From Ralstonia sp. UNC404CL21Col (GTDB taxonomy: Bacteria > Pseudomonadota > Gammaproteobacteria > Burkholderiales > Burkholderiaceae), in NCBI RefSeq assembly GCF_000620465.1, contig NZ_JIBE01000003.1, forward strand, positions 992,001-1,056,000: a DNA stretch of 64,000 nucleotides. The letters run 5' to 3'. The notes under the pieces were generated by a model. That model was given only the letters and a program-made list of their open reading frames with translations, was not told the DNA's origin and did not search any database. The stretch's first letter is position 1, and each line of letters starts with the position of its first letter. Shown piece after piece: positions 1 to 64,000 of the stretch. A program made the position numbers and the translations under genes.

Positions 1-639
1 AGCGTTGACAGCCTGCGCGGTCGAGGCGGCCGGACCACCCAGGTTCCACGACTGTGCAGCGGTTGCGGCGCCTGCACCCAGCCCCGACGTGTTGCCGGTG
101 TTGAGCGATGCGGCCGCCGGCGCAGAAGCCTGCGGAGCCGGTGCGGCAGGTTGCGGCACGTATGGCTCGCGGTCGCCGCCCAGCGACGGACCACCCGTGG
201 CGTAGGCCGGACCTTGCGGACGGCTGCCGCGCACCTTGCGGATGATCCACATCACCACGAAGGCGACGAGCGCGATCAGGATCAGGTTGGACAGCAACGA
301 GGCCAGGCCCGCGCCAAGACCGAATTTCGACAGCAGATAACCGATGCCCAGACCGGCAGCGAGGCCGCCGAGCATGCCACCCCAGTTACGGCCTGGCTTT
401 GCGGCAGGCGCGGCAGGCGCCGGAGCAGCCGGCGAAGGTTGTGCGGCAGGCGCGGCCTGCTGCGTCGGCGACGGCGTCGTGGCCGGTGGCGTCTGTTGGC
501 GTTGCGTCACGGTGGACGACTGCTTGCCGATGCTGCGGCTGCCACCCATGCGCTTGGCGTTGGCGTCGATTGCCGTGCCCAGTGCGAGCGTCGCGACCAG
601 CGCGCCCGCCATCAATTTTCCACCCCAATGCAAACTCAT
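1..639 (-). CDS. Tim44-like domain membrane protein (3' end outside window)
   Basis: The reading frame is open from ATG at 639 to the window edge, 213 codons without a stop, so the C-terminal part is missing. The visible part has an N-terminal hydrophobic segment (about residues 10-25), a Gln/Pro/Ala-rich linker, a Gly-rich stretch starting GGMLGGLAAGLGIGYLLSKFG and then a strongly hydrophobic helix ending in VVMWIIRKVRG. This layout (signal-like segment, low-complexity linker, glycine-rich helix, TM helix) is typical of bacterial Tim44-domain (PF04280) proteins, whose folded domain would lie beyond position 1. The function of this bacterial family is not established. It is transcribed away from ubiE and probably has its own promoter in the 130-bp gap to ubiE. 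Confidence 0.7.
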   Translation of the reverse strand, partial: MSLHWGGKLMAGALVATLALGTAIDANAKRMGGSRSIGKQSSTVTQRQQTPPATTPSPTQQAAPAAQPSPAAPAPAAPAAKPGRNWGGMLGGLAAGLGIGYLLSKFGLGAGLASLLSNLILIALVAFVVMWIIRKVRGSRPQGPAYATGGPSLGGDREPYVPQPAAPAPQASAPAAASLNTGNTSGLGAGAATAAQSWNLGGPAASTAQAVNA

Positions 640-767
640 CGCTGTCTTCTCTCCAGTGGCAGGTGACGCCATTAGATGAAGACGTCAATGCCGAAATTCA
701 ATGTGAAGGATCGTGGCATATCGCCGCAGCGCGCTACATCGCCCATCCGGCGGAACGACGGAAACAC

Positions 768-1499
768 TTAAAGGCGACGGCCGACGTGCAGAGCCACGAC
801 ACCCGCTGTCAGATTGAAGTATTCGACCGAGTCCAATCCGGCCTGTTCCATCATCTGCTTGAGCGTTTCCTGATCCGGGTGCATGCGGATGGACTCGGCC
901 AGGTAGCGGTAGCTCTCGGGGTCGCCCGCCACTTTGCTGCCCAACCACGGCAGCACCTTGAACGAGTACAGGTCGTAGGCCTTCTCCAGCGGCTGCCACA
1001 CCTTGGAGAACTCCAGCACCATGACCTTCCCGCCTGGCTTCACCACGCGACGCATTTCAGCAAGCGCGCGATCCTTGTGCGTCATGTTGCGCAAGCCGAA
1101 TGCCACTGTCACCACGTCGAAGTAAGCATTCGGAAAGGGAATGTGCTCGGCGTCGCACAGTGCGGTGGGGGTCAGCACGCCGGCATCGAGCAGGCGATCA
1201 CGGCCGACGCGCAGCATCGACTCGTTGATGTCGGTCAGCCACACCTCGCCGGTGGGGCCGGCCTGGCGCGCGAAGGCCTTGGCCAGGTCACCCGTGCCGC
1301 CGGCGATGTCGAGCACCTTGTAGCCAGGGCGCACCGCTGCCTGGGCGATGGTGAACATCTTCCACACGCGGTGCAGGCCGCCGGACATCAGGTCGTTCAT
1401 CACGTCGTACTTGCTCGCGACGGAATGGAAAACGCCGGCGACCTTGCCGGCCTTCTCCTGCTCATCAACCTGCTGGAATCCGAAGTGGGTTTGGCTCAT
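768..1499 (-). CDS. ubiE: Demethylmenaquinone/2-methoxy-6-polyprenyl-1,4-benzoquinol methylase UbiE
   Basis: The 243-residue protein is a class I SAM-dependent C-methyltransferase of ubiquinone (and menaquinone) biosynthesis, acting on the membrane-bound quinol intermediate. SAM motif I is visible as [12 protein letters not shown] (residues 62-73). The family signatures are present: [21 protein letters not shown] near the N-terminus and AFGLRN in the middle, and a C-terminal [15 protein letters not shown]. The start MSQTHFGF matches the family's usual N-terminus, and longer in-frame extensions lack conserved sequence. It lies between the Tim44-like gene and a DUF971 gene on the same strand, a common betaproteobacterial order. 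Confidence 0.97.
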
Positions 1500-1551
1500 G
1501 ACAGAAAAGGATGCGGATGCAGCGCACAGGCGCCGCAAAGTGAATCGGGAA

Positions 1552-1968
1552 TCAGTGGCTGTGGCCGCAGGCGTGGCCAGCGTTCTCTGCCATCGGGGCG
1601 TCGCGGTCGACGCCAGCAGCGGCCAGGCGATCGAGATACGCCTGCCAGAGCGTGGCCTGCTCAACGCCGAGGCGGTACAGGTAGGCCCAGTCGAAGATGC
1701 CGGAATCGTGGCCGTCGGAGAACAGCGGCCGGATCGCGTAATTGCCCACCGGCTCGACGCCGATGATGCCGACCTCGCGCTTGCCGGTCTGCAGCACTTC
1801 CTGGCCGGGCCCGTGCCCCTGCACTTCAGCCGACGGCGACAGCACGCGCAGATATTCGAACGGCAGGCTGAACTGTTTGCCATCGGCAAAGGCGATCTCC
1901 AGCACGCGCGATTGCGTGTGGACGGTGATGCCGGTCGGGTGCGGAGTGTCGGCGGAAAGTCCGGCCAT
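1552..1968 (-). CDS. DUF971 domain protein (gamma-butyrobetaine hydroxylase-like N-terminal fold)
   Basis: The 138-residue protein has a DUF971 / GBBH-like N-terminal domain (about residues 10-105), with the typical patterns [20 protein letters not shown] and [29 protein letters not shown]. In eukaryotes this fold binds zinc at the N-terminus of hydroxylases. The stand-alone bacterial version has no settled function. The C-terminus is His/Cys-rich (AGHACGHSH), which suggests metal binding but is only inference. It is 52 bp upstream of ubiE on the same strand and is likely co-transcribed with it. Confidence 0.9.
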
Positions 1969-2001
1969 GAAAACGTCTCGTCGAGTCAGAAAAACGGTGT
2001 T

Positions 2002-3846
2002 TCAGGAAGCTGCCAGCGCAACATGCGCGGGCTCTTCCACCACCCGATAGCTTACCGCAGTCAACGGGTCGCCTTCGGGGACGTAGCGCAGGCGGCGATG
2101 GTGGAATCGTGCCACGGTGCTGCGGTGCGCCACGCTGACGATGGTCACATCGGGCATCGATTCGAGCATCAGGCTGTACATGAACGCTTCGGTGTCTTCG
2201 TCGAGTGCGCTGGTGGCCTCGTCGAGGAAGAGGTAATCGGGGCGCTGCAGCAAAGCCCGGGCAAAAGCCAGGCGCTGCTGCTCGCCGGGCGACAGGCGCA
2301 GGCTCCAGTTGCTCACCTCGTCCAGGAGGCCGGCCAGCGCCGGCAAGCGACAGGCGATCAGCACCTGGGTCAGACGCTCCGCGGTGTATTGGGTGGCCAA
2401 ATCCGGATACGAAAGTGCGTCAGCCAGCGTGCCGGATGGCAGATAGCTGCGCTGCGGCAGGAACAGCACGCGGGCGTCCTGCGGGACTTCGATGCGGCCG
2501 CTGCCATAGGGCCAGATACCGGCCACGGCGCGCACCAGCGTGCTTTTGCCGCAGCCGGACGGACCGGTGACAAGCACCCGCTCACCGCGTGCGAGCGTCA
2601 TATCGAAGGGCTCGACCAGCACGTCTTCGGGTTTGCGGTTCGGCAGGTTCAGCGCGAGACCGTGGGCTTCGATGGCGGGTACGGCCGCGGTTTCGACTTC
2701 GACATCGCGGACGCCGGCGCGGTGCTCTTCTTCACGCTCGGCTGCACGGATGGCGCGCTGGAATTCGATCAGACGGTTGGTGGAGGCTTTCCAGGTCACC
2801 AGCGTGCGGTAGTTCGTGACAAACCACGACATCGCGTCCTGCACCTGGCCGAACGCGGTGGCGACCTGCATCATCCCGCCCAGCGTCAGCGTGCCGCCAA
2901 AGTAGCGCGGCGCCGACACCAGAAACGGGAAGATGATGGCGAACTGCCCATAGCCGGAACTGGCAAAGGTCAGGCGCCGCGTGTAGTCCATCAACTGGTT
3001 CCAGTTGGTGCGGATGCGCTCGAAGCGGCCGCGCAGGATGGCTTTCTCGGTCGGCTCGCCCCGGTACAGGGCAATGCTCTCGCTGTTCTCGCGCACACGC
3101 ACAAGCAGGAAACGGAAGTACGCCTCGTACCGCTCCTGCTGGAACGACAGCCCGATCAGCGGCCGCCCCACGAAGTGGATGATGACCGAGCCCACGATCG
3201 AGTACAGCAGCGCAAACCACACCATGTAGCCGGGAATCACAAAGTCGTGGCCACCCAGGCTGAACGCCAGCGGCCCCGACACTGCCCACAGAATCCCGAA
3301 GAACGACACCAGCGTCACAGCCGAATTCAGGAAACCCAGCGCCAAGGTGAGCGTTGCATCGGTAAACGTGCGCAGGTCGTCGGCAATCCGCTGGTCGGGG
3401 TTGTCAGCGCTGTGCGTTTGCTCCAGGCGGTAGAACGCCTGCTTGCCGAGCCAGTCATCGAGGAAGCTGCCGGTGATCCACGTCCGCCAGCGCATCTGTA
3501 GCATCATCGAGTAGTACAGCCGCAGGATCGAGCCAATGATCAGCAGTGCGGCAATCCAGGAGAAACGCAGCAACTGCGCCCAGAACTCGCCGTAGTTTTT
3601 CTGCTCGAGCGCGTTGTAGAAGAGCCGGTTCCAATCGGTGAACAGCACGTTCATGAACACCAAGAACAGGTTCAGGCCAATCACCAGCGCAAGCAGCCCC
3701 CAGGCCTTGCGGCGATCTTCCGAAAACCAGTACGGGCGAATCAGTTGCCAGGTTTCCGAGAGATTCAGCCGCCCATGGTGGACGGTCAGTTCGGAGATGG
3801 AATCCTTGTGGGAATCGGGCGTGGCGGCGGTGCGCGGTGTCGTCAT
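2002..3846 (-). CDS. ABC transporter, fused permease/ATPase, SbmA-BacA/YddA type
   Basis: The 614-residue protein is a half-transporter with an N-terminal membrane domain (about 40-370, roughly six TM helices) of the ABC_membrane_2 / SbmA-BacA type and a C-terminal ATPase. The TM-domain sequence FTDWNRLFYNALEQKNYGEFW is characteristic of the YddA/ABCD group. In the ATPase I see Walker A GPSGCGKST, the signature LSPGEQQR and Walker B YLFLDEATSALDE. Members of this group move peptides, vitamin B12 or fatty acyl derivatives; the substrate here is unknown. The start was placed at MTTPRTAATP rather than at an upstream ATG 17 codons earlier, because the extra codons look non-conserved. The gene stands alone, 33 bp upstream of the DUF971 gene. 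Confidence 0.92.
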   Translation of the reverse strand: MTTPRTAATPDSHKDSISELTVHHGRLNLSETWQLIRPYWFSEDRRKAWGLLALVIGLNLFLVFMNVLFTDWNRLFYNALEQKNYGEFWAQLLRFSWIAALLIIGSILRLYYSMMLQMRWRTWITGSFLDDWLGKQAFYRLEQTHSADNPDQRIADDLRTFTDATLTLALGFLNSAVTLVSFFGILWAVSGPLAFSLGGHDFVIPGYMVWFALLYSIVGSVIIHFVGRPLIGLSFQQERYEAYFRFLLVRVRENSESIALYRGEPTEKAILRGRFERIRTNWNQLMDYTRRLTFASSGYGQFAIIFPFLVSAPRYFGGTLTLGGMMQVATAFGQVQDAMSWFVTNYRTLVTWKASTNRLIEFQRAIRAAEREEEHRAGVRDVEVETAAVPAIEAHGLALNLPNRKPEDVLVEPFDMTLARGERVLVTGPSGCGKSTLVRAVAGIWPYGSGRIEVPQDARVLFLPQRSYLPSGTLADALSYPDLATQYTAERLTQVLIACRLPALAGLLDEVSNWSLRLSPGEQQRLAFARALLQRPDYLFLDEATSALDEDTEAFMYSLMLESMPDVTIVSVAHRSTVARFHHRRLRYVPEGDPLTAVSYRVVEEPAHVALAAS

Positions 3847-3943
3847 GGCGAGGGCTTGGTCACGACAGAAAAGAGAATCAGACGGCCGATGCGCCACGTG
3901 GGTTCCGCACAGGCCGCGGGGATGCGTTACCGGTGGTTACCGG

Positions 3944-4396
3944 TCAGACATCCGCAAGCGCGGCCTGCAGCGCGTACGACAGCGCCGGCAACTTGGCCGT
4001 GATCTCGGCCATGCGCGCGGTATCGGGCGCGCGTTGCTCGGAGCCCCACACGGCTTCCGGAAAATGCGTATCCCACCGATAGCGCGGGATGACGTGCCAA
4101 TGCAGATGCGGCACAAAATTGCCGAAGCTGGCGAGATTGATCTTGTCGGGCGCCAGTTCGGTGCGCAGCACGCGCTCAACACGGGCGACGACCTCCATCA
4201 GCCAATGGCGATCTGCGTCGGACAAGTCGGTCTGCTCGGCCACGTGGTCGTTCCAGATGACGCGGCAAAAGCCCGGAAAGCGCGCGTGCTCGACCAGCAC
4301 CACGCGCGCGCGGCCATTGCGCCAGACGGGCTCGCCGCCGTCCGTCTCGCACAGCGCGCAGCCGGGCGCCCGCTCGCCGGTCGTCGCAGTCGTCAC
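3944..4396 (-). CDS. HIT family hydrolase
   Basis: The 150-residue protein has the histidine-triad motif in [10 protein letters not shown], the nucleophile region of HIT nucleotide hydrolases/transferases. An N-terminal Cys pair (CALCETDGG) may hold zinc, as in several bacterial HIT proteins. The GTG start at 4396 was chosen because it gives the family length and because it overlaps the stop of the upstream oxidoreductase gene by four bases (GTGA), which suggests translational coupling. A longer frame extends to 4546, but it lies entirely inside the upstream gene and encodes low-complexity Arg-rich sequence. The substrate is unknown; HIT proteins commonly act on purine nucleotide conjugates. 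Confidence 0.9.
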
Positions 4397-7300
4397 ACGA
4401 GAACCCGCTCGATGCCGCCGGCGTTGGCCTGCGCGACGTAGTCCTGCAGCCAGGTTTCGCCGAGCACGTGACGCGCCATCTCGACCACGATGTAGTCGGC
4501 CTGCACCGAAACATCTTCGGTGTAGCGCGACAGGCCCTGCAGACATGCCGGGCAGCTCGTGAGGATCTTCACGTCGCCGTTGAACGCCTCGCCGCCCTGG
4601 CCGCTGGTCTGGCCGAGACTGCGCAGCTTGTCGGCGCCCTTCTGCATCTCTTCTTCCTTGCGGAAGCGGACCTGCGTGGAAATGTCGGGGCGCGAGATCG
4701 CCAGCGTGCCCGACTCACCGCAGCAGCGGTCGTTCTTCTCGATCGCGCGGGTCTGGCCATCGGCGCCGATGTTGCCGCCCATCAACTGGTTGACCAGCTT
4801 GGTCGGGTCCATCGTCTTGATCGGGGTGTGGCAGGGGTCGTGGTACATGTACCGCGTGCCTTGCACACCGTCGATCTTCACGCCCTTCTCCAGCAGGTAT
4901 TCGTGAATGTCGATGATCCGGCAGCCCGGGAAGATCTTGTCGAATTCATACCCCGCGAGCTGGTCGTAGCACGTGCCGCAGCTCACCACCACCGTCTTGA
5001 TGTCGAGGTAATTGAGCGTATTGGCCACGCGGTGGAACAGCACACGGTTGTCGGTGACGATCTTCTCGGCCTTGTCGAACTGGCCCGTGCCGCGCTGCGG
5101 ATAACCGCAGCACAGGTAGCCCGGCGGCAGCACCGTCTGCACACCGGCGTGCCACAGCATTGCCTGCGTGGCCAGCCCCACCTGCGAGAACAGGCGCTCC
5201 GAGCCGCAACCCGGGAAGTAGAAGACCGCCTCGCTATCCGGCGTGGTGACCTTCGGGTTGCGGATGATCGGGACGATCTCGTTGTCCTCGATGTCCAGCA
5301 ACGCGCGGGCCGTCTTCTTGGGCAGGTTGCCCGGCATCTTCTTGTTGATGAAGTGGATCACCTGCTCGCGCACCGGCGGCCTGCCCACCGTGGCGGGCGG
5401 ATGAGCAGTCTGCTTCTTGGCGAACTTCTTCAGGATGTCATTGCCCAGACGCTGCGCCTTGTAGCCCCAGTCGAACATCACCTTGCGGGTGAGGTTGATC
5501 GTCTCGGGGTTGGTCGCGTTCAGGTAGAACATCGCTGCTGCGGTGCCGGGGTTGAATTTCTTCTGCCCCATCTTGCGCAGCAGGTTGCGCATGTTCATCG
5601 ACACATCGCCGAAGTCGATCTTGACCGGGCAAGGCGTCACGCACTTGTGGCACACGGTGCAGTGGTCGCCCACATCGGCGAACTCTTCCCAGTGCTTGAT
5701 CGACACGCCGCGGCGCGTCTGTTCTTCGTACAGGAACGCCTCGATGAGCAGCGACGTAGCGAGGATCTTGTTGCGCGGGCTGTACAGCAGGTTCGCGCGC
5801 GGCACGTGCGTGGCGCACACCGGCTTGCACTTGCCGCAGCGCAGGCAGTCCTTGATCGACTCCGAAATGGCGCCGATGTCGCTCTGCTGCATGATGATCG
5901 ACTCGTGCCCCATCAGGCCGAACGACGGCGTATAGGCGTTGCGCAGATCAGCGGGCAAGCCTTGCGGGTCGTTGATGTCGCGCAGCAGCTTGCCCTTGTT
6001 GAAGCGGCCGTTCGGATCGACGCGGCGCTTGTAGGCAGCGAAATCGGCGATCTCTTCGTCGGTCAGAAATTCCAGCTTGGTGATGCCGATGCCGTGCTCG
6101 CCCGAAATCACACCGTCCAGCGAACGCGCCAGCGTCATGATGCGGGCCACCGCCTTGTGGGCGTCCTGCAGCATGTCGTAGTCATCCGAGTTGACGGGGA
6201 TGTTGGTGTGCACGTTGCCGTCACCGGCGTGCATGTGCAGCGCCACGAACACGCGGCCGCGCAGCACCTTCTTGTGGATCGCCTGGGCCTCGTCGAGGAT
6301 CGGCTTGAACTCGCCGCCGTTGAAGATCTTGCGCAGCTCGGCGCGAATCTCCGCCTTCCACGACACGCGGATCGTCCGATCCTGCAGCAGGTGGAACAGG
6401 TTGGCGTCAGGCTGATTCACCAGACGGTCGTCGATGGTCTGCGCAAGGTAGCCCAGGCCCAGACCGATGAGGCTCGCGCGCGCCGTGGTGACCGGCGTGT
6501 CGAGATGGTCCAGCAGATATTGCCAACGTGCGCGCGTGGCACGCAGCAGTTGCTGCGCCTGTTGCACGCGGTCTTCCAGCAGTTCAGCGCTGGGGATTTC
6601 GTTGGCGTCGTCGGTGCGGCCCAGCGGCAGGTTGCTGCCGGCAAAGAAATCGAGCAGCGCGTCGGTCAGCTTGAGCTTGCTCTTGATCGACAGCTCGATG
6701 TTGATGCGCTCGATGCCGTCGGTGTACTCGCCCATGCGATTGAGCGGGATCACCACGTCTTCGTTGATTTTGAAGGCGTTGGTGTGCTTCGCAATCGCGG
6801 CCGTGCGCGAGCGGTCCAGCCAGAACTTCTTGCGGGCCTCGGGGCTCACGGCCACGAAACCTTCGCCGCTCTTGCCATTGGCCAGGCGGATCACTTCCGA
6901 GGTGGCGCGCGCCACGGCGTCATCGTCGTCGCCAACAATGTCGCCGATCAGCACCATCTTCGGGAACGCGTTGCGCTTGCTCTTGGTGGCGTAGCCGACC
7001 GCGCGCAGGTAGCGCTCGTCCAGGTGTTCCAGGCCCGCGAGGATCGCGCCGCCGGGCTTCTTGGTCTCGGCGTCGAGGTAGTCCTTGATCTCGACGATGC
7101 TCGGGATTGCGTCGCGCGCCTGGCCGAAGAACTCCAGGCACACAGTGCGGATCGACTTCGGCATGCGGTGCAGGATCCAGCGCGCGCTGGTGATGATGCC
7201 GTCGCAGCCTTCCTTCTGCACGCCGGGCAGACCGGCCAGGAACTTGTCGGTGACGTCCTTGCCGAGGCCTTCCTTGCGGAACTTGCGGCCTTCGATGGTG

Positions 7301-8430
7301 AGCGTCTCGGTGCGCAGCAGCTTGGCGCCGACCGGCGCATTGCCGTCGAACCACTTCAGCTCGAAGGTGACGACCGGCGCATCGTGAATCTTGCCGAGGT
7401 TGTGATTCAGGCGCTGGACTTCGAGCCAGTTGCCGTCCGGGTCAACCATGCGCCACCAGGCGAGGTTGTCCAGCGCGGTGCCCCACAGCACGGCCTTCTT
7501 GCCGCCCGCGTTCATGGCGACGTTGCCGCCGATGCACGACGCGTCGATCGAAGTCGGGTCCACAGCGAAGACGAGGCCGGCCTTGTCCGCCGCATCCGCC
7601 ACGCGACGCGTCACCACGCCGGCGCCCGAATAGATGGTCGCCACGGGGTGGTCGACGCCCGGCAGGTCGGTCATCTCGACCGCATCCAGACGCTCCAGCT
7701 TTTCCGTATTGATGACGGCCGAGAACGGCGTAAGCGGCACCGCGCCGCCGGTGTAGCCGGTACCGCCTCCGCGCGGAATGATGGTCAGACCCAGCTCGAA
7801 GCAGCCCTTGACGATACCGGCGATCTCTTCTTCCGTATCGGGCGTGAGCACGACGAACGGATATTCGACACGCCAGTCGGTGGCGTCGGTCACGTGCGAC
7901 ACGCGCGACAGGCCGTCGAACTTGATGTTGTCCTTCGCGGTCACGCGGCCGAGCACCTTCTGGGCGCGGCGGCGCAGGTCATACACCTGGGCGAACTCTT
8001 CCTGGAATGCCTTGACGGCGCGGCGGGCATGCACGACCAGTTGCTCGACCTTGGTGGCGCGCTCGTCGCCCACGGGGTCGTGATGCGAATCGTGGTCGGC
8101 CACACGGCGCTTCTCGATCTCCGCCAGGCGGTGATTGAGTGCGTCGATCAGCATCTGCCGGCGCTTCGGGTTGTCGAGCAGGTCGTCCTGCAGATACGGG
8201 TTGCGACGCACCACCCAGATGTCGCCCAGCACTTCGTACAGCATGCGTGCCGATCGGCCGGTGCGGCGCTCGGCGCGCAGTTCGTCCAGGATCTGCCACG
8301 CAGACTCGCCCAGCAGACGGATGACGATTTCCCGATCCGAGAACGAGGTGTAGTTGTAGGGAATCTCGCGCAGCCGGGGCGCAGCGTCCTGCGCCGTGAG
8401 TTTGGCGTCGATCAGAAGTGGGGCATTCAT
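4393..8430 (-). CDS. Giant FAD-linked oxidase / 4Fe-4S / CCG-domain oxidoreductase (DUF3683 family)
   Basis: The 1345-residue protein fuses the parts that are separate subunits in glycolate or D-lactate oxidases (GlcD/E/F). In order: an N-terminal DUF3683-type region (from about 15), an FAD-binding PCMH domain ([15 protein letters not shown]), an FAD-oxidase C-terminal domain with [15 protein letters not shown] and GEHGIG, a double 4Fe-4S ferredoxin segment ([11 protein letters not shown] and [12 protein letters not shown]), and two CCG cysteine-rich domains ([14 protein letters not shown]). It probably oxidises a 2-hydroxy acid and passes electrons to the quinone pool, but the substrate is not visible. 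Start [10 protein letters not shown] at 8430 fits the conserved N-terminus; an ATG 25 codons earlier adds unconserved sequence. Confidence 0.93.
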
Positions 8431-8630
8431 GGCGTGCCGCTGGGGAGGAGGTCGCGGCAAGGAGGACAAGAGCCGCGCGGTCTTTAAAGGGCGATTGTAC
8501 TGCAACGTGCGCCGTTGATGCGTTGCAGCAACGGTATCCCTGCGGCTGATATGGGCGGGAAAAGCGTCGCGTTTTCAATGGCTTGCGAAAAGCGCGGAGG
8601 CCTGCGAGTGCGCCCAACGCCACGCAAACG

Positions 8631-9212
8631 TCAGATCATTACAGCCTTGATCCAGCCAAAGATGCCGTGCCAGAAGCCGTCGGGCAAGGTCATGAGCGCC
8701 GCGGTCATCGCCAGATAGCGCAGGAATTTGCCGATGGCCATGTACATGACGCTGGGCCAGAACTTCAGGCGCAGCCAGCCGGCCAGCGTGCAGAGCGGGT
8801 CGCCGATGCCGGGCAGCCACGACACCAGCAGGGACACCGGGCCGATGCGGCGCATCCAGCGGAAGTATTTCTTGTCGAGCGGGGGCTCGCGGTGGCGCTT
8901 GGGGTGCGGCACGTGCTGGGCGTGCTCGGCGTTGTGCTGCCGGCGACGGCGCGCCAGGTGGTAGCGCACCAGCGCCAGCTTGGCCGCATAGCCCATCCAC
9001 CAGTCGACCATGCCGCCCAGCGTGTTGCCGAGCGTGGCCACGACGATGGCCGGCCAGAACATATCCGGATTGAGCTTGATGTACGCAAAGACCGCCGGCT
9101 CGGAGCCCAGCGGCAGGAGCGTCGCCGAAATGAAACTGACGACGAAGATGGCAGGCAGCCCGACCTTGGGCAGGGCGAGCGTGGCAAAAAGCGTGTCGAT
9201 CCACTGTTCCAT
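8631..9212 (-). CDS. YqaA/DedA (SNARE-associated) family membrane protein
   Basis: The 193-residue integral membrane protein has about four or five hydrophobic segments. Family marks of the YqaA branch of DedA proteins are seen: FISATLLPLGSEPAVFA near the N-terminus, TLGNTLGGMVDWWMGY in the middle, and RIGPVSLLVSWLPGIGDPLCTLAGWLRL, which matches the re-entrant glycine/proline motif. DedA proteins are implicated in lipid flipping and membrane homeostasis; the role of the YqaA branch is unsettled. A His/Arg-rich cytoplasmic loop (about 85-113) follows the second segment. The gene is monocistronic as far as can be seen. Confidence 0.9.
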   Translation of the reverse strand: MEQWIDTLFATLALPKVGLPAIFVVSFISATLLPLGSEPAVFAYIKLNPDMFWPAIVVATLGNTLGGMVDWWMGYAAKLALVRYHLARRRRQHNAEHAQHVPHPKRHREPPLDKKYFRWMRRIGPVSLLVSWLPGIGDPLCTLAGWLRLKFWPSVMYMAIGKFLRYLAMTAALMTLPDGFWHGIFGWIKAVMI

Positions 9213-9269
9213 GCGATCGATTGTAGAGGGCGGGCGGCCGCGGCGTCGCTTGGGGGCCGCCCTAGCCGG

Positions 9270-10517
9270 TCAGGCGAAGAACAGGTAGGCGACAAGCACG
9301 GCGCCGACGAGCCCGATCAGGTCGGCCCACAACCCGCAGGCCAGCGCGTAACGCGTGTCCTTGATGCCGACGCTGCCGAAATACACGGCCAGCACGTAAA
9401 ACGTCGTCTCCGTCGAGCCCTGGATGATGGCGGCCAGCTTGCCCTGGAAGGAATCGACGCCGTAAGTGGTCATCACGTCGACCATCAGGCCGCGCGCGCC
9501 GGCGCCCGACAACGTCTTCATCAGCCCCACGGGCAGCGCCGGCACAAAACGCGTATCGATGCCCAGGTGCGTGAACAGCGCAGAAAGCCCCTGCATCAGG
9601 ACATCCATGCACCCCGCCGCGCGAAACACGGCAATGCCCACCAGCACCGCGACGAGGTACGGAACGATGCCGATGGCGACCTGAAAGCCGTCCTTGGCGC
9701 CATCGACGAAGGTTTCGTACACGTTGATGCGACGAAATGCCCCACAGACCAGGAACGCCACGACGATGGTGAGGATGGCGCCCGCGCCGATCAGGCCGAT
9801 CCACGCCGCCATCTGCTGCGGCGGAAACTGGCGCAGCCACGCAAACAGCAGCCCCATCGCCGCGACAAAGCCGCCGAAATACGCTAGCAGCGCCGGCTTG
9901 AACAGGTTGATGCGCTGATACCACGCTACCGCCGCAATACCCGCGCAGAAGCCGATGAACGTGGACAGCAAGGTCGGCAGGAAAATGTCCGCCGCGTTGA
10001 AACCCACCAGCCCCTGCTTGACGGCCATGGCCTGGCGGATGGCGATGACGGACGTCGGTACCAGCGTCACCCCCGCGGTGTTGAGCACCACAAACATCAG
10101 CTGCGCATCGCTGGCGCGCTGCGGCTGCGGATTGATCTGCTGCAGTTCGCGCATGGCCTGCAGGCCGAGCGGCGTGGCGGCGTTGTCCAGACCGAGCACG
10201 TTGGCCGACACGTTCATCATCATCGCGCCGTTGGCGGGGTGGCCGGCCGGCACGGAGGGAAACAAGTGCCGCATCACCGGGTTCACGAGCCGCGCGAACA
10301 GATCGACCACGCCGGCGCGCTCGCCCACGCGCATGATGCCCAGCCACAACGCCATCATGCCGGTCAGGCCGATGGCGATTTCGAAGCCGGTGCGGGCAGC
10401 ATCGAACATGCCGGTCAACATGCGCGAGAAGACTTCCATGTCGCCCTGCACCACCTGCACGCAGGCGGTGACGAAGGCGACGAGAAAGAAGGCGAGCCAG
10501 ACGAGGTTCAGGGCCAC
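9270..10517 (-). CDS. SpmA-SpmB fusion (nucleoside recognition/gate domain membrane protein)
   Basis: The 415-residue protein fuses two gate (nucleoside-recognition) domains that are separate SpmA and SpmB proteins in Firmicutes. The N-terminal half shows GLTGMMALWLGIMRVGERAGV and MMMNVSANVLGLDNAATPLGLQAM, the hallmark of SpmA. The C-terminal half shows GSTETTFYVLAVYFGSVGIKD, the hallmark of SpmB. Many TM helices are predicted. The function in non-sporulating bacteria is unknown; a transport role is inferred from the gate fold. It is downstream of the Kir-channel gene on the same strand, 31 bp away, possibly in one operon. Confidence 0.93.
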   Translation of the reverse strand: MALNLVWLAFFLVAFVTACVQVVQGDMEVFSRMLTGMFDAARTGFEIAIGLTGMMALWLGIMRVGERAGVVDLFARLVNPVMRHLFPSVPAGHPANGAMMMNVSANVLGLDNAATPLGLQAMRELQQINPQPQRASDAQLMFVVLNTAGVTLVPTSVIAIRQAMAVKQGLVGFNAADIFLPTLLSTFIGFCAGIAAVAWYQRINLFKPALLAYFGGFVAAMGLLFAWLRQFPPQQMAAWIGLIGAGAILTIVVAFLVCGAFRRINVYETFVDGAKDGFQVAIGIVPYLVAVLVGIAVFRAAGCMDVLMQGLSALFTHLGIDTRFVPALPVGLMKTLSGAGARGLMVDVMTTYGVDSFQGKLAAIIQGSTETTFYVLAVYFGSVGIKDTRYALACGLWADLIGLVGAVLVAYLFFA

Positions 10518-10548
10518 GGGGGTTGCGCGTTGGAATCGGACAAGCCGC

Positions 10549-11466
10549 TCATTGTGCCTGCGGGGGCGTCTCGATCGGGTGGATCAGGTGGAAGTTGTCG
10601 TAGTCGACCGACGTGACGCCGCCCTCGTCGCGGATGAGGTCGGCATAGCGATAGTTCCAGCGGATCTCGTCGTGCCGCCAGGAATAGCGGGCCTGCACGG
10701 TCTGCGCGGCGGTCTCGTCGGCGCCCTCGATGGTCAGCAGCAGCAAGGCATCACCCGCGGCGAGCGACTCCGCGGTGGCGCCATGCAGCGGGCTGGTCTC
10801 GTCGATGACGTGCATCATCACCCAGCCCAGCAGGAAGATCGGGTGCTCGCTGCGCTCCAGCTTCAGGTCGTGAATCTTGTAGATCGAGTAGCCCTCGGGC
10901 GAGACCTCATCCTGCATCAGGCGCAGCCGGGCCGTGGCCTCGGCGATGACGTTCTGGCGCGCATTGGCGGCGCGCAGCATCAGCGTGGACTTGCCGTTGA
11001 GCGGCCGTACGACAACGTTGCGGGCAAACATGATCTTGGCGCGCGGGCGTGAGAACCGCGCAAACACCAACCCCGTCGCCATGGCGATGCCCGACATGCC
11101 GATGAAGATCTCCAGCGTGGCGATGACGTGGGCGTAGAGCGTTTGCGGGTGCATGTCGCCGTAGCCGACCGTGGCCAGCGTCTCGACGCTGAAGAAGAAG
11201 GCCCCGACGAAGCCGGGCGGCGACTGATTCGCGATCGCGCCGTCGCCGAGCGAATACAGCCCCGCGAATACCGCATTCAGGGCCAGGAACATCGTCGCCA
11301 GCAGCGCGAAGAAGGTCGGCCAGTTGACCTCCAGCGCATGGTGATAAACGTCGCGCCAGCCCAGCGGCGGCATGCCGTAGGCGATGACGTGCTGCGTTCC
11401 GGACCAGACTTTGCGGCCGCGGCGCGCGCGTCCGGCACGCTCGGAGGAAGACGACGGGGTGTTCAT
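10549..11466 (-). CDS. Inward-rectifier (KirBac-type) potassium channel
   Basis: The 305-residue protein has two TM helices flanking a pore loop with the selectivity filter TVGYGD (residues 99-104). It is followed by a C-terminal immunoglobulin-like cytoplasmic domain (about 145-300) with the KirBac patterns RPLNGKSTLMLRAANARQN and HDLKLERSEHPIFLLGWVMMHVID. The N-terminal slide-helix region contains GWRDVYHHALEVNWPTFF. It forms a homotetrameric inner-membrane K+ channel gated by lipids or pH in characterised homologues. Start MNTPSSSSER at 11466 was chosen because the upstream extension is Arg-rich and unconserved. Confidence 0.96.
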   Translation of the reverse strand: MNTPSSSSERAGRARRGRKVWSGTQHVIAYGMPPLGWRDVYHHALEVNWPTFFALLATMFLALNAVFAGLYSLGDGAIANQSPPGFVGAFFFSVETLATVGYGDMHPQTLYAHVIATLEIFIGMSGIAMATGLVFARFSRPRAKIMFARNVVVRPLNGKSTLMLRAANARQNVIAEATARLRLMQDEVSPEGYSIYKIHDLKLERSEHPIFLLGWVMMHVIDETSPLHGATAESLAAGDALLLLTIEGADETAAQTVQARYSWRHDEIRWNYRYADLIRDEGGVTSVDYDNFHLIHPIETPPQAQ

Positions 11467-11609
11467 GGAGGCCTCTCGCCGATGATGCGCCGCGCCCGCC
11501 CGGACACGGCCGGGGCAGTGTACCGACCGGCACGCCAGTCCGGCAAGGCGGGCCAGGCGCCGCGTGATAGGCTTACGGGCTCTGTTCACGTCCAACCCCG
11601 GTCCGCACC

Positions 11610-13130
11610 ATGGCCATCGATTACCTCAAGAAAATCCTGACTGCGAAGGTCTATGACGTCGCGGTGGAAACCGAGCTGAAGTTCGCGCCGAATCTGTCGG
11701 CGCGCACCGGCAACCGCGTCTACCTCAAGCGCGAGGATGACCAGCCGGTGTTCTCGTTCAAGCTGCGCGGCGCCTACAACAAGATGGCCTCGCTCACGCC
11801 GGCCGAGCGCAAGCGCGGGGTGATTACGGCATCGGCGGGCAACCACGCGCAGGGCGTGGCGTTCAGTGCGGCGCGCATGGAATGCAAGGCCGTGATCTGC
11901 ATGCCGGTGACGACGCCGCAGTTGAAGATTGACGGCGTGCGCTCGCGCGGCGGCGATTGGGTCGAGGTCGTGCTGCACGGTGAAAGCTATTCCGACGCCT
12001 ACAACCACGCCGCCAAGCTGCAAGAGAAGCACGGCTACACCTTCGTCCACCCGTTCGACGACCCGGAAGTGATTGCCGGCCAGGGCACGATCGCCATGGA
12101 AATCCTGCGCCAGCATCCGCAGCCGATCCATGCGATCTTCTGCTCGATCGGCGGCGGCGGGCTGATCTCGGGCATTGCGGCCTACGTGAAGGCCGTGCGG
12201 CCGGACGTCAAGGTCATCGGCGTGCAAAGCGTGGATTCCGACGCGATGGCGCGCTCGGTGGCCGCCGGCAAGCGCGTCGAACTGAAGGAAGTCGGCCTGT
12301 TTGCGGACGGCACGGCGGTCAAGCTGGTCGGCAAGGAGACGTTCCGCCTCACGCGCGAACTCGTCGACGAGATCATCACCGTGGATACGGATGCCATCTG
12401 CGCGGCGCTCAAGGACGTGTTCCAGGACACGCGCAGCCTGCTGGAGCCGTCGGGCGCGCTGGCGCTGGCCGGCCTCAAGCAGTATGCCGAGACGCACAAG
12501 CTGAAGAACGAATCGCTCGTGGCCGTGGCCAGCGGCGCGAACATGAACTTCGACCGCCTGCGCTTCGTGGCCGAGCGCGCCGAAGTGGGCGAGGCGCGCG
12601 AAGCCGTGTTTGCCGTGACGATTCCCGAAGAGCGCGGCAGCTTCAAGCGCTTCTGCGAACTGGTCGGCTGGTCGCGCAACGTGACGGAGTTCAACTATCG
12701 CATTGCCAGCAAGGACGCCGCGCATATCTTTGTGGGCGTGCAAATTGCGTCGCGCGCAGAGGGCGACAAGATTGCCGAGAACTTCCGCAAGCACGGTTTC
12801 CCGACGCTGGACCTGTCGAACGACGAACTGGCCAAGCAGCACATCCGCTACATGGTGGGCGGCCGCTCGCCGCTGGCGGAAAACGAGCATCTCTACCGCT
12901 TCGAGTTTCCAGAGCGGCCGGGCGCGCTGATGAAGTTCCTCTCGAGCATGAGCCCGAACTGGAACATCAGCCTGTTCCACTACCGTAATCAGGGCGCGGA
13001 TTCGAGCAACATCCTCGTCGGCATCCAGGTACCGAAGAACGAGAAGCGCGAGTTCAAGGCGTTCCTCGCAACGCTGGGCTATACCTATTGGGACGAAAGC
13101 GAGAACCCCGTCTACAGCCTGTTTTTGTGA
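11610..13130 (+). CDS. ilvA: Threonine ammonia-lyase, biosynthetic (threonine deaminase)
   Basis: The 506-residue PLP enzyme converts L-threonine to 2-oxobutanoate, the first committed step of isoleucine synthesis. The PLP lysine is K51 in [12 protein letters not shown], the phosphate-binding glycine loop is [10 protein letters not shown], and the [10 protein letters not shown] motif is present. Two C-terminal ACT-like regulatory domains follow (about 335-505: [20 protein letters not shown] and [14 protein letters not shown]), as expected for the isoleucine-inhibited, valine-activated form. Length matches the E. coli enzyme. The last base of its stop codon is the first base of the queF start, so the two are translationally coupled. 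Confidence 0.98.
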
Positions 13131-13966
13131 TGAGCAACCAACCCGAACATTCGCCGCTGGGCAAGACGTCCGCCTACAAGACGGAATACGACCCGAGCCT
13201 GCTGTTTCCGATTCCGCGCCAGGGCAAGCGCGACGAAATCGGCCTGGCCGCCGGCACGGCCCTGCCCTTCTTCGGCGTGGACCTCTGGAACCTGTACGAG
13301 CTGTCGTGGCTGAACCTGCGCGGCAAGCCGCAGGTGGCGCTGGGCACCGTGATCGTGCCGGCCGATTCGCCCAACATCGTTGAATCGAAGTCGTTCAAGC
13401 TGTATCTGAATTCGTTCAACCAGACGAAGGTGGCATCGCACGAAGCGCTGCAGCAGCTGATCCACCACGATCTGTCGGAGGCGTGCGGCGCGCCGGTGCA
13501 GGTCCGCATCGTCACGCACGAAGAGTTTGCCCGGCAACGCATGGGCGAACTCGACGGCCTGCTGCTCGATCGGCTGGACATCGAAACGGACGTCTATCAG
13601 CCCACGCCCGAGCTGCTGCATGCCGACGAGGAAGAAAGCCCGGTCGAAGAAACGCTGGTGTCGCACCTGCTGAAGTCCAACTGCCTGGTGACGGGTCAGC
13701 CGGACTGGGGCAGCGTGCAGATCCGCTACGTGGGTGCGCCGATCAACCAGGAGGCGCTGCTCAAGTATCTGATCTCGTTCCGCGAGCACAACGAGTTTCA
13801 CGAGCAATGCGTGGAGCGGATCTTTACGGACATCCTGCGCCAGTGCCGGCCGGTCAAACTGGCCGTCTATGCGCGCTATACGCGGCGCGGCGGGCTGGAC
13901 ATCAACCCGTTCCGCACAAACTACAACACGCCGTGGCCGGATAACCTGCGCAACGCTCGTCAGTAA
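13130..13966 (+). CDS. queF: NADPH-dependent 7-cyano-7-deazaguanine reductase
   Basis: The 278-residue protein is the long, two-module QueF that reduces preQ0 to preQ1 in queuosine biosynthesis. The NADPH-binding motif is seen as [12 protein letters not shown] (from residue 85). The catalytic cysteine is C185 in [14 protein letters not shown], with the acid D192. The C-terminal [16 protein letters not shown] is a strong family signature. Its ATG shares one base with the ilvA stop (TGATG), which fixes the start. A clear intrinsic terminator follows 26 bp after the stop, so ilvA-queF is a unit. Confidence 0.98.
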
Positions 13967-13991
13967 GCGCTGACGCTGCGCAAGACACACG

Positions 13992-14014
13992 AGGCGCCTT
14001 CGGGCGCCTTTTTT
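13992..14014 (+). terminator. Rho-independent terminator of ilvA-queF
   Basis: A 7-bp stem AGGCGCC / GGCGCCT with the stable loop TTCG is followed directly by a run of Ts. It is placed just after queF and reads on the plus strand. Confidence 0.9.
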
Positions 14015-14188
14015 CTTGCCTGGGCGATCCGCCAAACGGGCATGCGCCCCTCGTCCATTTTGTGGACGCCAACGCCCTGTCGTTTCACGTTCGCTCGCCT
14101 ATAGTGGTATCCGCAGTACGCCACCCGGGGGAATCGTGAAGGGTCCGTCCGCGCAAGCGGGCCGGGCACTCTCGACGGGGGACATGCC

Positions 14189-15511
14189 ATGACGAAAACG
14201 CCATGGAAGCCGCAAGGGGGGTCAACCCACGCGGTTACGTGCGCATGCCTGCTGCTATGCGGCGGGCCGGTCCTTGCACAGACCAACGAGCCGGTGGACG
14301 ACAAGCCACCCAGCCTGGAAGCGCTGCAGCGCGAGCTTGCCGATACGCAGGCACGCCTGCAGGAACTCAAACGCTCGATCCAGCAACAGGAAGCGCATCT
14401 TCGGCGCATGCGGCGCGCGCTCGGCATGAGCGAGGGCCGACTCGATACCGTGCGCGGTGCCGGTGCTCCCGGCGCGGCGGGCGATGCATCGCAAATTGCG
14501 CAGAACGACGAGCCCGGCACCACGCCAGTCGGCAAACCGCCGGAGCCGCCTGACCGGCCGCCACGCATCGCGCAGATCTTCGACGAGCCCAGCGCGCTGA
14601 CACCACCGGGCAAGGTGGTCGTCGAGCCGTCATTGCAGATGGCGTATTCGTCGTCGGACCGCGTGGCGCTGGTGGGCTACACCATCATCCCTGCGCTGCT
14701 GATCGGGCTGATCGACGTGCGGCAGGTGAAGACCACCACGCTGACCGGCACGGTGGCGGTGCGCTACGGCCTGGCACGACGCTGGGAACTGGAAGCGCGC
14801 GTGCCTTATGTCTACAGCGCGAGCGACACCGTCAGCCGCGAACTATTCACCGGCACAGCGACGGACAACGCTTTCAGCTCGCACGGCCGCGGCATCGGCG
14901 ATGTGGAGTTGACCGCGCGGTACCAGATCAATGCGGGCGGTGTCGACAAGCCGTTCTACATCGGCTGGCTGCGTTTCAAGACGCGCACCGGCAAGGATCC
15001 GTTTGAAGTCACCACCGATTGCGTGACGCGCTGCGTGAGCAATACCACGGGCACCGGCCTGCCGCTGCAGCAGCCGACGGGCTCGGGCTTCTTTGCGGTA
15101 CAGCCGGGGCTGACGTGGCTGTTCCCGACGGACCCCGCCGTGTTCTTCGGCAGCATCAGCTACCTGCACAACTTCGAGCGCAAGGATGTCAGCCTGAACC
15201 TGGTGGACGGCTCGAAGCAGTTCCTGGGCGACGTGAAGGCCGGCGACATCATCGGCCTGAACTTCGGCATGGGGTTGGCGCTGAACGAGAAGGCGTCGTT
15301 CTCCATCGGCTACGACCAGAGCATCATCGCGCCGACCAAGCAGAACGGCCAGCGCGTGCCGGGCTCGGTGCGAACCATTCTCGGCACGTTGCTGGTCGGC
15401 TATTCGTACCGGCTCTCGCCCAAGATGACGCTGAACCTGTCGGTGGGCGCAGGCCTGACGCGCGACACGCCGGACCTGACCGTCACGCTGCGTCTGCCGA
15501 TCCAGTTCTAG
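14189..15511 (+). CDS. FapF-like outer-membrane beta-barrel with N-terminal coiled coil
   Basis: The 440-residue protein starts with a signal peptide ending near VLAQ (residue 31). A coiled-coil helix (about 40-78, LEALQRELADTQARLQELKR) follows, then a Pro/Gly linker to about residue 125, and a C-terminal beta-barrel of alternating amphipathic strands ending in TVTLRLPIQF, with a terminal aromatic residue as usual for outer-membrane proteins. This order (signal, coiled coil, linker, about 12-strand barrel) is that of FapF, the trimeric channel that exports amyloid subunits in Pseudomonas. It faces a C39 peptidase and exported repeat proteins on the opposite strand, which supports that role. 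Alternative: a generic transporter of the phenol-degradation MetA-pathway family. It is convergent with the gene at 15513-16058, separated by one base. Confidence 0.72.
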   Translation: MTKTPWKPQGGSTHAVTCACLLLCGGPVLAQTNEPVDDKPPSLEALQRELADTQARLQELKRSIQQQEAHLRRMRRALGMSEGRLDTVRGAGAPGAAGDASQIAQNDEPGTTPVGKPPEPPDRPPRIAQIFDEPSALTPPGKVVVEPSLQMAYSSSDRVALVGYTIIPALLIGLIDVRQVKTTTLTGTVAVRYGLARRWELEARVPYVYSASDTVSRELFTGTATDNAFSSHGRGIGDVELTARYQINAGGVDKPFYIGWLRFKTRTGKDPFEVTTDCVTRCVSNTTGTGLPLQQPTGSGFFAVQPGLTWLFPTDPAVFFGSISYLHNFERKDVSLNLVDGSKQFLGDVKAGDIIGLNFGMGLALNEKASFSIGYDQSIIAPTKQNGQRVPGSVRTILGTLLVGYSYRLSPKMTLNLSVGAGLTRDTPDLTVTLRLPIQF

Positions 15512-15512
15512 C

Positions 15513-16058
15513 TCAGTGCAGCAGGGTGACGACGTTGGCCAACGCGCCTTGCAGCACGTTGGAAAGATTCAGTTGACGGAACTGCGGCAGGCTGTTGACC
15601 GCTGCGTTGATGGTCGTCACGGCTTGCAGCGTCTGGTTGTTCAGACTGTTCTGGATGACCGTGGCCGCTGCAGCCGCGCCGGCGGCCACATCGGGCGGCG
15701 CGACATTGTTGGGCCCGTTCTGCACAAGGTTGACGGTGTTGACCACCGAGGCCAGTTGCTGCGCCTGGCTGGCCGTCATGCGTGCCACATCGGGGATGTT
15801 GACCGATGCGCTCGCCACCAGATCGCCGTTGATGTAGACCGCACGGTCGATGCCGAACGAGATGTGCAGCCCTGCAAGCGCGGGCACATCGAAGCCGCCG
15901 CGCATGTCGTCGAGCTTGTCTTCGGACACGGCGTGCCAGGCACGGACCGGATTGTTGTCCATGCTGTCCACGCCGGCCGCATACGCATGCCCGGCCGCAG
16001 CCAGCGCAAGCCATCCTGCACATCCCGCAGCCCGCGCCACCTTGCCAAACCGCTTCAT
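15513..16058 (-). CDS. Small exported protein with double-glycine-like motif, Fap-locus associated
   Basis: The 181-residue protein has a signal peptide cut near HAYA-AGVD (residue 27). Downstream is VSEDKLDDMRGG (residues 44-55), which fits the consensus of double-glycine leaders cleaved by C39 peptidases: hydrophobic residue and Ser at -12/-11, Leu at -7, hydrophobic at -4, Gly-Gly at -2/-1. The region after it (LHISFGIDRAVYINGDL) looks like beta strands. The C-terminal part is Asn/Gln-rich with VIQNSLNNQTLQ and ends in LNLSNVLQGALANVVTLLH. I take it as an accessory subunit like FapE/FapA or a substrate; the exact orthology is uncertain. It is 45 bp after the C39 peptidase gene, same strand. 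Confidence 0.6.
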   Translation of the reverse strand: MKRFGKVARAAGCAGWLALAAAGHAYAAGVDSMDNNPVRAWHAVSEDKLDDMRGGFDVPALAGLHISFGIDRAVYINGDLVASASVNIPDVARMTASQAQQLASVVNTVNLVQNGPNNVAPPDVAAGAAAAATVIQNSLNNQTLQAVTTINAAVNSLPQFRQLNLSNVLQGALANVVTLLH

Positions 16059-16103
16059 GATGCCCTCCTGCCCGACCAGCGAATGGCCACCCGCAAACGA
16101 CGC

Positions 16104-16784
16104 TCAAAAGTCGGACGGACCATGCTTGGGAACGACGATGTTGCCCAGGCCGCTGCGGTCCATGCCTTCCTCCAGCGGCGCACGCGGTGCCACGCGCCAG
16201 TCCGATGAAGCGTTGAACGTCGCCCCCGCCTCGCGGTTGTGGACGACGAACAGCAAATGGTTGTCCCACATGCTCTCGAAGCTCGCACGCGGAATCGCAC
16301 GCGTGCCCATGGCCGGATCGCCCACGAGCACGCGCCCTTCCTGCACGCCCTTGACCACCACGAAGTGGTGATAGCCGTTCTCGGTCAACAGCACGATGGC
16401 CGGCAAGTGGGCGTCCTTCAATGCATCCAGCGGCTGCTCGAAACCATCCGCCTCAAAGCCCAGAGAGGCCAGATAGCGTTTGATGTCGAGCAGCGAAAAG
16501 CCTTCTCGCCGGATCTTCTCCTGGTTGCCATGCTCGTACATGGCCTGGAACACGGTCTGCTCGCTCACCGGGTAGCCGTACTGATACGTGAGCAGCGTCG
16601 CCACCGCGGCCGACCCGCAACTGAAGTCGAAACGCTGGTGGACGGTGCGCAGGTAGCGCGCGGCCTTCATGCTCGTCACTGGCACGGCATAGGTGCCGCC
16701 GCCCGTGCCGAGCATGTCGATCGCGCCCGCCCACGCAGGCCCGCACGCCAGCGCCATCAGCACCGCACCCGACGTCTTATGCAT
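16104..16784 (-). CDS. Periplasmic C39-family cysteine peptidase, FapD-like
   Basis: The 226-residue protein carries a signal peptide (to about residue 19, PAWA) and one C39 domain. The catalytic Cys is in RFDFSCGSAAVATLL (C56), the His in GYHHFVVVKG (about 139-140) and the Asp in VLVGDPAMGT (D156). Such stand-alone C39 proteins are FapD in Pseudomonas amyloid loci; C39 peptidases generally cut after Gly-Gly. The start was set at the second ATG of an ATGATG pair because AAGGA lies 7 nt upstream; in-frame starts at 16787 and 16799 are possible. It lies between two small genes whose products carry double-glycine-like motifs, which are the obvious candidate substrates. Confidence 0.82.
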   Translation of the reverse strand: MHKTSGAVLMALACGPAWAGAIDMLGTGGGTYAVPVTSMKAARYLRTVHQRFDFSCGSAAVATLLTYQYGYPVSEQTVFQAMYEHGNQEKIRREGFSLLDIKRYLASLGFEADGFEQPLDALKDAHLPAIVLLTENGYHHFVVVKGVQEGRVLVGDPAMGTRAIPRASFESMWDNHLLFVVHNREAGATFNASSDWRVAPRAPLEEGMDRSGLGNIVVPKHGPSDF

Positions 16785-16803
16785 CATTCCGTCCTTCACA
16801 AGC

Positions 16804-17241
16804 TCAAGGCCGGAACTGCACGTTGACGATGGTGGCGTTCTGGATCAGCACGTTCGCTCCGCTGTTCTGGATGACCGTGGGGATCCCGCTGGCATTGGCA
16901 AACGAGCCGTCGCGCACGATGTTCGACCCCGTCGCCACGTTGACGGCGGCGTTGTCGCTCACAGTGCCCGACAGGCGCGCGTCATTGACGGTCTGGTAGA
17001 GATCCTGCGTGCCGCCGCGATAGCTGTCGAGCCGATCGGCGCCCACCGCATGACCGAACCCAGGCACCGACACGGCTGCGGCGACCGGGGGACGCGCCGC
17101 TTCCGTGTTGGCGACCTGCGCACCGTCTGCGATCGGCACATCGTCCGACGCCATCGTTGCTGCCGCTGGCCACACTGCCAGGCCGCATGCCAGCCACCAT
17201 GCCGCCCATCCTGCTGTGGTTCTTCTTCTGTCGGATCGCAT
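16804..17241 (-). CDS. Small exported protein with double-glycine-like motif and amyloid-like C-terminus
   Basis: The 145-residue protein has a signal peptide (hydrophobic stretch 12-28). The motif VGADRLDSYRGG (66-77) parallels VSEDKLDDMRGG in the protein encoded at 15513-16058, so it is a likely cut site for the C39 peptidase. The segment after the motif (78-145) is rich in Asn, Val, Ala and Ser in short alternating stretches (TVSDNAAVNVATGSNIVRDG, FANASGIPTVIQNSGANVLIQ), as in beta-solenoid or amyloid repeat proteins. A FapB/FapC-like minor subunit is the best guess; no sequence-level orthology can be proved here. It is 19 bp upstream of the C39 gene. Confidence 0.6.
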   Translation of the reverse strand: MRSDRRRTTAGWAAWWLACGLAVWPAAATMASDDVPIADGAQVANTEAARPPVAAAVSVPGFGHAVGADRLDSYRGGTQDLYQTVNDARLSGTVSDNAAVNVATGSNIVRDGSFANASGIPTVIQNSGANVLIQNATIVNVQFRP

Positions 17242-17366
17242 CGAATGTCTCCTCTACGCTCCAACTGCGGGCCGGACCGCCGATGCAGTCCGACCCCATC
17301 CACCGTCATGCGCGAAGCTTCATCGCTACGCGCCGCGGCACTTCCCCGCTCGTGCCCGAGACCGGG

Positions 17367-18656
17367 CTACTTGCCCACATTCAGGTTGGCCTGCACGTTG
17401 ATGCTTTGCTGGATGAGGGAAGCGAAGCCGCTGTTCTGGTTCGCCACCATCACGCCTGCCGCAGACTGCCCGACGCTGGTCATGGCGTTGGACATGTTGA
17501 ACGTGCCTGCATCCACCACGACCGTGCCGCCGGCGCCGCCCGTGCCGCCCACCGCGCCATTGCCGACGCCGCCGTTGCCAACGCCGCCTGCGCCGCCGGC
17601 CGCACCGACTGCACCCACAGCGCCATTGCCGGCCGTGGACGACGCCGCGCCGTTGGTTGCGCTGCCGTTGGTCGCGCTGCCGCCTGCGCCGCCGTTGCCG
17701 GCCACGTTGGTCGCTGCGCCGCCAGCAGCTCCGGCCCCGCCCGTGCTCGTGCCCGTGGCAGCGCTCGTGCCCGTGCCTGCACCGGCCGATGCCGTCGACG
17801 TGCCGCTAGTGGTAGCGCCGCCGGCGCCGCCTGCCCCGCCTGCCGAGGCACTGCCGCCGCCGGTGGCCGAGCCGCTGCCGCGATGACGGTTCGCATCGCC
17901 GCCGCTGGCGCTGGACGTGCCGCCAGCCCCGCCGCCGCCACCGCCCGCTGCGCTCGTGCTGCCCGCTGCACCGCCCAGGCCCGCGCCCAGGCTCGCGGAC
18001 AGCGTGCCGGAGCTGCCGCCGTTACCGCCACCGCCCGCATCGCCGCCGGCGGCTCCGCCGTTGCCGCCGTTACCGGCCACGGCCCCGCCGTTGGTTGCGC
18101 TGCCATGCGTCACGCTGCCCGAACTGCCACCAGCGCCGCCGCTGCCGCCCGCGCCGCCCGCGCCGCCATTACCGCCAGAGCCTGTGCCGCCGTAGCCGTA
18201 TCCGCCACGCCCGCCGCTGCCGCCATTCGCCGTGCCGCCATTGTTGGTGGCGACATTGCCGATGCCAGACACGCTGATGTTGGTGACGGTGCCGTCCAGC
18301 TTGGAAACCGCAATCGCCTTGCTTGTGTTGAAGGAGTTGGTGAACGTTGCCGTTGCCGTGCCGCCGTTGTTGGCTGCAGCGGTGCCATAGCCATCGGCAT
18401 TGGCCCAGCCGCTGTTGTCGCGGTTGCTGCCCTGGCTTTGGTTGTTGTGCTGATTCGAGTTGTCGGTTGCCGTGGTGGTTGTGGTCGTTGCCGTGCTCGT
18501 TGTCGTGTCTGTGCTGGTATTGGTTCTGGTGATGGTCGACGTGTTGGTCTGGGTCTTGTCACCCGCGCCGGACGCCGTATTCCCGATATCGGCCAATGCA
18601 ACGCCAGAGACCCCCAATCCCATGGCGATCGCGGTGGCCAGTAAGGTCTTCTTCAT
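17367..18656 (-). CDS. Gly/Ala/Ser-rich exported repeat protein, candidate amyloid or matrix fibre
   Basis: The 429-residue protein begins with a signal peptide (MKKTLLATAIAMG..., cleavage near VALA-DIG at residue 22). It then has a Ser/Thr/Asn-rich segment (about 24-115), a long Gly/Ala/Ser/Asn low-complexity region (about 120-375, repeated GGAGG, TNGSATNG and GNGGVGNG units), and a distinct hydrophobic C-terminus containing ANQNSGFASLIQQS and NVQANLNV. There are no cysteines. The ATG at 18656 is preceded by GGAG with good spacing, which decides it against an ATG four codons upstream. The Fap-like neighbours suggest it is the exported fibre subunit, but the composition also resembles generic surface glycine-rich proteins. 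Confidence 0.65.
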   Translation of the reverse strand: MKKTLLATAIAMGLGVSGVALADIGNTASGAGDKTQTNTSTITRTNTSTDTTTSTATTTTTTATDNSNQHNNQSQGSNRDNSGWANADGYGTAAANNGGTATATFTNSFNTSKAIAVSKLDGTVTNISVSGIGNVATNNGGTANGGSGGRGGYGYGGTGSGGNGGAGGAGGSGGAGGSSGSVTHGSATNGGAVAGNGGNGGAAGGDAGGGGNGGSSGTLSASLGAGLGGAAGSTSAAGGGGGGAGGTSSASGGDANRHRGSGSATGGGSASAGGAGGAGGATTSGTSTASAGAGTGTSAATGTSTGGAGAAGGAATNVAGNGGAGGSATNGSATNGAASSTAGNGAVGAVGAAGGAGGVGNGGVGNGAVGGTGGAGGTVVVDAGTFNMSNAMTSVGQSAAGVMVANQNSGFASLIQQSINVQANLNVGK

Positions 18657-19357
18657 AACGCACTCCATAAAGGTGAGAGGGACGGCTGGAAACGCAGCCA
18701 GTCAGGCCGGCGCGCTCTGCCTGTGGGAACAACATGACCCACCCCGGGGCGGCTCGTTTGCATAATCGGTGCCACCTTCCGCGCACGCTTTACACGGCTG
18801 TTCTAAGCGTTTGAAAACGCAAAAGATTCACCGGCACGCTCGTACACAAGCGCACGTCGAGCCACGCAATCGTGTCGGGACATGCAACTTTTGGAGGCCG
18901 GTTTGCGCGCCTTCGGTTGCAGCGCTGATACACCGCCCTGGCGCGCATGGCCGCCACGGCATGCATGACCTTCGCGGCAAGACGCAAAGCACGCGCAGGC
19001 ATGCGCACGGCGGCGCTGTTTGAGACGAGCGATTGGTTGGATGTTTCAGCCGTGATACATCGGCGCATCGGCGCTCACATTGCGTGAGCGGTGGGGCGCG
19101 GCGGGCGAGCATCCCGTGGCGCACGTCGCGTTGCGCGACGCGCCTCGATGTCGTGCGCACCGCAGGGTTGACGCCTTGCGCGGCCGCTTGACTGCGAGCG
19201 CCCCCTATCGGCAAGACGCATGCGGGAAACGAGTCTCGGTTTTTACCTCAGGGGTTGCCCAGGCAGGCGAACAAAATTGCGCGCGGCAAGCATCGTCATG
19301 GCAACGAAAAGCCGCGCGCAACCGGTTCGCATTTCAACTGCGAAACTGCAAGCTCCT
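18657..19357. other. Intergenic region, no gene seen
   Basis: About 700 bp between the glycine-rich exported protein and the acyl-CoA synthetase, both minus strand. Open frames here are short and have no recognisable products. The right-hand part (18,660-18,850) should hold the promoter of the Fap-like minus-strand genes. I saw no convincing terminator hairpin, repeat or RNA gene. Confidence 0.5.
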
Positions 19358-21073
19358 TCAGGCCGTGGCGGCCACCGTCAGCTTGAGTTCTTCGATCATG
19401 CGATCGCGCATGACGAACTTCTGCACCTTGCCCGTGACCGTCATCGGCATCTCGGTGACAAAGCGGATGTAGCGCGGAATTTTGTAGTGCGCGATCTGGC
19501 CCTGGCAGAACGTGCGAATTTCCTCTTCGGTGGCTTGCTGGCCAGGCTTGAGGACGATCCACGCGCAGACCTCCTCGCCGTACTTCGGGTCGGGCACGCC
19601 GAACACGTTGACGGCCTGCACCTTCGGATGGCGGAAGAGGAATTCTTCAATCTCGCGCGGGTAGACGTTCTCGCCACCGCGGATCAGCATGTCCTTCACG
19701 CGGCCGACGATGTTGCAGTAGCCCTCGGCATCGAACGTTGCCAGATCGCCCGTGCGCATCCAGCCGTCGTCAATGGAGTCGGCGGTCTTGGCCTCGTCGT
19801 CCCAATAGCCGAGCATGACCGAATAGCCCTTGGTGCACAGCTCGCCCTTTTCGCCCACGGGCACCACCTCGCCCGCACCGTCCACGAGCTTGACCTGCAG
19901 ATGTGGCTGGATGCGGCCGACCGTGGTCACGCGCTTGTCGAGCGGGTCCGTCACGGCGCTCTGGAAGGACACGGGGCTCGTTTCCGTCATGCCATACGCG
20001 ATGGTGACTTCGCGCAGGTTCAGCTCCGACACCACGCGCTTCATCACCTCGATGGGGCACGGCGATCCGGCCATGATGCCGCCGCGCAAGGTCGATACGT
20101 CAAAGCTCTTGAAGTCCGGATGATCGAGCTGCGCGATGAACATGGTCGGCACGCCGTGCAGCTGCGTGCAGCGCTCTTCCGCCACCGTGCGCAGCGTGGC
20201 CAGCGGATCGAACGCCTCGCCGGGAAACACCATGCACGCGCCCGTGGCCGTGCAGGTGAGCACCGACATGACCATGCCGAAGCAGTGATACAGCGGCACC
20301 GGAATGCACAGCCGATCGCCGCCCCGCAGGTTCATCGCCATGGCAACGAAGCGCGCGTTGTTGACGACGTTGACGTGCGTGAGCGTGGCGCCCTTGGGCG
20401 CGCCGGTCGTGCCGCTGGTGAACTGGATGTTGATGGCGTCGTCGGGCGACAGCGTGGCCGTGATGGCATCCAGCGCATCAACGGGTACGCTTTTTCCGCG
20501 CGCAATCACCTCGGCAAAGTTGAGCATGCCCGGCGTATTGGCTTCGCCCATCCGGATGACCCAGCGCAGCGCCGGCAGCTTGGCCGCGTTCAATGCTCCA
20601 GGCTGCGCGGTCGCCAGTTCGGGCGCGAGCGTCTGCAGCATTTCCAGGTAGCGCGAGGTCTTGAAGGCTTCGGCCGCCACGATGGCCTTACAGCCGACCT
20701 TGTTGAGCGCGTATTCCAGCTCTGAAAGCCGATACGCAGGGTTGATGTTGACGAGGATGAGCCCCAGGCGCGCCGTCGCGAACTGCGTGAGCACCCATTC
20801 GACGCGGTTGGGCGACCAGATGCCGATGCGGTCGCCCCGCTCGAGCCCCAGCGCGTGCAGGCCGGCGGCCAGCGCATCGACCTGCTCGGCAAAGGCGCGC
20901 CACGTCCAGCGCACGTTCTGCTCGCGGAATACGACCGCCTCGTCGTCGGGACAGCGACGCACGGTATCCGCCAGCAACGCCGAGACCGTGACGTGTGCCA
21001 GCGGCACCGACGTATCGCCCACCACATACGACGCACCGTTGCGCGGTCGCGCGTCGAAAACCTCACCAGCCAT
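19358..21073 (-). CDS. Medium/long-chain acyl-CoA synthetase (AMP-binding family)
   Basis: The 571-residue ANL-superfamily enzyme activates a carboxylic acid as acyl-AMP and then acyl-CoA. The P-loop-like A3 motif is seen as [17 protein letters not shown]5 as [11 protein letters not shown]7 as [10 protein letters not shown]8 as [23 protein letters not shown], and the catalytic lysine as [11 protein letters not shown]. The sequence pattern is that of the FadD-like AMP-binding proteins common in Burkholderiales. The start at 21073 was chosen because GGAGG lies 8 nt upstream (inside a short in-frame extension that begins with an ATG at 21088). It is divergent from gluconokinase. Confidence 0.94.
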
Positions 21074-21305
21074 GGATGTCTCCTCCAATCAACGTTGGCC
21101 TTTTTGGGGCCTTGTTCTGAATGATTTGTAACCACTGCGTCGATCGCAATTTGACGCAGCTTGACGCATTTGGCAATCCGTTCTCGGACGAACAATGACG
21201 CGGAACAATTGCTGCGCTGCAGCAGCAAAAGTCGGCGGCCGCCCTCGCCAACGCGCTAACATGCCGGCCTGATGTTTTGGGCTTTCTTGCACGTAGGGAT
21301 CGACG

Positions 21306-21815
21306 ATGATCGTAGTAGTGATGGGTGTTTCGGGTTGCGGCAAATCCACGGTGGGCCAGAAGATCGCCGAGCGGCTGGGCTGCGCTTTCCGTGACGGCGA
21401 CGAGTTCCACTCCGAGGCCAACCGCGCCAAGATGCACGCCGGCATTCCCCTGAACGACGACGACCGCAAACCCTGGCTCGAATCGATCCGCGCCTACATG
21501 GACGAGAAGACAAGCAACGGGCAGTCGCTGGTGGTGGCGTGCTCCGCGCTGAAGCAGCGCTACCGCGACGTACTGCGCGGTCCCGCCGGCAACGCTGAAT
21601 TCGTCTATCTGAAGGGCGATTTCGATCTGCTGCAAGGCCGCCTTGCCGCACGAAAAGACCACTTCTTCAACCCGAGCCTCCTGCGCAGCCAGTTCGACGC
21701 GCTGGAAGAGCCGACCGACGCCGTCATCGTCGACATCGCGCTGCCGCCTGAAGCCATCGTCGACGAAGCGGTCGCCCAACTGCAGGCCCGCGCCGCGCAC
21801 CGCCCGGCAGCCTGA
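21306..21815 (+). CDS. gntK: Gluconokinase
   Basis: The 169-residue P-loop kinase phosphorylates gluconate to 6-phosphogluconate. Walker A is GVSGCGKST (residues 7-15). Family motifs follow: DGDEFHSEANRAKMHAGIPL, then DDDRKPWL, ACSALKQRYRD, and DHFFNPSLLRSQFDALEEP. Length is that of E. coli GntK/IdnK. It is alone, with a 232-bp divergent region shared with the acyl-CoA synthetase gene. No gluconate transporter or dehydratase is next to it. Confidence 0.95.
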   Translation: MIVVVMGVSGCGKSTVGQKIAERLGCAFRDGDEFHSEANRAKMHAGIPLNDDDRKPWLESIRAYMDEKTSNGQSLVVACSALKQRYRDVLRGPAGNAEFVYLKGDFDLLQGRLAARKDHFFNPSLLRSQFDALEEPTDAVIVDIALPPEAIVDEAVAQLQARAAHRPAA

Positions 21816-21831
21816 ACCTGCCCGATCAGCG

Positions 21832-22626
21832 CTAGCTGCGCATGCGCTGTTGCAACACGGCCTGCACCTCGCCGTTGCACACGCGGCTCATGCGCTCCTG
21901 CTCACGCGGCGTATCGATCTGCTCGTGCGCCTGCAAGCCGAGTTCGATCAGCGATTGCGCGCGCGGCAGCCAATGGCGGGTCAGCGCCACCTGTAAATCG
22001 GCGGCAATGCGGTCCGGATCTCCGAAGTAAAGCCGGCCGCCGTATTCGCTCTCGATTTCCTTGCGGATCACCTCGGCGGCGTGCGGCAGCACCGCGCGGT
22101 TCACGGCGACGTGCCGCAATTCGTGCTCGCGGATGGCGTTGTACGCGCAAGTGCCCGGCGCAAATTCGCGCGCGACGGTCACCCGAAAATTGTTCAGCAC
22201 CAGCTCCACCGAAATGGACGGCCGCAGGCAGGTGGTGGCCGGCTGCGTGGCGATGGCCATGTAGCGGCTGTTCACGTCGAAGCGCGCCACCAGCGTCGCA
22301 TACGTCTTGCCCAGCACGCGCGCAGAGCGATCGTAGGGCGGCGCCTCGGCGGTGAGCTGCTCGACCGAGCGGTCGTTGGAAAAGGACAGCGGCGTTTCGG
22401 TGGCGCGCACCTCTACGCGCATCGGGCCCAGCGCCTGGTCGCACGCCTTGAGCCAGTGCGATTTGTTGGCATTGAGCACAGGAGCGCCCGCGCCGCCCGT
22501 TGCAGCAGCAACGTTCTCGATTGGCGCAAAGCGCACATCGGCCAGCCTCAGCCGATGCAGCCGACTCCACTGCCAGGCACCGGCCGCCACGGCCAGCACC
22601 ACACCCAATACCACCACCCGACGCAT
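21832..22626 (-). CDS. Exported/anchored protein with HExxH metallopeptidase motif
   Basis: The 264-residue protein begins with a hydrophobic helix (about 3-20) acting as signal or anchor. The central part contains the zinc motif HELRH within IREHELRHVAVN (about residue 167), preceded by two hydrophobic beta-like strands, as in gluzincin-like proteases such as DUF922 proteins. Cysteines at the middle (TTCLRP and GTCAYN) could form a disulfide. No family can be named with certainty; a periplasmic protease is inferred. It converges with gluconokinase and is followed upstream on the same strand by the esterase gene, 54 bp away. Confidence 0.75.
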   Translation of the reverse strand: MRRVVVLGVVLAVAAGAWQWSRLHRLRLADVRFAPIENVAAATGGAGAPVLNANKSHWLKACDQALGPMRVEVRATETPLSFSNDRSVEQLTAEAPPYDRSARVLGKTYATLVARFDVNSRYMAIATQPATTCLRPSISVELVLNNFRVTVAREFAPGTCAYNAIREHELRHVAVNRAVLPHAAEVIRKEIESEYGGRLYFGDPDRIAADLQVALTRHWLPRAQSLIELGLQAHEQIDTPREQERMSRVCNGEVQAVLQQRMRS

Positions 22627-22680
22627 GCTGGGCTCCCCGTTTGCGCATCCCGAAGCGGCTGCGCAGGGGCGCCGGTCGGG

Positions 22681-23652
22681 TCATGCCGGCGTCAGTGCCA
22701 CCGGTTCTCGGTTCTCGTGCCGGGCCGCAACCAATCGTCTGATCTGCTCGCCCGATCGTTTGAGCGCTACACGCGCCTCTGGAAGGAAAGGATAGAAGAT
22801 CGGCCACACGTGCGGAAGCCGCCGCCCCATTTCTACCGAAACGGATACCCCGGCCGCCCGCGCGCGCTCGGCCATTCGGAGGGTGTCGTCGCGCAGCACC
22901 TCGCTGGTGCTGACGTAGCAGTGCAGCGTGGGCAAGCCCGTGAAATCGGCATACAGCGGCGAGGCGAGCGGATGGTCCGTCGGTGCGCCCGAGTCGCCGA
23001 GGTACAACGCGGCACCGTGCGCCATCCACGCGCCGCGAAACATCACGTCGGATTCATCGTTGTCGATCAGGCTTTGGCCGGTGGCGGCAAGATCGGTCCA
23101 CGGCGAATACAGCACCGCGCCCGCCGGCAGCGGGTCCGCCGCATCGCGCAAGGCCACGAGCAACGCCAACGCCAGTCCGCCGCCTGCGGAATCGCCCGCC
23201 ACGACAATGCGCGATGGCGCCACGCCTTGCGCCAGCAGCGTGCGATACGTCAACAGCGCATCTTCAACCGGCGCTGGAAACGGATGCTCGGGTGCCAACC
23301 GGTAGTCGGGCACGCATACACGCGCCCGCGCATGCGTGGCGAGGCCAATGGTGATCGGGCGATGGGTGCGCGGGCTGCAGAAAAAGTAGCCGCCGCCATG
23401 CAGGTAAAGCACGACGGGCGCGTCGTCATGCAGGTCCGGATCGGCAGGTTCGATCCATTCGCCGGTGAGGCCATCGCCGTGGGCCCCAAGCGTCGGCACG
23501 ATGCGCCAATCCGGCGGCAGCTCCACCGGCAAAGGCATCTTGCGCTTCTCGGCATGCAGGCGCGTGGCGATGGGGTCGAAGGGCTCCCGCTCGGTCGGCT
23601 TCTTGACCTGGTTGCGCACCATCCTCGAGACAACCCAGTTCTGCCAGCTCAT
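22681..23652 (-). CDS. Alpha/beta hydrolase, hormone-sensitive-lipase family (esterase)
   Basis: The 323-residue protein shows the HSL oxyanion motif HGGGYFF, the nucleophile motif GDSAGGGLAL, the acidic residue in a late strand, and a late catalytic histidine in LPHVWPIF. The N-terminal cap (1-80) is typical of carboxylesterases of this family. Substrates are probably short-chain esters. Start MSWQNWVV at 23652 was preferred to an ATG 22 codons earlier, which adds unconserved sequence. Confidence 0.92.
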   Translation of the reverse strand: MSWQNWVVSRMVRNQVKKPTEREPFDPIATRLHAEKRKMPLPVELPPDWRIVPTLGAHGDGLTGEWIEPADPDLHDDAPVVLYLHGGGYFFCSPRTHRPITIGLATHARARVCVPDYRLAPEHPFPAPVEDALLTYRTLLAQGVAPSRIVVAGDSAGGGLALALLVALRDAADPLPAGAVLYSPWTDLAATGQSLIDNDESDVMFRGAWMAHGAALYLGDSGAPTDHPLASPLYADFTGLPTLHCYVSTSEVLRDDTLRMAERARAAGVSVSVEMGRRLPHVWPIFYPFLPEARVALKRSGEQIRRLVAARHENREPVALTPA

Positions 23653-23773
23653 CGCGCAGCCCTCCGCCGCAAAGTCCCAGCCTAGCGAGGATGCGCTGCC
23701 CAGACAATCGGTTCGCACCCTGCCTTCGCTCGAGTGTTCCGATCAGGCAACGCCGCCTCCAAATAGCGCCGCA

Positions 23774-24454
23774 TCAAGCCGCATTCGGCCTGGCACCCAG
23801 GGCGCGCAGGCACAGCTGTTCCATCTCGGCGATCCACACCTCGGTCGGGAGCGGCCCGTCCTGCAGCAACAGGCGATAGCGACGTGCGCCCCAGATGGCC
23901 TGTAGCAGCGTTTGTACCAGCGCGTCGCTTGGCTTGGCAGGCAGATCGGGGCAAGCGTCCAGCGCCCGGCGCCAGGCGGCGCCCAACTCATCGAAGAAGC
24001 GCGAGTGGTGTTTGGGTTCGGCGATGCGGTCTTCGCGCATCAGCATGGCGTGATCAAAGTACGGCGGATCGAGCGCCGGATCGCCGCAACTGAGCCTCAC
24101 GAGATGACGCACGCGGTCTGCCCACGGGGTGTCGACACGGTTGGTCACCTCGCTCTGGATGCGCGCCAGCAATACTTCGATGGTGTGCCGCACGTAACCC
24201 GAAAGCAGCGCCTCCTTGTTCGGGAAATATTCGTACAGCGTGCCGACCGAGCAGCCGGCTTCCAGTGCCACCGCGCGCGTGGTCGCAGCTTGTGCGCCGC
24301 CGCGCTGCCAAATCCGAACAAATGCCTCGTAGATGGCCTGCACCGTGAACTTGGCGCGGCGCTGCGACGGCCGCTTCAGCGGTTTGGCGCGGGCGCTTTC
24401 GGCCTGCCCGTTTCCGAACCCGGCGCCCGCCGGCCGACGATAGAGTGAAGCCAT
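23774..24454 (-). CDS. TetR family transcriptional regulator
   Basis: The 226-residue protein has an N-terminal helix-turn-helix (about 35-82; TTRAVALEAGCSVGTLYEYFPNKEALLSGY is the recognisable TetR pattern, split here by family residues) and a ligand-binding domain after it. A basic N-terminal tail of about 30 residues precedes the domain. It is transcribed divergently from the DUF2855 gene with only 32 bp between the starts, so it probably controls that gene and itself. Confidence 0.93.
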   Translation of the reverse strand: MASLYRRPAGAGFGNGQAESARAKPLKRPSQRRAKFTVQAIYEAFVRIWQRGGAQAATTRAVALEAGCSVGTLYEYFPNKEALLSGYVRHTIEVLLARIQSEVTNRVDTPWADRVRHLVRLSCGDPALDPPYFDHAMLMREDRIAEPKHHSRFFDELGAAWRRALDACPDLPAKPSDALVQTLLQAIWGARRYRLLLQDGPLPTEVWIAEMEQLCLRALGARPNAA

Positions 24455-24486
24455 CCGCCATCAATCCCAAGAATGGAGAAGACACC

Positions 24487-25584
24487 ATGAACGCCCCGTA
24501 CCAGCGGCTCTTGACGCGCAAGGATGCCCTAAACGAAAGCCGCCTGGAAACCGCTGACACCGCGCCGGCCGCGGCGCCCGGCGAAGTCGTGCTGCGCCTG
24601 GACCGCTTTGCCCTCACCACGAACAACATCACCTACGCGGCCTTTGGCGATGCCATGCAGTACTGGTCGTTTTTCCCCACCGGCCACGACGGCTGGGGCC
24701 ACATGCCCGTGTGGGGCTTTGCCGATGTGGTCAGCTCCACCGTAGAAGGGGTCAACGTCGGCGAGCGTTTCTACGGCTACTTCCCGATCGCCACGCATCT
24801 GCGCATGCTGCCCGAACGCGTCACGCCGCGTGGCTTCTACGATGGCGCGGCACATCGACAGGCGCTCGTCTCCGCCTACAACCAATACACGCGCGTGTCG
24901 CAGGACGCCGCTTACGACGCTGCGCTGGAGAACTACCAGATTCTCTATCGTCCGCTGTTCATCACGTCGTTCATGCTGGCGGATTTTCTGGCGGACAACG
25001 CATTCTTCGGTGCCCGGCGCCTGGTGTTTTCCAGCGCATCGAGCAAAACGGCATACGGCACCGCGTTCTGCCTGCAGGACACGCCGGGGATTACGCTCAC
25101 CGCCCTCACGTCGGGCGGCAACCGGGCCTTTGTCGATGGCCTGGGCTGCTACCACAACAGCGTCACGTACGACACACTCGACACGCTCGCCACCAACGTT
25201 CCCACGCTCTACGTCGACTTCTCCGGCGATGAGGACTTGCGCAGGCGCGTGCACGAACACTTCGGCGGCGCGCTGGTCTACGACTGCTTTGCGGGATCGG
25301 CGCAAAACACCGATTTCATCCAGGCCGCGGACTTGCCAGGCCCCGCGCCGCAGTTCTATTTCGCGCCCGTACAAATCCGCAAGCGCAACGCAGACTGGGG
25401 CCCCGCGGTCGTCACCGAAAAGTTCAACGCCGCGCAGCGACGCTTCATCGACCACGTACGTGAACCCCGGCACGGCTGGCTCACGCTGATCGAAGAGCAC
25501 GGCATGCCGGCCGCCCAGGCGCGCATTGCGGCCTTGCATGCGGGCCGCACACATCCGCGCGAGGGATACATCATCCAGCTTTGA
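24487..25584 (+). CDS. DUF2855 family protein
   Basis: The 365-residue protein belongs to DUF2855, a family distantly like quinone oxidoreductases/MDR enzymes but lacking known activity. Recognisable patterns are FALTTNNITYAAFGDAMQYW near the N-terminus, WGHMPVWGFADVV, and SSASSKTAYGTAF, which sits where the nucleotide-binding loop of MDR proteins would be. GGAG is 10 nt before ATG 24487 and decides this start over one 14 codons earlier. The divergent TetR gene makes an inducible stress or detoxification role likely but unproven. Confidence 0.88.
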   Translation: MNAPYQRLLTRKDALNESRLETADTAPAAAPGEVVLRLDRFALTTNNITYAAFGDAMQYWSFFPTGHDGWGHMPVWGFADVVSSTVEGVNVGERFYGYFPIATHLRMLPERVTPRGFYDGAAHRQALVSAYNQYTRVSQDAAYDAALENYQILYRPLFITSFMLADFLADNAFFGARRLVFSSASSKTAYGTAFCLQDTPGITLTALTSGGNRAFVDGLGCYHNSVTYDTLDTLATNVPTLYVDFSGDEDLRRRVHEHFGGALVYDCFAGSAQNTDFIQAADLPGPAPQFYFAPVQIRKRNADWGPAVVTEKFNAAQRRFIDHVREPRHGWLTLIEEHGMPAAQARIAALHAGRTHPREGYIIQL

Positions 25585-25599
25585 GGCGCTCCCTTCATC

Positions 25600-25631
25600 G
25601 CGCCAAGGTCAACCTTGGCGCTTGCTTGTTT
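25600..25631 (+). terminator. Terminator after the DUF2855 gene
   Basis: A perfect 10-bp inverted repeat, GCGCCAAGGT / ACCTTGGCGC with a 2-nt loop, starts 16 bp after the DUF2855 stop. It is followed by TTGCTTGTTT, a moderately T-rich tail. Confidence 0.7.
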
Positions 25632-25643
25632 CGGCACATGACA

Positions 25644-25684
25644 AACAATCTATAAATTTATATATTATTGGAATCTAGATTGTT
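25644..25684. promoter_or_regulatory. Inverted repeat in AT-rich promoter of the YeeE/YedE-tsdA genes
   Basis: Arms AACAATCTA (25644-25652) and TAGATTGTT (25676-25684) are perfect inverted repeats around a 23-bp core that is almost entirely A/T (TAAATTTATATATTATT). It lies 24 bp before the first ATG of the YeeE/YedE gene and is a strong compositional outlier in high-GC DNA. It probably is a promoter with an operator; related sulfur genes elsewhere are controlled by ArsR-type repressors (BigR/SqrR). No regulator gene is adjacent. Confidence 0.55.
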
Positions 25685-25707
25685 CTCTGCCCCTCTCCCG
25701 TTTTTTC

Positions 25708-26142
25708 ATGTCGATTGACTTCGCACACTTCACTCCAGGCGCGGCGCTCGCTGGCGGCCTTGTCATTGGGCTGGCGGCGGCCGTGCTGGTGCTGGGCAGC
25801 GGCCGCATTGCCGGCATCAGCGGCATCGTTGGCGGCCTGCTGCAGCGCCCGCAGGGGGATATGGGTTGGCGCGTCGCGTTTCTGATCGGCCTGGTGGCGG
25901 CACCGCTCATTGCGGCGTGGCTTGGCCACCCCGTGGTGCCGGACATCGCCGCCGGCTGGGGCGAGGTGCTGGCTGCAGGTTTCCTGGTCGGCATCGGCAC
26001 ACGCTACGCAGGCGGCTGCACGAGCGGCCACGGCGTCTGCGGGTTGTCGCGCGGCTCGGTTCGCTCGCTGGTGGCAACGCTGACGTTCATGGCGTCGGGC
26101 ATCGTCACCGTGTTCGTTGTGCGCCACGTGGTGGGAGGCTGA
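25708..26142 (+). CDS. YeeE/YedE family sulfur-compound transporter, first half
   Basis: The 144-residue membrane protein has about four hydrophobic segments and the family signature GGCTSGHGVCGLSRGS, whose cysteines line the thiosulfate path in characterised YeeE. The N-terminal part shows GSGRIAGISGIVGGLL. It is the YeeE/YedE half of a two-gene arrangement with the next gene, separated by one base. The two short proteins together equal one full-length YeeE. Uptake or export of thiosulfate or related sulfur is inferred from the following thiosulfate dehydrogenase gene. Confidence 0.92.
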   Translation: MSIDFAHFTPGAALAGGLVIGLAAAVLVLGSGRIAGISGIVGGLLQRPQGDMGWRVAFLIGLVAAPLIAAWLGHPVVPDIAAGWGEVLAAGFLVGIGTRYAGGCTSGHGVCGLSRGSVRSLVATLTFMASGIVTVFVVRHVVGG

Positions 26143-26143
26143 C

Positions 26144-26557
26144 ATGGCCATCGTGATCGCACTCGTTGCAGGCCTGCTGTTTGGCGCGGGGCTCATCGTG
26201 TCGGGCATGGCCAATCCGGCCAAGGTGCTCGGCTTTCTCGATCTGTTCGGTCAATGGGACCCATCACTGGCGTTCGTGATGGCGGGGGCGATTGCCGTGG
26301 GCGTGGTCGCCTTCTTCGTGGCGCGGCGGCGCGGCCGCTCGTGGCTGGGCACGCTGATCCAGTTGCCGTCAGCCACGGGCGTGACCGCACGGCTCGTGCT
26401 GGGCAGCGCCGTATTCGGCATCGGCTGGGGACTGGCCGGTTTCTGCCCCGGGCCGGCATTGGTGGCGCTGGGCGCGGGCGTGCCCAAGGCTGTAGGCTTT
26501 GTCGCCGCCATGCTGGCGGGCATGGCCGTCTTTAGCGTGCTGGAACGCAAGCGCTAG
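26144..26557 (+). CDS. YeeE/YedE-like membrane protein, second half (DUF6691 type)
   Basis: The 137-residue membrane protein has four hydrophobic segments, with VSGMANPAKVLGFLDLFGQWDPSLAFVM early and GWGLAGFCPGPALVALGAG late. This is the partner half of the split YeeE/YedE system. ATG 26144 is preceded by GGGAGG and begins one base after the stop of the first half, so the two are co-translated. Confidence 0.92.
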   Translation: MAIVIALVAGLLFGAGLIVSGMANPAKVLGFLDLFGQWDPSLAFVMAGAIAVGVVAFFVARRRGRSWLGTLIQLPSATGVTARLVLGSAVFGIGWGLAGFCPGPALVALGAGVPKAVGFVAAMLAGMAVFSVLERKR

Positions 26558-26605
26558 CCAGTCGCCACCGCATATAAACCGATAACCAACCCCACGAGAG
26601 ACAAC

Positions 26606-27415
26606 ATGACGCTGTGCAAACTCGGTGCCGCATTGGCGCTGGCCATCGGCACATCCGCATTCGCACAAACAACGCCGGTGACGCTGCCGGTGCCAGACGA
26701 AGCCACCATCCCCGCCGGGCCTGTGGGCGACGCCATCAAGCGCGGCAAGCTGATCCTCACCGACACCAAGCGCCAGCTGCCGCACAACGTCGGCAACGGC
26801 CTGAACTGCACGAGCTGCCACCTCAATGGCGGCACGACGCCCTACGCATCACCATGGGTGGGGCTGACTGCCGCGTTTCCGGAGTACCGCTCTCGCAGCG
26901 GTGCAGTCATCTCGCTGCAGCAGCGCGTGAATGATTGCTTCCAGCGGTCGATGAACGGCAAGCCCATCGCCTTCGACGGCGAAGACATGAACGCCATCCT
27001 CGCCTACATGAAATGGCTCTCCAGCGGTGTACCTGTAGGCACCAACGTGACGGGGCGCGGCTTTGAAAAGATCGACACCGCGCTCGCGCCCAACCGCGAC
27101 AACGGCAAAGCCGTCTACGCCCAGCGCTGCGCCGCCTGCCATGGCGTCGAGGGCCAGGGGCTGCCCAACCCGCAAGGCGGTTACCTGATGCCGCCGCTGT
27201 GGGGCAAGGACTCGTTCAATGTGGGCGCAGGCATGGCGCGCATGTACACCGCCGCGGCCTTCGTGAAGCACAACATGCCGCTTGGTCAAGGCGGCACGCT
27301 GACCGCGCAGGAGGCCGTGGACGTGGCAGCCTTCTTTACCCAGCAGCCCCGCCCCGACTATGCCGCGCGCGCCAAGGACTGGCCCAAGGGTGACAAGCCG
27401 AAAGACGCGCGCTGA
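26606..27415 (+). CDS. tsdA: Diheme c-type cytochrome, thiosulfate dehydrogenase TsdA-like
   Basis: The 269-residue periplasmic protein has a signal peptide cut near FAQT (residue 20) and two haem motifs, CTSCH (68-72) and CAACH (175-179). The strongly conserved NDCFQRSMNG gives Cys111, which in TsdA is the unusual distal axial ligand of haem 1. KHNMPLG gives Met224, likely ligand of haem 2. TsdA oxidises thiosulfate to tetrathionate. It follows the YeeE/YedE pair by 48 bp on the same strand and ends at a strong terminator, so transport and oxidation form one unit. Without the Cys ligand it would be called a generic diheme cytochrome. Confidence 0.85.
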   Translation: MTLCKLGAALALAIGTSAFAQTTPVTLPVPDEATIPAGPVGDAIKRGKLILTDTKRQLPHNVGNGLNCTSCHLNGGTTPYASPWVGLTAAFPEYRSRSGAVISLQQRVNDCFQRSMNGKPIAFDGEDMNAILAYMKWLSSGVPVGTNVTGRGFEKIDTALAPNRDNGKAVYAQRCAACHGVEGQGLPNPQGGYLMPPLWGKDSFNVGAGMARMYTAAAFVKHNMPLGQGGTLTAQEAVDVAAFFTQQPRPDYAARAKDWPKGDKPKDAR

Positions 27416-27435
27416 GCGCCGCCCGATTCAAAAAC

Positions 27436-27469
27436 AAAAAGCCTGCGACGCAACCGCCGCAGGCTTTTT
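27436..27469 (+). terminator. Intrinsic terminator after tsdA
   Basis: AAAAAGCCTGCG and CGCAGGCTTTTT form a 12-bp stem with A and T flanks, so it can work in both directions. It lies between tsdA and the convergent CsgG-like gene. Confidence 0.9.
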
Positions 27470-27526
27470 GCTTTCGCACTTCCGGGCGCTGAACGCCCTC
27501 CCAGTGCTTTCCCCGTTCAATCCTGA

Positions 27527-28360
27527 TCAGTTGACCTTGAGCTGACCACCGCGGCCCAGGCCGCCTTTGACGTCTTGCGCCTTGTAGCTGCGCAGCGCGA
27601 CGACCATCTTATTCCACGCGTCGATAAAGGCAACCACCGTAGCCTTGCCTTCCGGCGTCGCCGAGAAGCCTGCCAGGCCACCGCCCACACCACCGCCAAA
27701 ACCGGCCAGCACGGCGCCGTAGTTCGTCGCGGTCGAGCTGCCTTCGGCGGCCGCGATCTGCACGGCCGAGCGCACGTCGAACAGGGTCAGCGTCACGACC
27801 GAAGCCTTCGACTTCACGCTGCCGGCCAGCGCGGCAATGGCGCTGTTGCCGAGCAGGCCGCCCACGGCACCCGCCACCCCGCCGATCGGCGAGTCGTTGA
27901 TGATGATCTGCGGCTCCATGTAGTAGTCAGCCGCCACGCGCTGGCCCTTCTGCTGCTTGGAGCCGGCGCGGTATTCGCCGGAGTTGCGCTGCAGATCGGT
28001 GATGCGCGACAGGCGTGCATCCGTCTTCTGGTTGCCGATCGACGTGATCACGAAGCAGTTCGATTGCTGCACGGCCATGCGCAGCAGCGGATCGATCGTC
28101 GTCACCTTGGTGGCGCTGCCGAACTGGCCGTACCAGTCGGCGTTGCGGCCGTCGTCCATGGCGATGGTGCCCAGCGGCGAGGCGCAGCGCTCGAGCGTCG
28201 GATCTGCGCCCACGCTGGAGCCGCCGGCCGCAGCGCCGCTCACGCCGGCGTTTTGTCCGCCCGGGGTCACGACGCCGCCGCCAGCGCAGGCGGCCAGGGA
28301 AGCGGTGATCAGTGCTACGCCTGCGGCCTTGGCAGTGCGGCTGAGAAGATTGGTGTTCAT
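27527..28360 (-). CDS. CsgG/HfaB-like lipoprotein
   Basis: The 277-residue protein is a lipoprotein: a hydrophobic signal is followed by the lipobox LAAC (Cys at 25). The rest resembles CsgG/HfaB-type proteins: CFVITSIGNQK, a QLQRNSGEYR region and an YYMEPQIIINDSPIGG stretch, then two Gly-rich hydrophobic segments (VAGAVGGLLGNSAIAALAG and LAGFGGGVGGGLAGF). CsgG itself is the curli secretion channel, but this wider family has diverse, mostly unknown envelope roles. It is 153 bp downstream of the Sel1 lipoprotein gene on the same strand. Confidence 0.75.
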   Translation of the reverse strand: MNTNLLSRTAKAAGVALITASLAACAGGGVVTPGGQNAGVSGAAAGGSSVGADPTLERCASPLGTIAMDDGRNADWYGQFGSATKVTTIDPLLRMAVQQSNCFVITSIGNQKTDARLSRITDLQRNSGEYRAGSKQQKGQRVAADYYMEPQIIINDSPIGGVAGAVGGLLGNSAIAALAGSVKSKASVVTLTLFDVRSAVQIAAAEGSSTATNYGAVLAGFGGGVGGGLAGFSATPEGKATVVAFIDAWNKMVVALRSYKAQDVKGGLGRGGQLKVN

Positions 28361-28513
28361 ATTGTTGTGTGGCTCACATTGAGTCGATGTTCGGCTTATG
28401 CGTCCTGCGACTCAATAAGCCCCCCTTGATCAGGCGTGCGAGGTGTGCAACAGGCTTTCCCCCCTCCCCGAACTGCCTTGAAACGCTTTGAAACGGATGA
28501 CTGCGGTGCCTGC

Positions 28514-29095
28514 TCAGTACCAGTACCAGCTCGTCTGGCGCCAGACGCCAAGGTACGGATACCCCGAATACCAATAGCCGTAGTAGGTGCTGCGCCATTG
28601 CGCGCGCCACTTGTAGTCGTCTTCGTCGGATTTCTTGGCGGCGCGGGCTTGCTCGAGCAGCTTCTTCGATTCCTTGTCGCCGCGGCTCACGGCAATCGAG
28701 AGCCATTTTTCAGCTTCGCGCGGGTCGGAGCCCATCTCTTCCAGCCCGAACAGGTAGAACGCGCCGAGGGCCTTCTGCGCCTGCAGGTTGCCGTGCTCGG
28801 CCGCCTCGCGCATCCAGTTCAGTGCCTGGTAGCTGTCCTGGCGGACGCCGTCGCCGCGGAAATAGCGCAGGCCCAGGTCGTAGGCAGCCTTGGGTTCTCG
28901 CTTGGCAACTTCCTTGAGGGCAACGATGCGTGGATCTTCGTCGGGGATATTCGCCTGATCGAACGCCACCTGGGCCTTTGGCCGATCGGCACAGCCGCGG
29001 TCGTCGCACACCCTCACCACATCGCTGGGCGGCTGCGGCTGGGCACACGCGGCCAGCATCGACACGACCCCCAACATCAGCAAACGATTCCGCAT
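28514..29095 (-). CDS. Sel1-repeat lipoprotein
   Basis: The 193-residue protein has a lipobox (MLAAC, Cys at 17) and two Sel1-like repeats: AAYDLGLRYFRGDGVRQDSY... and AQKALGAFYLFG... Such TPR-like repeats serve as protein-binding scaffolds. The C-terminus is aromatic (YYGYWYSGYPYLG and SWYWY). Start MRNRLLML at 29095 gives a proper lipoprotein signal; a longer in-frame extension of 40 codons is basic and unconserved. It probably shares a promoter region with the divergent TetR gene at 29423 and precedes the CsgG-like gene. Confidence 0.8.
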   Translation of the reverse strand: MRNRLLMLGVVSMLAACAQPQPPSDVVRVCDDRGCADRPKAQVAFDQANIPDEDPRIVALKEVAKREPKAAYDLGLRYFRGDGVRQDSYQALNWMREAAEHGNLQAQKALGAFYLFGLEEMGSDPREAEKWLSIAVSRGDKESKKLLEQARAAKKSDEDDYKWRAQWRSTYYGYWYSGYPYLGVWRQTSWYWY

Positions 29096-29422
29096 TCGCC
29101 TGACCCCTTTTTTATTGTTGCTGTTGATCGAGAGAAACTCCGTTGACGGCCTGGCAGGTGCCGGTCGTTTTTTGCGATCCCGTTCGCAAAACCGGCGCCG
29201 CCGCATCGGCTGCACAACGCTTTCTCTTCCCCGCTCCGGTAGGATGTGCGGGCTGATGATATAGATCGGTCTACTTTAGCCGGAACCGTGTGCAGTTGTG
29301 TTACCAAAGCGTAAAGCTGACGCGGCAACAACACTCTGCAGCGCACGGCGCGCGGGCCAAATCCACAGGCCGCAAAAAGAGGCCGGTGCTAAGATGCGGC
29401 ACAGCAAACAGGAGAGGTGGCA
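29096..29422. other. Divergent promoter region
   Basis: About 330 bp between the Sel1 lipoprotein (minus) and TetR (plus) starts. It holds the palindrome at 29262-29273 described separately. No reading frame here looks coding. Confidence 0.5.
29262..29273. promoter_or_regulatory. Candidate TetR operator (TAGATCGGTCTA)
   Basis: TAGA and TCTA flank TCGG; this is close to the TAGACC-GGTCTA type palindromes bound by many TetR regulators. It is 149 bp before the TetR start codon and upstream of a TTTAGC-rich sequence. No biochemical proof. Confidence 0.4.
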
Positions 29423-30001
29423 ATGCGCGCAAGCAAGCGCCAACAGGTGGTGGACAAGGCCGGCGAGCTGTTTTCCCAGCACGGCTTCCATCCCGTAGGC
29501 GTCGATTGGATCATCGACGAGTCCGGCGTCGCCCGTATGACGCTGTACCGCCACTTTTCCGGTAAGGATGATCTGATCAAGGAAGTGCTGGAGCAGCGCT
29601 ATACGTACGTCATGGGCAGCATCGCCGAGAAGCTCAGCCCCCTGCCCGACGCTACCGCCCGCCTGAAGGGCATCTTCGACTGGTACGGCGCGTGGTTCCG
29701 CACCCCGGAGTTTGCGGGTTGCCTGTTCGAACGCGCGCTGGCGGAGTTCGGCTCCACCTGCCCCAAGGTGACCGACGTGGCGGTGCGCTACCGCGACGAC
29801 CTGCTCGCCATGATGGAAACGCTGCTCAAGGATGTGGTGCCCGCCAATACGGCACGGCAACTTGCGGGGGTCTACGTGATGCTGCTGTCGGGCGCCACGG
29901 CCGACGCCCGCGCCATCGGCGATCCATCCGTCGCGTCGCAAGCCTGGCACGCCGCCGAAACCCTGCTGAACCAGGCCAAGGCCACCGCGGAAGCGGTCTG
30001 A
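29423..30001 (+). CDS. TetR/AcrR family transcriptional regulator
   Basis: The 192-residue protein has the TetR helix-turn-helix in FHPVGVDWIIDESGVARMTLYRHF (about 21-47), followed by KDDLIKEVL. The effector domain has GCLFERALAEFG. GGAGAGG lies 5-7 nt before ATG 29423, so this start is better than a GTG six bases earlier. It ends 16 bp from the stop of the convergent glycosyltransferase gene. Likely autoregulated through the palindrome at 29262; the target could be elsewhere. Confidence 0.92.
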   Translation: MRASKRQQVVDKAGELFSQHGFHPVGVDWIIDESGVARMTLYRHFSGKDDLIKEVLEQRYTYVMGSIAEKLSPLPDATARLKGIFDWYGAWFRTPEFAGCLFERALAEFGSTCPKVTDVAVRYRDDLLAMMETLLKDVVPANTARQLAGVYVMLLSGATADARAIGDPSVASQAWHAAETLLNQAKATAEAV

Positions 30002-30017
30002 ACGAGCCCGCCACGGG

Positions 30018-30788
30018 CTACCAACGGCGCTGCACCCGCCGTGCAATCATCGACGGCAACCGCAGCATGCCCTCCGCCGTCAGGCGCAGATGCATCCCGA
30101 ACAGCAGGATGTTGTCGCGCAGATACCGGAAATGCGAGACGCCGCCCTCGTGCGCGCGGAAGTAGCGCACCGGCGCCGCCAGCCGGATCGGGCGCACGCC
30201 CGCCCAACATAGGCGCACCGCCGCTTCCGGATCGAAATCGAAACCGCGCATCCATGCCTGCCGGCGCATGATCTCGGCCAGCGGTGCAATCGGATAGACG
30301 CGAAAGCCGAACAACGTATCGCCAATGCCGGCCCACAGCGTTTCGATGTCTGCGCAGCCGTTGGACAGGCGCCGACCCTGCACGCGCACCTGCGGCGCCG
30401 ACGCGTCGAACACCGGTTGGCCGAGGATCATCGCGTCGGGCGCAGCCTGCGAGGCGGCCATGAACTCGGGGATGAGGTCTGCGGGATGCTGGCCATCGGC
30501 GTCCATGGTCAGCACGTAGGAAAAGCCTGCCGCGGCAGCAGCTTCCAGCCCGGCCAGCACGGCCACGCCTTTGCCGCGATTGCGGGGCAGCACGATCACG
30601 CGCAGCCCCGGGTCTTGCGCGGCCATGGCCTGCAGCCGTTCGGTGCTGCCGTCGGTGCTGCCGTCGGCCACCACCCAGACCGGGTTCCACTGCGCACGCG
30701 CGCTGCGCACGGTGTCGTCAACCTTGGGGCCCGGGTTGTAGCTCGGAATCAGAACGAGATGCGTGGTGGAAGCGCCGGTCATCGGCAT
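30018..30788 (-). CDS. Glycosyltransferase family 2
   Basis: The 256-residue protein has a GT-A fold: the N-terminal HLVLIPSYNPGPKVDDTV, WVVADGSTDGST, a VLTMDADGQHPADLIPEF metal-binding DxD, and a late TLFGFRVYPIAPL. It resembles undecaprenyl-phosphate or dolichyl-phosphate type GT2 enzymes, and in aryl-polyene loci a GT2 of this kind attaches the lipid part. It is 54 bp downstream of the ACP gene on the same strand. No TM helices are obvious. Confidence 0.88.
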   Translation of the reverse strand: MPMTGASTTHLVLIPSYNPGPKVDDTVRSARAQWNPVWVVADGSTDGSTERLQAMAAQDPGLRVIVLPRNRGKGVAVLAGLEAAAAAGFSYVLTMDADGQHPADLIPEFMAASQAAPDAMILGQPVFDASAPQVRVQGRRLSNGCADIETLWAGIGDTLFGFRVYPIAPLAEIMRRQAWMRGFDFDPEAAVRLCWAGVRPIRLAAPVRYFRAHEGGVSHFRYLRDNILLFGMHLRLTAEGMLRLPSMIARRVQRRW

Positions 30789-30842
30789 GGCGTCGGTCCG
30801 GCGATACGTTGAAAGCGGAATGCGTCGGGCGCGGGCGCGAGC

Positions 30843-31103
30843 CTATCGCGTGCGGTGCTCTGCCACGTAGGCTGCGAGTGAGCCCAGCGAGGCGAAGATC
30901 TTCTGGTTGTCGGGATTGCCCGAGCGCAGCTCAAAGCCGTATTTCTTGGAGATCAGCAGCGCAACTTCGAGGATATCGATGGAGTCGAGCCCAAAGCCCT
31001 CGCCATACAGCGGTGTGTCCGCCGTCAGGGCATCGAGTTGAATGTCTTCGAGATTCAGTTCGCCGATCATGAGCGCGGCGAGCTCTTTTTCCAGGTCGTT
31101 CAT
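30843..31103 (-). CDS. Acyl carrier protein
   Basis: The 86-residue protein has the phosphopantetheine attachment Ser41 in GFGLDSIDILEVALL. The rest is a typical acidic four-helix ACP. It differs from housekeeping AcpP (no DSL motif), and its neighbourhood makes it the carrier of the polyene/fatty acyl chain. The start at MNDLEKEL is set by the family length; an in-frame ATG eight codons earlier exists. It is transcribed divergently from the rest of the locus. Confidence 0.93.
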   Translation of the reverse strand: MNDLEKELAALMIGELNLEDIQLDALTADTPLYGEGFGLDSIDILEVALLISKKYGFELRSGNPDNQKIFASLGSLAAYVAEHRTR

Positions 31104-31445
31104 CGGTCTTGCAACCACAGGCGGCATGTAGCGGGGATTGCGGCCAGAGCCAACGACGTTTCCTTGCGCGAAGCCCCTGCCTTGTCCAGCCCAGCCTGTG
31201 AAGGGGGTCGTTTAAGCTACGCGGATTCTAGACGAAGGGTTACACCCCGTATAGCGCGAAACCGTGACAAAGACTGCATATCGCGGCGTGTGCAGAAGTG
31301 ACGCAAACGATTCAACGGCTGGTGTGGCGCCGTAAACCGGCAAGGCTCGGCACAGCAGGGCCAGCCCGGCGCGTACATCCGGTTACAAACACGCGGCGCC
31401 CGGCGCGGGCGAGACACGCCTGGAGCCCTAGAATGTGGCCGCCCT
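31104..31445. other. Divergent intergenic region of the polyene-like locus
   Basis: About 340 bp between the ACP gene (minus) and the COG4648-like membrane protein (plus). It must hold the promoters of both halves of the locus. I saw no clear box, hairpin or coding frame. Confidence 0.5.
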
Positions 31446-32183
31446 ATGAGGAAACTGCCCGCCCCCGACGACCACAATGCACCGCGGCCTCTTCCAACGC
31501 CTTCTGCCATGCACCGATTGACCGCCTTTGCGCGCGGCGCTGCGGGCGTGGGCGCCGTGGTGGCGTATCAGGTTGGCGCGCATTACGCAGCGGCCACGCC
31601 GGGTGCGCACGGCTTGGGCCTGGCGATGGCCCTGGTGCCGCCGTTGGCAATTGCGCTGGTGGCGGCCACGCGTTCCCGGCATCGTGCAAAGCTGTTGCCG
31701 CTTTGGCTGCTCGTGTGCGGCGCACTGTGGATGGCGCGCGCACCGCTGGCCGCGCATTTTGACTGGGGGCTGTATCTCGAACACGCAAGCTTCAACCTGA
31801 TGATGGCCTACGTGTTCGGCCGCACGCTGGCGGCGGGGCGCGAGCCGCTGTGCACGCGCTTTGCCCACATGGTGCACGGCACGCTGACGCCGCGCATTGC
31901 GCGTTACTCGCGGCGCATCACTCTGGCGTGGACCCTGTTTTTCCTGGCGACCGCCGCCGTATCCACGCTGCTGTTTGCCACGGCATCGACCGTCACGTGG
32001 TCGACGTTTGCGAACTATCTTTCGCTGCCGTTGGTGGGCGTGATGTTCGTGGCGGAATACCTCTGCCGCCGCATCGTGCTGCGCGGCGAGCCGCGCTCCA
32101 GCCTGTTCGATGCGGTGCGCGCGTATCGACAATCGGAACAATCCGGGCACGCAGCGCCCATCGCCACAGAGCGCCCCCGCTGA
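31446..32183 (+). CDS. COG4648-like membrane protein of aryl-polyene-type loci
   Basis: The 245-residue protein has about six hydrophobic segments, with a WLLVCGALWMARAPL, YLEHASFNLMMAYVFGRTL and ARYSRRITLAWTLFFL run of helices typical of the membrane protein found next to the acyl-ACP ligase in aryl-polyene clusters. Its function is unknown; it may hold the biosynthetic enzymes at the membrane. The start might be at the internal Met at residue 22 (MHRLTAF). It is followed after 25 bp by the ligase gene. Confidence 0.78.
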   Translation: MRKLPAPDDHNAPRPLPTPSAMHRLTAFARGAAGVGAVVAYQVGAHYAAATPGAHGLGLAMALVPPLAIALVAATRSRHRAKLLPLWLLVCGALWMARAPLAAHFDWGLYLEHASFNLMMAYVFGRTLAAGREPLCTRFAHMVHGTLTPRIARYSRRITLAWTLFFLATAAVSTLLFATASTVTWSTFANYLSLPLVGVMFVAEYLCRRIVLRGEPRSSLFDAVRAYRQSEQSGHAAPIATERPR

Positions 32184-32208
32184 ACCCACTCGCTCCAAGA
32201 TTCACTTC

Positions 32209-33906
32209 ATGCCGACTTACCCGCTGGTCTCCCATTCAACACTCGACCGCACGCTCGCCTGGCGTGACGGCGCGCCCGTCTCTGCACGTGCGTTCCTGGC
32301 CGATGTGATGGCGCTGGCCCCAATGCTGCCGCCCGGCGCCCACGTATTCAATGCCTGCGCAGACCGTTACCGCTTTGCCGTCGGCCTGTGCGCGACGCTG
32401 GTGGCCGGCAAGATCAGCCTGCTGCCGCCCATGCAGACGCCGCAGATGGTGCGGCAGCTTTCGGCATTCGCGCCGGACGTGTTCTGCCTGCACGACGCGG
32501 CGGCCTGCCCCGTCGACCTGCCGGGCTTTCGTTATCCCGATGCGTTGGATGCCGACACCGCGCCCATCGACGTGCCGCAGATCGACGCCTCGCAAATCAT
32601 GGCGGTGCTGTTCACGTCCGGCTCGACGGGCACGCCAGTGCCGCATCGCAAGACGTGGGGCGCGCTGGTGCGCTGCATGCGCACGGCCGTCGACCATCTC
32701 GGCCTGGGCGACGGGCGCGCGTTCACGCTGGTCGGCACCGTGCCGGCGCAGCACATGTACGGCTTTGAGGTGACGGTGCTGCTGGCGCTGCAAGGCGGCC
32801 TGGCGTTCAGCAACCGGCAGCCGTTCTATCCGGCGGACATTCGCGAGGCGCTGGACGCCGTACCGCAGCCGCGCGTGCTGGTGACCTCGCCGGTGCATCT
32901 GCGGGCGCTGTTGGCATCGGAGCCCGCGTTGCCGAGCGCATCGCTCGTGCTGTCGGCGACTGCGCCGCTGTCGGAAGCGCTGGCGCGGGAGGCCGAGACG
33001 CGCCTGTCCGCGCCGCTCCTGGAGATTTACGGCAGCACCGAAACCGGCCAGGTTGCGACGCGCCGCACCGCGCAGGAAACCGCGTGGCACCTGTACCCCG
33101 ATGTCCGCATGGAGTCGCGCCCCGGCACGCCGCAAGACGACGGCCCGACGGTGTGGGTCTACGGCGGACACGTCGAAGCCGCGGTGCCGATGGGAGATGT
33201 GATCGAGCTGATCGACGAGACACATTTTCTGCTGCACGGGCGCAAGGCTGACCTGATCAACATTGCCGGCAAGCGGTCGTCGCTGGCGTATCTGAACCAC
33301 CAGCTCAATGCGATTGCGGGCGTGGAGGATGGTGTCTTCTACATGCCGGACGATGCGCCCGCGGCGCCGCACGCGCACGGCAGCGCGGCGGTCACGCGCC
33401 TCGTGGCGCTGGTTGTGGCGCCGGGCCTGAGCGCGGCGGACGTGCTGCGCGCCCTGCACGACCGCATCGATGCAGCATTTCTGCCGCGCCCGCTGCTGCT
33501 GGTGGACGCGCTGCCACGCAACGAGACCGGCAAACTGCCCCGCGATGTGCTGGCCGCGCTCGTCGCACAGCATTCGAATCGCAGCCCAGACAAGCCCGCC
33601 ATGCGTTTCACCATCGCTGCGGATCACCCGGCGCTGCCGGGGCACTTTCCCGGTCACCCGATCGTCCCGGGCGTGGTGCTGCTCGACCATGCGCTCCACA
33701 CGATCGGTGCGGCACTGGGCCGCTCGTTGGATGCCTGCAAAATCAGCTCGGCCAAGTTTCTCAGTCCTGCGGCACCCGGGGAATGGCTCGACCTCGCATT
33801 CGAGACGACAGCCAGCAATGCCGTGCGCTTCACCATCCGCGCAGGCGCGCGTGAAGTGGCCAGCGGCGTGCTGTCCGCATCCGCGTCGGAGGGCGTTGCC
33901 GCATGA
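32209..33906 (+). CDS. Acyl-ACP ligase fused to hotdog-fold dehydratase (aryl-polyene type)
   Basis: The 565-residue fusion has an AMP-forming ligase domain (about 1-450) with FTSGSTGTPVPHRK, EIYGSTETGQVATRR and a terminal lysine motif NETGKLPRDVL. A FabA/FabZ-like hotdog domain (about 460-565) follows, with DHPALPGHFPGHPIVPGV. The N-terminal half activates the starter or intermediate acid; the C-terminal half could dehydrate 3-hydroxyacyl-ACP. Its stop overlaps the next gene by four bases (ATGA). The start ATG at 32209 avoids a 33-codon extension that overlaps the previous gene. Confidence 0.9.
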   Translation: MPTYPLVSHSTLDRTLAWRDGAPVSARAFLADVMALAPMLPPGAHVFNACADRYRFAVGLCATLVAGKISLLPPMQTPQMVRQLSAFAPDVFCLHDAAACPVDLPGFRYPDALDADTAPIDVPQIDASQIMAVLFTSGSTGTPVPHRKTWGALVRCMRTAVDHLGLGDGRAFTLVGTVPAQHMYGFEVTVLLALQGGLAFSNRQPFYPADIREALDAVPQPRVLVTSPVHLRALLASEPALPSASLVLSATAPLSEALAREAETRLSAPLLEIYGSTETGQVATRRTAQETAWHLYPDVRMESRPGTPQDDGPTVWVYGGHVEAAVPMGDVIELIDETHFLLHGRKADLINIAGKRSSLAYLNHQLNAIAGVEDGVFYMPDDAPAAPHAHGSAAVTRLVALVVAPGLSAADVLRALHDRIDAAFLPRPLLLVDALPRNETGKLPRDVLAALVAQHSNRSPDKPAMRFTIAADHPALPGHFPGHPIVPGVVLLDHALHTIGAALGRSLDACKISSAKFLSPAAPGEWLDLAFETTASNAVRFTIRAGAREVASGVLSASASEGVAA

Positions 33907-34865
33907 AGCGCCCCGACTGGGCCGAGCGTCCGGAGCGCAGCAACCTCGCGCTACTGCGCCTGATGACGTGGCTGTCGCTGCGGCTGGGGCGGCCGTTCGG
34001 CCGTGTCCTGTTGCGGCTGATTGCGGTGTATTTCGTCGCGGCGTCGCCTGCGGCGCGGCGTGCTTCGCGTGACTATCTGCAACGCGCACTCGGCCGGCCC
34101 GCAACGCTGCGTGAGGTGTTCGGCCACATGTTCACCTTCGCCACGACCATCCATGACCGCATCTACCTGATCAGCGGTCGCTTCGATCTGTTCGACATCC
34201 ATTTGCAGGGCCAGCACCACGTGCACGACGTGCTGGCGCAGGGGCGCGGTGCGTTCCTGCTGGGCGCGCACCTGGGCAGCTTCGAGGTGGTGCGCGCGCT
34301 CGGCCGCACAGTGCCCGACCTACGCGTGGCCGTCGCCATGTACGAAGAGAACGCACGCAACATCAACGCTGCGGTTGCCGCCATCAACCCGGCGGCGGCG
34401 CCGGAGGTCATTCCGCTGGGCCGCGTAGACGCCATGCTGCAAGTGCGCGAAGCGCTGGACGACAACCGCCTCGTCGGCATGCTGGCCGATCGCACGCTGT
34501 TGCGCGATGCGGGGCCGTCCGTTCAGCAGATGGATTTTCTGGGCAGCCCTGCAGCGTTTCCGCTGGGGCCGTTGCACATGGCGGCCATGTTGAAGCGCCC
34601 CGTGCTGTTCATGACGGGGCTGCACCTCGGTGGCAATCGCTACGCCGTACACTTCGATCCGTTGGCGGACTTCACCGATGTGCGCCGCGAAGATCGCGCC
34701 GCCGCCGTGCAAGCCGCCCTCGCCCGCTATGTGGAACGCGTTGAGCACTACTGCCGCGTCGCGCCCTGCAACTGGTTCAACTACTTCGACTTCTGGCAGG
34801 ATGCCGACACAGCCGATGCGCAGGATCACGCCCCCGCCGAGCGCCAGACCACCCCAACGCCATGA
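33903..34865 (+). CDS. Lysophospholipid acyltransferase-like protein (LPLAT, COG4261 type)
   Basis: The 320-residue protein has the acyltransferase block GAFLLGAHLGSFEVVRALG (HX3-5 type His motif), followed by LRVAVAMYEENARNINAAV and MLADRTLLRDAGPSVQQMDFLG, as in HtrB/LpxL-type enzymes and the APE acyltransferase. It is a soluble or peripheral membrane enzyme (a short hydrophobic stretch near residues 24-40). It probably transfers the finished acyl chain to a glycolipid acceptor. Overlaps of four bases with both neighbours show tight coupling. Confidence 0.9.
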   Translation: MKRPDWAERPERSNLALLRLMTWLSLRLGRPFGRVLLRLIAVYFVAASPAARRASRDYLQRALGRPATLREVFGHMFTFATTIHDRIYLISGRFDLFDIHLQGQHHVHDVLAQGRGAFLLGAHLGSFEVVRALGRTVPDLRVAVAMYEENARNINAAVAAINPAAAPEVIPLGRVDAMLQVREALDDNRLVGMLADRTLLRDAGPSVQQMDFLGSPAAFPLGPLHMAAMLKRPVLFMTGLHLGGNRYAVHFDPLADFTDVRREDRAAAVQAALARYVERVEHYCRVAPCNWFNYFDFWQDADTADAQDHAPAERQTTPTP

Positions 34866-35458
34866 CTGCAACGCGCCTATTCCTCCGCGCCTTTCTGGCC
34901 ATGCTCGCAGCCAGCCTGTTGGCTGCGACCGCCCACGCCGCAGATACCGCCTGGACGCTCGACCAACTGATGTCGACGCTCGCACGCAACAAGTCGGGAC
35001 GCGCGACGTTCACGGAAACAAAGACGCTCTCAATCGCGGCGCAGCCCATCGAATCCTCTGGCGAGCTGGTGTTCGTCGCGCCCGATCATCTGGAAAAGCG
35101 CACCCTGGCGCCGAAGCCCGAGCACCTCGTGATTGACGGCGACAAGCTGACCGTGGAGCGCAATCAGCGCAAGTTCACGATGCCGCTGTCGCAGTACCCC
35201 GAGCTGGGCGCCTTTATCGAGAGCATCCGCGCGACGCTGGCGGGTAACCGCTACGCGCTCGAGGCGATCTACAAAGTCGCCATCGCGGGCCACGGCGATG
35301 ACTGGACGCTCACGCTTTCGCCGCTCGACGCACGCATGCAGAAGGTCGTCAGCACCATCACGCTGGAAGGCACGCGCGATGTACTGCGCAGCGTCGCCAT
35401 CCGCCAGGCCGACGGCGATCATTCGCTGATGCGCCTGCAACGCGTGCCCGGCAACTGA
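34862..35458 (+). CDS. LolA-like periplasmic carrier
   Basis: The 198-residue protein has a signal peptide ending in AHAA (about residue 27). The rest is a LolA-like fold: LDQLMSTLARNKSGRATFTETKTL, SGELVFVAPDHLEKRTLAPK, LVIDGDKLTVER. In aryl-polyene and related loci this protein is thought to carry the lipid product across the periplasm, by analogy with LolA. ATGA overlap with the acyltransferase gene. Confidence 0.9.
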   Translation: MTATRLFLRAFLAMLAASLLAATAHAADTAWTLDQLMSTLARNKSGRATFTETKTLSIAAQPIESSGELVFVAPDHLEKRTLAPKPEHLVIDGDKLTVERNQRKFTMPLSQYPELGAFIESIRATLAGNRYALEAIYKVAIAGHGDDWTLTLSPLDARMQKVVSTITLEGTRDVLRSVAIRQADGDHSLMRLQRVPGN

Positions 35459-35471
35459 GGACGGCGCGCAC

Positions 35472-37892
35472 ATGAAACGCTTGCACGCCCTGCGTCGGCC
35501 TGCGGTGCTGGTCTGGTTGACCGGCCTGCTGCTGTGCGCGGTCGTGATCGGGCGTACCCGCTTTACGGCGGACTTGTCGGCGTTCCTGCCGCGATCGCCG
35601 AGTGCGGAGCAGCGTGTGCTGGTCGACCAGTTGCGCGAGGGGCTGGTGTCGCGGCTCATCCTCGTCGGCATTGAGGGCGGCGACGCGGCCACCCGCGCAA
35701 CGCTGTCAAAGCAGCTGGCCGCCACGCTGCGTGCCGACGCACGGTTCAGTGCCGTCAATAACGGCGAGCCCGTGAGCGAGGCGCGCGACCGGCAGTTCGT
35801 CTTCGACCACCGCTATGTGCTCAGCCCCGCGGTCACGCCACAGCGCTTTTCCACCGAAGGGCTGCACGCGGCGCTGGGCGAAAGTCTGGATCTGCTGAGT
35901 TCATCGGCCGGGCTCGTCGCCAAGACCATGCTGCCGCGCGATCCGACGGGCGAGGTGGCGGCGCTCGTCGGCCAGCTCGACAACACGGCGCTACCGTCGT
36001 CGATGCATGGCGTGTGGGCATCGCGCGATGGCCAGCGCGCCGTCCTGGTCGTGCAGACAACGGCTGCCGGCTCCGACACCGATGCGCAGGCGCAGGCCAT
36101 CGATACCGTGCGCCGCGCATTCGAGGCGGCCGCCCGCACCGTGCCGAACGCGACGTCAACGCGCATCGTGATGACGGGCCCGGGCGTGTTCTCCGTCGAT
36201 TCGCGCGACACCATCAAGCACGACGTCGAGCGGCTTTCCGCCGTCAGCCTCGTGCTGGTGGTGGCACTGCTGCTGACGGTGTACCGCTCGCCGCGTACCG
36301 TGGCGCTGGGATTGCTGCCGGTGCTGTCGGGTGTGGCGGCGGGCGTGGCGGCCGTCAGCCTGACGTTCGGCGCGGTGCATGGGCTCACGCTCGGGTTCGG
36401 CACCACGCTCATCGGCGAGGCGGTCGACTATTCGATCTACCTGTTTGTGCAATCCGCCCGCTTGCGCGGCGCCACCGCCAATGACAGCCTGCGCGCATGG
36501 ATTGCCACGTACTGGCCGACCATCCGCCTGGGTGTGCTGACCTCGGTGTGCGGCTTTGCGTCGATGCTGTTCTCGGGCTTTCCGGGGCTGGTGCAGCTGG
36601 GGCTGTATTCAATCGTCGGATTGGTGACGGCCGCGCTGGTGACGCGCTATGTGCTGCCGCATCTGCGGGGTGCAGAAGGGGCAACGCGCGATGTGTCACG
36701 CGTGGGCGCGTGGCTGGCGCGGGCGACGTCTGCCGCACCGCGCCTGCGCTGGCTGTTGGCGGCGGTGCTCATCGGTGCATGCACGACACTTGCGCTGCAT
36801 CGCGATGGCTTGTGGAGCCGCGAACTCGCCGCGCTGAGCCCCGTCCCCGCAAAGAGCCAGGCGCTCGACGCCAGCCTGCGCGCAGACGTGGGCGCACCCG
36901 ATGTGCGCTATCTGGTGGTGATCCCGGCCGCAACGGAACAGGCCGCGCTGGAAGGCGCCGAGAAGATCGCCGCGCAACTGCAGCCGCTGGTGGACAACGG
37001 CGTGCTCGCCGGCTTCGAAAATCCCGCGCGTTATCTGCCGAGCGATGCCACGCAGCAAGCGCGCCTTGCAAGCCTGCCCCCCGCCGATGCGCTGGCCGCC
37101 CGCATGCGCAGCGCCGTTGAAGATCAGCCGATCCGCGTGAAGCCCGATCTCTTCGCCCCGTTCATCGCCGATGTGGAGGCGGCACGCACGCAGCCCCTTT
37201 TGCGGCGTGCAGACCTGAAGGGCACGTCGATGGCATTGGCGGTGGACGCGCTGCTGACCGAGCGCGCCGGGCAATGGAGCGCCATGCTGCCACTGCGTGC
37301 ACCAGCGGCCGCGCCGGCCACTGCAAATAACGCCACAAATCGTCCCAGCCTGGACGCCGCCCCGATTCGCTCCGCCGTCGCACAAGCGAACGTGCCCGGC
37401 GCGCTCTTCGTCGACATGAAGGCCGAAGCCGATCGGCTGTACGTGGATTACGTGCGGGAAGACCTGCGCCTCTCGCTCGCGGGTTTTGCGGCGATCGCGT
37501 TGCTGCTGCTTGTGGCGCTGCGCTCACCGCAGCGGACGCTCCGCGCGTTGGCGCCCCTGGTGGCGGCGGTGCTGGTGGTGACGGCCGGCTTTGCGGTGGC
37601 ACGCGTGCCGCTGACCATCCTGCATCTGGTCGGCATGCTGCTGATCGTGGCCGTGGGCTCGAACTACGCGCTGTTCTTCAATCAACGCACGCAGGCCATT
37701 GCGCCGCAGACGCTGGTGTCACTGCTGGTGGCCAACCTGGCGACGGTGGCCGGCTTCGGCCTCCTGGCGTTTTCCCGCGTGCCGATGCTCGAAACCTTCG
37801 GGCTGACCGTCGGCCCGGGCGCCATGCTTGCGCTGGTGTTTGCCGCCATCCTGGCGCCACGCGCCCATCACGATCAGCACGCCGCCGCATGA
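35472..37892 (+). CDS. MMPL/RND-family exporter
   Basis: The 806-residue inner-membrane protein has two repeated halves, each with a large periplasmic loop and a block of TM helices (about 250-430 and 650-800). Family patterns include TTLIGEAVDYSIYLFV in the first half, and MLLIVAVGSNYALFFNQ in the second, both near the proton-relay Asp/Tyr or Asn region. It is the likely exporter of the polyene or acyl-lipid product, working with the LolA-like protein. It overlaps the next gene by four bases. Confidence 0.92.
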   Translation: MKRLHALRRPAVLVWLTGLLLCAVVIGRTRFTADLSAFLPRSPSAEQRVLVDQLREGLVSRLILVGIEGGDAATRATLSKQLAATLRADARFSAVNNGEPVSEARDRQFVFDHRYVLSPAVTPQRFSTEGLHAALGESLDLLSSSAGLVAKTMLPRDPTGEVAALVGQLDNTALPSSMHGVWASRDGQRAVLVVQTTAAGSDTDAQAQAIDTVRRAFEAAARTVPNATSTRIVMTGPGVFSVDSRDTIKHDVERLSAVSLVLVVALLLTVYRSPRTVALGLLPVLSGVAAGVAAVSLTFGAVHGLTLGFGTTLIGEAVDYSIYLFVQSARLRGATANDSLRAWIATYWPTIRLGVLTSVCGFASMLFSGFPGLVQLGLYSIVGLVTAALVTRYVLPHLRGAEGATRDVSRVGAWLARATSAAPRLRWLLAAVLIGACTTLALHRDGLWSRELAALSPVPAKSQALDASLRADVGAPDVRYLVVIPAATEQAALEGAEKIAAQLQPLVDNGVLAGFENPARYLPSDATQQARLASLPPADALAARMRSAVEDQPIRVKPDLFAPFIADVEAARTQPLLRRADLKGTSMALAVDALLTERAGQWSAMLPLRAPAAAPATANNATNRPSLDAAPIRSAVAQANVPGALFVDMKAEADRLYVDYVREDLRLSLAGFAAIALLLLVALRSPQRTLRALAPLVAAVLVVTAGFAVARVPLTILHLVGMLLIVAVGSNYALFFNQRTQAIAPQTLVSLLVANLATVAGFGLLAFSRVPMLETFGLTVGPGAMLALVFAAILAPRAHHDQHAAA

Positions 37893-38752
37893 ACGCACCG
37901 ACCACCTCACCGCTTGGCACAGCCCGCCGCTGGAAGCCGAGCCCCCTGATCAACGGCGCCCTGGCACTGCACGCCGGTGCGGCCGTTGCCGTCGCAGCCG
38001 ATCCATCGACGTGGCCGTGGGCGGGCGGCAGCGTCATCGCTTCGCATCTCGTGCTGATGGCCGGCGGTCTGTGGCCGCGCAGCCGCTGGCTCGGCCCGAA
38101 CTGGACGCATCTGCCCGCCACGGCGGGTCAGCAGATCGCGTTGACCATCGACGACGGCCCTGACCCCGATGTCACGCCGCGCGTGCTGGACATGCTTGAC
38201 CAATACGGCGCCAAGGCCACCTTCTTCTGCATCGGCGACTTGGCGCAGCGGCACCCGCGCTGCGTCGAGGCCATCGTCGCGCGCGGGCATGCGGTGGAAA
38301 ACCACAGTCAGCGCCATCGGCATACGTTTTCGCTGCAGGGGCCGGGCGCGTTGCGACGCGAGATTGCTGCCGCGCAAGACACGCTCACGCAGATCACCGG
38401 CACGCGCCCGCTGTTCTTCCGCGCGCCGGCCGGCCTGCGCAATCCGTTTCTGGAGCCCGTGCTGTGTCGGCTTGGCCTGCAACTGGCGAGCTGGACGCGC
38501 CGCGGCTTCGACACCCGCTCGCGCAACGCCGAAGCCATTGCCCATCGCCTGCTGCACGGTCTCGCCCCACGGGACATCCTGCTACTGCACGACGGCCACG
38601 CGGCGCGCGATGCACACGGGGCGCCTGTGCTGCTGGCCGTGTTGCCGAAGATGCTGGAAGCCGCCGCCCGCGCGCAATTGCAGTGGACGACGTTGCGCGC
38701 TGCCCTTCCCGCCCAGCCGGCGCAGAGCACGCGTCCGCAAATGGCCATTTGA
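37889..38752 (+). CDS. Polysaccharide deacetylase (NodB-like)
   Basis: The 287-residue protein has the NodB motifs in order: TIDDGPDPDVTPRVLD (metal and catalytic Asp), HAVENHSQRH (metal His pair), FFRAPAGLRNPF, and LLHDGHAARDAHG near the C-terminus. A hydrophobic N-terminal stretch (about 25-60) anchors it. It removes acetyl groups from sugars or lipids; a deacetylase is unusual in a classic aryl-polyene gene set. Overlap of four bases with the MMPL gene makes it part of the operon. Confidence 0.92.
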   Translation: MNAPTTSPLGTARRWKPSPLINGALALHAGAAVAVAADPSTWPWAGGSVIASHLVLMAGGLWPRSRWLGPNWTHLPATAGQQIALTIDDGPDPDVTPRVLDMLDQYGAKATFFCIGDLAQRHPRCVEAIVARGHAVENHSQRHRHTFSLQGPGALRREIAAAQDTLTQITGTRPLFFRAPAGLRNPFLEPVLCRLGLQLASWTRRGFDTRSRNAEAIAHRLLHGLAPRDILLLHDGHAARDAHGAPVLLAVLPKMLEAAARAQLQWTTLRAALPAQPAQSTRPQMAI

Positions 38753-38824
38753 TAAAATTTGTTAAGAATCGGCGCGCCAGTCTGCCGAACCATCCCACCC
38801 CACCATCGCCGCGACATCCTGCCC

Positions 38825-40042
38825 GTGAAGCCCGTCCTGCTCACGCATTTCACCGCCACGAGCTGCCTCGGACGTGGCCTTGACGCCACGCTCGACGCGT
38901 TGCGCGGCCAACGTGGCGGCCTCACGCCGTGCACCTTCCCGCGCGCTGATCTCGACACCTGGATCGGCGAAGTGCCCGGGGCCGACGCGGCGCCCGTGCG
39001 TGCAGACCTGGCCGATTTCGATTGCCGCAACAACAGGCTCGCCCAGATCGGCCTCACACAGGACGGTTTTGCCGAAGGCGTTGAAGCCGCCAAGGCGCGC
39101 CATGGCGCCGCGCGCGTCGGCGTATTCATCGGCACCAGCACGTCGGGCATTCTCGAAACCGAGCGCGCCTATCAGCAGCGCGATCCGCAAACAGGCGCGT
39201 TGCCGGGGAGTTTTCACTACGCGCAGACGCACAACATCTATTCGCCCGCCGCGTTTGTGCGTGCGTACTTTGGGCTGAGCGGCCCGGCCATGGTGATTTC
39301 GTCGGCGTGCTCGTCGGGGGCCAAGGTTTTTGCCTCGGCGCGGCGCATGCTGGCTGCGGGGCTCATCGATGCGGCGGTGGTCGGCGGCGTCGATTCGCTG
39401 TGCCTGACCGCCCTGTACGGCTTCAACTCGCTTGAGCTGCTGTCGCGGCAACCATGCCGGCCGTACGACGCGGCGCGCGACGGTATCTCCATCGGCGAGG
39501 CAGCGGCCTTTGCGCTGCTGGAGCGCGCCCCCGCCGCCAACGACGCGCTGGACGACGGCGCCATCCTGCTGCTCGGCATTGGCGAATCGAGCGATGCGCA
39601 TCACATGTCGTCGCCGCATCCCGAAGGATTGGGCGCCCGCGCGGCCATGGCGCAAGCGCTCGCCACCAGCGGCCTGAGCGCAACGGACATCGACTACATC
39701 AACCTGCACGGCACCGGCACGCCCAGCAATGACGCTGCGGAGGCGCGGGCCATCCAGGCGCTGTTCGACGGCACGGCGTGCAGTTCCACCAAGGGCGCGA
39801 CCGGCCACACGCTGGGCGCGGCGGGAGCGTTGGAAGCCGTGATTACAGCGCTGGCGCTACGCCATCAATTTCTGCCCGCCGGCATCAACACCACGCAGCC
39901 CGACCCGGCGTTGAACGTCAACTACCTGACAACCAGCCGCGACGCGCCTGTTCGCGCGGCACTGAGCAACGCGTTTGGCTTTGGCGGCACGAATTGCAGC
40001 CTGGTCTTTGCCCGCGCAGGCGATGTGGGGGTGTCGTCATGA
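38825..40042 (+). CDS. Beta-ketoacyl-ACP synthase (KAS II/FabF-like)
   Basis: The 405-residue thiolase-fold condensing enzyme has all three catalytic residues: Cys162 in SSACSSGAKV, His295 in INLHGTGTP and His328 in GATGHTLGAAG. It elongates the acyl chain on ACP. The start is a GTG at 38825, with the sequence KPVLLTHFTATS typical of this family right after it; an ATG 22 codons earlier adds a non-conserved tail. Its stop overlaps the next gene (ATGA). Confidence 0.92.
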   Translation: MKPVLLTHFTATSCLGRGLDATLDALRGQRGGLTPCTFPRADLDTWIGEVPGADAAPVRADLADFDCRNNRLAQIGLTQDGFAEGVEAAKARHGAARVGVFIGTSTSGILETERAYQQRDPQTGALPGSFHYAQTHNIYSPAAFVRAYFGLSGPAMVISSACSSGAKVFASARRMLAAGLIDAAVVGGVDSLCLTALYGFNSLELLSRQPCRPYDAARDGISIGEAAAFALLERAPAANDALDDGAILLLGIGESSDAHHMSSPHPEGLGARAAMAQALATSGLSATDIDYINLHGTGTPSNDAAEARAIQALFDGTACSSTKGATGHTLGAAGALEAVITALALRHQFLPAGINTTQPDPALNVNYLTTSRDAPVRAALSNAFGFGGTNCSLVFARAGDVGVSS

Positions 40043-40842
40043 CCGGCCTGAGCGTCTTCATCGAAAGCATCGGCGTGCTGGGCCCCGGCCTGCAGGATTG
40101 GCCGCACACGGCTGACGTGCTCGCAGGCCGCGCACCCTACGCACACGCGCCGACGGAATTGCCGCCGCCAGCCGGCCTGCCGTCGGTGGAACGTCGTCGG
40201 ACGGGGCCGGTAGTCAAACTCGCGCTGGCAGTCGGCCACGAAGCCGTTGCAGCGAGCGGACGCGATGCCGCCACGCTGGCCACGGTCTTCAGCTCGTCTG
40301 GCGGCGACGGCCATAACTGCAACGCCATCTGCGAGACCCTGGCAGGCGACGATCGCAAACTGTCGCCCACGCGCTTCCACAACTCCGTGCACAACGCGCC
40401 GGCCGGCTACTGGAGCATCGCCACGCACGCGATGGCGCCGTCCAACGTGCTGTGCGCGTACGACGGCAGCTTTGCCGCCGGCCTGCTGGACAGCCTTTGC
40501 CAGGTCGCAATTGACGCCACACCCACGCTGCTGATCGCCTATGACGGCGATTATCCGGAGCCGCTGAATGCGGTGCGGCCCGTGCCCGATACGTTTGCGG
40601 TGGCGCTGGTACTCGCGCCCGAAGCCGGCCCGCGCACGCTCGCGCGCATTGACGTCGCGCTGACGGACGCGCCCCCGACGGCGTTGGCACACACTAGCCT
40701 GGAAACCCTGTGGCACGGCAACGCCGCAGCCCGCGCGCTGCCATTGCTGGAAGCGTTGGCCGCACGGCGTGCAGGCCGCGTGGTGCTCGAGTATTTGCCC
40801 GAGACCCGCGTGCAGGTCGACATCACCTTCAGCACGCCATGA
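40039..40842 (+). CDS. Ketosynthase-like chain-length-factor protein (inactive KS)
   Basis: The 267-residue protein is like the N-terminal half of ketosynthases (ketoacyl-synt_2, the APE chain-length-factor type). Where an active KS has SxACSSG, it has VLCAYDGSFAAG, so no catalytic Cys is in the standard place. It probably pairs with the active KS to set chain length. It begins inside the KS stop codon region and ends overlapped by the next gene, so all three are coupled. Confidence 0.82.
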   Translation: MTGLSVFIESIGVLGPGLQDWPHTADVLAGRAPYAHAPTELPPPAGLPSVERRRTGPVVKLALAVGHEAVAASGRDAATLATVFSSSGGDGHNCNAICETLAGDDRKLSPTRFHNSVHNAPAGYWSIATHAMAPSNVLCAYDGSFAAGLLDSLCQVAIDATPTLLIAYDGDYPEPLNAVRPVPDTFAVALVLAPEAGPRTLARIDVALTDAPPTALAHTSLETLWHGNAAARALPLLEALAARRAGRVVLEYLPETRVQVDITFSTP

Positions 40843-41300
40843 CGTCAAGCGCGCAGCCGGCTCCGCCGCTTGACCGCAACTGGATCGCGGCACGCATTCC
40901 GCACAGCGGCGCGATGTGTCTGCTCGACACCGTTGTCGCCTGGGACGAAGCACACATCCATTGCAGCGCCACGAGCCATCGTGACGCTGCCAACCCGCTG
41001 CGCTCGCACGGTCAACTGGCTGCCGTCTGCGGCATCGAATACGCCGCTCAGGCGATGGCCGTGCATGGCGCCCTGTGCGATGCTGCGCAAGCGCGCCCGC
41101 GCGCCGGCTTTCTTGCCAGCGTGCGCAACGTTGAAGCCCACGTCCCGCGCCTCGACACCATCGACGCACCGCTCGACGTCGAAGCTGAACGCATCGGCGG
41201 CGACGGCAACAACGTCCTGTACCGATTCACCGTGCGCAGTGGCGCGCGCATCCTGTTGACCGGCCGCGCCGCCGTGGTGCTCGACGCGTCCGTTGCATGA
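40839..41300 (+). CDS. Hotdog-fold 3-hydroxyacyl-ACP dehydratase (ApeP-like)
   Basis: The 153-residue protein has IPHSGAMCLLDTVVAWD near the N-terminus and GIEYAAQAMAVHG in the middle, the His and Glu positions of ApeP-type dehydratases. It makes the trans double bonds of the growing chain together with the ligase-fused hotdog domain. It overlaps the chain-length-factor gene by four bases. Confidence 0.85.
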   Translation: MTSSAQPAPPLDRNWIAARIPHSGAMCLLDTVVAWDEAHIHCSATSHRDAANPLRSHGQLAAVCGIEYAAQAMAVHGALCDAAQARPRAGFLASVRNVEAHVPRLDTIDAPLDVEAERIGGDGNNVLYRFTVRSGARILLTGRAAVVLDASVA

Positions 41301-41322
41301 ACCTGTTTGTGAGGATTCCGCT

Positions 41323-41583
41323 GTGAAAGGCCCTCTGCTTTTGATCCCTGCGCTGCTGTTGGCGCTGCTCAGTCCCCTCGCCCATGCCGACTTGTCCGAG
41401 ACCAAGGAAAACATCAAGCAGGGCACGAAGGAAGCCGCTCGCAAGACCGGGCATGCCGCGAAGGAAGCCGGGCATGCGACGGCCAATGCCGCGCGCACGG
41501 TTGGGCATGGCGTGAAGAATGCGGCGCATGCGACCAAATGCGGCGTGAAGCATCTCTTCAAGAAGCCTTGCGAGAGCGACTAG
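41323..41583 (+). CDS. Small exported Ala/His/Lys-rich protein
   Basis: The 86-residue protein has a signal peptide (to about HADL, residue 21) and an amphipathic helical body with repeats of GH-A and AA-x3-G: TGHAAKEAGHATANAARTVGHG. Two Cys near the end (TKCGVKHLFKKPCESD) may form a disulfide. It starts at GTG 41323 with GAGG upstream. I do not recognise the family. It is the last gene before the terminator and could be part of the preceding operon or independent. Confidence 0.6.
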   Translation: MKGPLLLIPALLLALLSPLAHADLSETKENIKQGTKEAARKTGHAAKEAGHATANAARTVGHGVKNAAHATKCGVKHLFKKPCESD

Positions 41584-41610
41584 AACGCTGCAACCCTGCA
41601 GACTGAAGGC

Positions 41611-41656
41611 CAACAAAAAACCCGGCGTCCTTGGCGGACTGCCGGGTTTTTTGTTG
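41611..41656 (+). terminator. Strong bidirectional terminator
   Basis: A perfect 16-bp inverted repeat CAACAAAAAACCCGGC / GCCGGGTTTTTTGTTG with a 14-nt loop, giving A and T tracts on both sides. It ends the polyene-like operon and marks the last ordinary chromosomal sequence before the island. Confidence 0.93.
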
Positions 41657-41848
41657 AGTGCCGAGAGGGACTTAAAACGGTTCTTAGCACCTCTCAAGAA
41701 CTAGCGGCAACGGCTCACCTTAGCTAGAACGTTGTGTGACGGGAACCTCTGGCATGTAGCCCGTACGTACCCCCACAGAAATGTAAAGATTTTTGTGGAA
41801 ATTTCCACGTCAACTCGCGCGCAAACCTCACATTTCCCTACGACCGCC

Positions 41849-43861
41849 CTATCCATTCTCCGCCGGTGCACTGCAATCAACGATCTGCCATCCTCGCGCC
41901 GTCAGAATTCCGAGCTCTTCCTCCACGAAAGCATCTTTTCGCATCGCAAGACAAAGTAGGTGCGATGGTCGAGTCATCGCGACGTAGTGGAGTTTGAGTC
42001 GACCGAGCATGCGCACACCTTCCATTACAACCTTGCCGTTCTTTCCTGCGCTGGAGCCGCCAACCCGTGTCCCAAGCAGCCACGGCTTCAGTTCGCTCAA
42101 GTGATGTTTATGGTAGAAGCTGTCTAGCACCAACGTCGCAGTGTGGGTTTCCCCCTTCACCGAGTGGATGGAGCCAAGCCTGATCTCTACTTTCGGCACA
42201 TCTCGTGGGTAACCAAAATGATTGCTGGTCGGAGAACCGGGCACATCCTCCCTCTCCTCCTTAATAGTGGCGGGCGACCACTCAAGAAAGGCTTTAGCAT
42301 CGTCCGTCAGCACCGCGTCATTGCTCAATCCCCCAACAACTGCATGCACCAGCGGAAGTACCTTAGCGTTCCAAGCTGCCGCGTCAAAGGCTGCTTGCTC
42401 GGTGATCACCATATCAACGAGCTTCAGATACGCTTCACGCGCGGACGCATCAAGCAGAACATCAAGCAATCTCCTGTGTGCTGACCTGTGATTAAAGCCA
42501 GGATGCGGCTTCCCAAGGAGATCGCTAACCGCCAATAGAGCGGATGCCAACGCATCAACCGCCACGTGCGTGTTCCCGGCTTTGACTATCCCGACCCTCG
42601 CCCTTGCGAGATATTGGATGAGACTACCGGGTGCCGACTCCTTTTTCGCGCACGCAGGGTCATAGCTCGGTTGGTAGTGTCCCATCGCGCGTGGTATGGG
42701 ATCTTCCTTGTCAAGTTCGTGAACACCGGCAACGGCGACGTAGGTTCCATTGGCAAGGTCCCGCTCACCAAAACAGGAGACGAGATGCGCCCCATAGCGG
42801 GGTAGCACTTCGCGCACTGATTCGTCGTCGAAGAGGAAGAGCACTGGCGCCTTCGGTCCAGCGGCAATCTTGGTGCTTGTAGGTCCAGCGCCAATGAGCA
42901 TTTGCGGCGCGACGCCGAAGCCTTTGACTTCGTCCGCCATAGCCTGGCAAAAACGGTAGCTACGCGGGATATCGTGTTTTGATCCAGAAGGGAAGCGATC
43001 CGTTGCAGCACCTTCCTGGCCACTGTGAGCGTAGATGGCTTGATTCGAATCTCCGAACCGCTGGCGGCGCGAAGGCGAGTCGCCGGCACAGAAGATTCGA
43101 TGCAGCAAGGCCGATTGCTCCTCGCTATTGTCTTGTGCCTCGTCAATGAAAAGAAGAGGGAAACGTGCGCGCAAGTCGTACGCAACTTCGGGCCGTTTGT
43201 CGAGCAGCTCATTCGCCCAAACGAACATCTCGTCAAAACAAAAGTAGCCTTGTTCGCTTGAGCTACGTGCCGCCTCGACCAGTCTCTTGTAGAGGTCTGA
43301 GTCTCGGCCCAGCTTTCCCTTATCGCCGCCGGTATAGTCAGTCGCCGCATACATCAACGCATACTCGCTGAGCTGCCGCTTTTCTAACACGAAACGCCAT
43401 TTCCACTCGAGTGATTTCATCCGCCTCGAAAGCGCGACTTGCGTATCTATCATCTGCACTGGATTGCCCTTGGAACGCAGCCAGGGAATTGCGAGATACT
43501 CATTCACGAAGGAATGGATGGTGCCAACGAAATGTGGGTAGCGGAGCAACGAAATCCCGGCCGCAGAGTTGCTGAGCCGCTCCCCGATCTCGTTGCGTGC
43601 AGCATTGGTATGGGACAGTACGCAAATGCCGCGCTGACGATAAGGCCAACGCTTTGCGAGAACCGCGAGCTTCGCCACTAGCAGAGTTGTCTTACCACTT
43701 CCCGGGCACGCCTCAAAATCCGCTGTCTCGAGGCTCAACATAGCTCGCAAGCGGCTATCGTCTCCCTCCACTGAGCTGAAGGCATCAGGCCCCAAGCCCA
43801 TCAACTGCGATGCCCAACGGGCATCGTCTTCCTGTATAAAATTGGCCAGAGGGTCAATCAT
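41849..43861 (-). CDS. gajB: UvrD/Rep-like SF1 helicase, Gabija GajB-like
   Basis: The 670-residue SF1A helicase has motif I ACPGSGKTTLL (51-61), motif II LLFIDEAQDN (DEAQ at 240-243), motif III FGDSNQAIYA, motif V IHSVKGETH and motif VI LHYVAMTRPSHLLC. Its start overlaps the stop of the OLD-family gene by four bases (ATGA), as for gajA-gajB. In Gabija, GajB unwinds or senses DNA ends and supports GajA nicking. It is longer than the about 500-residue reference GajB. An alternative is a different class 2 OLD/UvrD pair. Confidence 0.82.
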   Translation of the reverse strand: MIDPLANFIQEDDARWASQLMGLGPDAFSSVEGDDSRLRAMLSLETADFEACPGSGKTTLLVAKLAVLAKRWPYRQRGICVLSHTNAARNEIGERLSNSAAGISLLRYPHFVGTIHSFVNEYLAIPWLRSKGNPVQMIDTQVALSRRMKSLEWKWRFVLEKRQLSEYALMYAATDYTGGDKGKLGRDSDLYKRLVEAARSSSEQGYFCFDEMFVWANELLDKRPEVAYDLRARFPLLFIDEAQDNSEEQSALLHRIFCAGDSPSRRQRFGDSNQAIYAHSGQEGAATDRFPSGSKHDIPRSYRFCQAMADEVKGFGVAPQMLIGAGPTSTKIAAGPKAPVLFLFDDESVREVLPRYGAHLVSCFGERDLANGTYVAVAGVHELDKEDPIPRAMGHYQPSYDPACAKKESAPGSLIQYLARARVGIVKAGNTHVAVDALASALLAVSDLLGKPHPGFNHRSAHRRLLDVLLDASAREAYLKLVDMVITEQAAFDAAAWNAKVLPLVHAVVGGLSNDAVLTDDAKAFLEWSPATIKEEREDVPGSPTSNHFGYPRDVPKVEIRLGSIHSVKGETHTATLVLDSFYHKHHLSELKPWLLGTRVGGSSAGKNGKVVMEGVRMLGRLKLHYVAMTRPSHLLCLAMRKDAFVEEELGILTARGWQIVDCSAPAENG

Positions 43862-45897
43862 CCCAGCGCTCCCCCGGCATCCCCGCTCTTTCCCGGAGCA
43901 AGATTTGCGTCGAACGGTGCCGTCACATACTCGATCGCAGCGATCACATAGGGAGGCAGCCGATCGCGTAGCTGATCACATGTCATTTTTTTCTCTGACA
44001 TCAGAGCCTCGAGACTCTCTGCGAGATACTGAGCAGCGATCGCCTTAGACGCTTTTTCTATTTCGAACTTGGCGTACACATGCGACGCTAGAGTTGCCTT
44101 GTCGAGCTTCTGATCAACCAGTAGCTTGAACTCAGTCTCTGCTGCGTTGATCACATCGGCTTGCTTCAGGCTACCGGCTTGTATGCCGTCATCACCGAGC
44201 GCGAGCGCGGCCGAGCCCCACACAAGCTTCTCTAAGCCAAAATACGCGAGATCAAACTCCAGCGTCCATTCGTTGGCGACGAACGTTTCAACCCGCTGGC
44301 CAGACGCCTTTGCACGACGCTCCTCGCGCCGCTGCTCAAGCGTGTCCCCCGGGAAATCCTGCTTCACACGCCATTGCCGCTTCGATGGTGGCCGTGAGGG
44401 TATCGCCTCACCTTCCTTGAGCTTTCCGACAATCCAAGGGGCATCGTTCGGCATGACGTCCATGTCGGTGACGCATGCAACGGGAATGTTCACAAGGCCG
44501 TCTGTCTCAGGCTCCTCTCGCATAAAGATGCGAGCATAGCGACCAAGTCCGACACCACCGACATTGACGACCGAGACCCCATAGAAATGGAAATCCCGGC
44601 CCAGTAGCTTCGCCAGCACGGGCAGCAGAATGCTCTCGGCGTCGCCTTCGACAACTAGTACAGCGCGCGCGAAGAAAAGGTTGGCTTTTGTTACATCAAG
44701 AAACCGCTCGAGGAAGCGATAGTCGGACTTACTTAACTTCGTTCGCCCCTCACACAGCGGAAATGCCCGCGCGCCTTTGATCAAGGCAAGGTTATCGAGC
44801 CTCAGCTCTGAGGCCAAATTGGGGCTATGTGTCGAGACGATGATCTGAATCTTCTGGCCATCCTGCCGAATCTTGTCCACCTGGTCCTGAAGAAACGACA
44901 TGAGGCGGAGTTGACGTTGAGGGTGGAGATGCGCTTCAGGTTCCTCGATTAGCAATAGCGGGAAGCCATCACTCTCCGTTGCTAGCAATAGCAACTCGCA
45001 GGCCATAAAGAGGAGGTTGTTGGACCCGAGCCCGCGCCCGTGCGTACTACCCTCATTTTTTCCGCCGGTTAGCACCAGTTCGAGCTTCTCGAGCAACTGT
45101 CTTAGACGAATCGCATCTTCTCGCGACCCATTCACGCCGATGCTCGCCTTCAACAAGTCATTCGCAAAAGACAGCGGTTCGAGATACTCGTCGTTGAGGC
45201 GCTTACTCGCCTGCTTGATGCCGTCGCTCTCCCCGAAAAGATAGCTGGCATAGTCGCCAAGACCTAGGATGCTCAGCGTCTTAGGGTCCGGGTTGGGGTT
45301 CGCTGCGCTGTCGAACCCAACACCGCTTCCTTTGATTTCCTTGGTATGTTGAAGAATTTGGGACAGCCGCGACCCACGCCCAGCACTCATCGCCCGCTCG
45401 GCGTCACGCAGCGGTCGCAAATACGTTGCCGTGAGTAGCGATCGAGCGCCGAAGTCGAGCACTGGCCCGTCACCGTTTGCACCAGTTCTCCACTCCGGTG
45501 CAAGCAGGCGCCTAGAGGTGCTCTCATTGTTATTGCGCTTCGCCACCCACGTAATGATCAGCGTTGTCTCAACCTTCCCGTCGATAGTTTCGTAGGTCAA
45601 AAACTCGGCGAAAGCACCTCGATCAGCTGCTGTCAGGTCGCGAAACTGTAGCCTGATGATGATCTGATCGGCTCGACCGGCTCCTGCCACTGACTGGTGG
45701 AAATCAGTGGCATCGACTCGCAACATTTCCTGGTCTCTTGTGCCGAGAACGAGCCGAATGGCGTCAATCAATGCAGTCTTCCCGGCGTCGTTTTCTCCGA
45801 TAAGGGCGGTCAGCCCTGGCTTGAGACTGAGAGCAAAGGCATGCTCACCAGAACCGAACAAGCGAAAATTCTCGATCTTAATTTCTGAGATGTACAT
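43858..45897 (-). CDS. gajA: OLD-family ATPase-TOPRIM nuclease, Gabija GajA-like
   Basis: The 679-residue protein has an ABC/SMC-type ATPase with Walker A GENDAGKTAL (34-43), a signature region around GLGSNNLLFM (288-297) and Walker B LLLIEEPEAHLHP (314-326). A C-terminal TOPRIM domain follows, with VVEGDAE (416-422) and VTDMDV (DMD at 478-480). GajA is a nucleotide-sensing, sequence-specific nicking endonuclease. Start MYISEIKIENF at 45897 is the family start; an ATG four codons upstream exists. The reference GajA is about 580 residues, so this is a longer version. Confidence 0.85.
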   Translation of the reverse strand: MYISEIKIENFRLFGSGEHAFALSLKPGLTALIGENDAGKTALIDAIRLVLGTRDQEMLRVDATDFHQSVAGAGRADQIIIRLQFRDLTAADRGAFAEFLTYETIDGKVETTLIITWVAKRNNNESTSRRLLAPEWRTGANGDGPVLDFGARSLLTATYLRPLRDAERAMSAGRGSRLSQILQHTKEIKGSGVGFDSAANPNPDPKTLSILGLGDYASYLFGESDGIKQASKRLNDEYLEPLSFANDLLKASIGVNGSREDAIRLRQLLEKLELVLTGGKNEGSTHGRGLGSNNLLFMACELLLLATESDGFPLLLIEEPEAHLHPQRQLRLMSFLQDQVDKIRQDGQKIQIIVSTHSPNLASELRLDNLALIKGARAFPLCEGRTKLSKSDYRFLERFLDVTKANLFFARAVLVVEGDAESILLPVLAKLLGRDFHFYGVSVVNVGGVGLGRYARIFMREEPETDGLVNIPVACVTDMDVMPNDAPWIVGKLKEGEAIPSRPPSKRQWRVKQDFPGDTLEQRREERRAKASGQRVETFVANEWTLEFDLAYFGLEKLVWGSAALALGDDGIQAGSLKQADVINAAETEFKLLVDQKLDKATLASHVYAKFEIEKASKAIAAQYLAESLEALMSEKKMTCDQLRDRLPPYVIAAIEYVTAPFDANLAPGKSGDAGGALG

Positions 45898-46058
45898 GCA
45901 CTCTCCCACGCATAGCAGCGCTGCGAATTTTTGCCAAACATAGCGGACGTTTCCACTACCGGATTGGGCTCGAGCTTATTGGGACGGTCCGCCTTTCGAC
46001 ACAGACAGAGGCAGATTTCGACAGCCTTAACCGCCCCAACTCAGAAGCCCGTACCTCG

Positions 46059-47687
46059 CTAGAATTCCGTTCTTTCCATGCTATGCATTTCCAACTGGCC
46101 AAGTCGGATTTGATCGGCAAGATACGTAAACCGAGCGCCGGAAAGGTTCGAACCGGCCGACACCTTTCCCGATATAAACTGACCACTCGGCGTACGCCAG
46201 AACGCCATTAGTCCATCTGATATCTTGCTCAATCGAATGGTCCCCACCAGAGCACGCGCATCAAGCCGCGTTCCACCCTCAACTTGAAGCCAACCCGAGT
46301 TCGAGAGGGTCAATTGAATTGACGCAAAATAACTTTGCCCATCGGGCACCTCCAGTGCGGAGATCGCGTTAGCAAGCGCTGCTACGTCGCCGACGTTCTT
46401 GGACAACACAGCAGTCAGCAAGTCTTCGTTCTCAAAGTAGGCTCTGAGTCGATCTAGCTGCGCCATTCGAGTTTGGTTTTCAATCGTGCGCTCCCACAAG
46501 AGAGCCTCCGGATCTGAACCAAACCTCGACAATCTCAACTTCGCCCCGCTCTGAATGGCGTTGTAGAGCAGAGAAGCAGCGGCTGCTTGTACCGCCGGAG
46601 TTGACGCCGGGTTGGGCAAATCCGATGCGGAAACGAAGCTACTGTTTCGGGACGCCACCATCTGTGTAGCAATGGAGGCGGCGATCACCGGATAGTCTGG
46701 GCTTTGCTTGGCTTGCAGGTCAGCCAGCCATTTTCTAAGAGATGCGTCCAGCGGTTTCTGCATCGCCAAGAAATCCGCCGCCGCTCGTTGGTTCCCAAAA
46801 CTGGAGCTGCCTAACATCTTGACCGCATACTGCTCTGCGTTCCGAGGCGCGTGACGGGCGACGTTCTTGAAGGCAAAAAGTGCCCAAGGATTGGGGACGT
46901 CCGACTTGTCGAGAACAGTCAGACTTGCATTAAGCAGACTTTTCTCACGCCACAGCGTTTCAAAAATAATGTCTCGCTTGCGCTGGGAGTACTTCCCATC
47001 CCCTAGCACGGTGTTGATTACTTCCTTCAGTTGCACGTCGTCGTCGTACCCGGCGACGATCCCCTTCGCCGCTTCAATCAATCGTGCAGCATCCATGAAA
47101 GTGCTATCGCTGGTATCCAAGTCCAGCATCACTTGGCAGAGTCTGTTTTTTTCATCCGCCGAAAGCTCCACACGCGAGAACATCGGCTGACGATCGTACG
47201 TTTGCCGTGCTAGTCGAATGGAGAGCGCGTCTACCACGGCGCGATTGCGAAACTTCTCCAGCGTTTCCTTCACCGGAGAATTCGGCATCGAAACCGACAT
47301 CCACTCTCGAACTTTGGCATCGATGAAGGCTATCGAGCTACTTTTCAAAGAGCTATAGCCGATGAATCCCGACCCCACGATCAACGGAATTGCCAGCCCC
47401 CCAACTAGTAGCACGACGTTTCGCGCTTCGGAGAAGACAGACAGCGTACGCTGGACCGCCAGTTCGCCAATGTCCTTCTTCGCGTTCGCCAACTCCGTTG
47501 CGATAGCCGCCTTCGCTTCAATCAGATCCTGCTTGGCTTGATCGACCGCCGCGAGCGACTCATCCGAGCGATTCTCGATTTTTCCGGCGATTGCCTCCAC
47601 CCTCTCAACCGTGATCCTCAGGTGCTCATCCAGCAATTTTCTAATCTCGCGCTCTTGTAACAAGAGCTCCAACGTCTTGTCCGACAT
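46059..47687 (-). CDS. Coiled-coil membrane protein of unknown function
   Basis: The 542-residue protein has an N-terminal heptad-rich helix (about 5-85), one TM helix (about 91-111, VVLLVGGLAIPLIVGSGFIGY), and a large C-terminal domain of about 430 residues, apparently all-helical in the middle, with no motif I recognise. It lies alone between the PIN-domain and Gabija-like genes, on the same strand, separated by gaps of about 680 and 160 bp. A membrane effector or sensor of a defence system is possible, but nothing in the sequence proves this. Confidence 0.75.
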   Translation of the reverse strand: MSDKTLELLLQEREIRKLLDEHLRITVERVEAIAGKIENRSDESLAAVDQAKQDLIEAKAAIATELANAKKDIGELAVQRTLSVFSEARNVVLLVGGLAIPLIVGSGFIGYSSLKSSSIAFIDAKVREWMSVSMPNSPVKETLEKFRNRAVVDALSIRLARQTYDRQPMFSRVELSADEKNRLCQVMLDLDTSDSTFMDAARLIEAAKGIVAGYDDDVQLKEVINTVLGDGKYSQRKRDIIFETLWREKSLLNASLTVLDKSDVPNPWALFAFKNVARHAPRNAEQYAVKMLGSSSFGNQRAAADFLAMQKPLDASLRKWLADLQAKQSPDYPVIAASIATQMVASRNSSFVSASDLPNPASTPAVQAAAASLLYNAIQSGAKLRLSRFGSDPEALLWERTIENQTRMAQLDRLRAYFENEDLLTAVLSKNVGDVAALANAISALEVPDGQSYFASIQLTLSNSGWLQVEGGTRLDARALVGTIRLSKISDGLMAFWRTPSGQFISGKVSAGSNLSGARFTYLADQIRLGQLEMHSMERTEF

Positions 47688-48365
47688 TCTCCCCTCGATA
47701 GTTCGACTGAACCCATGCCCACATGGTCACGGAGTGTCTCTGCTGAAGCGACACTAGGAGTCCAAGTTAGCATTAGAGCAAGCGAACTGCGTCCCTCCAA
47801 GCAGGGGGAGTGAAGGCTCATTGACACTCGACAAGAACCCGTCGTCGGTCACCACCGTGCTATCGCGCAATGGGGATTTACTTCCTGGCGCCCCTAAATT
47901 GCATGACGACGCGATGAGCGTGCGCACCAGTAAGAAATCGACTGCGGGGCAAATCAGTGTGGAACAGACCGCGTGCGAACTTCATGCGGCAGCACAGATG
48001 GGGGTCCGCATTTCGTGATGGATGAATTCGGAAAATCTGTGCTGGACCTGCACGCCGAACGCACGCGTGCTACTCCCCTATCGCACGGCTGCCCCGATTG
48101 GGTAGAGGTAGACTGCAGCTAGCGAAGCTGCGGCGACAGCGCGCCTGGCTTGAGGAACACGACGCCGTGTTCGATAAAGCCTGACGATCGCGGTGGACCA
48201 TTGAGTACGGTCTCAAGCATTGGCCGGTGTCCGATCAGCCATGTTTTTCGGCACGACTCGGCCTTCGCCGGCATTCTGTCGTTGCCGATTACACGGCAAC
48301 TCAATACCTTGGTCACACAGTCTCCGGGGCAAGGCGACAGAGATCATCCGAAGGCGTGGCTTACC
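47688..48365. other. Intergenic region with possible gene remnant
   Basis: About 680 bp without a convincing complete gene. A plus-strand frame of 65 codons (47821-48018) has no recognisable content. A minus-strand frame at 48119-48316 may be a remnant and is listed separately. The promoter of the coiled-coil membrane protein gene should be at about 47690-47800. Confidence 0.5.
48119..48316 (-). pseudogene. Possible histidine-phosphatase (SixA-like) fragment
   Basis: The 65-codon frame contains TWLIGHRPMLETVLN, resembling the second His region (LVGHNP...LE.L) of SixA-like histidine phosphatases, followed by a short hydrophobic C-terminal part ending at a stop. The N-terminal RHG part of such a protein is missing upstream. 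Weak similarity only; it may be chance. Confidence 0.25.
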
Positions 48366-49556
48366 TTAGTCCCGATCGTAAGTGTCGTAGTTATCGGGGT
48401 CGCTCATCCAGTCCGGTTCGATATCGTTGAAATACATGTGGTGCGTTACCGGCAACAGTTCGACGCTATCTAGCGTCAACCCATCAGCATCGATCTGGAC
48501 CGTCACCAGCGCCTCGAACTCAATTTCGACGTCGACAGGAATTGTGGCGCTACCCATGCTCATGTAATCGCGATCAACGCTGTCAAACTTTTCAAAACTA
48601 AAGTGTACGTGGACGCCCAACATGGCGACTCCACCGACCTTAATCACGGCCTGCCCACCGTCGCGCGATATGGTGTCTAGCGTGGTACCGGTCGCATCGG
48701 GAATGTCGAGGCTAACATCCTCAACTGTTGCCTCAACGCCCTCCTCCTCAACGGCGAACTGAGAGTCGGCCTCGACACGAAACTCGAACTTGTCCACCTG
48801 ATGCCGTATGGCCTCGAGTACGGCAGCATGAAGTCCTACAGCATCTCCGGCTACAAACAGCGCAGCGAGGCGTACGGCGGGCTCGCGGGCCGCTCCCAGC
48901 CCTTGAATGGTAGACAGTGCAGCAGCGAGATCGTCGACCACAACGAGGCGCTTTGACTGGGCACCGTAGCGTTGCCAGTCCTTGTCATGTGCGACGGCCA
49001 GAATTCGCGTGTCGCGATCCTCGGCCCAGCCTTCCAGGGTCGACAACGCGACTGCATCAGGAAATTCTTGCTTTTTCTCACCAGTTTCCGCGAACGGCGG
49101 CTCACCTGCCTCGTAGCGGCGCATAACCTCACCAATCGAGGCAAACTCATTCTCAAGAATGACCTCTGCCCCCACACGCTGCGCCCAATCATCGAACCGC
49201 TTCCGGGCGCGCACATCATCATCCGCTATCGCGAGAGCGCTTAGTGCTGTCAGTTCCTCCTGATGCTCAGAGCTCAACGCTCTATGCTTGGCGGTATGCG
49301 TCAGTGCAGTGCGTAGCGCCTTCGTGGCATCCGTCGCGTTCTTTGCAAGATGCCGCTTCACCTCGTTAGCTACCGTGTTCGCTATGACGAGTTCAAACTC
49401 GCTTTCGCGAAACTGCTCGAGTTGAGCGAGCAGCCCACTTTCCAGAGCGAGACCATTCTTCTCGAAGATCGACGTGTCAATGGTCAGCGCGGTGATATCA
49501 CCAGCGAGGATTTGATTGTTGATTTTCTCGTCCATGAATGCTTTCGCCCTAGCCAT
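48366..49556 (-). CDS. PIN-domain (DUF4935-like) protein with large C-terminal domain
   Basis: The 396-residue protein has an N-terminal PIN nuclease domain. The acidic residues are visible as TIDTSIF (D27), ANEVKRHL (E65), FPDAVALS and AHDKDW, the usual PIN order. DUF4935-type PIN domains are found in toxin or RNA-cleaving proteins. The C-terminal about 200 residues are acidic and probably beta-rich (VEADSQFAVEEEGVEATVED, VDVEIEFEALVTVQIDADG). No antitoxin gene is next to it. Start MARAKAFMDE is a choice; starts at 49535 and 49619 are in frame. Confidence 0.8.
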   Translation of the reverse strand: MARAKAFMDEKINNQILAGDITALTIDTSIFEKNGLALESGLLAQLEQFRESEFELVIANTVANEVKRHLAKNATDATKALRTALTHTAKHRALSSEHQEELTALSALAIADDDVRARKRFDDWAQRVGAEVILENEFASIGEVMRRYEAGEPPFAETGEKKQEFPDAVALSTLEGWAEDRDTRILAVAHDKDWQRYGAQSKRLVVVDDLAAALSTIQGLGAAREPAVRLAALFVAGDAVGLHAAVLEAIRHQVDKFEFRVEADSQFAVEEEGVEATVEDVSLDIPDATGTTLDTISRDGGQAVIKVGGVAMLGVHVHFSFEKFDSVDRDYMSMGSATIPVDVEIEFEALVTVQIDADGLTLDSVELLPVTHHMYFNDIEPDWMSDPDNYDTYDRD

Positions 49557-49683
49557 TAACGTTCTGATTCTCGCGCGGCGAGAAGCATATTCCCCGAGTT
49601 CCGATGCTCGCAAGAGCAACTAGGAAATATCAGCACACGACAATGTGAATGACGGGTACCCGCGATCCTCTCCCGCTATGGTC

Positions 49684-51132
49684 TTAGTCCTTTTCAGGAA
49701 ACCAAATCGCTGCCGACTCAGGGTTCTCTCTTTTCCACCGCTCGAGCGCCTCGCCTTTGAGCCATAAGTCTGTTTCCTCTCGCCCGGTGTAGCGTTGCGA
49801 CGGATAGCGACGTTCGCCAGTTACACTGCCAGAGGAGCGTTCACGTCGCGGTGCCGGAACGGGACGCGCCGGCCCAGCCGTCGTCCGTTCGGCATGAAGG
49901 CGGCCGCGCTCCGCTTCGATTGCCGGATGATGCAGCCACCGCTTTCCCGCTACCTCGTCGACAATCAACCGCGTGAACTCAGACTCGGTTACCTTGCCAC
50001 CCAGGCGGGATAGGTCGATCTCAAGTGTCGGAAGATTAGTCTCGCGGATCCGCGCGAGGCGCACAGCATCCATCCTGTTCGTCACGGTGATTTCGATAAG
50101 CAGCTTCTCGGCGGGCCATCCGAGAGCTGGCAGGGTGACGGCGGTAACATCCGGGATGATCCGACCCATGCGCTGTTCAAGTGCGACTGACTGAAGCTCA
50201 AGCGCCTGCGCATCGCGGCACTTGCAGGTAGTTGCTTCCTGCGGCCATTGCTGCGAGCGCTCGGTCACGCTCATCTGCGGAACCATAAGACGCTTTTCGC
50301 GCTCGAGGATCTCCTTGGCCTTCCTGTGCAGCAGCGTTTCACGAATCTCTTGTGTCGTTGCCGCGTCGTGCAAGCCAATCTCTCCGTCAACCAGGTCGAA
50401 TGCATCTGCAGCACGCGCGCGTGCTTGATTCATCGCAGAATCAAGTAGGACATTGTCTTGCCAGTGGCCACACCACTGCGCCCTGCTCACGAGCAGTCGC
50501 GTACGGTTGCGCAATTCCTCAGGACTCATCGCAGCCAGCGCCACATCGTCGACCCGCACCTCGATCGCAGCATGCTGCACACCGTCCGTACCGCCGGCGT
50601 GGCCGCCTACGAGAACGACGTACAGCTCCCGGCCATCGTCGAGCGTGACGATCGCCGCGGCCTCATCTGAAAACGAGCAAGACGAGATGTGCACTCGCTC
50701 GGCCGGCGCATCAATCCATGCGTCATAAAAACTGCCAGAGAGGCCGGTAATGCGCGCCGTGCGCCGGCGGCTCGGTAGGTCCAGGTAGCCTGTGCTCCCT
50801 AGTGTTGCCAGAAAGGCAGCGCGCGCCGCCAGCACAAGGCACGAATGCTTTTCGGTGCCAGCGGTATGGCGGAAGTGCGGCCGCCGCAAGTAGGTTTCGC
50901 GAGCGGCATTTACGGCGATTAGCGCACCGCCACAACTCACACACTCGCAGTCGCAGTAGGCGCCACGGTGATTTTCGTCGAGCTCAAGGATGTAGCGTGG
51001 GGCACCGGTTTTGCGCTCACGCGCCCAAGCCATCAAGCGGCCTGCTTCCGCCAGGCGCCTCTCAGGCAAATGGGCCTGCACATCAACAGCCCAGGCAGCA
51101 CCAAGCCTGTCCGGACCTTTGTTGTAAGGCAT
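49684..51132 (-). CDS. CoiA-like / DUF6035-like protein with PD-(D/E)xK nuclease motif
   Basis: The 482-residue protein begins with a CoiA-type region: a Cys cluster CDCECVSCGG (60-69), then RRPHFRHTAGTEKHSC (83-98), as in the zinc-binding N-terminus of competence protein CoiA. A PD-(D/E)xK-like core follows: IIPDVTAV (PDV at 327-329) and LLIEITVTNRMD (EIT at 347-349), then IRETNLPTLEIDLSRL. It is probably a DNA nuclease. It starts 84 bp after the stop of qatD on the same strand, and the PIN gene follows. Its basic, Pro-rich C-terminus is unusual. Confidence 0.75.
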   Translation of the reverse strand: MPYNKGPDRLGAAWAVDVQAHLPERRLAEAGRLMAWARERKTGAPRYILELDENHRGAYCDCECVSCGGALIAVNAARETYLRRPHFRHTAGTEKHSCLVLAARAAFLATLGSTGYLDLPSRRRTARITGLSGSFYDAWIDAPAERVHISSCSFSDEAAAIVTLDDGRELYVVLVGGHAGGTDGVQHAAIEVRVDDVALAAMSPEELRNRTRLLVSRAQWCGHWQDNVLLDSAMNQARARAADAFDLVDGEIGLHDAATTQEIRETLLHRKAKEILEREKRLMVPQMSVTERSQQWPQEATTCKCRDAQALELQSVALEQRMGRIIPDVTAVTLPALGWPAEKLLIEITVTNRMDAVRLARIRETNLPTLEIDLSRLGGKVTESEFTRLIVDEVAGKRWLHHPAIEAERGRLHAERTTAGPARPVPAPRRERSSGSVTGERRYPSQRYTGREETDLWLKGEALERWKRENPESAAIWFPEKD

Positions 51133-51216
51133 AGCGCGCTCCCGAAACGGTGCCGGAATCACTCTAACATCGAATCCGACCAACGCCAGAAGATCCCGTC
51201 AACCACCCCTTTCACG

Positions 51217-51951
51217 TCAGGTTTGACAGCCAAGTAGACGGTTAAGATTGGTTCTCAGTTGTTCTTCAACAGCGCTGCGAGGCAGCGCCCACACCTCTGA
51301 AAGCGTGGCGCACACTTTCCACGCATCCCAGGGTTTCAGGGGAACGCCTCCCTCCGTAGCAAATGGTCCATCAGTCTCCGGAAGGACGCGGTCCAATGGC
51401 ATGTGGCTCAATAAACTGCGGCCCTTCTCACCGGCGAGCATGGCAGGCCCGACGCTGAACCAGCAGCCGAGGCGTGCGGCCATTCGAAGCTCGGTGACTC
51501 CTCCGGAAAACCAGTGCAGAACTGGATAGCCTACGTCATGTGCTCTAGCCAACGTTTCGATAGTTCGCTGCACAGCTCCGCGGGAGTGGATACTGACGAT
51601 TCTGCCGCCTTGTCGACCACATTCAGCGAGGACTGCTTGAAAAATGTGCTCCTGTAGCTCAATGGATTTTTGAAATCTTCGTGAGCCATCGAGTCCAACT
51701 TCACCGATAAATCTTGCGTCCTTGACTCCTGCAACCAAAGCGTCCAGCTCACTAGCCTTTGCCTCCGCAACTTCGGGATGAAGGCCAAGGCCAACGTGGA
51801 TGTTTCGCAACCCACAAAATACTCGCGAGGTTGCATGAAAGGCGCGTGGGCTGGTCGTGACGACGAGGGTAAACTCGTTGCGGCGATTGACCTTGTGTGC
51901 CAGTGTTAGGCCGTCGGGATAGAGGTCAAGATGTGAGTGGAAGTCAATCAC
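51217..51951 (-). CDS. qatD: TatD-family metal-dependent DNase, QatD
   Basis: The 244-residue TIM-barrel hydrolase has the TatD metal motifs: DFHSHLDLYP (residues 3-12), GLGLHPEVAE, IGEVGLDGSRRF, VSIHSRGAV, LHWFSGG and LPETDGPF. It is the fourth gene of a complete qatABCD set, overlapping the qatC stop by four bases. QatD is needed for anti-phage defence; its substrate is not known. A housekeeping TatD would not be in this context. Confidence 0.93.
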   Translation of the reverse strand: MIDFHSHLDLYPDGLTLAHKVNRRNEFTLVVTTSPRAFHATSRVFCGLRNIHVGLGLHPEVAEAKASELDALVAGVKDARFIGEVGLDGSRRFQKSIELQEHIFQAVLAECGRQGGRIVSIHSRGAVQRTIETLARAHDVGYPVLHWFSGGVTELRMAARLGCWFSVGPAMLAGEKGRSLLSHMPLDRVLPETDGPFATEGGVPLKPWDAWKVCATLSEVWALPRSAVEEQLRTNLNRLLGCQT

Positions 51952-53234
51952 AGGACACCGTGCGAGCGCAGTAGGACACCCAATTCTTGCAGTCCGCGCT
52001 CGACCACGCCCTCAAACGCAACGCGGCTAGACGGCTCCGCAAAGGCAAACTGCCCCGCAGTGAAGGCACGAATGCCATCGTCATCGACTTTCACCACAGC
52101 AGTCGCGACTGCGGCCACGTCGTTCGGTCCCTTATCCGGCTGCGCGGCTTTCAGATCGTTGTGAACGTAGATTGCAGTGGTATCGGTGATGCCGGACCGA
52201 AGAAAAGCTGAACGGCGGACCATGCAAGGCACGCACCGACCACAGTGCCGCAGTCCGAACACAGCGAAACGGCCACAGCTCGTTGACATGCCGGCCAGAT
52301 CTGCCAATTGGGCTTGGTCAAGGCACTCAGCCATCATCTCCCCTTTGGTACGGGCAGCGTATGGGAGCCGCAAGGTCGCGGGTATCCCGAGTTGAGTCCA
52401 GAGAGCTTGCAAACGCTGCATGAACACCGGGTGGGTGGTCTTCGTGCTCAAGCTACCTACTCGGCCAGCGTTCAACGGCACATTCAAGCTGATGAGACCG
52501 TTCTCCGGCACGAACACCTCCACAGATCCAGCATCGGTCGCAGTTGCGTGGCTGTGGGCAGCAAGTGCCGCAAAAGCAAAAAACACGATGGATCGACCCC
52601 GTGTGGAGCCCTCGCCGTCTCGCTGCGGCTTCAACCATATGTTCTGGTTCCATTGCAAATGACGCTCTCCGGCTCCAAGTGCGTTCGCGTACAGCACTTG
52701 GGTCTCCGAATCGCCCTTCGCAATATGCGAAACAAAGAGGGGGCGCCGCCCTTGAGCCGTGAGGTCCAGTGCACCAATCAGACTGTCGAGACCACCTGAC
52801 AAAAGGGCTACGCAGTCCGCATCGTGCACTACGCGTTGTCGGGGAATCGGTGGGGGGTATCCACCATCGATGAAGCGCAGGTGCCAGAAGTCGCCCGTCA
52901 AGAAGCGTAGTGCCTGCTCGATTTCGCGCTTCAACTGCTCGAAGGGCTGAGGCTCATACAAGGCTACTTCCAACTCGATAATTCTGGTCCAACCGTCGGC
53001 TGAGACGCCTCGCTCTACCGCATGGTCGGCTGCGTTGACCGCAAGTGCGAACGATAGGAAGTCCCAGCTGGATATACCCGGGGCAAGACCTGCTCGCCGA
53101 ATTTCGTCGATGAGGGATGTCCCTACGGTGCTAACGTCAGGTAGTCCATCGTGTGCGTACATCGAGACATACGTGGTGTCGGCCCGACGGGAGTCCGGAA
53201 TCAGGTCTTTGGGTGCACCGAAAACCTTCGTCAT
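51948..53234 (-). CDS. qatC: QueC-like nucleotide-modifying protein, QatC
   Basis: The 428-residue protein has a PP-loop ATPase motif ALLSGGLDSLIGALDL and a late Cys cluster STSCGRFAVFGLRHCGRCVPCMVRR, equivalent to the zinc site of QueC. QueC makes 7-cyano-7-deazaguanine; QatC is a diverged version used in phage defence. It has an N-terminal extension of about 140 residues and a C-terminal extension beyond QueC. It overlaps qatB and qatD by four bases each. Confidence 0.93.
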   Translation of the reverse strand: MTKVFGAPKDLIPDSRRADTTYVSMYAHDGLPDVSTVGTSLIDEIRRAGLAPGISSWDFLSFALAVNAADHAVERGVSADGWTRIIELEVALYEPQPFEQLKREIEQALRFLTGDFWHLRFIDGGYPPPIPRQRVVHDADCVALLSGGLDSLIGALDLTAQGRRPLFVSHIAKGDSETQVLYANALGAGERHLQWNQNIWLKPQRDGEGSTRGRSIVFFAFAALAAHSHATATDAGSVEVFVPENGLISLNVPLNAGRVGSLSTKTTHPVFMQRLQALWTQLGIPATLRLPYAARTKGEMMAECLDQAQLADLAGMSTSCGRFAVFGLRHCGRCVPCMVRRSAFLRSGITDTTAIYVHNDLKAAQPDKGPNDVAAVATAVVKVDDDGIRAFTAGQFAFAEPSSRVAFEGVVERGLQELGVLLRSHGVL

Positions 53235-54058
53235 AGATCAGTCTCGAAGAGTTCGAAGGTCATCTTCAATGACTCCTGCAGAATGCCGTCCAATTGCGAC
53301 CGTGTTGGATTGGCGCTATTAATTCGAAGCAAGTCGACATGCGCCCCAATTTCGTTCTTGAGAAAGCGCCGCATCTCCCTTTCCCGTATGACCGCGGTTC
53401 TTGGGTCAAGCTGCGAGCTTTCGAAGATCGGGCCCAAGTCAAAGCAAAGCCGGTTGGCTGCCTCGGTCGCCAGATAGCCTTTCATCAACTCCCAGATTTC
53501 ATCGATTCCCATGCTCAACGGGTCAACGGCTGGGTCGTCCTTAATGAGCTCTGACAAGGCAAAGTCCATTGCATCACGGAACGATTCTTCGTCTGCACTG
53601 CCACCCGGGGGGGCCAGCTCTCGCACGATGGCGCCCACCACGTCTTCCGCCGAAGGATTGGTTGCGCGCAGGGCATCAACCCATTGGCGAGCCTCGGCTG
53701 ACGTCCCTTGGCTGAGAGCGTTGAGAAATGAGAACAACGCAGCGCCAGCGCTGGTCGATGCGCGCATGCGGCTGGCTGCGGCACTCGCGCCACCACTACC
53801 CCGACGCGAGTAGTGCCCGACCGCGTTTCGAAGATGCTGCGTGTTCCCGGTTTTGGCGAACTTTCCGAACTCTCGGCGAGCCTCCCCATAGCGAGCGGAC
53901 GGGGCATTGCCAGTTGGGCCTGCGGGAGAATTCGGAGGCTCCCCGTCACCAGGGGAAATCGCGCTGCCCTTGCCAATGTCGCCAACAACATCATCAAGCC
54001 AAGGCGGATCGAGGCTTACTCCACTGTTCGGTCCCGTGCTGGAGGTAGAAGTACCCAT
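53231..54058 (-). CDS. qatB: QatB family protein
   Basis: The 275-residue protein begins MGTSTSSTGPNSGVSLDPPW, the low-complexity start seen in QatB proteins. The central part is Gly/Ser/Ala-rich (SRRGSGGASAAASRMRAS), then a helical C-terminal half. No catalytic motif. Its start overlaps the qatA stop by one base (TAATG), and its stop overlaps qatC, so it is clearly the second gene of the operon. Confidence 0.9.
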   Translation of the reverse strand: MGTSTSSTGPNSGVSLDPPWLDDVVGDIGKGSAISPGDGEPPNSPAGPTGNAPSARYGEARREFGKFAKTGNTQHLRNAVGHYSRRGSGGASAAASRMRASTSAGAALFSFLNALSQGTSAEARQWVDALRATNPSAEDVVGAIVRELAPPGGSADEESFRDAMDFALSELIKDDPAVDPLSMGIDEIWELMKGYLATEAANRLCFDLGPIFESSQLDPRTAVIREREMRRFLKNEIGAHVDLLRINSANPTRSQLDGILQESLKMTFELFETDL

Positions 54059-55938
54059 TACTTAGAACCCTTCTTCTGCAGGTAACGGCGCGACTTTTCG
54101 TCGGTCTCAGGGTCATCCTTCCAGTCCCGCAATAGGTCGCCGGCCCAGGCGCGCGATTTAAGCAGGGGGAGGAGCGCCACGTTGCGCTTGTTTCCAGGAA
54201 CCTCGAAGAGTGCCGGCGCAAGTTGAAGCCCTAGAGAAGGATGGGCGTCAGTGCAATTGAGGCATCGAATGATGTCGTCGAGCTCCCACTGACTTTCTCG
54301 GGCCTTGCGTATCGCTCGGTTGAGAATTCGTGAGACGTCTCCCTCCCCAAGGGCTGTAAGCTGTTGGACCAAAATTTTCGAAAGCTCAGTCGCCTCCATG
54401 GTTGCCTCAAGGACCTTCTTCGCTTCAGCGGACAACTCATCGTAGGCGGCAAGGCCTAAGCTGCGGTCGCGGCTCAGGTGCAGGATTGGCCGCAGATCCT
54501 TGTCTGCCAAGCGTGGAGCCAGCTTGACCCATTGCTCATAAAACGGGCCGGTCCACGACGCGTGAGGCGGTTCGTACTTCTCTGCCTTTTGTGCCGCAGT
54601 CTCAACGGAGTCCAAGAACTCGGCCTTGCCGTTTGCGTCCGAGGCTACCGCCTTGGTTAGGAATTCGAAGGCGGCACTCGATGCGCAGCGCTCGAAGAGT
54701 TGAATCTTGACAAGCTCTTCCAAGGCAAGCGGCATGCCCATCTCTTCGGCAATGGTTTGCCGAATCATGAGATTGTTGAGGAATCGCTTGATGAGTCGAG
54801 GATTGCCCGCAATTTCAGCCGAGGTAACGAGTAATGGCGCCAATTGGTCAGCAATGTCCAATTCTTTGGCCACGCGCGCCTTCTCGGGCTTGAAGGCTTC
54901 GTCGAGAAGCTCGCGCGAGATTCCCGTTGCCCACGACTTCTTGAGCAGCGCAAGAACCGAAGCTTGGCCACTCGACTGAACTTGCGAGGAGAGCCGGTCC
55001 TTTCGTGCAGCAAGTTCCGTCAAAAGGAGCGCAAGGTAAGCCTTGACCTCGTTGATGCCCAAGCGAGGAACACGCAACGGAATTTGGATGAGCTTATCGA
55101 AGTAGCTGGTGACAAGCCCTTCTTCAATGTCGACACCTTTGAAATGAGCTCGGACCGCCCCCCGAATCATGCTTTCATCCGCAGCTATCAAGAAGGCGGT
55201 TCGCTTGACGTGAAGCAGCAGCCGCATCGCCTCCAATGTTCCAATGGCGGTCGTGGGTAGACACCGATCGAGGTCATCTACAAACACCACAAGGCGAACA
55301 TCGAGTTTTTCTAGTAGCTCAGCAAATGCTCGACGCAGGCCCTCAATTTCCTTCGGCAGGGACGCTTCCGTCTTGTCCCCAATGATGTCCTTCAGCTCAG
55401 GGGAGAGCTCGGCATAGGCTTCCCGAACCGCGTTCAGGCCTTCCGCACGTTTTTCTTCATCGGAGAAACCTTGTATCAAACCGCTGACTGCGCCGAACAG
55501 CGTCCCGAGAGGGCCCGCAGCGACGGTTCCCACGGCGACGTGCGCAATCGCGGGCGCGACGATTCGGCCAAGCTTGAGCAGCTTCACACGCTTGGCGAAA
55601 TCCACCGCTTTGTCGACAAACGTTTTCCGTTTCGTTGCTTCCTCGACAAGGCGGTCTGAAACCGCTTGAAGTAGTGCCTGACGCGCGTCTTCGTAGCCCT
55701 GGTAAAGCCACGCGTTAAACTCCATGAGGATGTATGGCGGGTTCTTTCCCTCATTCTTCGTCCCTTGTTCCAGCTGAGCCTGAACAAGTTTTACGAGGGT
55801 CGATTTTCCAGCCCCCCAGCCACCGGATATTCCGATAGTGACCGGCGTGTCCCCCGCGTCCTTTATCAGATTGGCTGCCGCGTTCGCTATCAAACCGAAG
55901 TTGAGTAGGTCAACCTCAGCCTCAATGTCGTGCCACAT
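54058..55938 (-). CDS. qatA: KAP-family P-loop NTPase, QatA
   Basis: The 626-residue ATPase has Walker A GGWGAGKSTLV (39-49) and Walker B LVVFVDDLDRCLP, the DDLDR form typical of KAP NTPases. A hydrophobic stretch at about 115-150 (IAHVAVGTVAAGPLGTLFGAVSGLI) probably is the membrane insertion seen in KAP proteins. It is the first gene of the qat operon. The 620-bp region upstream holds the promoter. Confidence 0.93.
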   Translation of the reverse strand: MWHDIEAEVDLLNFGLIANAAANLIKDAGDTPVTIGISGGWGAGKSTLVKLVQAQLEQGTKNEGKNPPYILMEFNAWLYQGYEDARQALLQAVSDRLVEEATKRKTFVDKAVDFAKRVKLLKLGRIVAPAIAHVAVGTVAAGPLGTLFGAVSGLIQGFSDEEKRAEGLNAVREAYAELSPELKDIIGDKTEASLPKEIEGLRRAFAELLEKLDVRLVVFVDDLDRCLPTTAIGTLEAMRLLLHVKRTAFLIAADESMIRGAVRAHFKGVDIEEGLVTSYFDKLIQIPLRVPRLGINEVKAYLALLLTELAARKDRLSSQVQSSGQASVLALLKKSWATGISRELLDEAFKPEKARVAKELDIADQLAPLLVTSAEIAGNPRLIKRFLNNLMIRQTIAEEMGMPLALEELVKIQLFERCASSAAFEFLTKAVASDANGKAEFLDSVETAAQKAEKYEPPHASWTGPFYEQWVKLAPRLADKDLRPILHLSRDRSLGLAAYDELSAEAKKVLEATMEATELSKILVQQLTALGEGDVSRILNRAIRKARESQWELDDIIRCLNCTDAHPSLGLQLAPALFEVPGNKRNVALLPLLKSRAWAGDLLRDWKDDPETDEKSRRYLQKKGSK

Positions 55939-56238
55939 CTATTATTTTCCCGGTTCGTACGGCTATCCTGAATGCTGAATGCACCTTTCGTCTTTTGGGT
56001 GGTGGTCGAGACGACTGGCTTACACATTTCCCACGCCGGCTAAGGCTACGAGAGTGGAGCGGGCGGTTGCAGACCGAGCCAGCCTGCAACACTGCACTGT
56101 AACGGCGACTCACGTTAACTTATAAGCCGGTCTTGCGCCCATAATTCAAGGCCACTTGCGCTAGAACAATCGGCTAAAGGCTCTTCGAGAGATTAGGCGA
56201 CCATTTGTCCTCTCTTTCCATCCCCTAAACAGATAATT

Positions 56239-56283
56239 TGAGGGGGAGTAAAAATATTACCCCCTCAGCTTGGCGGTTTTTTT
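56239..56283. repeat. G/C-tract hairpin with downstream T-run
   Basis: TGAGGGGG (56239-56246) and CCCCCTCA (56260-56267) pair perfectly, and inner GTAA/TTAC bases extend the stem with one bulge. A T7 run follows 9 nt later (GGCGGTTTTTTTA). It could be a terminator reading on the plus strand, a regulatory hairpin or an element end. Confidence 0.4.
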
Positions 56284-56407
56284 AGATGTTTTGTGACACG
56301 TGAGTGAGCGACGAGCTTTGGCCGTTCCAGGCCGCCATTCCCATCGATATCACCTTCATCTCGCTGCGCAGAGTAATGAAAAACCACAAGCGAAGTACGG
56401 ACACTCC

Positions 56408-56439
56408 AAAAAATGAAGCCCCGCTTCGAACGGGGCTTT
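56408..56439 (-). terminator. Terminator of the HAD-protein gene
   Basis: On the minus strand AAGCCCCG and CGGGGCTT form an 8-bp stem with a 7-nt loop, followed after three bases by six Ts. It is about 120 bp after the HAD gene stop. Confidence 0.75.
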
Positions 56440-56557
56440 ACTCATGTGGGCTAGGCAAAAAGCGGAACACGTGCCAAACCGCTCCAACCCTAATCGGCTT
56501 ACTCTAAGCCAGGTGTCGACACCTGATGTGAGTCCTCTCGTCCGTCCTAGTGAACCT

Positions 56558-57061
56558 CTATTGGTTGAGTTTTGCCTGGAGATCAAGCTGTGACTCAGGG
56601 CTCGAGAGACCGGTCCAGCCGCTTGTCCTCACAAGGTGATATCGATCTGACTCATCCCACCCCTCATCATCGTCATCTATGGCGATCCATTCTCTCGCTA
56701 CATCAGATGAGGTCCTAGAGAGGTATCTCTTGATCTGCTCGTAGCGCGAGGCCCTCACAAACCAGTTGTCGTCTAGCCGGTGATGTCCTTCGTGGTGGCG
56801 CCCCATTGCGGAATGCCAAGTCGCACCGATAACCCTCCGTCGCAGTGAATCGGGAAGAAAGTCACGCGCCCTGCTGAATCCCAAGACACGAACCCAAGAC
56901 GTCGATAGCACAATCCGCAAGTCGGGGCACCGCTCCAAAGTCGCTGTGAGTATAGGCGTCCACATAAAGAGCTCGCCGTCGGCCCGCAAGACTGGCCGCC
57001 CATGGACTAGGTATACGGCGTCCGGATGCAGAACTCCGTCGTAGTCCAGGAACAGGATCAA
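56558..57061 (-). CDS. HAD-domain protein (Swiss-army-knife RNA-repair HAD type)
   Basis: The 167-residue protein begins FLDYDGVLHPDAVY, giving the HAD nucleophile and acid D6/D8. Motif II is IVLSTSWV and motif IV is WIAIDDDDEGW. Short single-domain HAD proteins of this type occur in mobile elements and in RNA-repair gene sets; they are thought to be phosphatases. It is 33 bp downstream of the small unknown gene on the same strand. Confidence 0.82.
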   Translation of the reverse strand: MILFLDYDGVLHPDAVYLVHGRPVLRADGELFMWTPILTATLERCPDLRIVLSTSWVRVLGFSRARDFLPDSLRRRVIGATWHSAMGRHHEGHHRLDDNWFVRASRYEQIKRYLSRTSSDVAREWIAIDDDDEGWDESDRYHLVRTSGWTGLSSPESQLDLQAKLNQ

Positions 57062-57094
57062 CTTAGAATCTCCGTTGCCTACATACGGTGGTAG

Positions 57095-57436
57095 CTAGCG
57101 CAAATCATCCCAAGCGCAGTACCGTGTTCCGTCTTTTGACTGATACAGGAAATCGCCATCCCTTTCCTCAGGTAAGAGTCGGACTGCAAGAATCATGGCG
57201 TCGTCCAAAGTGCACTGAAGAGTTATCACGCTTCCTCGCAGCAGAGATATCTCCAAGCTCTCTGTCTCTTCGACAAAGACGGCTCCGACCACATCCGACT
57301 GTTCAAGCTTCAAGTCGAAACCAAGCGTGGGCATACGAAAACAAACTTGGTCAGCAGCGGTGGCAATTCGCAATTCTGCTTCGGTAGGTCTGCTTCCATT
57401 CCGTACAGCGTTACGCCCTTTGCGACGAGTGCTCAT
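57095..57436 (-). CDS. Small protein of unknown function
   Basis: The 113-residue protein has a basic N-terminus (STRRKGRNAVRNGSRP) and a mixed alpha/beta body (VCFRMPTLGFDLKLEQSDVVGAVFVEE, CTLDDAMILAVRLLPEE) that might bind protein or nucleic acid. I do not recognise a family. It is upstream of the HAD gene and probably co-transcribed. A TTG start at 57475 in the same frame is possible. Confidence 0.6.
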   Translation of the reverse strand: MSTRRKGRNAVRNGSRPTEAELRIATAADQVCFRMPTLGFDLKLEQSDVVGAVFVEETESLEISLLRGSVITLQCTLDDAMILAVRLLPEERDGDFLYQSKDGTRYCAWDDLR

Positions 57437-57516
57437 ATCGAAGAAGTAGGTTACAGAATCTCTATTGTGACTCAAAACCCACTGACATCAAAGTTTGGTA
57501 TTAGCACTATGCGGGC

Positions 57517-57777
57517 ATGTCGATCCACCCGCCTCGCCCCGTCAGACCGGACCCTCGCCAGGTGTTGGCTGACAACATGCGGCGACTGCGGGCGGAACGC
57601 GGTTGGTCACAAGAAGAGTTGTCTTTTCGATCCGGACTGGACCGTTCTTTTTTGGCGCATGTAGAGCGATGCGCGCGTAACGCCTCGCTGGATAGCATTG
57701 AGCGCGTAGCTGCTGCATTTGAGCTTCCAATCGCAGCTCTCTTTGACGAAGACTCGTCGCAACCAAGTGGCTCTTAG
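57517..57777 (+). CDS. XRE-family helix-turn-helix regulator
   Basis: The 86-residue protein is a single HTH domain: MRRLRAERGWSQEELSFRSG, DRSFLAHVERCARNASLD, IERVAAAFELPIAALF. It is divergent from the unknown-HAD genes, with about 80 bp between starts, so it may control them. It is the only plus-strand gene of the island. Confidence 0.92.
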   Translation: MSIHPPRPVRPDPRQVLADNMRRLRAERGWSQEELSFRSGLDRSFLAHVERCARNASLDSIERVAAAFELPIAALFDEDSSQPSGS

Positions 57778-57901
57778 CCCCACCAGTTGCTCTTTCGTAG
57801 GCTGTGCCCACATCCTGGCGTACCATACGTCGAACGCCATTGGCGATGGCAGCCCCTTTGCAAAGTCGCACGGGGCTCGCCGAAGTTGATCGTTCATGTA
57901 T

Positions 57902-58309
57902 CTATTCGGTCGTACCGCGGTCTATCTTTGGCAGCGCGCGATTTAGGTCACGATCCAGGATACCCATCGCATAGGCGTTGTACTGCCAGACAACGAACTG
58001 CTGTAGCAGTGCGCTGTTCTCACGTCGAAGCCGTGCGTTTTCATTTTCGAGCCTCGCAATACGCTCAGCAGCGATGCGAATTGAGCCTGGGCTGGCGAGG
58101 CTCTCCGACACACCTGACTTGAGCCTCTCTTTGCAGCCAGCAAAAGCTTGCTGCACTCGAGCACAGTGATAGAGCGTCTGCCTGGTCGGAGATAAGCCGA
58201 TGATCGGCGCGCATGCCTGACTCAATGCATCCCAGGTAAGTTTCCCTTGCCAGCCGTCCAGCAACTGAACAATCCTAAGGATGTCATCGTCGGTCAGATG
58301 CCTAGCCAC
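57902..58309 (-). CDS. Coiled-coil accessory protein of the recombinase module (TnpC-like)
   Basis: The 135-residue protein has an N-terminal helical part (LTDDDILRIVQLLDGWQGKLTWDAL) that resembles a DNA-binding fold and a coiled coil (RIAAERIARLENENARLRRENSALL). It overlaps the 3' end of the third recombinase gene by 8 bp. In Tn554-type elements a small TnpC follows TnpA and TnpB; the size and position match, though similarity cannot be measured here. Confidence 0.7.
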   Translation of the reverse strand: MARHLTDDDILRIVQLLDGWQGKLTWDALSQACAPIIGLSPTRQTLYHCARVQQAFAGCKERLKSGVSESLASPGSIRIAAERIARLENENARLRRENSALLQQFVVWQYNAYAMGILDRDLNRALPKIDRGTTE

Positions 58310-60389
58310 GATCGATTTCCTTTCTTACCCCAACCGGCCGCGCCCTAGCTGATGACTTGATTGCGCGTGGCTGCACAGTGCCACCGAGCGCTCTACGAAT
58401 GGGGCTGAACTCGTCCGGATCATGGAGCCGTACGATCGTTCCGTCGGGAACTGAGGGTTCCTCGAGAATCGCGATCAACTGCCGCAACCGTGTTTCGGTC
58501 TTTGCATGTATGTCATACCATCGGTCGGCGCCCGCAGTCCCGTTTGCGATTTCGATTGAAGCTCGTTTACATAGGTTCGATACCTGCTCAAGACGATGCT
58601 TGAGGCGCTCTAGCCTTTGGTCCCCCTTGATACAGACCTGCTCCGTACAGTTGAGGCAATCCCGAAAGCGTTGGCAAGGTGACATGACGAAATCATGGAC
58701 ACAGAAACCGAATTCGGTGACGTGAGCAGTCGGCGCTGCCAGTCCGTTGAACTCCTGCTGTGTCATAGGGATGCGCTCCGCAAGCCGCTGCGCAATTTCC
58801 TGCATCGGTCGATCAAAAGAGAGTGCAGGATCCCGCGATCGCAACATGTCCACGAGTTCAAATTCGGACATGTGATCGTATGCGCGGTTTTGCCGAACGT
58901 CTGTTCGGCCTGACCAACGAGCCAGCTCTGCTTGGCTGAGTCCCCCTCGCTGCGCCAGTGTATTCAAATAGTGTCGAAATTGGTGGGACGACACCTTCAG
59001 TGATGCATCCCAACCGTGGCGCATGAAAATCGATTTTCCTTTGCCATCCGCTTTGCGCCTTAGGTCTGTGTTGAAGACGTTCACGGTGGGGCGCTCGAGA
59101 CGCACTGGGCATGGGAATATGACATCGGTTCTTAGTTGCCCCCTGAGAAAAGCAAAAAGCGCGTCGCGATAGCGCAACCTTCGCCGAACGTCAAACCACG
59201 GAAACTGTCGGGGAAGATAGGTACGTGCCCACCGATTAAGATCCGACAGGGTGTAGCTATAAGGGCTCTGCGACAGCCCTCTTCCATTAAGTTGACCTTT
59301 CGCAACACGCCGGTCACCACTGAGATCGAGCGCAGCAGCAATTTCTTCTGCGCCAAGCAGCGTCTCTTCCGAGACAGCCGGGCAATCTAAATGCCTATAG
59401 AACAGCTGCGGCGCATCTTCCAGCCAACCGGCCAAACGACGAGCATCTTCAGTAACTCGACGCACACGCGCGATCGCCTCAATTGCAAGCGACTCCATTG
59501 AGCTGGGTATCCACTTGATACCCGATACACCACCCTTTCCTGGTTGAAATCGCCAGCCGTAGGCGCGTTTGCCATCTCGTCTTGCTTCCCACACTTCGCA
59601 GTCCGCTGGCAACGATAGAAGTTCCGATATCCGACAAGGCGCGCACAACAACATGGCTGCGACAGAAGAGGTGAAGATGTCGCGAGCCTCCGTCGGGCGC
59701 GACGCAAAAATCGCGGCCAGGGCCTCTAGCACCGTGTCGCTCGGCAATTTGCTAAGTTGACGCTGTCTCGCTGCAGCTCCAGTACGAACAACACTGTTCG
59801 GCCTTGCAACCGGATTCTTCCAATCCAAATGTGCCTTTGTCAGTCCTTTCTCTCTTAGAAAGGATGCGAGCAGAGCAAGCTCCCGGCCTACGGCGTAAGC
59901 GACGCCCGCGGAGTATGCTTCGCGTCCCAGTGTGACCGCATGATCCAGCACTCTGCCACTGATATCCGTGACAGACGGTGCGTTCCCCCTCATAACAAGT
60001 GCTCTTTCTACGCAGCGCAGAGCGATAATCTTGCGCACCCCAGAGCGTGGGTAGAGTCCCTCTTGATAGCGACAGTAGGCCTTAGCGAAGTCAAGGAACG
60101 GTTGCCGCATCACCAACTCTGAGCACAGCACACGTCCACGGTGCTCTATGTTTCCGAAGGTGAAACCGGTCCCTCGCCAACAGTTCTGCTCCCAATTCAG
60201 GTCGCCCCCATAGACTGCGATACTGTGGCGACAGTACTTGATGAACGCCCTCAAGTTCGCTTCGACGTTACGCGTATGCCGGGGAGCGAAGTAGATGATC
60301 TCAGCCAAGACGCCTCCGAGCACCCGACTGCCCTCTCCGAGCCTCGCACAGCCTGATGACCTGAGCCACCGCCAGCATGGTGCGATCAT
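58302..60389 (-). CDS. Tyrosine recombinase/integrase, third of trio
   Basis: The protein (up to 695 residues) is a large tyrosine recombinase. The catalytic site shows CAPCRISELLSLP (Arg I), SSHQFRHYLNTL (H-x-x-R box), ARWSGR (Trp in place of the third His) and a NRAYDHM tyrosine. A C-terminal Cys cluster (FGFCVHDFVMSPCQRFRDCLNCTEQVC) probably binds zinc. A TTG at 60308 just after GGAGG in the end of the previous gene is an alternative start to the ATG at 60389, which overlaps that gene by 89 bp. Confidence 0.85.
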   Translation of the reverse strand: MIAPCWRWLRSSGCARLGEGSRVLGGVLAEIIYFAPRHTRNVEANLRAFIKYCRHSIAVYGGDLNWEQNCWRGTGFTFGNIEHRGRVLCSELVMRQPFLDFAKAYCRYQEGLYPRSGVRKIIALRCVERALVMRGNAPSVTDISGRVLDHAVTLGREAYSAGVAYAVGRELALLASFLREKGLTKAHLDWKNPVARPNSVVRTGAAARQRQLSKLPSDTVLEALAAIFASRPTEARDIFTSSVAAMLLCAPCRISELLSLPADCEVWEARRDGKRAYGWRFQPGKGGVSGIKWIPSSMESLAIEAIARVRRVTEDARRLAGWLEDAPQLFYRHLDCPAVSEETLLGAEEIAAALDLSGDRRVAKGQLNGRGLSQSPYSYTLSDLNRWARTYLPRQFPWFDVRRRLRYRDALFAFLRGQLRTDVIFPCPVRLERPTVNVFNTDLRRKADGKGKSIFMRHGWDASLKVSSHQFRHYLNTLAQRGGLSQAELARWSGRTDVRQNRAYDHMSEFELVDMLRSRDPALSFDRPMQEIAQRLAERIPMTQQEFNGLAAPTAHVTEFGFCVHDFVMSPCQRFRDCLNCTEQVCIKGDQRLERLKHRLEQVSNLCKRASIEIANGTAGADRWYDIHAKTETRLRQLIAILEEPSVPDGTIVRLHDPDEFSPIRRALGGTVQPRAIKSSARARPVGVRKEIDRG

Positions 60390-61878
60390 TGATCGCGCTT
60401 ATTTGCTCATCTTCCACCAGCGCACTGATTCTTTCCTTGTCCTCCTGGAGTAGATCAAGCACCTCTCGATGAGGGCCATCCACCCACGGCTGGAAATGAC
60501 GGCAGGTGTAGCAAGCAATCGGGGCCAATGCACCACAAAAACCATAGTGCCCGCATGTCCCCAAGCTGCTCCCTGTATCGGTTCGAACTCGGCTCGCAAT
60601 AGTATTGCCACGAATGGCATCGCTCTCACAATCGACCAAAACTCCAGCGAACGCTTGGGCAAGTGGCGCGAGCTGCAAAGCTACGGCTGCATTGATCGCG
60701 TCTACATGCTCCGGAACGTCCTCGACGTAGACACGGGCATTCTGGATATCGCTGTGGTCTAGAAGCTCCGCGATAACCAACTCGCCGTACCCCGCTCTCG
60801 CCGCCCTCGTGGCAAAGGTTCTTCTCAATCTCGTTGGAAAAATCCTCAGTTGTCCACCAGTGCGTTCGGACATGACATTCACTGTCTGAACAATCGTCAC
60901 AAGGCATTTCCTGAGCACCTCCGTCCCCAAGTGGAAGAAATCTCTTCTCATGCAACTGTTGAAATCCGCCTCAGACAAAGTGCGACTCCTCACCAACCGA
61001 TGCCATCTTGGGAAAATAGGGATGAGAGCGGAAATCTCTTCATTCATCACGCAGTTTGGAAACAGCCCCTCTACCAGCCTTCTGTTTTCCTCAATTAGAA
61101 GCCTCAGCGCATCACCAATATCTGAATTGAGTGCCACAGGCTTAAATTCATCCCTCCAAAGCTGGCCTCTCTGCTTTCTTCGAGGAATTTTTATTACGTA
61201 GCTTCGCGCACCATCAGACGAATCAATGCGAAATAGATCACCCGCCTTCAAATCTCCTATTTGTTGAGGTCGACGCCCTGTTGCAAGAAAGAGAAGAACG
61301 AAAACAAACTCCGCCAAACAAATTATTTTCTTTTCGAAGGCATTAACCACGCCGGCGGCGACGCTCTCATACTCGAGATCTGACAGCGCACCTCTGAGAG
61401 AACAGCGAAGCCGCACGGCCTCACCTTTCTTGTTCCCCCGCAGCTTAATTTCATTCAAAACTGAAATTGTGTCGTCGTCGACGCCGGGATATCCCAGTCG
61501 ATTCCAAGTTCTTAGTAACCCTCTTACTACCCCCAAGTGCCATTCGTGCGCCTCATCTAGAGTTGCCCGGTAGGACAAGATGTGCTCTGGCAAAACTCTC
61601 TTGAGCGGGAACACTCCGCTAGCGTGATGAGCAAACACTTTGAATCGGCCAACTATATTCGCTGTGTGTGCTGCCGAGGCAGTTACCGCGTAGTACTCAA
61701 GGACTTTGCGAAAACTGCTGCGTGCGGGCTCCTGCAGCAGCCCGAAGATGAAATCAAGGCCAACGCTGACATCTCGCGAAAGCCTCCATCGATCAACGCT
61801 AGGATCAAAGGTGTAGCCATCGCGTGAAGCCATCAAAAATTTGGCGTTCTTCGGTTTTTGAGAACTAATGCTCGCCAC
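60301..61878 (-). CDS. Tyrosine recombinase/integrase, second of trio
   Basis: The 525-residue protein has FLATGRRPQQIGDLK (Arg I), TRLRRTFATRAARAGYG (box II; a Thr is where the His of H-x-x-R is expected), ELLDHSDIQNARVYVEDV (third His and catalytic Tyr). A Cys-rich C-terminus (GTCGHYGFCGALAPIACYTCRHF) is typical of the larger integrases of this class. It overlaps the first recombinase gene by 14 bp and the third by up to 89 bp. Confidence 0.87.
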   Translation of the reverse strand: MASISSQKPKNAKFLMASRDGYTFDPSVDRWRLSRDVSVGLDFIFGLLQEPARSSFRKVLEYYAVTASAAHTANIVGRFKVFAHHASGVFPLKRVLPEHILSYRATLDEAHEWHLGVVRGLLRTWNRLGYPGVDDDTISVLNEIKLRGNKKGEAVRLRCSLRGALSDLEYESVAAGVVNAFEKKIICLAEFVFVLLFLATGRRPQQIGDLKAGDLFRIDSSDGARSYVIKIPRRKQRGQLWRDEFKPVALNSDIGDALRLLIEENRRLVEGLFPNCVMNEEISALIPIFPRWHRLVRSRTLSEADFNSCMRRDFFHLGTEVLRKCLVTIVQTVNVMSERTGGQLRIFPTRLRRTFATRAARAGYGELVIAELLDHSDIQNARVYVEDVPEHVDAINAAVALQLAPLAQAFAGVLVDCESDAIRGNTIASRVRTDTGSSLGTCGHYGFCGALAPIACYTCRHFQPWVDGPHREVLDLLQEDKERISALVEDEQISAINDRTMLAVAQVIRLCEARRGQSGARRRLG

Positions 61879-63187
61879 GCCGAACCTCTCCGCAAAGGAT
61901 GTCCTCTTGCAGCTTTAGAGCCGCCTCCCTCGCCTTACCCTCGATGTGTCTCCGCATATAGGTTGCTGCTGAGCCAGACCCCTCTCTCCAACCCATAAAA
62001 TAGGAACGCATTTTCTCCTCGTTCGGATCCCTGATGCGCCGAGCATCCATCAACTCTGAGAATCGATCATTAACTGTATGGCGTAGAATATGTGGCGATA
62101 TAAACGCAAGATGTGCGGGGTCGGCACAACGCAAGGTCCCGAATATCTTTGCCAGCCCCTTCGCCGAAAGGGGTTGTCCACAATATGGCCCCGGCCGATG
62201 CGTAACTAGTAGAAATGCGTGGCGCTTTGCTGCTCTATAGTGACGTCGCTCGTTGAGTACATACTCAAAAATTTGCCGCGCGAGGGACTCGCTAACCGGC
62301 AGACGACGATCCAATGTCTTCGCGACAGGTTGGTTGGCACGGGGATCCGTAGGATCGCCATGGCGCCGAGCAATCACCACTTCATTGCATTGGAAATCAA
62401 AATCACTCACCTTTAAGGCCAACAGCTCCCCTGCCCGGATACCCAATTCGCCCAAAATACGAACAATCAACGCATTCCTGTTTTGAACGGTTTCAGAGAA
62501 AGGATTAATTGAAGCCGTGGGCCTGATCAGCTCTGCCAGCGCCATCTGACTTGCCGAATCCAGTCCATGACGTGCCAGCGAAGGGCAGCGACGACGAGGT
62601 TGCGGGCGACTACCAAGCAAGCACCCGATCATCTGCTCGAAGGTACGTTTGCCTGTCGACTCCGACTGTGGTGAAGACTCTAGGAGGTGGTTGCCAAGCC
62701 ACCGCAAGTATTGAGCAATGTAGCTAAGCTTGATGTACTGCGTGCTCAGACCAACAGTACCGCTAGCCTTCGAGCTAACGGCGCGCACACTCTCCGTTCT
62801 TCGCGACGTCCCGGGGACCTTGGGATAAGTTGGGGGAATGACTGCAGCATGAGCGACCGAGTATTCCCGAGCATCATGTCGAAGTTGGGTCGTGACACGT
62901 AGCGACTCGATCTCGGCTCCCGTGAGGAATAGCCGAGTCAGAAAACGCTGTTCCAGATCAACATGCCTTACTTCTGCCCAAACCAGCAAGCCACGTATAG
63001 CACCCAGGGCCGCGAGCATCGTGTTCGGTGCCTTGCTTGCATTCCGTATCTGTGTTGTCACGAAAAGCGTGGCCATCGCATGGGGCACACCATCTTTCCC
63101 CAACAGCAACGGAAATCGCTCGCCATCCGCGAAAGTTACGATGCGTGTTCGTAACAGCTGGCGTGGAACCTCGCTCGCTTCGGACAT
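61865..63187 (-). CDS. Tyrosine recombinase/integrase, first of trio
   Basis: The 440-residue protein has LGELGIRAGELLALK (Arg I), SPHILRHTVNDRF (H-x-x-R box), MGWREGSGSAATYMRRH (catalytic Tyr). Start MSEASEVPRQL at 63187 was chosen because GGGG lies upstream and the extension to 63274 runs into the ssb terminator. It is nearest the right end of the island. Confidence 0.88.
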   Translation of the reverse strand: MSEASEVPRQLLRTRIVTFADGERFPLLLGKDGVPHAMATLFVTTQIRNASKAPNTMLAALGAIRGLLVWAEVRHVDLEQRFLTRLFLTGAEIESLRVTTQLRHDAREYSVAHAAVIPPTYPKVPGTSRRTESVRAVSSKASGTVGLSTQYIKLSYIAQYLRWLGNHLLESSPQSESTGKRTFEQMIGCLLGSRPQPRRRCPSLARHGLDSASQMALAELIRPTASINPFSETVQNRNALIVRILGELGIRAGELLALKVSDFDFQCNEVVIARRHGDPTDPRANQPVAKTLDRRLPVSESLARQIFEYVLNERRHYRAAKRHAFLLVTHRPGPYCGQPLSAKGLAKIFGTLRCADPAHLAFISPHILRHTVNDRFSELMDARRIRDPNEEKMRSYFMGWREGSGSAATYMRRHIEGKAREAALKLQEDILCGEVRRGEH

Positions 63188-63261
63188 TGGCTGCCCCTTG
63201 CAAACGTAACGGTTCTCTACGGTGGCAAATAAACCACCAGATTTCAAGTAAATCTGACGTA

Positions 63262-63298
63262 GACAAAAGTACACAAGCCCGCAGGACGCGGGCTTGTG
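63262..63298 (-). terminator. Terminator of ssb
   Basis: CACAAGCCCGC and GCGGGCTTGTG form an 11-bp stem with a 5-nt loop; on the minus strand a short T-run (TACTTTTG) follows. It is just past the ssb stop and just before the recombinase genes. Confidence 0.82.
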
Positions 63299-63331
63299 AG
63301 TAATTTTTTACAAAAACAATAGAGGTGGAAA

Positions 63332-63880
63332 TTAGAACGGAATATCGTCGTCCATATCCTCGAAGCCATTCGACGGTGCCGGCTGACGACGTGCACCGCC
63401 GCCCTGGCCGCCGCCTTCGCCGCCGCGCGAGTAGCCACCGGCTTGGCCTTGACCTTGGCTGCGACCACCGCCGTAACCACCGCCACCGCCGCCTTCACCG
63501 CCACGCGAGTAGCCGCCACCGCCACCCCCGCTGCCGCCGCCCTCACCACCGCGGGCGCCGAGCATCTGCATCTGGTCTGCGACGATCTCGGTGCTGTATT
63601 GCTTCTGGCCGTCCTTTTCCCATTGACGGGTCTTGAGGCGCCCTTCGATGTAGACCGACGAACCCTTCTTCAGGTATTCGCCCGCAATTTCGGCCAGACG
63701 GCCGAAGAAGGCGATGCGGTGCCACTCGGTGGCTTCCTTCATTTCGCCGCTGGCCTTGTCCTTGTAGCGGTCGGTGGTGGCCACGCGGATGTTGGTGACC
63801 GCGTCGCCGCTGGGCATGTAACGCGTTTCCGGATCGGCACCGAGATTGCCGACGATGATGACTTTGTTGACGGACGCCAT
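63332..63880 (-). CDS. ssb: Single-stranded DNA-binding protein
   Basis: The 182-residue protein has an OB-fold (about 1-112: [53 protein letters not shown]) and a long Gly-rich linker with [11 protein letters not shown] repeats, ending in the acidic tip DMDDDIPF that binds partner proteins. It is the essential ssb of the chromosome, at the right border of the island. The region 63,881-64,000 holds its promoter. Confidence 0.98.
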
Positions 63881-64000
63881 GATGAGTTTCCGAAGGTAAT
63901 TGAAGGGATGCCGCCGTAAAGGGCTAACGAAAAAAAGCCGACTGAAAGTGTAGCGCTGAATGCCGACCCTAGTGCCGACGCAACGCCGGCATCTGCATGG

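Follow-up and report, generated by a model that had tools for sequence, protein, structure and literature searches.

What does a periplasmic C39 peptidase cut when it is encoded between two small exported proteins and opposite a FapF-like outer-membrane barrel? This question is raised by a locus of Ralstonia sp. UNC404CL21Col, within the stretch of 64,000 nucleotides that we analysed (the window). The initial annotation had read double-glycine-type leaders in both small proteins and proposed their processing after Sec export by a FapD-type peptidase; the observation of the leaders proved correct and wider in reach than was claimed. The features are as follows, by position and strand in the window.

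14189..15511, plus strand: FapF-like outer-membrane barrel of 440 residues with an N-terminal coiled-coil-like stretch (NCBIfam FapF and PDB FapF matches)
14420..14461, plus strand: third candidate C39 site, LGMSEGRLDTVRGA, within the linker of FapF, of Gly-Ala type, after the coiled coil (found by regular expression)
15513..16058, minus strand: E, an exported protein of 181 residues in the FapE position, main candidate substrate (no family match in Pfam, NCBIfam or PHROGs)
15894..15935, minus strand: double-glycine leader of E, HAVSEDKLDDMRGG, residues 42-55, predicted cut after Gly55 and before Phe56
16104..16799, minus strand: periplasmic C39 peptidase, belonging neither to FapD nor to FilB but to a third class (Pfam PF03412, 6e-24; tree)
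16617..16619, minus strand: codon of the catalytic Cys61 (with Gln55, His145 and Asp161), invariant in the three C39 classes
16804..17241, minus strand: A, a small exported protein of 145 residues, second candidate substrate (no NCBIfam match; one chance-level Pfam match, E 0.18)
17011..17052, minus strand: double-glycine leader of A, HAVGADRLDSYRGG, residues 64-77, predicted cut after Gly77
17367..18668 (alternative start 18656), minus strand: Gly-rich exported protein of 433 residues, presumed to be a secreted fibre or surface subunit

Both leader motifs lie in frame where they had been placed, and E and A each begin with a signal-peptide-like N-terminus, as judged by inspection and a rule of thumb. 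They fit the consensus that had been invoked (hydrophobic at -12, Leu at -7, hydrophobic at -4, Gly-Gly at -2/-1), provided that Tyr is allowed at -4. The C39 protein does lie between them; it is a frame of 231 residues with a signal-like start (by inspection) and no match to a second domain, its only PHROGs match is to an ABC transporter, and no other C39 peptidase was found in the window's genome. Its active-site residue, first numbered C56, is Cys61 of this frame, the former number fitting if Met6 is the start. The FapF-like protein faces E, C39 and A as described, convergent on the plus strand; it matches the FapF crystal structures (PDB 5O65, 5O67 and 5O68, E 6e-32 to 4e-33) and scores 159 bits against the NCBIfam FapF model, whose cut-off is 700. 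No GG leader after the signal, FapB/C repeats or NCBIfam match was found in the Gly-rich protein. A PDB sequence search with E returned one weak match, to MPT70 (E 0.0079, residues 77-176), and another at 0.79. An SFGI segment lies near the E leader.

Conservation of the motif among homologues had been suggested as a check, and it holds for E and only partly for A. Our count of E loci is 59, made up of 43 from named contigs and 16 from the G genomes; it takes in the window (L121) but neither L001, which copies part of the window, nor L035, whose 'E' match is an A protein on a contig that ends just past C39. The leader of E is kept in 58 of these loci, window included, the lone exception being a decayed copy, whereas the RGG of A is kept in only 52/59, again including the window. 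As many Ralstonia loci are near-copies, there are 54 distinct E sites and 45 distinct A sites. Position +1 of E is Phe in all 54, and -4 is Met, Leu, Tyr or Ala in 52; the regular expression for E required Leu or Met at -7 and RGG, so that only the other positions of the logo are free evidence. An alignment of 33 E proteins, its rows chosen from motif-bearing ones, has 12 invariant columns, five of which are L-7, R-3, G-2, G-1 and F+1. In A, -4 is Tyr, Met, Leu or Val at 33/45 distinct sites and Gln, Ser, His or Thr at 12/45. Homologues lacking Gly-Gly beside an intact C39, which had been named as evidence against the proposal, are absent for E (58 loci) and present for A in six loci, three with RGR, two with SGR and one with HAG; a looser rule is therefore needed for A. 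The distance from signal to leader, whose conservation had been the other suggested check, is not conserved: it ranges over 20-82 residues in E and 12-68 in A, estimated with an approximate rule that puts some signals in the wrong place. With at most 8 candidates scored per genome, an E profile matches 11 of 398 genomes, every match at a C39 locus. The window's class is found in 16 of the genomes, of which this narrower profile recovered 11; a wider one detected E or its remains in the genomes that it had missed (G070, G086, G138, G332 and G383).

A search of the whole genome with L[DE]xxRGG written as degenerate DNA, confined to CTN leucines and to A or T mid-codon at -4, gives 19 matches, against 7 for a reversed-pattern control, and inspection of the translations left only E and A with the motif in frame within an exported protein. 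Among 631 other exported-like ORFs from the same loci, a leader ending RG[GKR] occurs in four and one ending TGQ in none. These comprise a neighbour of C39, one FapF, another copy of E and the apparent first gene of a fap operon, at least three of them being candidate substrates themselves; the exported-like rule is passed by 41/59 E, 50/59 A, 19/21 FapE and 8/9 FilA proteins. Matches to RLSP(F/L)RGGQG in stop-to-stop frames overlap the C39 gene in another frame and were set aside.

The peptidase itself is intact. Gln55, Cys61, His145 and Asp161 are invariant in 61/61 members of the window's class and in 21/21 and 9/9 of the other two, in cores excised with a pattern that sought Gln and Cys and that every match passed. 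In a tree of 67 cores the window's class (support 94/92) stands apart from that of Fap (96/83), and the Fil enzymes form another clade; the scores of the window's protein for FapD (136 bits, cut-off 330) and FilB (127 bits, cut-off 475) are both below the curated cut-offs. By these sequence comparisons the locus belongs to a third class of C39 systems, to which the libraries searched devote no family model and whose hosts include Ralstonia, Variovorax, Polaromonas and Lysobacter, among others. Charge complementarity between leader and enzyme was considered and rejected: the strip 116/118/121 is acidic here and basic in Fap and Fil, and the leaders of the window's class have a mean charge from -14 to -5 of -1.7 in E and -1.0 in A. 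Since they are slightly acidic like the strip, no complementarity is claimed. Neither was any covariation seen between leader position -4 and C39 residue 181, a predicted pocket residue and the predicted equivalent of PCAT1 G135.

A strict RGG search of Fap and Fil loci found no match in the FapE position or in FilA, suggesting that the motif was private to the window's class, a view that was dropped on reading FapE because it carries a substitution at -1. All 21 FapE proteins have [LM]-7, G-2, [KR]-1 and [YF]+1, which the regular expression demanded, so that the other positions alone are free evidence: at 19 distinct sites, -12 is Leu, Ile or Val in 19, -10 is Asp or Glu in 19 and -8 is Glu in 17. 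The FapE leader lies 19-47 residues (median 25) past the predicted signal cut. E as a proven homologue of FapE was rejected, hhalign giving 85% (45 columns) with the leader, 1% for the mature part and 7% for the first 50 mature residues, from an E set in which one of 59 rows is the A protein of L035. 'FapE position' thus denotes place and not homology, the two proteins being not demonstrably homologous beyond the leader on present alignments.

In Pseudomonas, the active-site Cys of FapD has been reported since 2017 to be needed for amyloid secretion: a Cys-to-Ala mutant abolished secretion of FapC, and FapE was found by mass spectrometry without N-terminal peptides (PMC5557850). Where that paper discusses the target of FapD, it calls it unclear and describes the Fap proteins as having no canonical C39 sites. 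A docking study treats FapC as the substrate (PMC10638192), which is disfavoured because peptides throughout FapA-D were seen (PMC5557850), and a 2025 review goes no further than to say that FapD 'is thought to' process two regions, the N-terminus of FapE and the part of FapF that lies in the periplasm (PMC12822426). FapE and FapF were thus already suspected as targets, and what is new, relative to the open-licence PMC papers searched, is the recognition sequence. The window's system is the textbook Gly-Gly version, and alignment with it reveals the same leader in FapE (21/21 and 8/8). The FapE leader is one residue from canonical. The alignment offers an exact bond and point mutations to test, and could point to a way of blocking the secretion of biofilm amyloid. 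That the candidate substrates of the window's C39 peptidase are amyloid-related is something we infer.

The two kinds of system coexist in 8/16 Ralstonia genomes, where FapE ends RGK in 8/8 and E ends RGG in 5/5 of the window-class loci fetched. The leader of FilA/DUF6160 has Gln at -1, ending TGQ. FilB-type C39 proteins above 280 bits occur in 8/398 genomes, DUF6160 in 10 and both in 8, so that 2/10 DUF6160 genomes are without a FilB-type C39; the 280-bit line is our own choice, the next score being 130 bits, and none of the 398 reaches the curated 475 bits. Three Fil-type loci (L076, L077 and L084) have no FilA beside C39; DUF6160 is present elsewhere in the genomes of L076 and L077 and was found nowhere in that of L084, a very long branch in the C39 tree that may not be Fil. 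The established C39 consensus is L-12 xxx E-8 L-7 xxxx G-2 G-1, in which binding or cutting depends on -12 and -7 (PMC6959990, PMC6363468). The narrow clefts of the C39 enzymes solved so far explain the preference for Gly-Gly (PMC6959990), so Lys, Arg or Gln at -1 is unexpected, and the true cut in FapE and FilA could be shifted or absent.

Our favoured explanation, which we hold with good though not full confidence, is that E and A are preproproteins. Their Sec signals would bring them into the periplasm, where C39 would recognise a further signal in the N-terminal part, with a hydrophobic residue at -12, Leu at -7, in most cases a hydrophobic residue at -4, Arg at -3 and Gly-Gly at -2/-1. 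Docked there, it would cut past Gly-Gly, freeing short mature chains that would leave through the FapF-like barrel together with the Gly-rich protein. FapD and FapE would share this arrangement with Lys or Arg at -1, and FilB with FilA/DUF6160 probably does so with Gln. What the sequences show is an intact peptidase and leaders that are conserved and seldom found in other exported-like ORFs; what we infer is the cut, the exact bond at which it falls and the licensing of secretion by it. Predicted processing of E and A by a FapD-type C39 after Sec export, as initially proposed, is well supported, owing to leader conservation, the low background among exported-like ORFs, the intact catalytic residues and the same-register leaders of Fap and Fil. 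Against it stand the Lys, Arg and Gln residues at -1, the departures in A, the variable distance, the absence of covariation between -4 and 181 and of a charge fit, the E-FapE homology that is not shown, and the DUF6160 genomes (2/10) without a FilB-type C39.

Some of these points would suit a peptidase that binds without cutting. The leader could be a docking peptide by which C39 chaperones its partners to FapF, much as C39-like domains do in some type I systems; Lys, Arg or Gln at -1 in Fap and Fil and RGR or SGR in some A proteins are easier to reconcile with binding than with the known Gly-Gly chemistry, and some 20 A separate the groove for -4, -7 and -12 from the active site (PMC6363468). 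Yet the catalytic residues are invariant in three classes, Gly-Gly is kept in 58/59 E loci, and in Pseudomonas the Cys-to-Ala change blocks secretion and the FapE N-terminus is missing by mass spectrometry (PMC5557850), so we regard docking alone as unlikely. We give rather less credence still to the motif being a conserved mature start, or a site for docking on FapF or the fibre, unrelated to the peptidase. The conserved Phe or Tyr that adjoins it, the SFGI segment nearby in E and the variable spacing from the signal would agree with this, but the motif is common to E, A, FapE and FilA, whose mature parts are mostly dissimilar, it keeps the C39-leader register, and its type tracks the C39 class within single genomes.

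The least probable of these alternatives, in our estimate, is that the FapF linker is the main substrate, its cutting releasing or closing the pore plug, with E and A secondary. The idea has been published for Pseudomonas (PMC5557850), and the Ralstonia linkers are matched to class, with RGA in 5/5 fetched copies from the window's system and RGR in 8/8 from true Fap. However, the regular expression found the site in only 20/84 FapF-like frames, some of them spurious, as against 58/59 for E and 21/21 for FapE; it is present in most Ralstonia copies and patchy elsewhere, and among those 84 frames it was absent from the listed Variovorax and Polaromonas proteins and from most of Pseudomonas type.

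Returning to E and A as preproproteins, their leaders may reflect a two-signal code for outer-membrane secretion that is general in Pseudomonadota, in which a Sec signal is followed by a double-glycine-type leader for a periplasmic C39 and the residue at -1 marks the peptidase that reads it (Gly in the window's class, Lys or Arg in Fap, Gln in Fil). We consider such generality an evenly balanced matter. If true, the Gly-Lys/Arg site of FapE would be the target of FapD, scattered DUF6160 proteins would be targets of FilB, and the codes would run in parallel in 8/16 Ralstonia genomes.

Compared with known systems, the locus most resembles Fap of Pseudomonas in its periplasmic C39, its FapF homologue and a small exported protein with a leader in the same register, and 12/54 window-class loci with FapF included have the D-E-F order on one strand. 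Its leader ends in Gly-Gly, in contrast to Gly-Lys/Arg in FapE, and it has a second leader-bearing protein, A. The label 'Fap-like' holds as an analogy and fails as membership: beyond the FapF-type barrel, there are no FapB/C repeats (ORFs with at least two NQxAGxxN-type repeats number 0 in window-class loci vs 17 in Fap-class loci), NCBIfam gave no FapA, FapB, FapC or FapE match at the window's locus, the peptidase is outside the FapD clade, and the curated FapD, FapE and FapF cut-offs are missed. That last test is weak, since many true relatives of Fap in genera other than Pseudomonas fall short of these cut-offs too, the one for FapD being exceeded in 8 genomes. Fil, a putative pilus system (FilA/DUF6160, the C39 FilB and the barrel FilC), likewise combines a C39, a barrel and an exported protein with a leader after the signal; it differs in a leader ending TGQ and a C39 of a separate clade. 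DUF6160 was not found in the window's genome (G000), and the C39 reaches 127 of the 475 bits for FilB; as none of the 398 genomes passes that cut-off, only the DUF6160 half of this comparison discriminates. With the C39 ABC exporters (PCAT1-CtA, LahT, ComA-ComC, microcins) the window's system shares the -12/-7/-4/-2/-1 register and the C39 catalytic residues. In those systems the leader doubles as the export signal, and its removal takes place in the cytosol, through a C39 fused to the ABC transporter, whereas here it comes after a Sec-like signal and the peptidase is unfused, free and exported.

The leaders of E and A, the two small exported-looking proteins on either side of the window's C39 peptidase gene, can be boldly read as instances of a leader code common to three C39 classes, namely the window's own, Fap and Fil. 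The gene order by transcription on the minus strand of this Ralstonia-like genome is Gly-rich exported protein, A, C39 peptidase and E, with exported status predicted by inspection and a rule of thumb:

17367-18668, minus strand, Gly-rich exported protein
16804-17241, minus strand, A, small exported protein
16104-16799, minus strand, C39 peptidase, periplasmic
15513-16058, minus strand, E, small exported protein
14189-15511, plus strand, FapF-like barrel, convergent to the minus-strand genes

The C39 protein, the sole match of its kind found genome-wide, matches Pfam C39 at 6e-24 and scores 136 bits with FapD and 127 bits with FilB, both below the curated cut-offs; the barrel scores 159 of 700 bits with the FapF model. 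In family-model searches of the window, E and A had no match above chance to known families. The C-terminal parts of mature E and A have in common a segment resembling TVIQNSxxNxxIQ (hhalign 89.5%, E 2e-6), similar-looking to the C-terminal end of the Gly-rich protein, IQQSINVQ, and this segment may be a fibre-contact element common to all three.

The initial annotation suggested that the C39 peptidase processes E and A at double-glycine-type sites after Sec export. The leaders, HAVSEDKLDDMRGG|F in E and HAVGADRLDSYRGG|T in A (bar, predicted cut, from which positions are counted), are real: they are in frame and conserved across loci of the window's class. Across the whole genome, L[DE]xxRGG written as a degenerate DNA pattern had 19 matches (reversed-pattern control, 7), and by inspection only those in E and A are in frame within an exported protein. 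Related loci came from one scan of genome contigs (44 loci) and from 398 sampled genomes of the same phylum, 39 of which had FapD-like peptidases. They were assigned to the three kinds according to their neighbouring genes and their scores. Homologues at loci like the window's keep the motif (the E site in 58/59 proteins, L088 being the exception, and the A site as RGG in 52/59), but the signal-to-leader distance, whose conservation the initial annotation also proposed to check, varies in both proteins. The remaining A sites read RGR (L086, L118, L111), SGR (L112, L113) or HAG (L039), or are decayed (L088). Twelve columns are invariant among 33 aligned E proteins, including L49, R53, G54, G55 and F56, and the E profile has matches in 11/398 genomes, every one at a C39 locus; in five further genomes of the window's class, E or its remnants were detected only by a wider profile. 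Locus L088 (5843-6625, genome G070) is decayed: each of its C39, E and A frames is shortened, and the E motif has been lost along with the full-length C39 frame. L112 (5621-10070, G138) contains the A-C39-E block twice in tandem, and the same stretch has a single FapF-like gene.

A tree built from 67 C39 cores, left from 92 once near-copies were removed, places the window's class in one group (support 94/92) beside the FapD group (96/83), and five of six FilB sequences group at 100/100, with L084 apart on a very long branch. The catalytic Gln55, Cys61, His145 and Asp161 are invariant in 61/61, 21/21 and 9/9 sequences of the three classes. Residues 116, 118 and 121 of the C39 protein form a strip whose charge marks the class: acidic in the window's class, basic in FapD and FilB. 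Seventeen ORFs with at least two FapB/C-type repeats occur in Fap loci and none in loci of the window's class. A published GTDB survey, whose criterion combined FapB/C repeats with three or more further fap genes (PMC12392863), would miss this class.

FapE of true fap loci, so identified by NCBIfam NF058559 in the three cases tested, carries the same leader 19-47 residues (median 25) past the predicted signal cut, as in ESVFKPIELKDQELAQLRGK|YVMPG, where the bar and preceding residues are counted from the signal cut. It is found in 21/21 FapE proteins (20 loci), and the 19 distinct sites have Leu/Ile/Val at -12 (19/19), Asp/Glu at -10 (19/19), Glu at -8 (17/19) and Arg at -3 (17/19). Judged by sequence, homology of E and FapE outside the leader is not proven. 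FilA/DUF6160 (9 proteins, 6 of 9 Fil-type loci) has a similar leader that lies 15-18 residues past the signal and has Gln as its last residue (eight proteins with Thr-Gly-Gln, one with Val-Ala-Gln). C39 proteins above 280 bits with FilB occur in 8/398 genomes, DUF6160 in 10/398 and both in 8/398. Among 12 DUF6160 loci from three genomes, which include L143, the FilA adjoining the peptidase, and L148 and L152, a single protein, 11 have the leader, ending TGQ, NGQ or SGQ. DUF6160 proteins with a signal-like start and then such a leader are scattered across G138, G174 and G261 (L141-L152); they may be remotely encoded substrates of FilB.

Among 631 other exported-like ORFs of the same loci, an RG[GKR] leader occurs in four and a TGQ leader in none. 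The single rule used for signal-like N-termini passes E in 41/59, A in 50/59, FapE in 19/21 and FilA in 8/9 cases, and the proteins passing it have their own leader in 37/41, 40/50, 17/19 and 8/8. The four RG[GKR] ORFs are a lone-C39 neighbour (L085), a FapF (L109), the second E copy of the duplicated L112 and an ORF that seems to open a fap operon (L110). At L085 (5170-6622, G255:C130), the peptidase directly follows a small bacteriocin-like protein, rich in Gly/Ala and apparently exported, whose leader is IDTSEMDEVRGR|F, and FapF was not found nearby. The apparent first fap-operon gene of G322 (L110:9507-10151 and L200:4257-4901) has an exported-looking product with a Gly-Gly leader, LDDQVLSRQRGG, unlike the operon's FapE, which ends TGK.

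All 16 Ralstonia genomes have one FapD-model match of 134-149 bits, the level at which the window's C39 scores. Eight have a second, at 192-197 bits, and a FapE match as well; the FapE site is RGK in 8/8 genomes with both systems. Five fetched Ralstonia loci of the window's class have RGG in E (5/5) and in the four A proteins with a site passing the filter; the fifth A (L193) has no site under that filter, although the uncultured Ralstonia locus L043 reads RGG. Ralstonia FapF linkers match by class (RGR in 8/8 Fap-type loci, RGA in 5/5 of the window's class), and the site is patchy outside the genus (20/84 frames overall, some spurious).

E, A and FapE would be exported by Sec and lose their signal, the leader would dock on the C39 groove and be cut after -1, and the mature chain, starting with Phe/Tyr in E and FapE, would be released and leave through the barrel. 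The propeptide could keep the chain inert or address it to FapF. In C39 domains, -12 and -7 are needed, and the -3 and -8 positions tolerate substitution (PMC6363468, PMC6959990). In Pseudomonas, a Cys mutant of FapD abolished FapC secretion. Of the Fap proteins, only FapE is reported as completely N-terminally processed, with no peptides by mass spectrometry in its first ~70 residues (PMC5557850). Several points count against this mechanism: the known C39 cleft would accommodate Lys, Arg or Gln at -1 only with difficulty, the A leader is looser than that of E, signal-to-leader spacing is variable, and no pocket covariation was found between leaders and C39.

Processing of FapE and FapF by FapD has already been proposed as a possibility (PMC5557850; PMC12822426); in the available text of the former, the authors describe Fap proteins as lacking canonical C39 sequences and the target as unclear. 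Among the matches listed from open-licence papers, none named the leader or this third C39 class, and others may exist. Compared with the C39 consensus in print, L-12 xxx E-8 L-7 xxxx G-2 G-1 (as given in the available part of PMC6959990), the FapE leader is the same, except that Lys/Arg replaces the final Gly.
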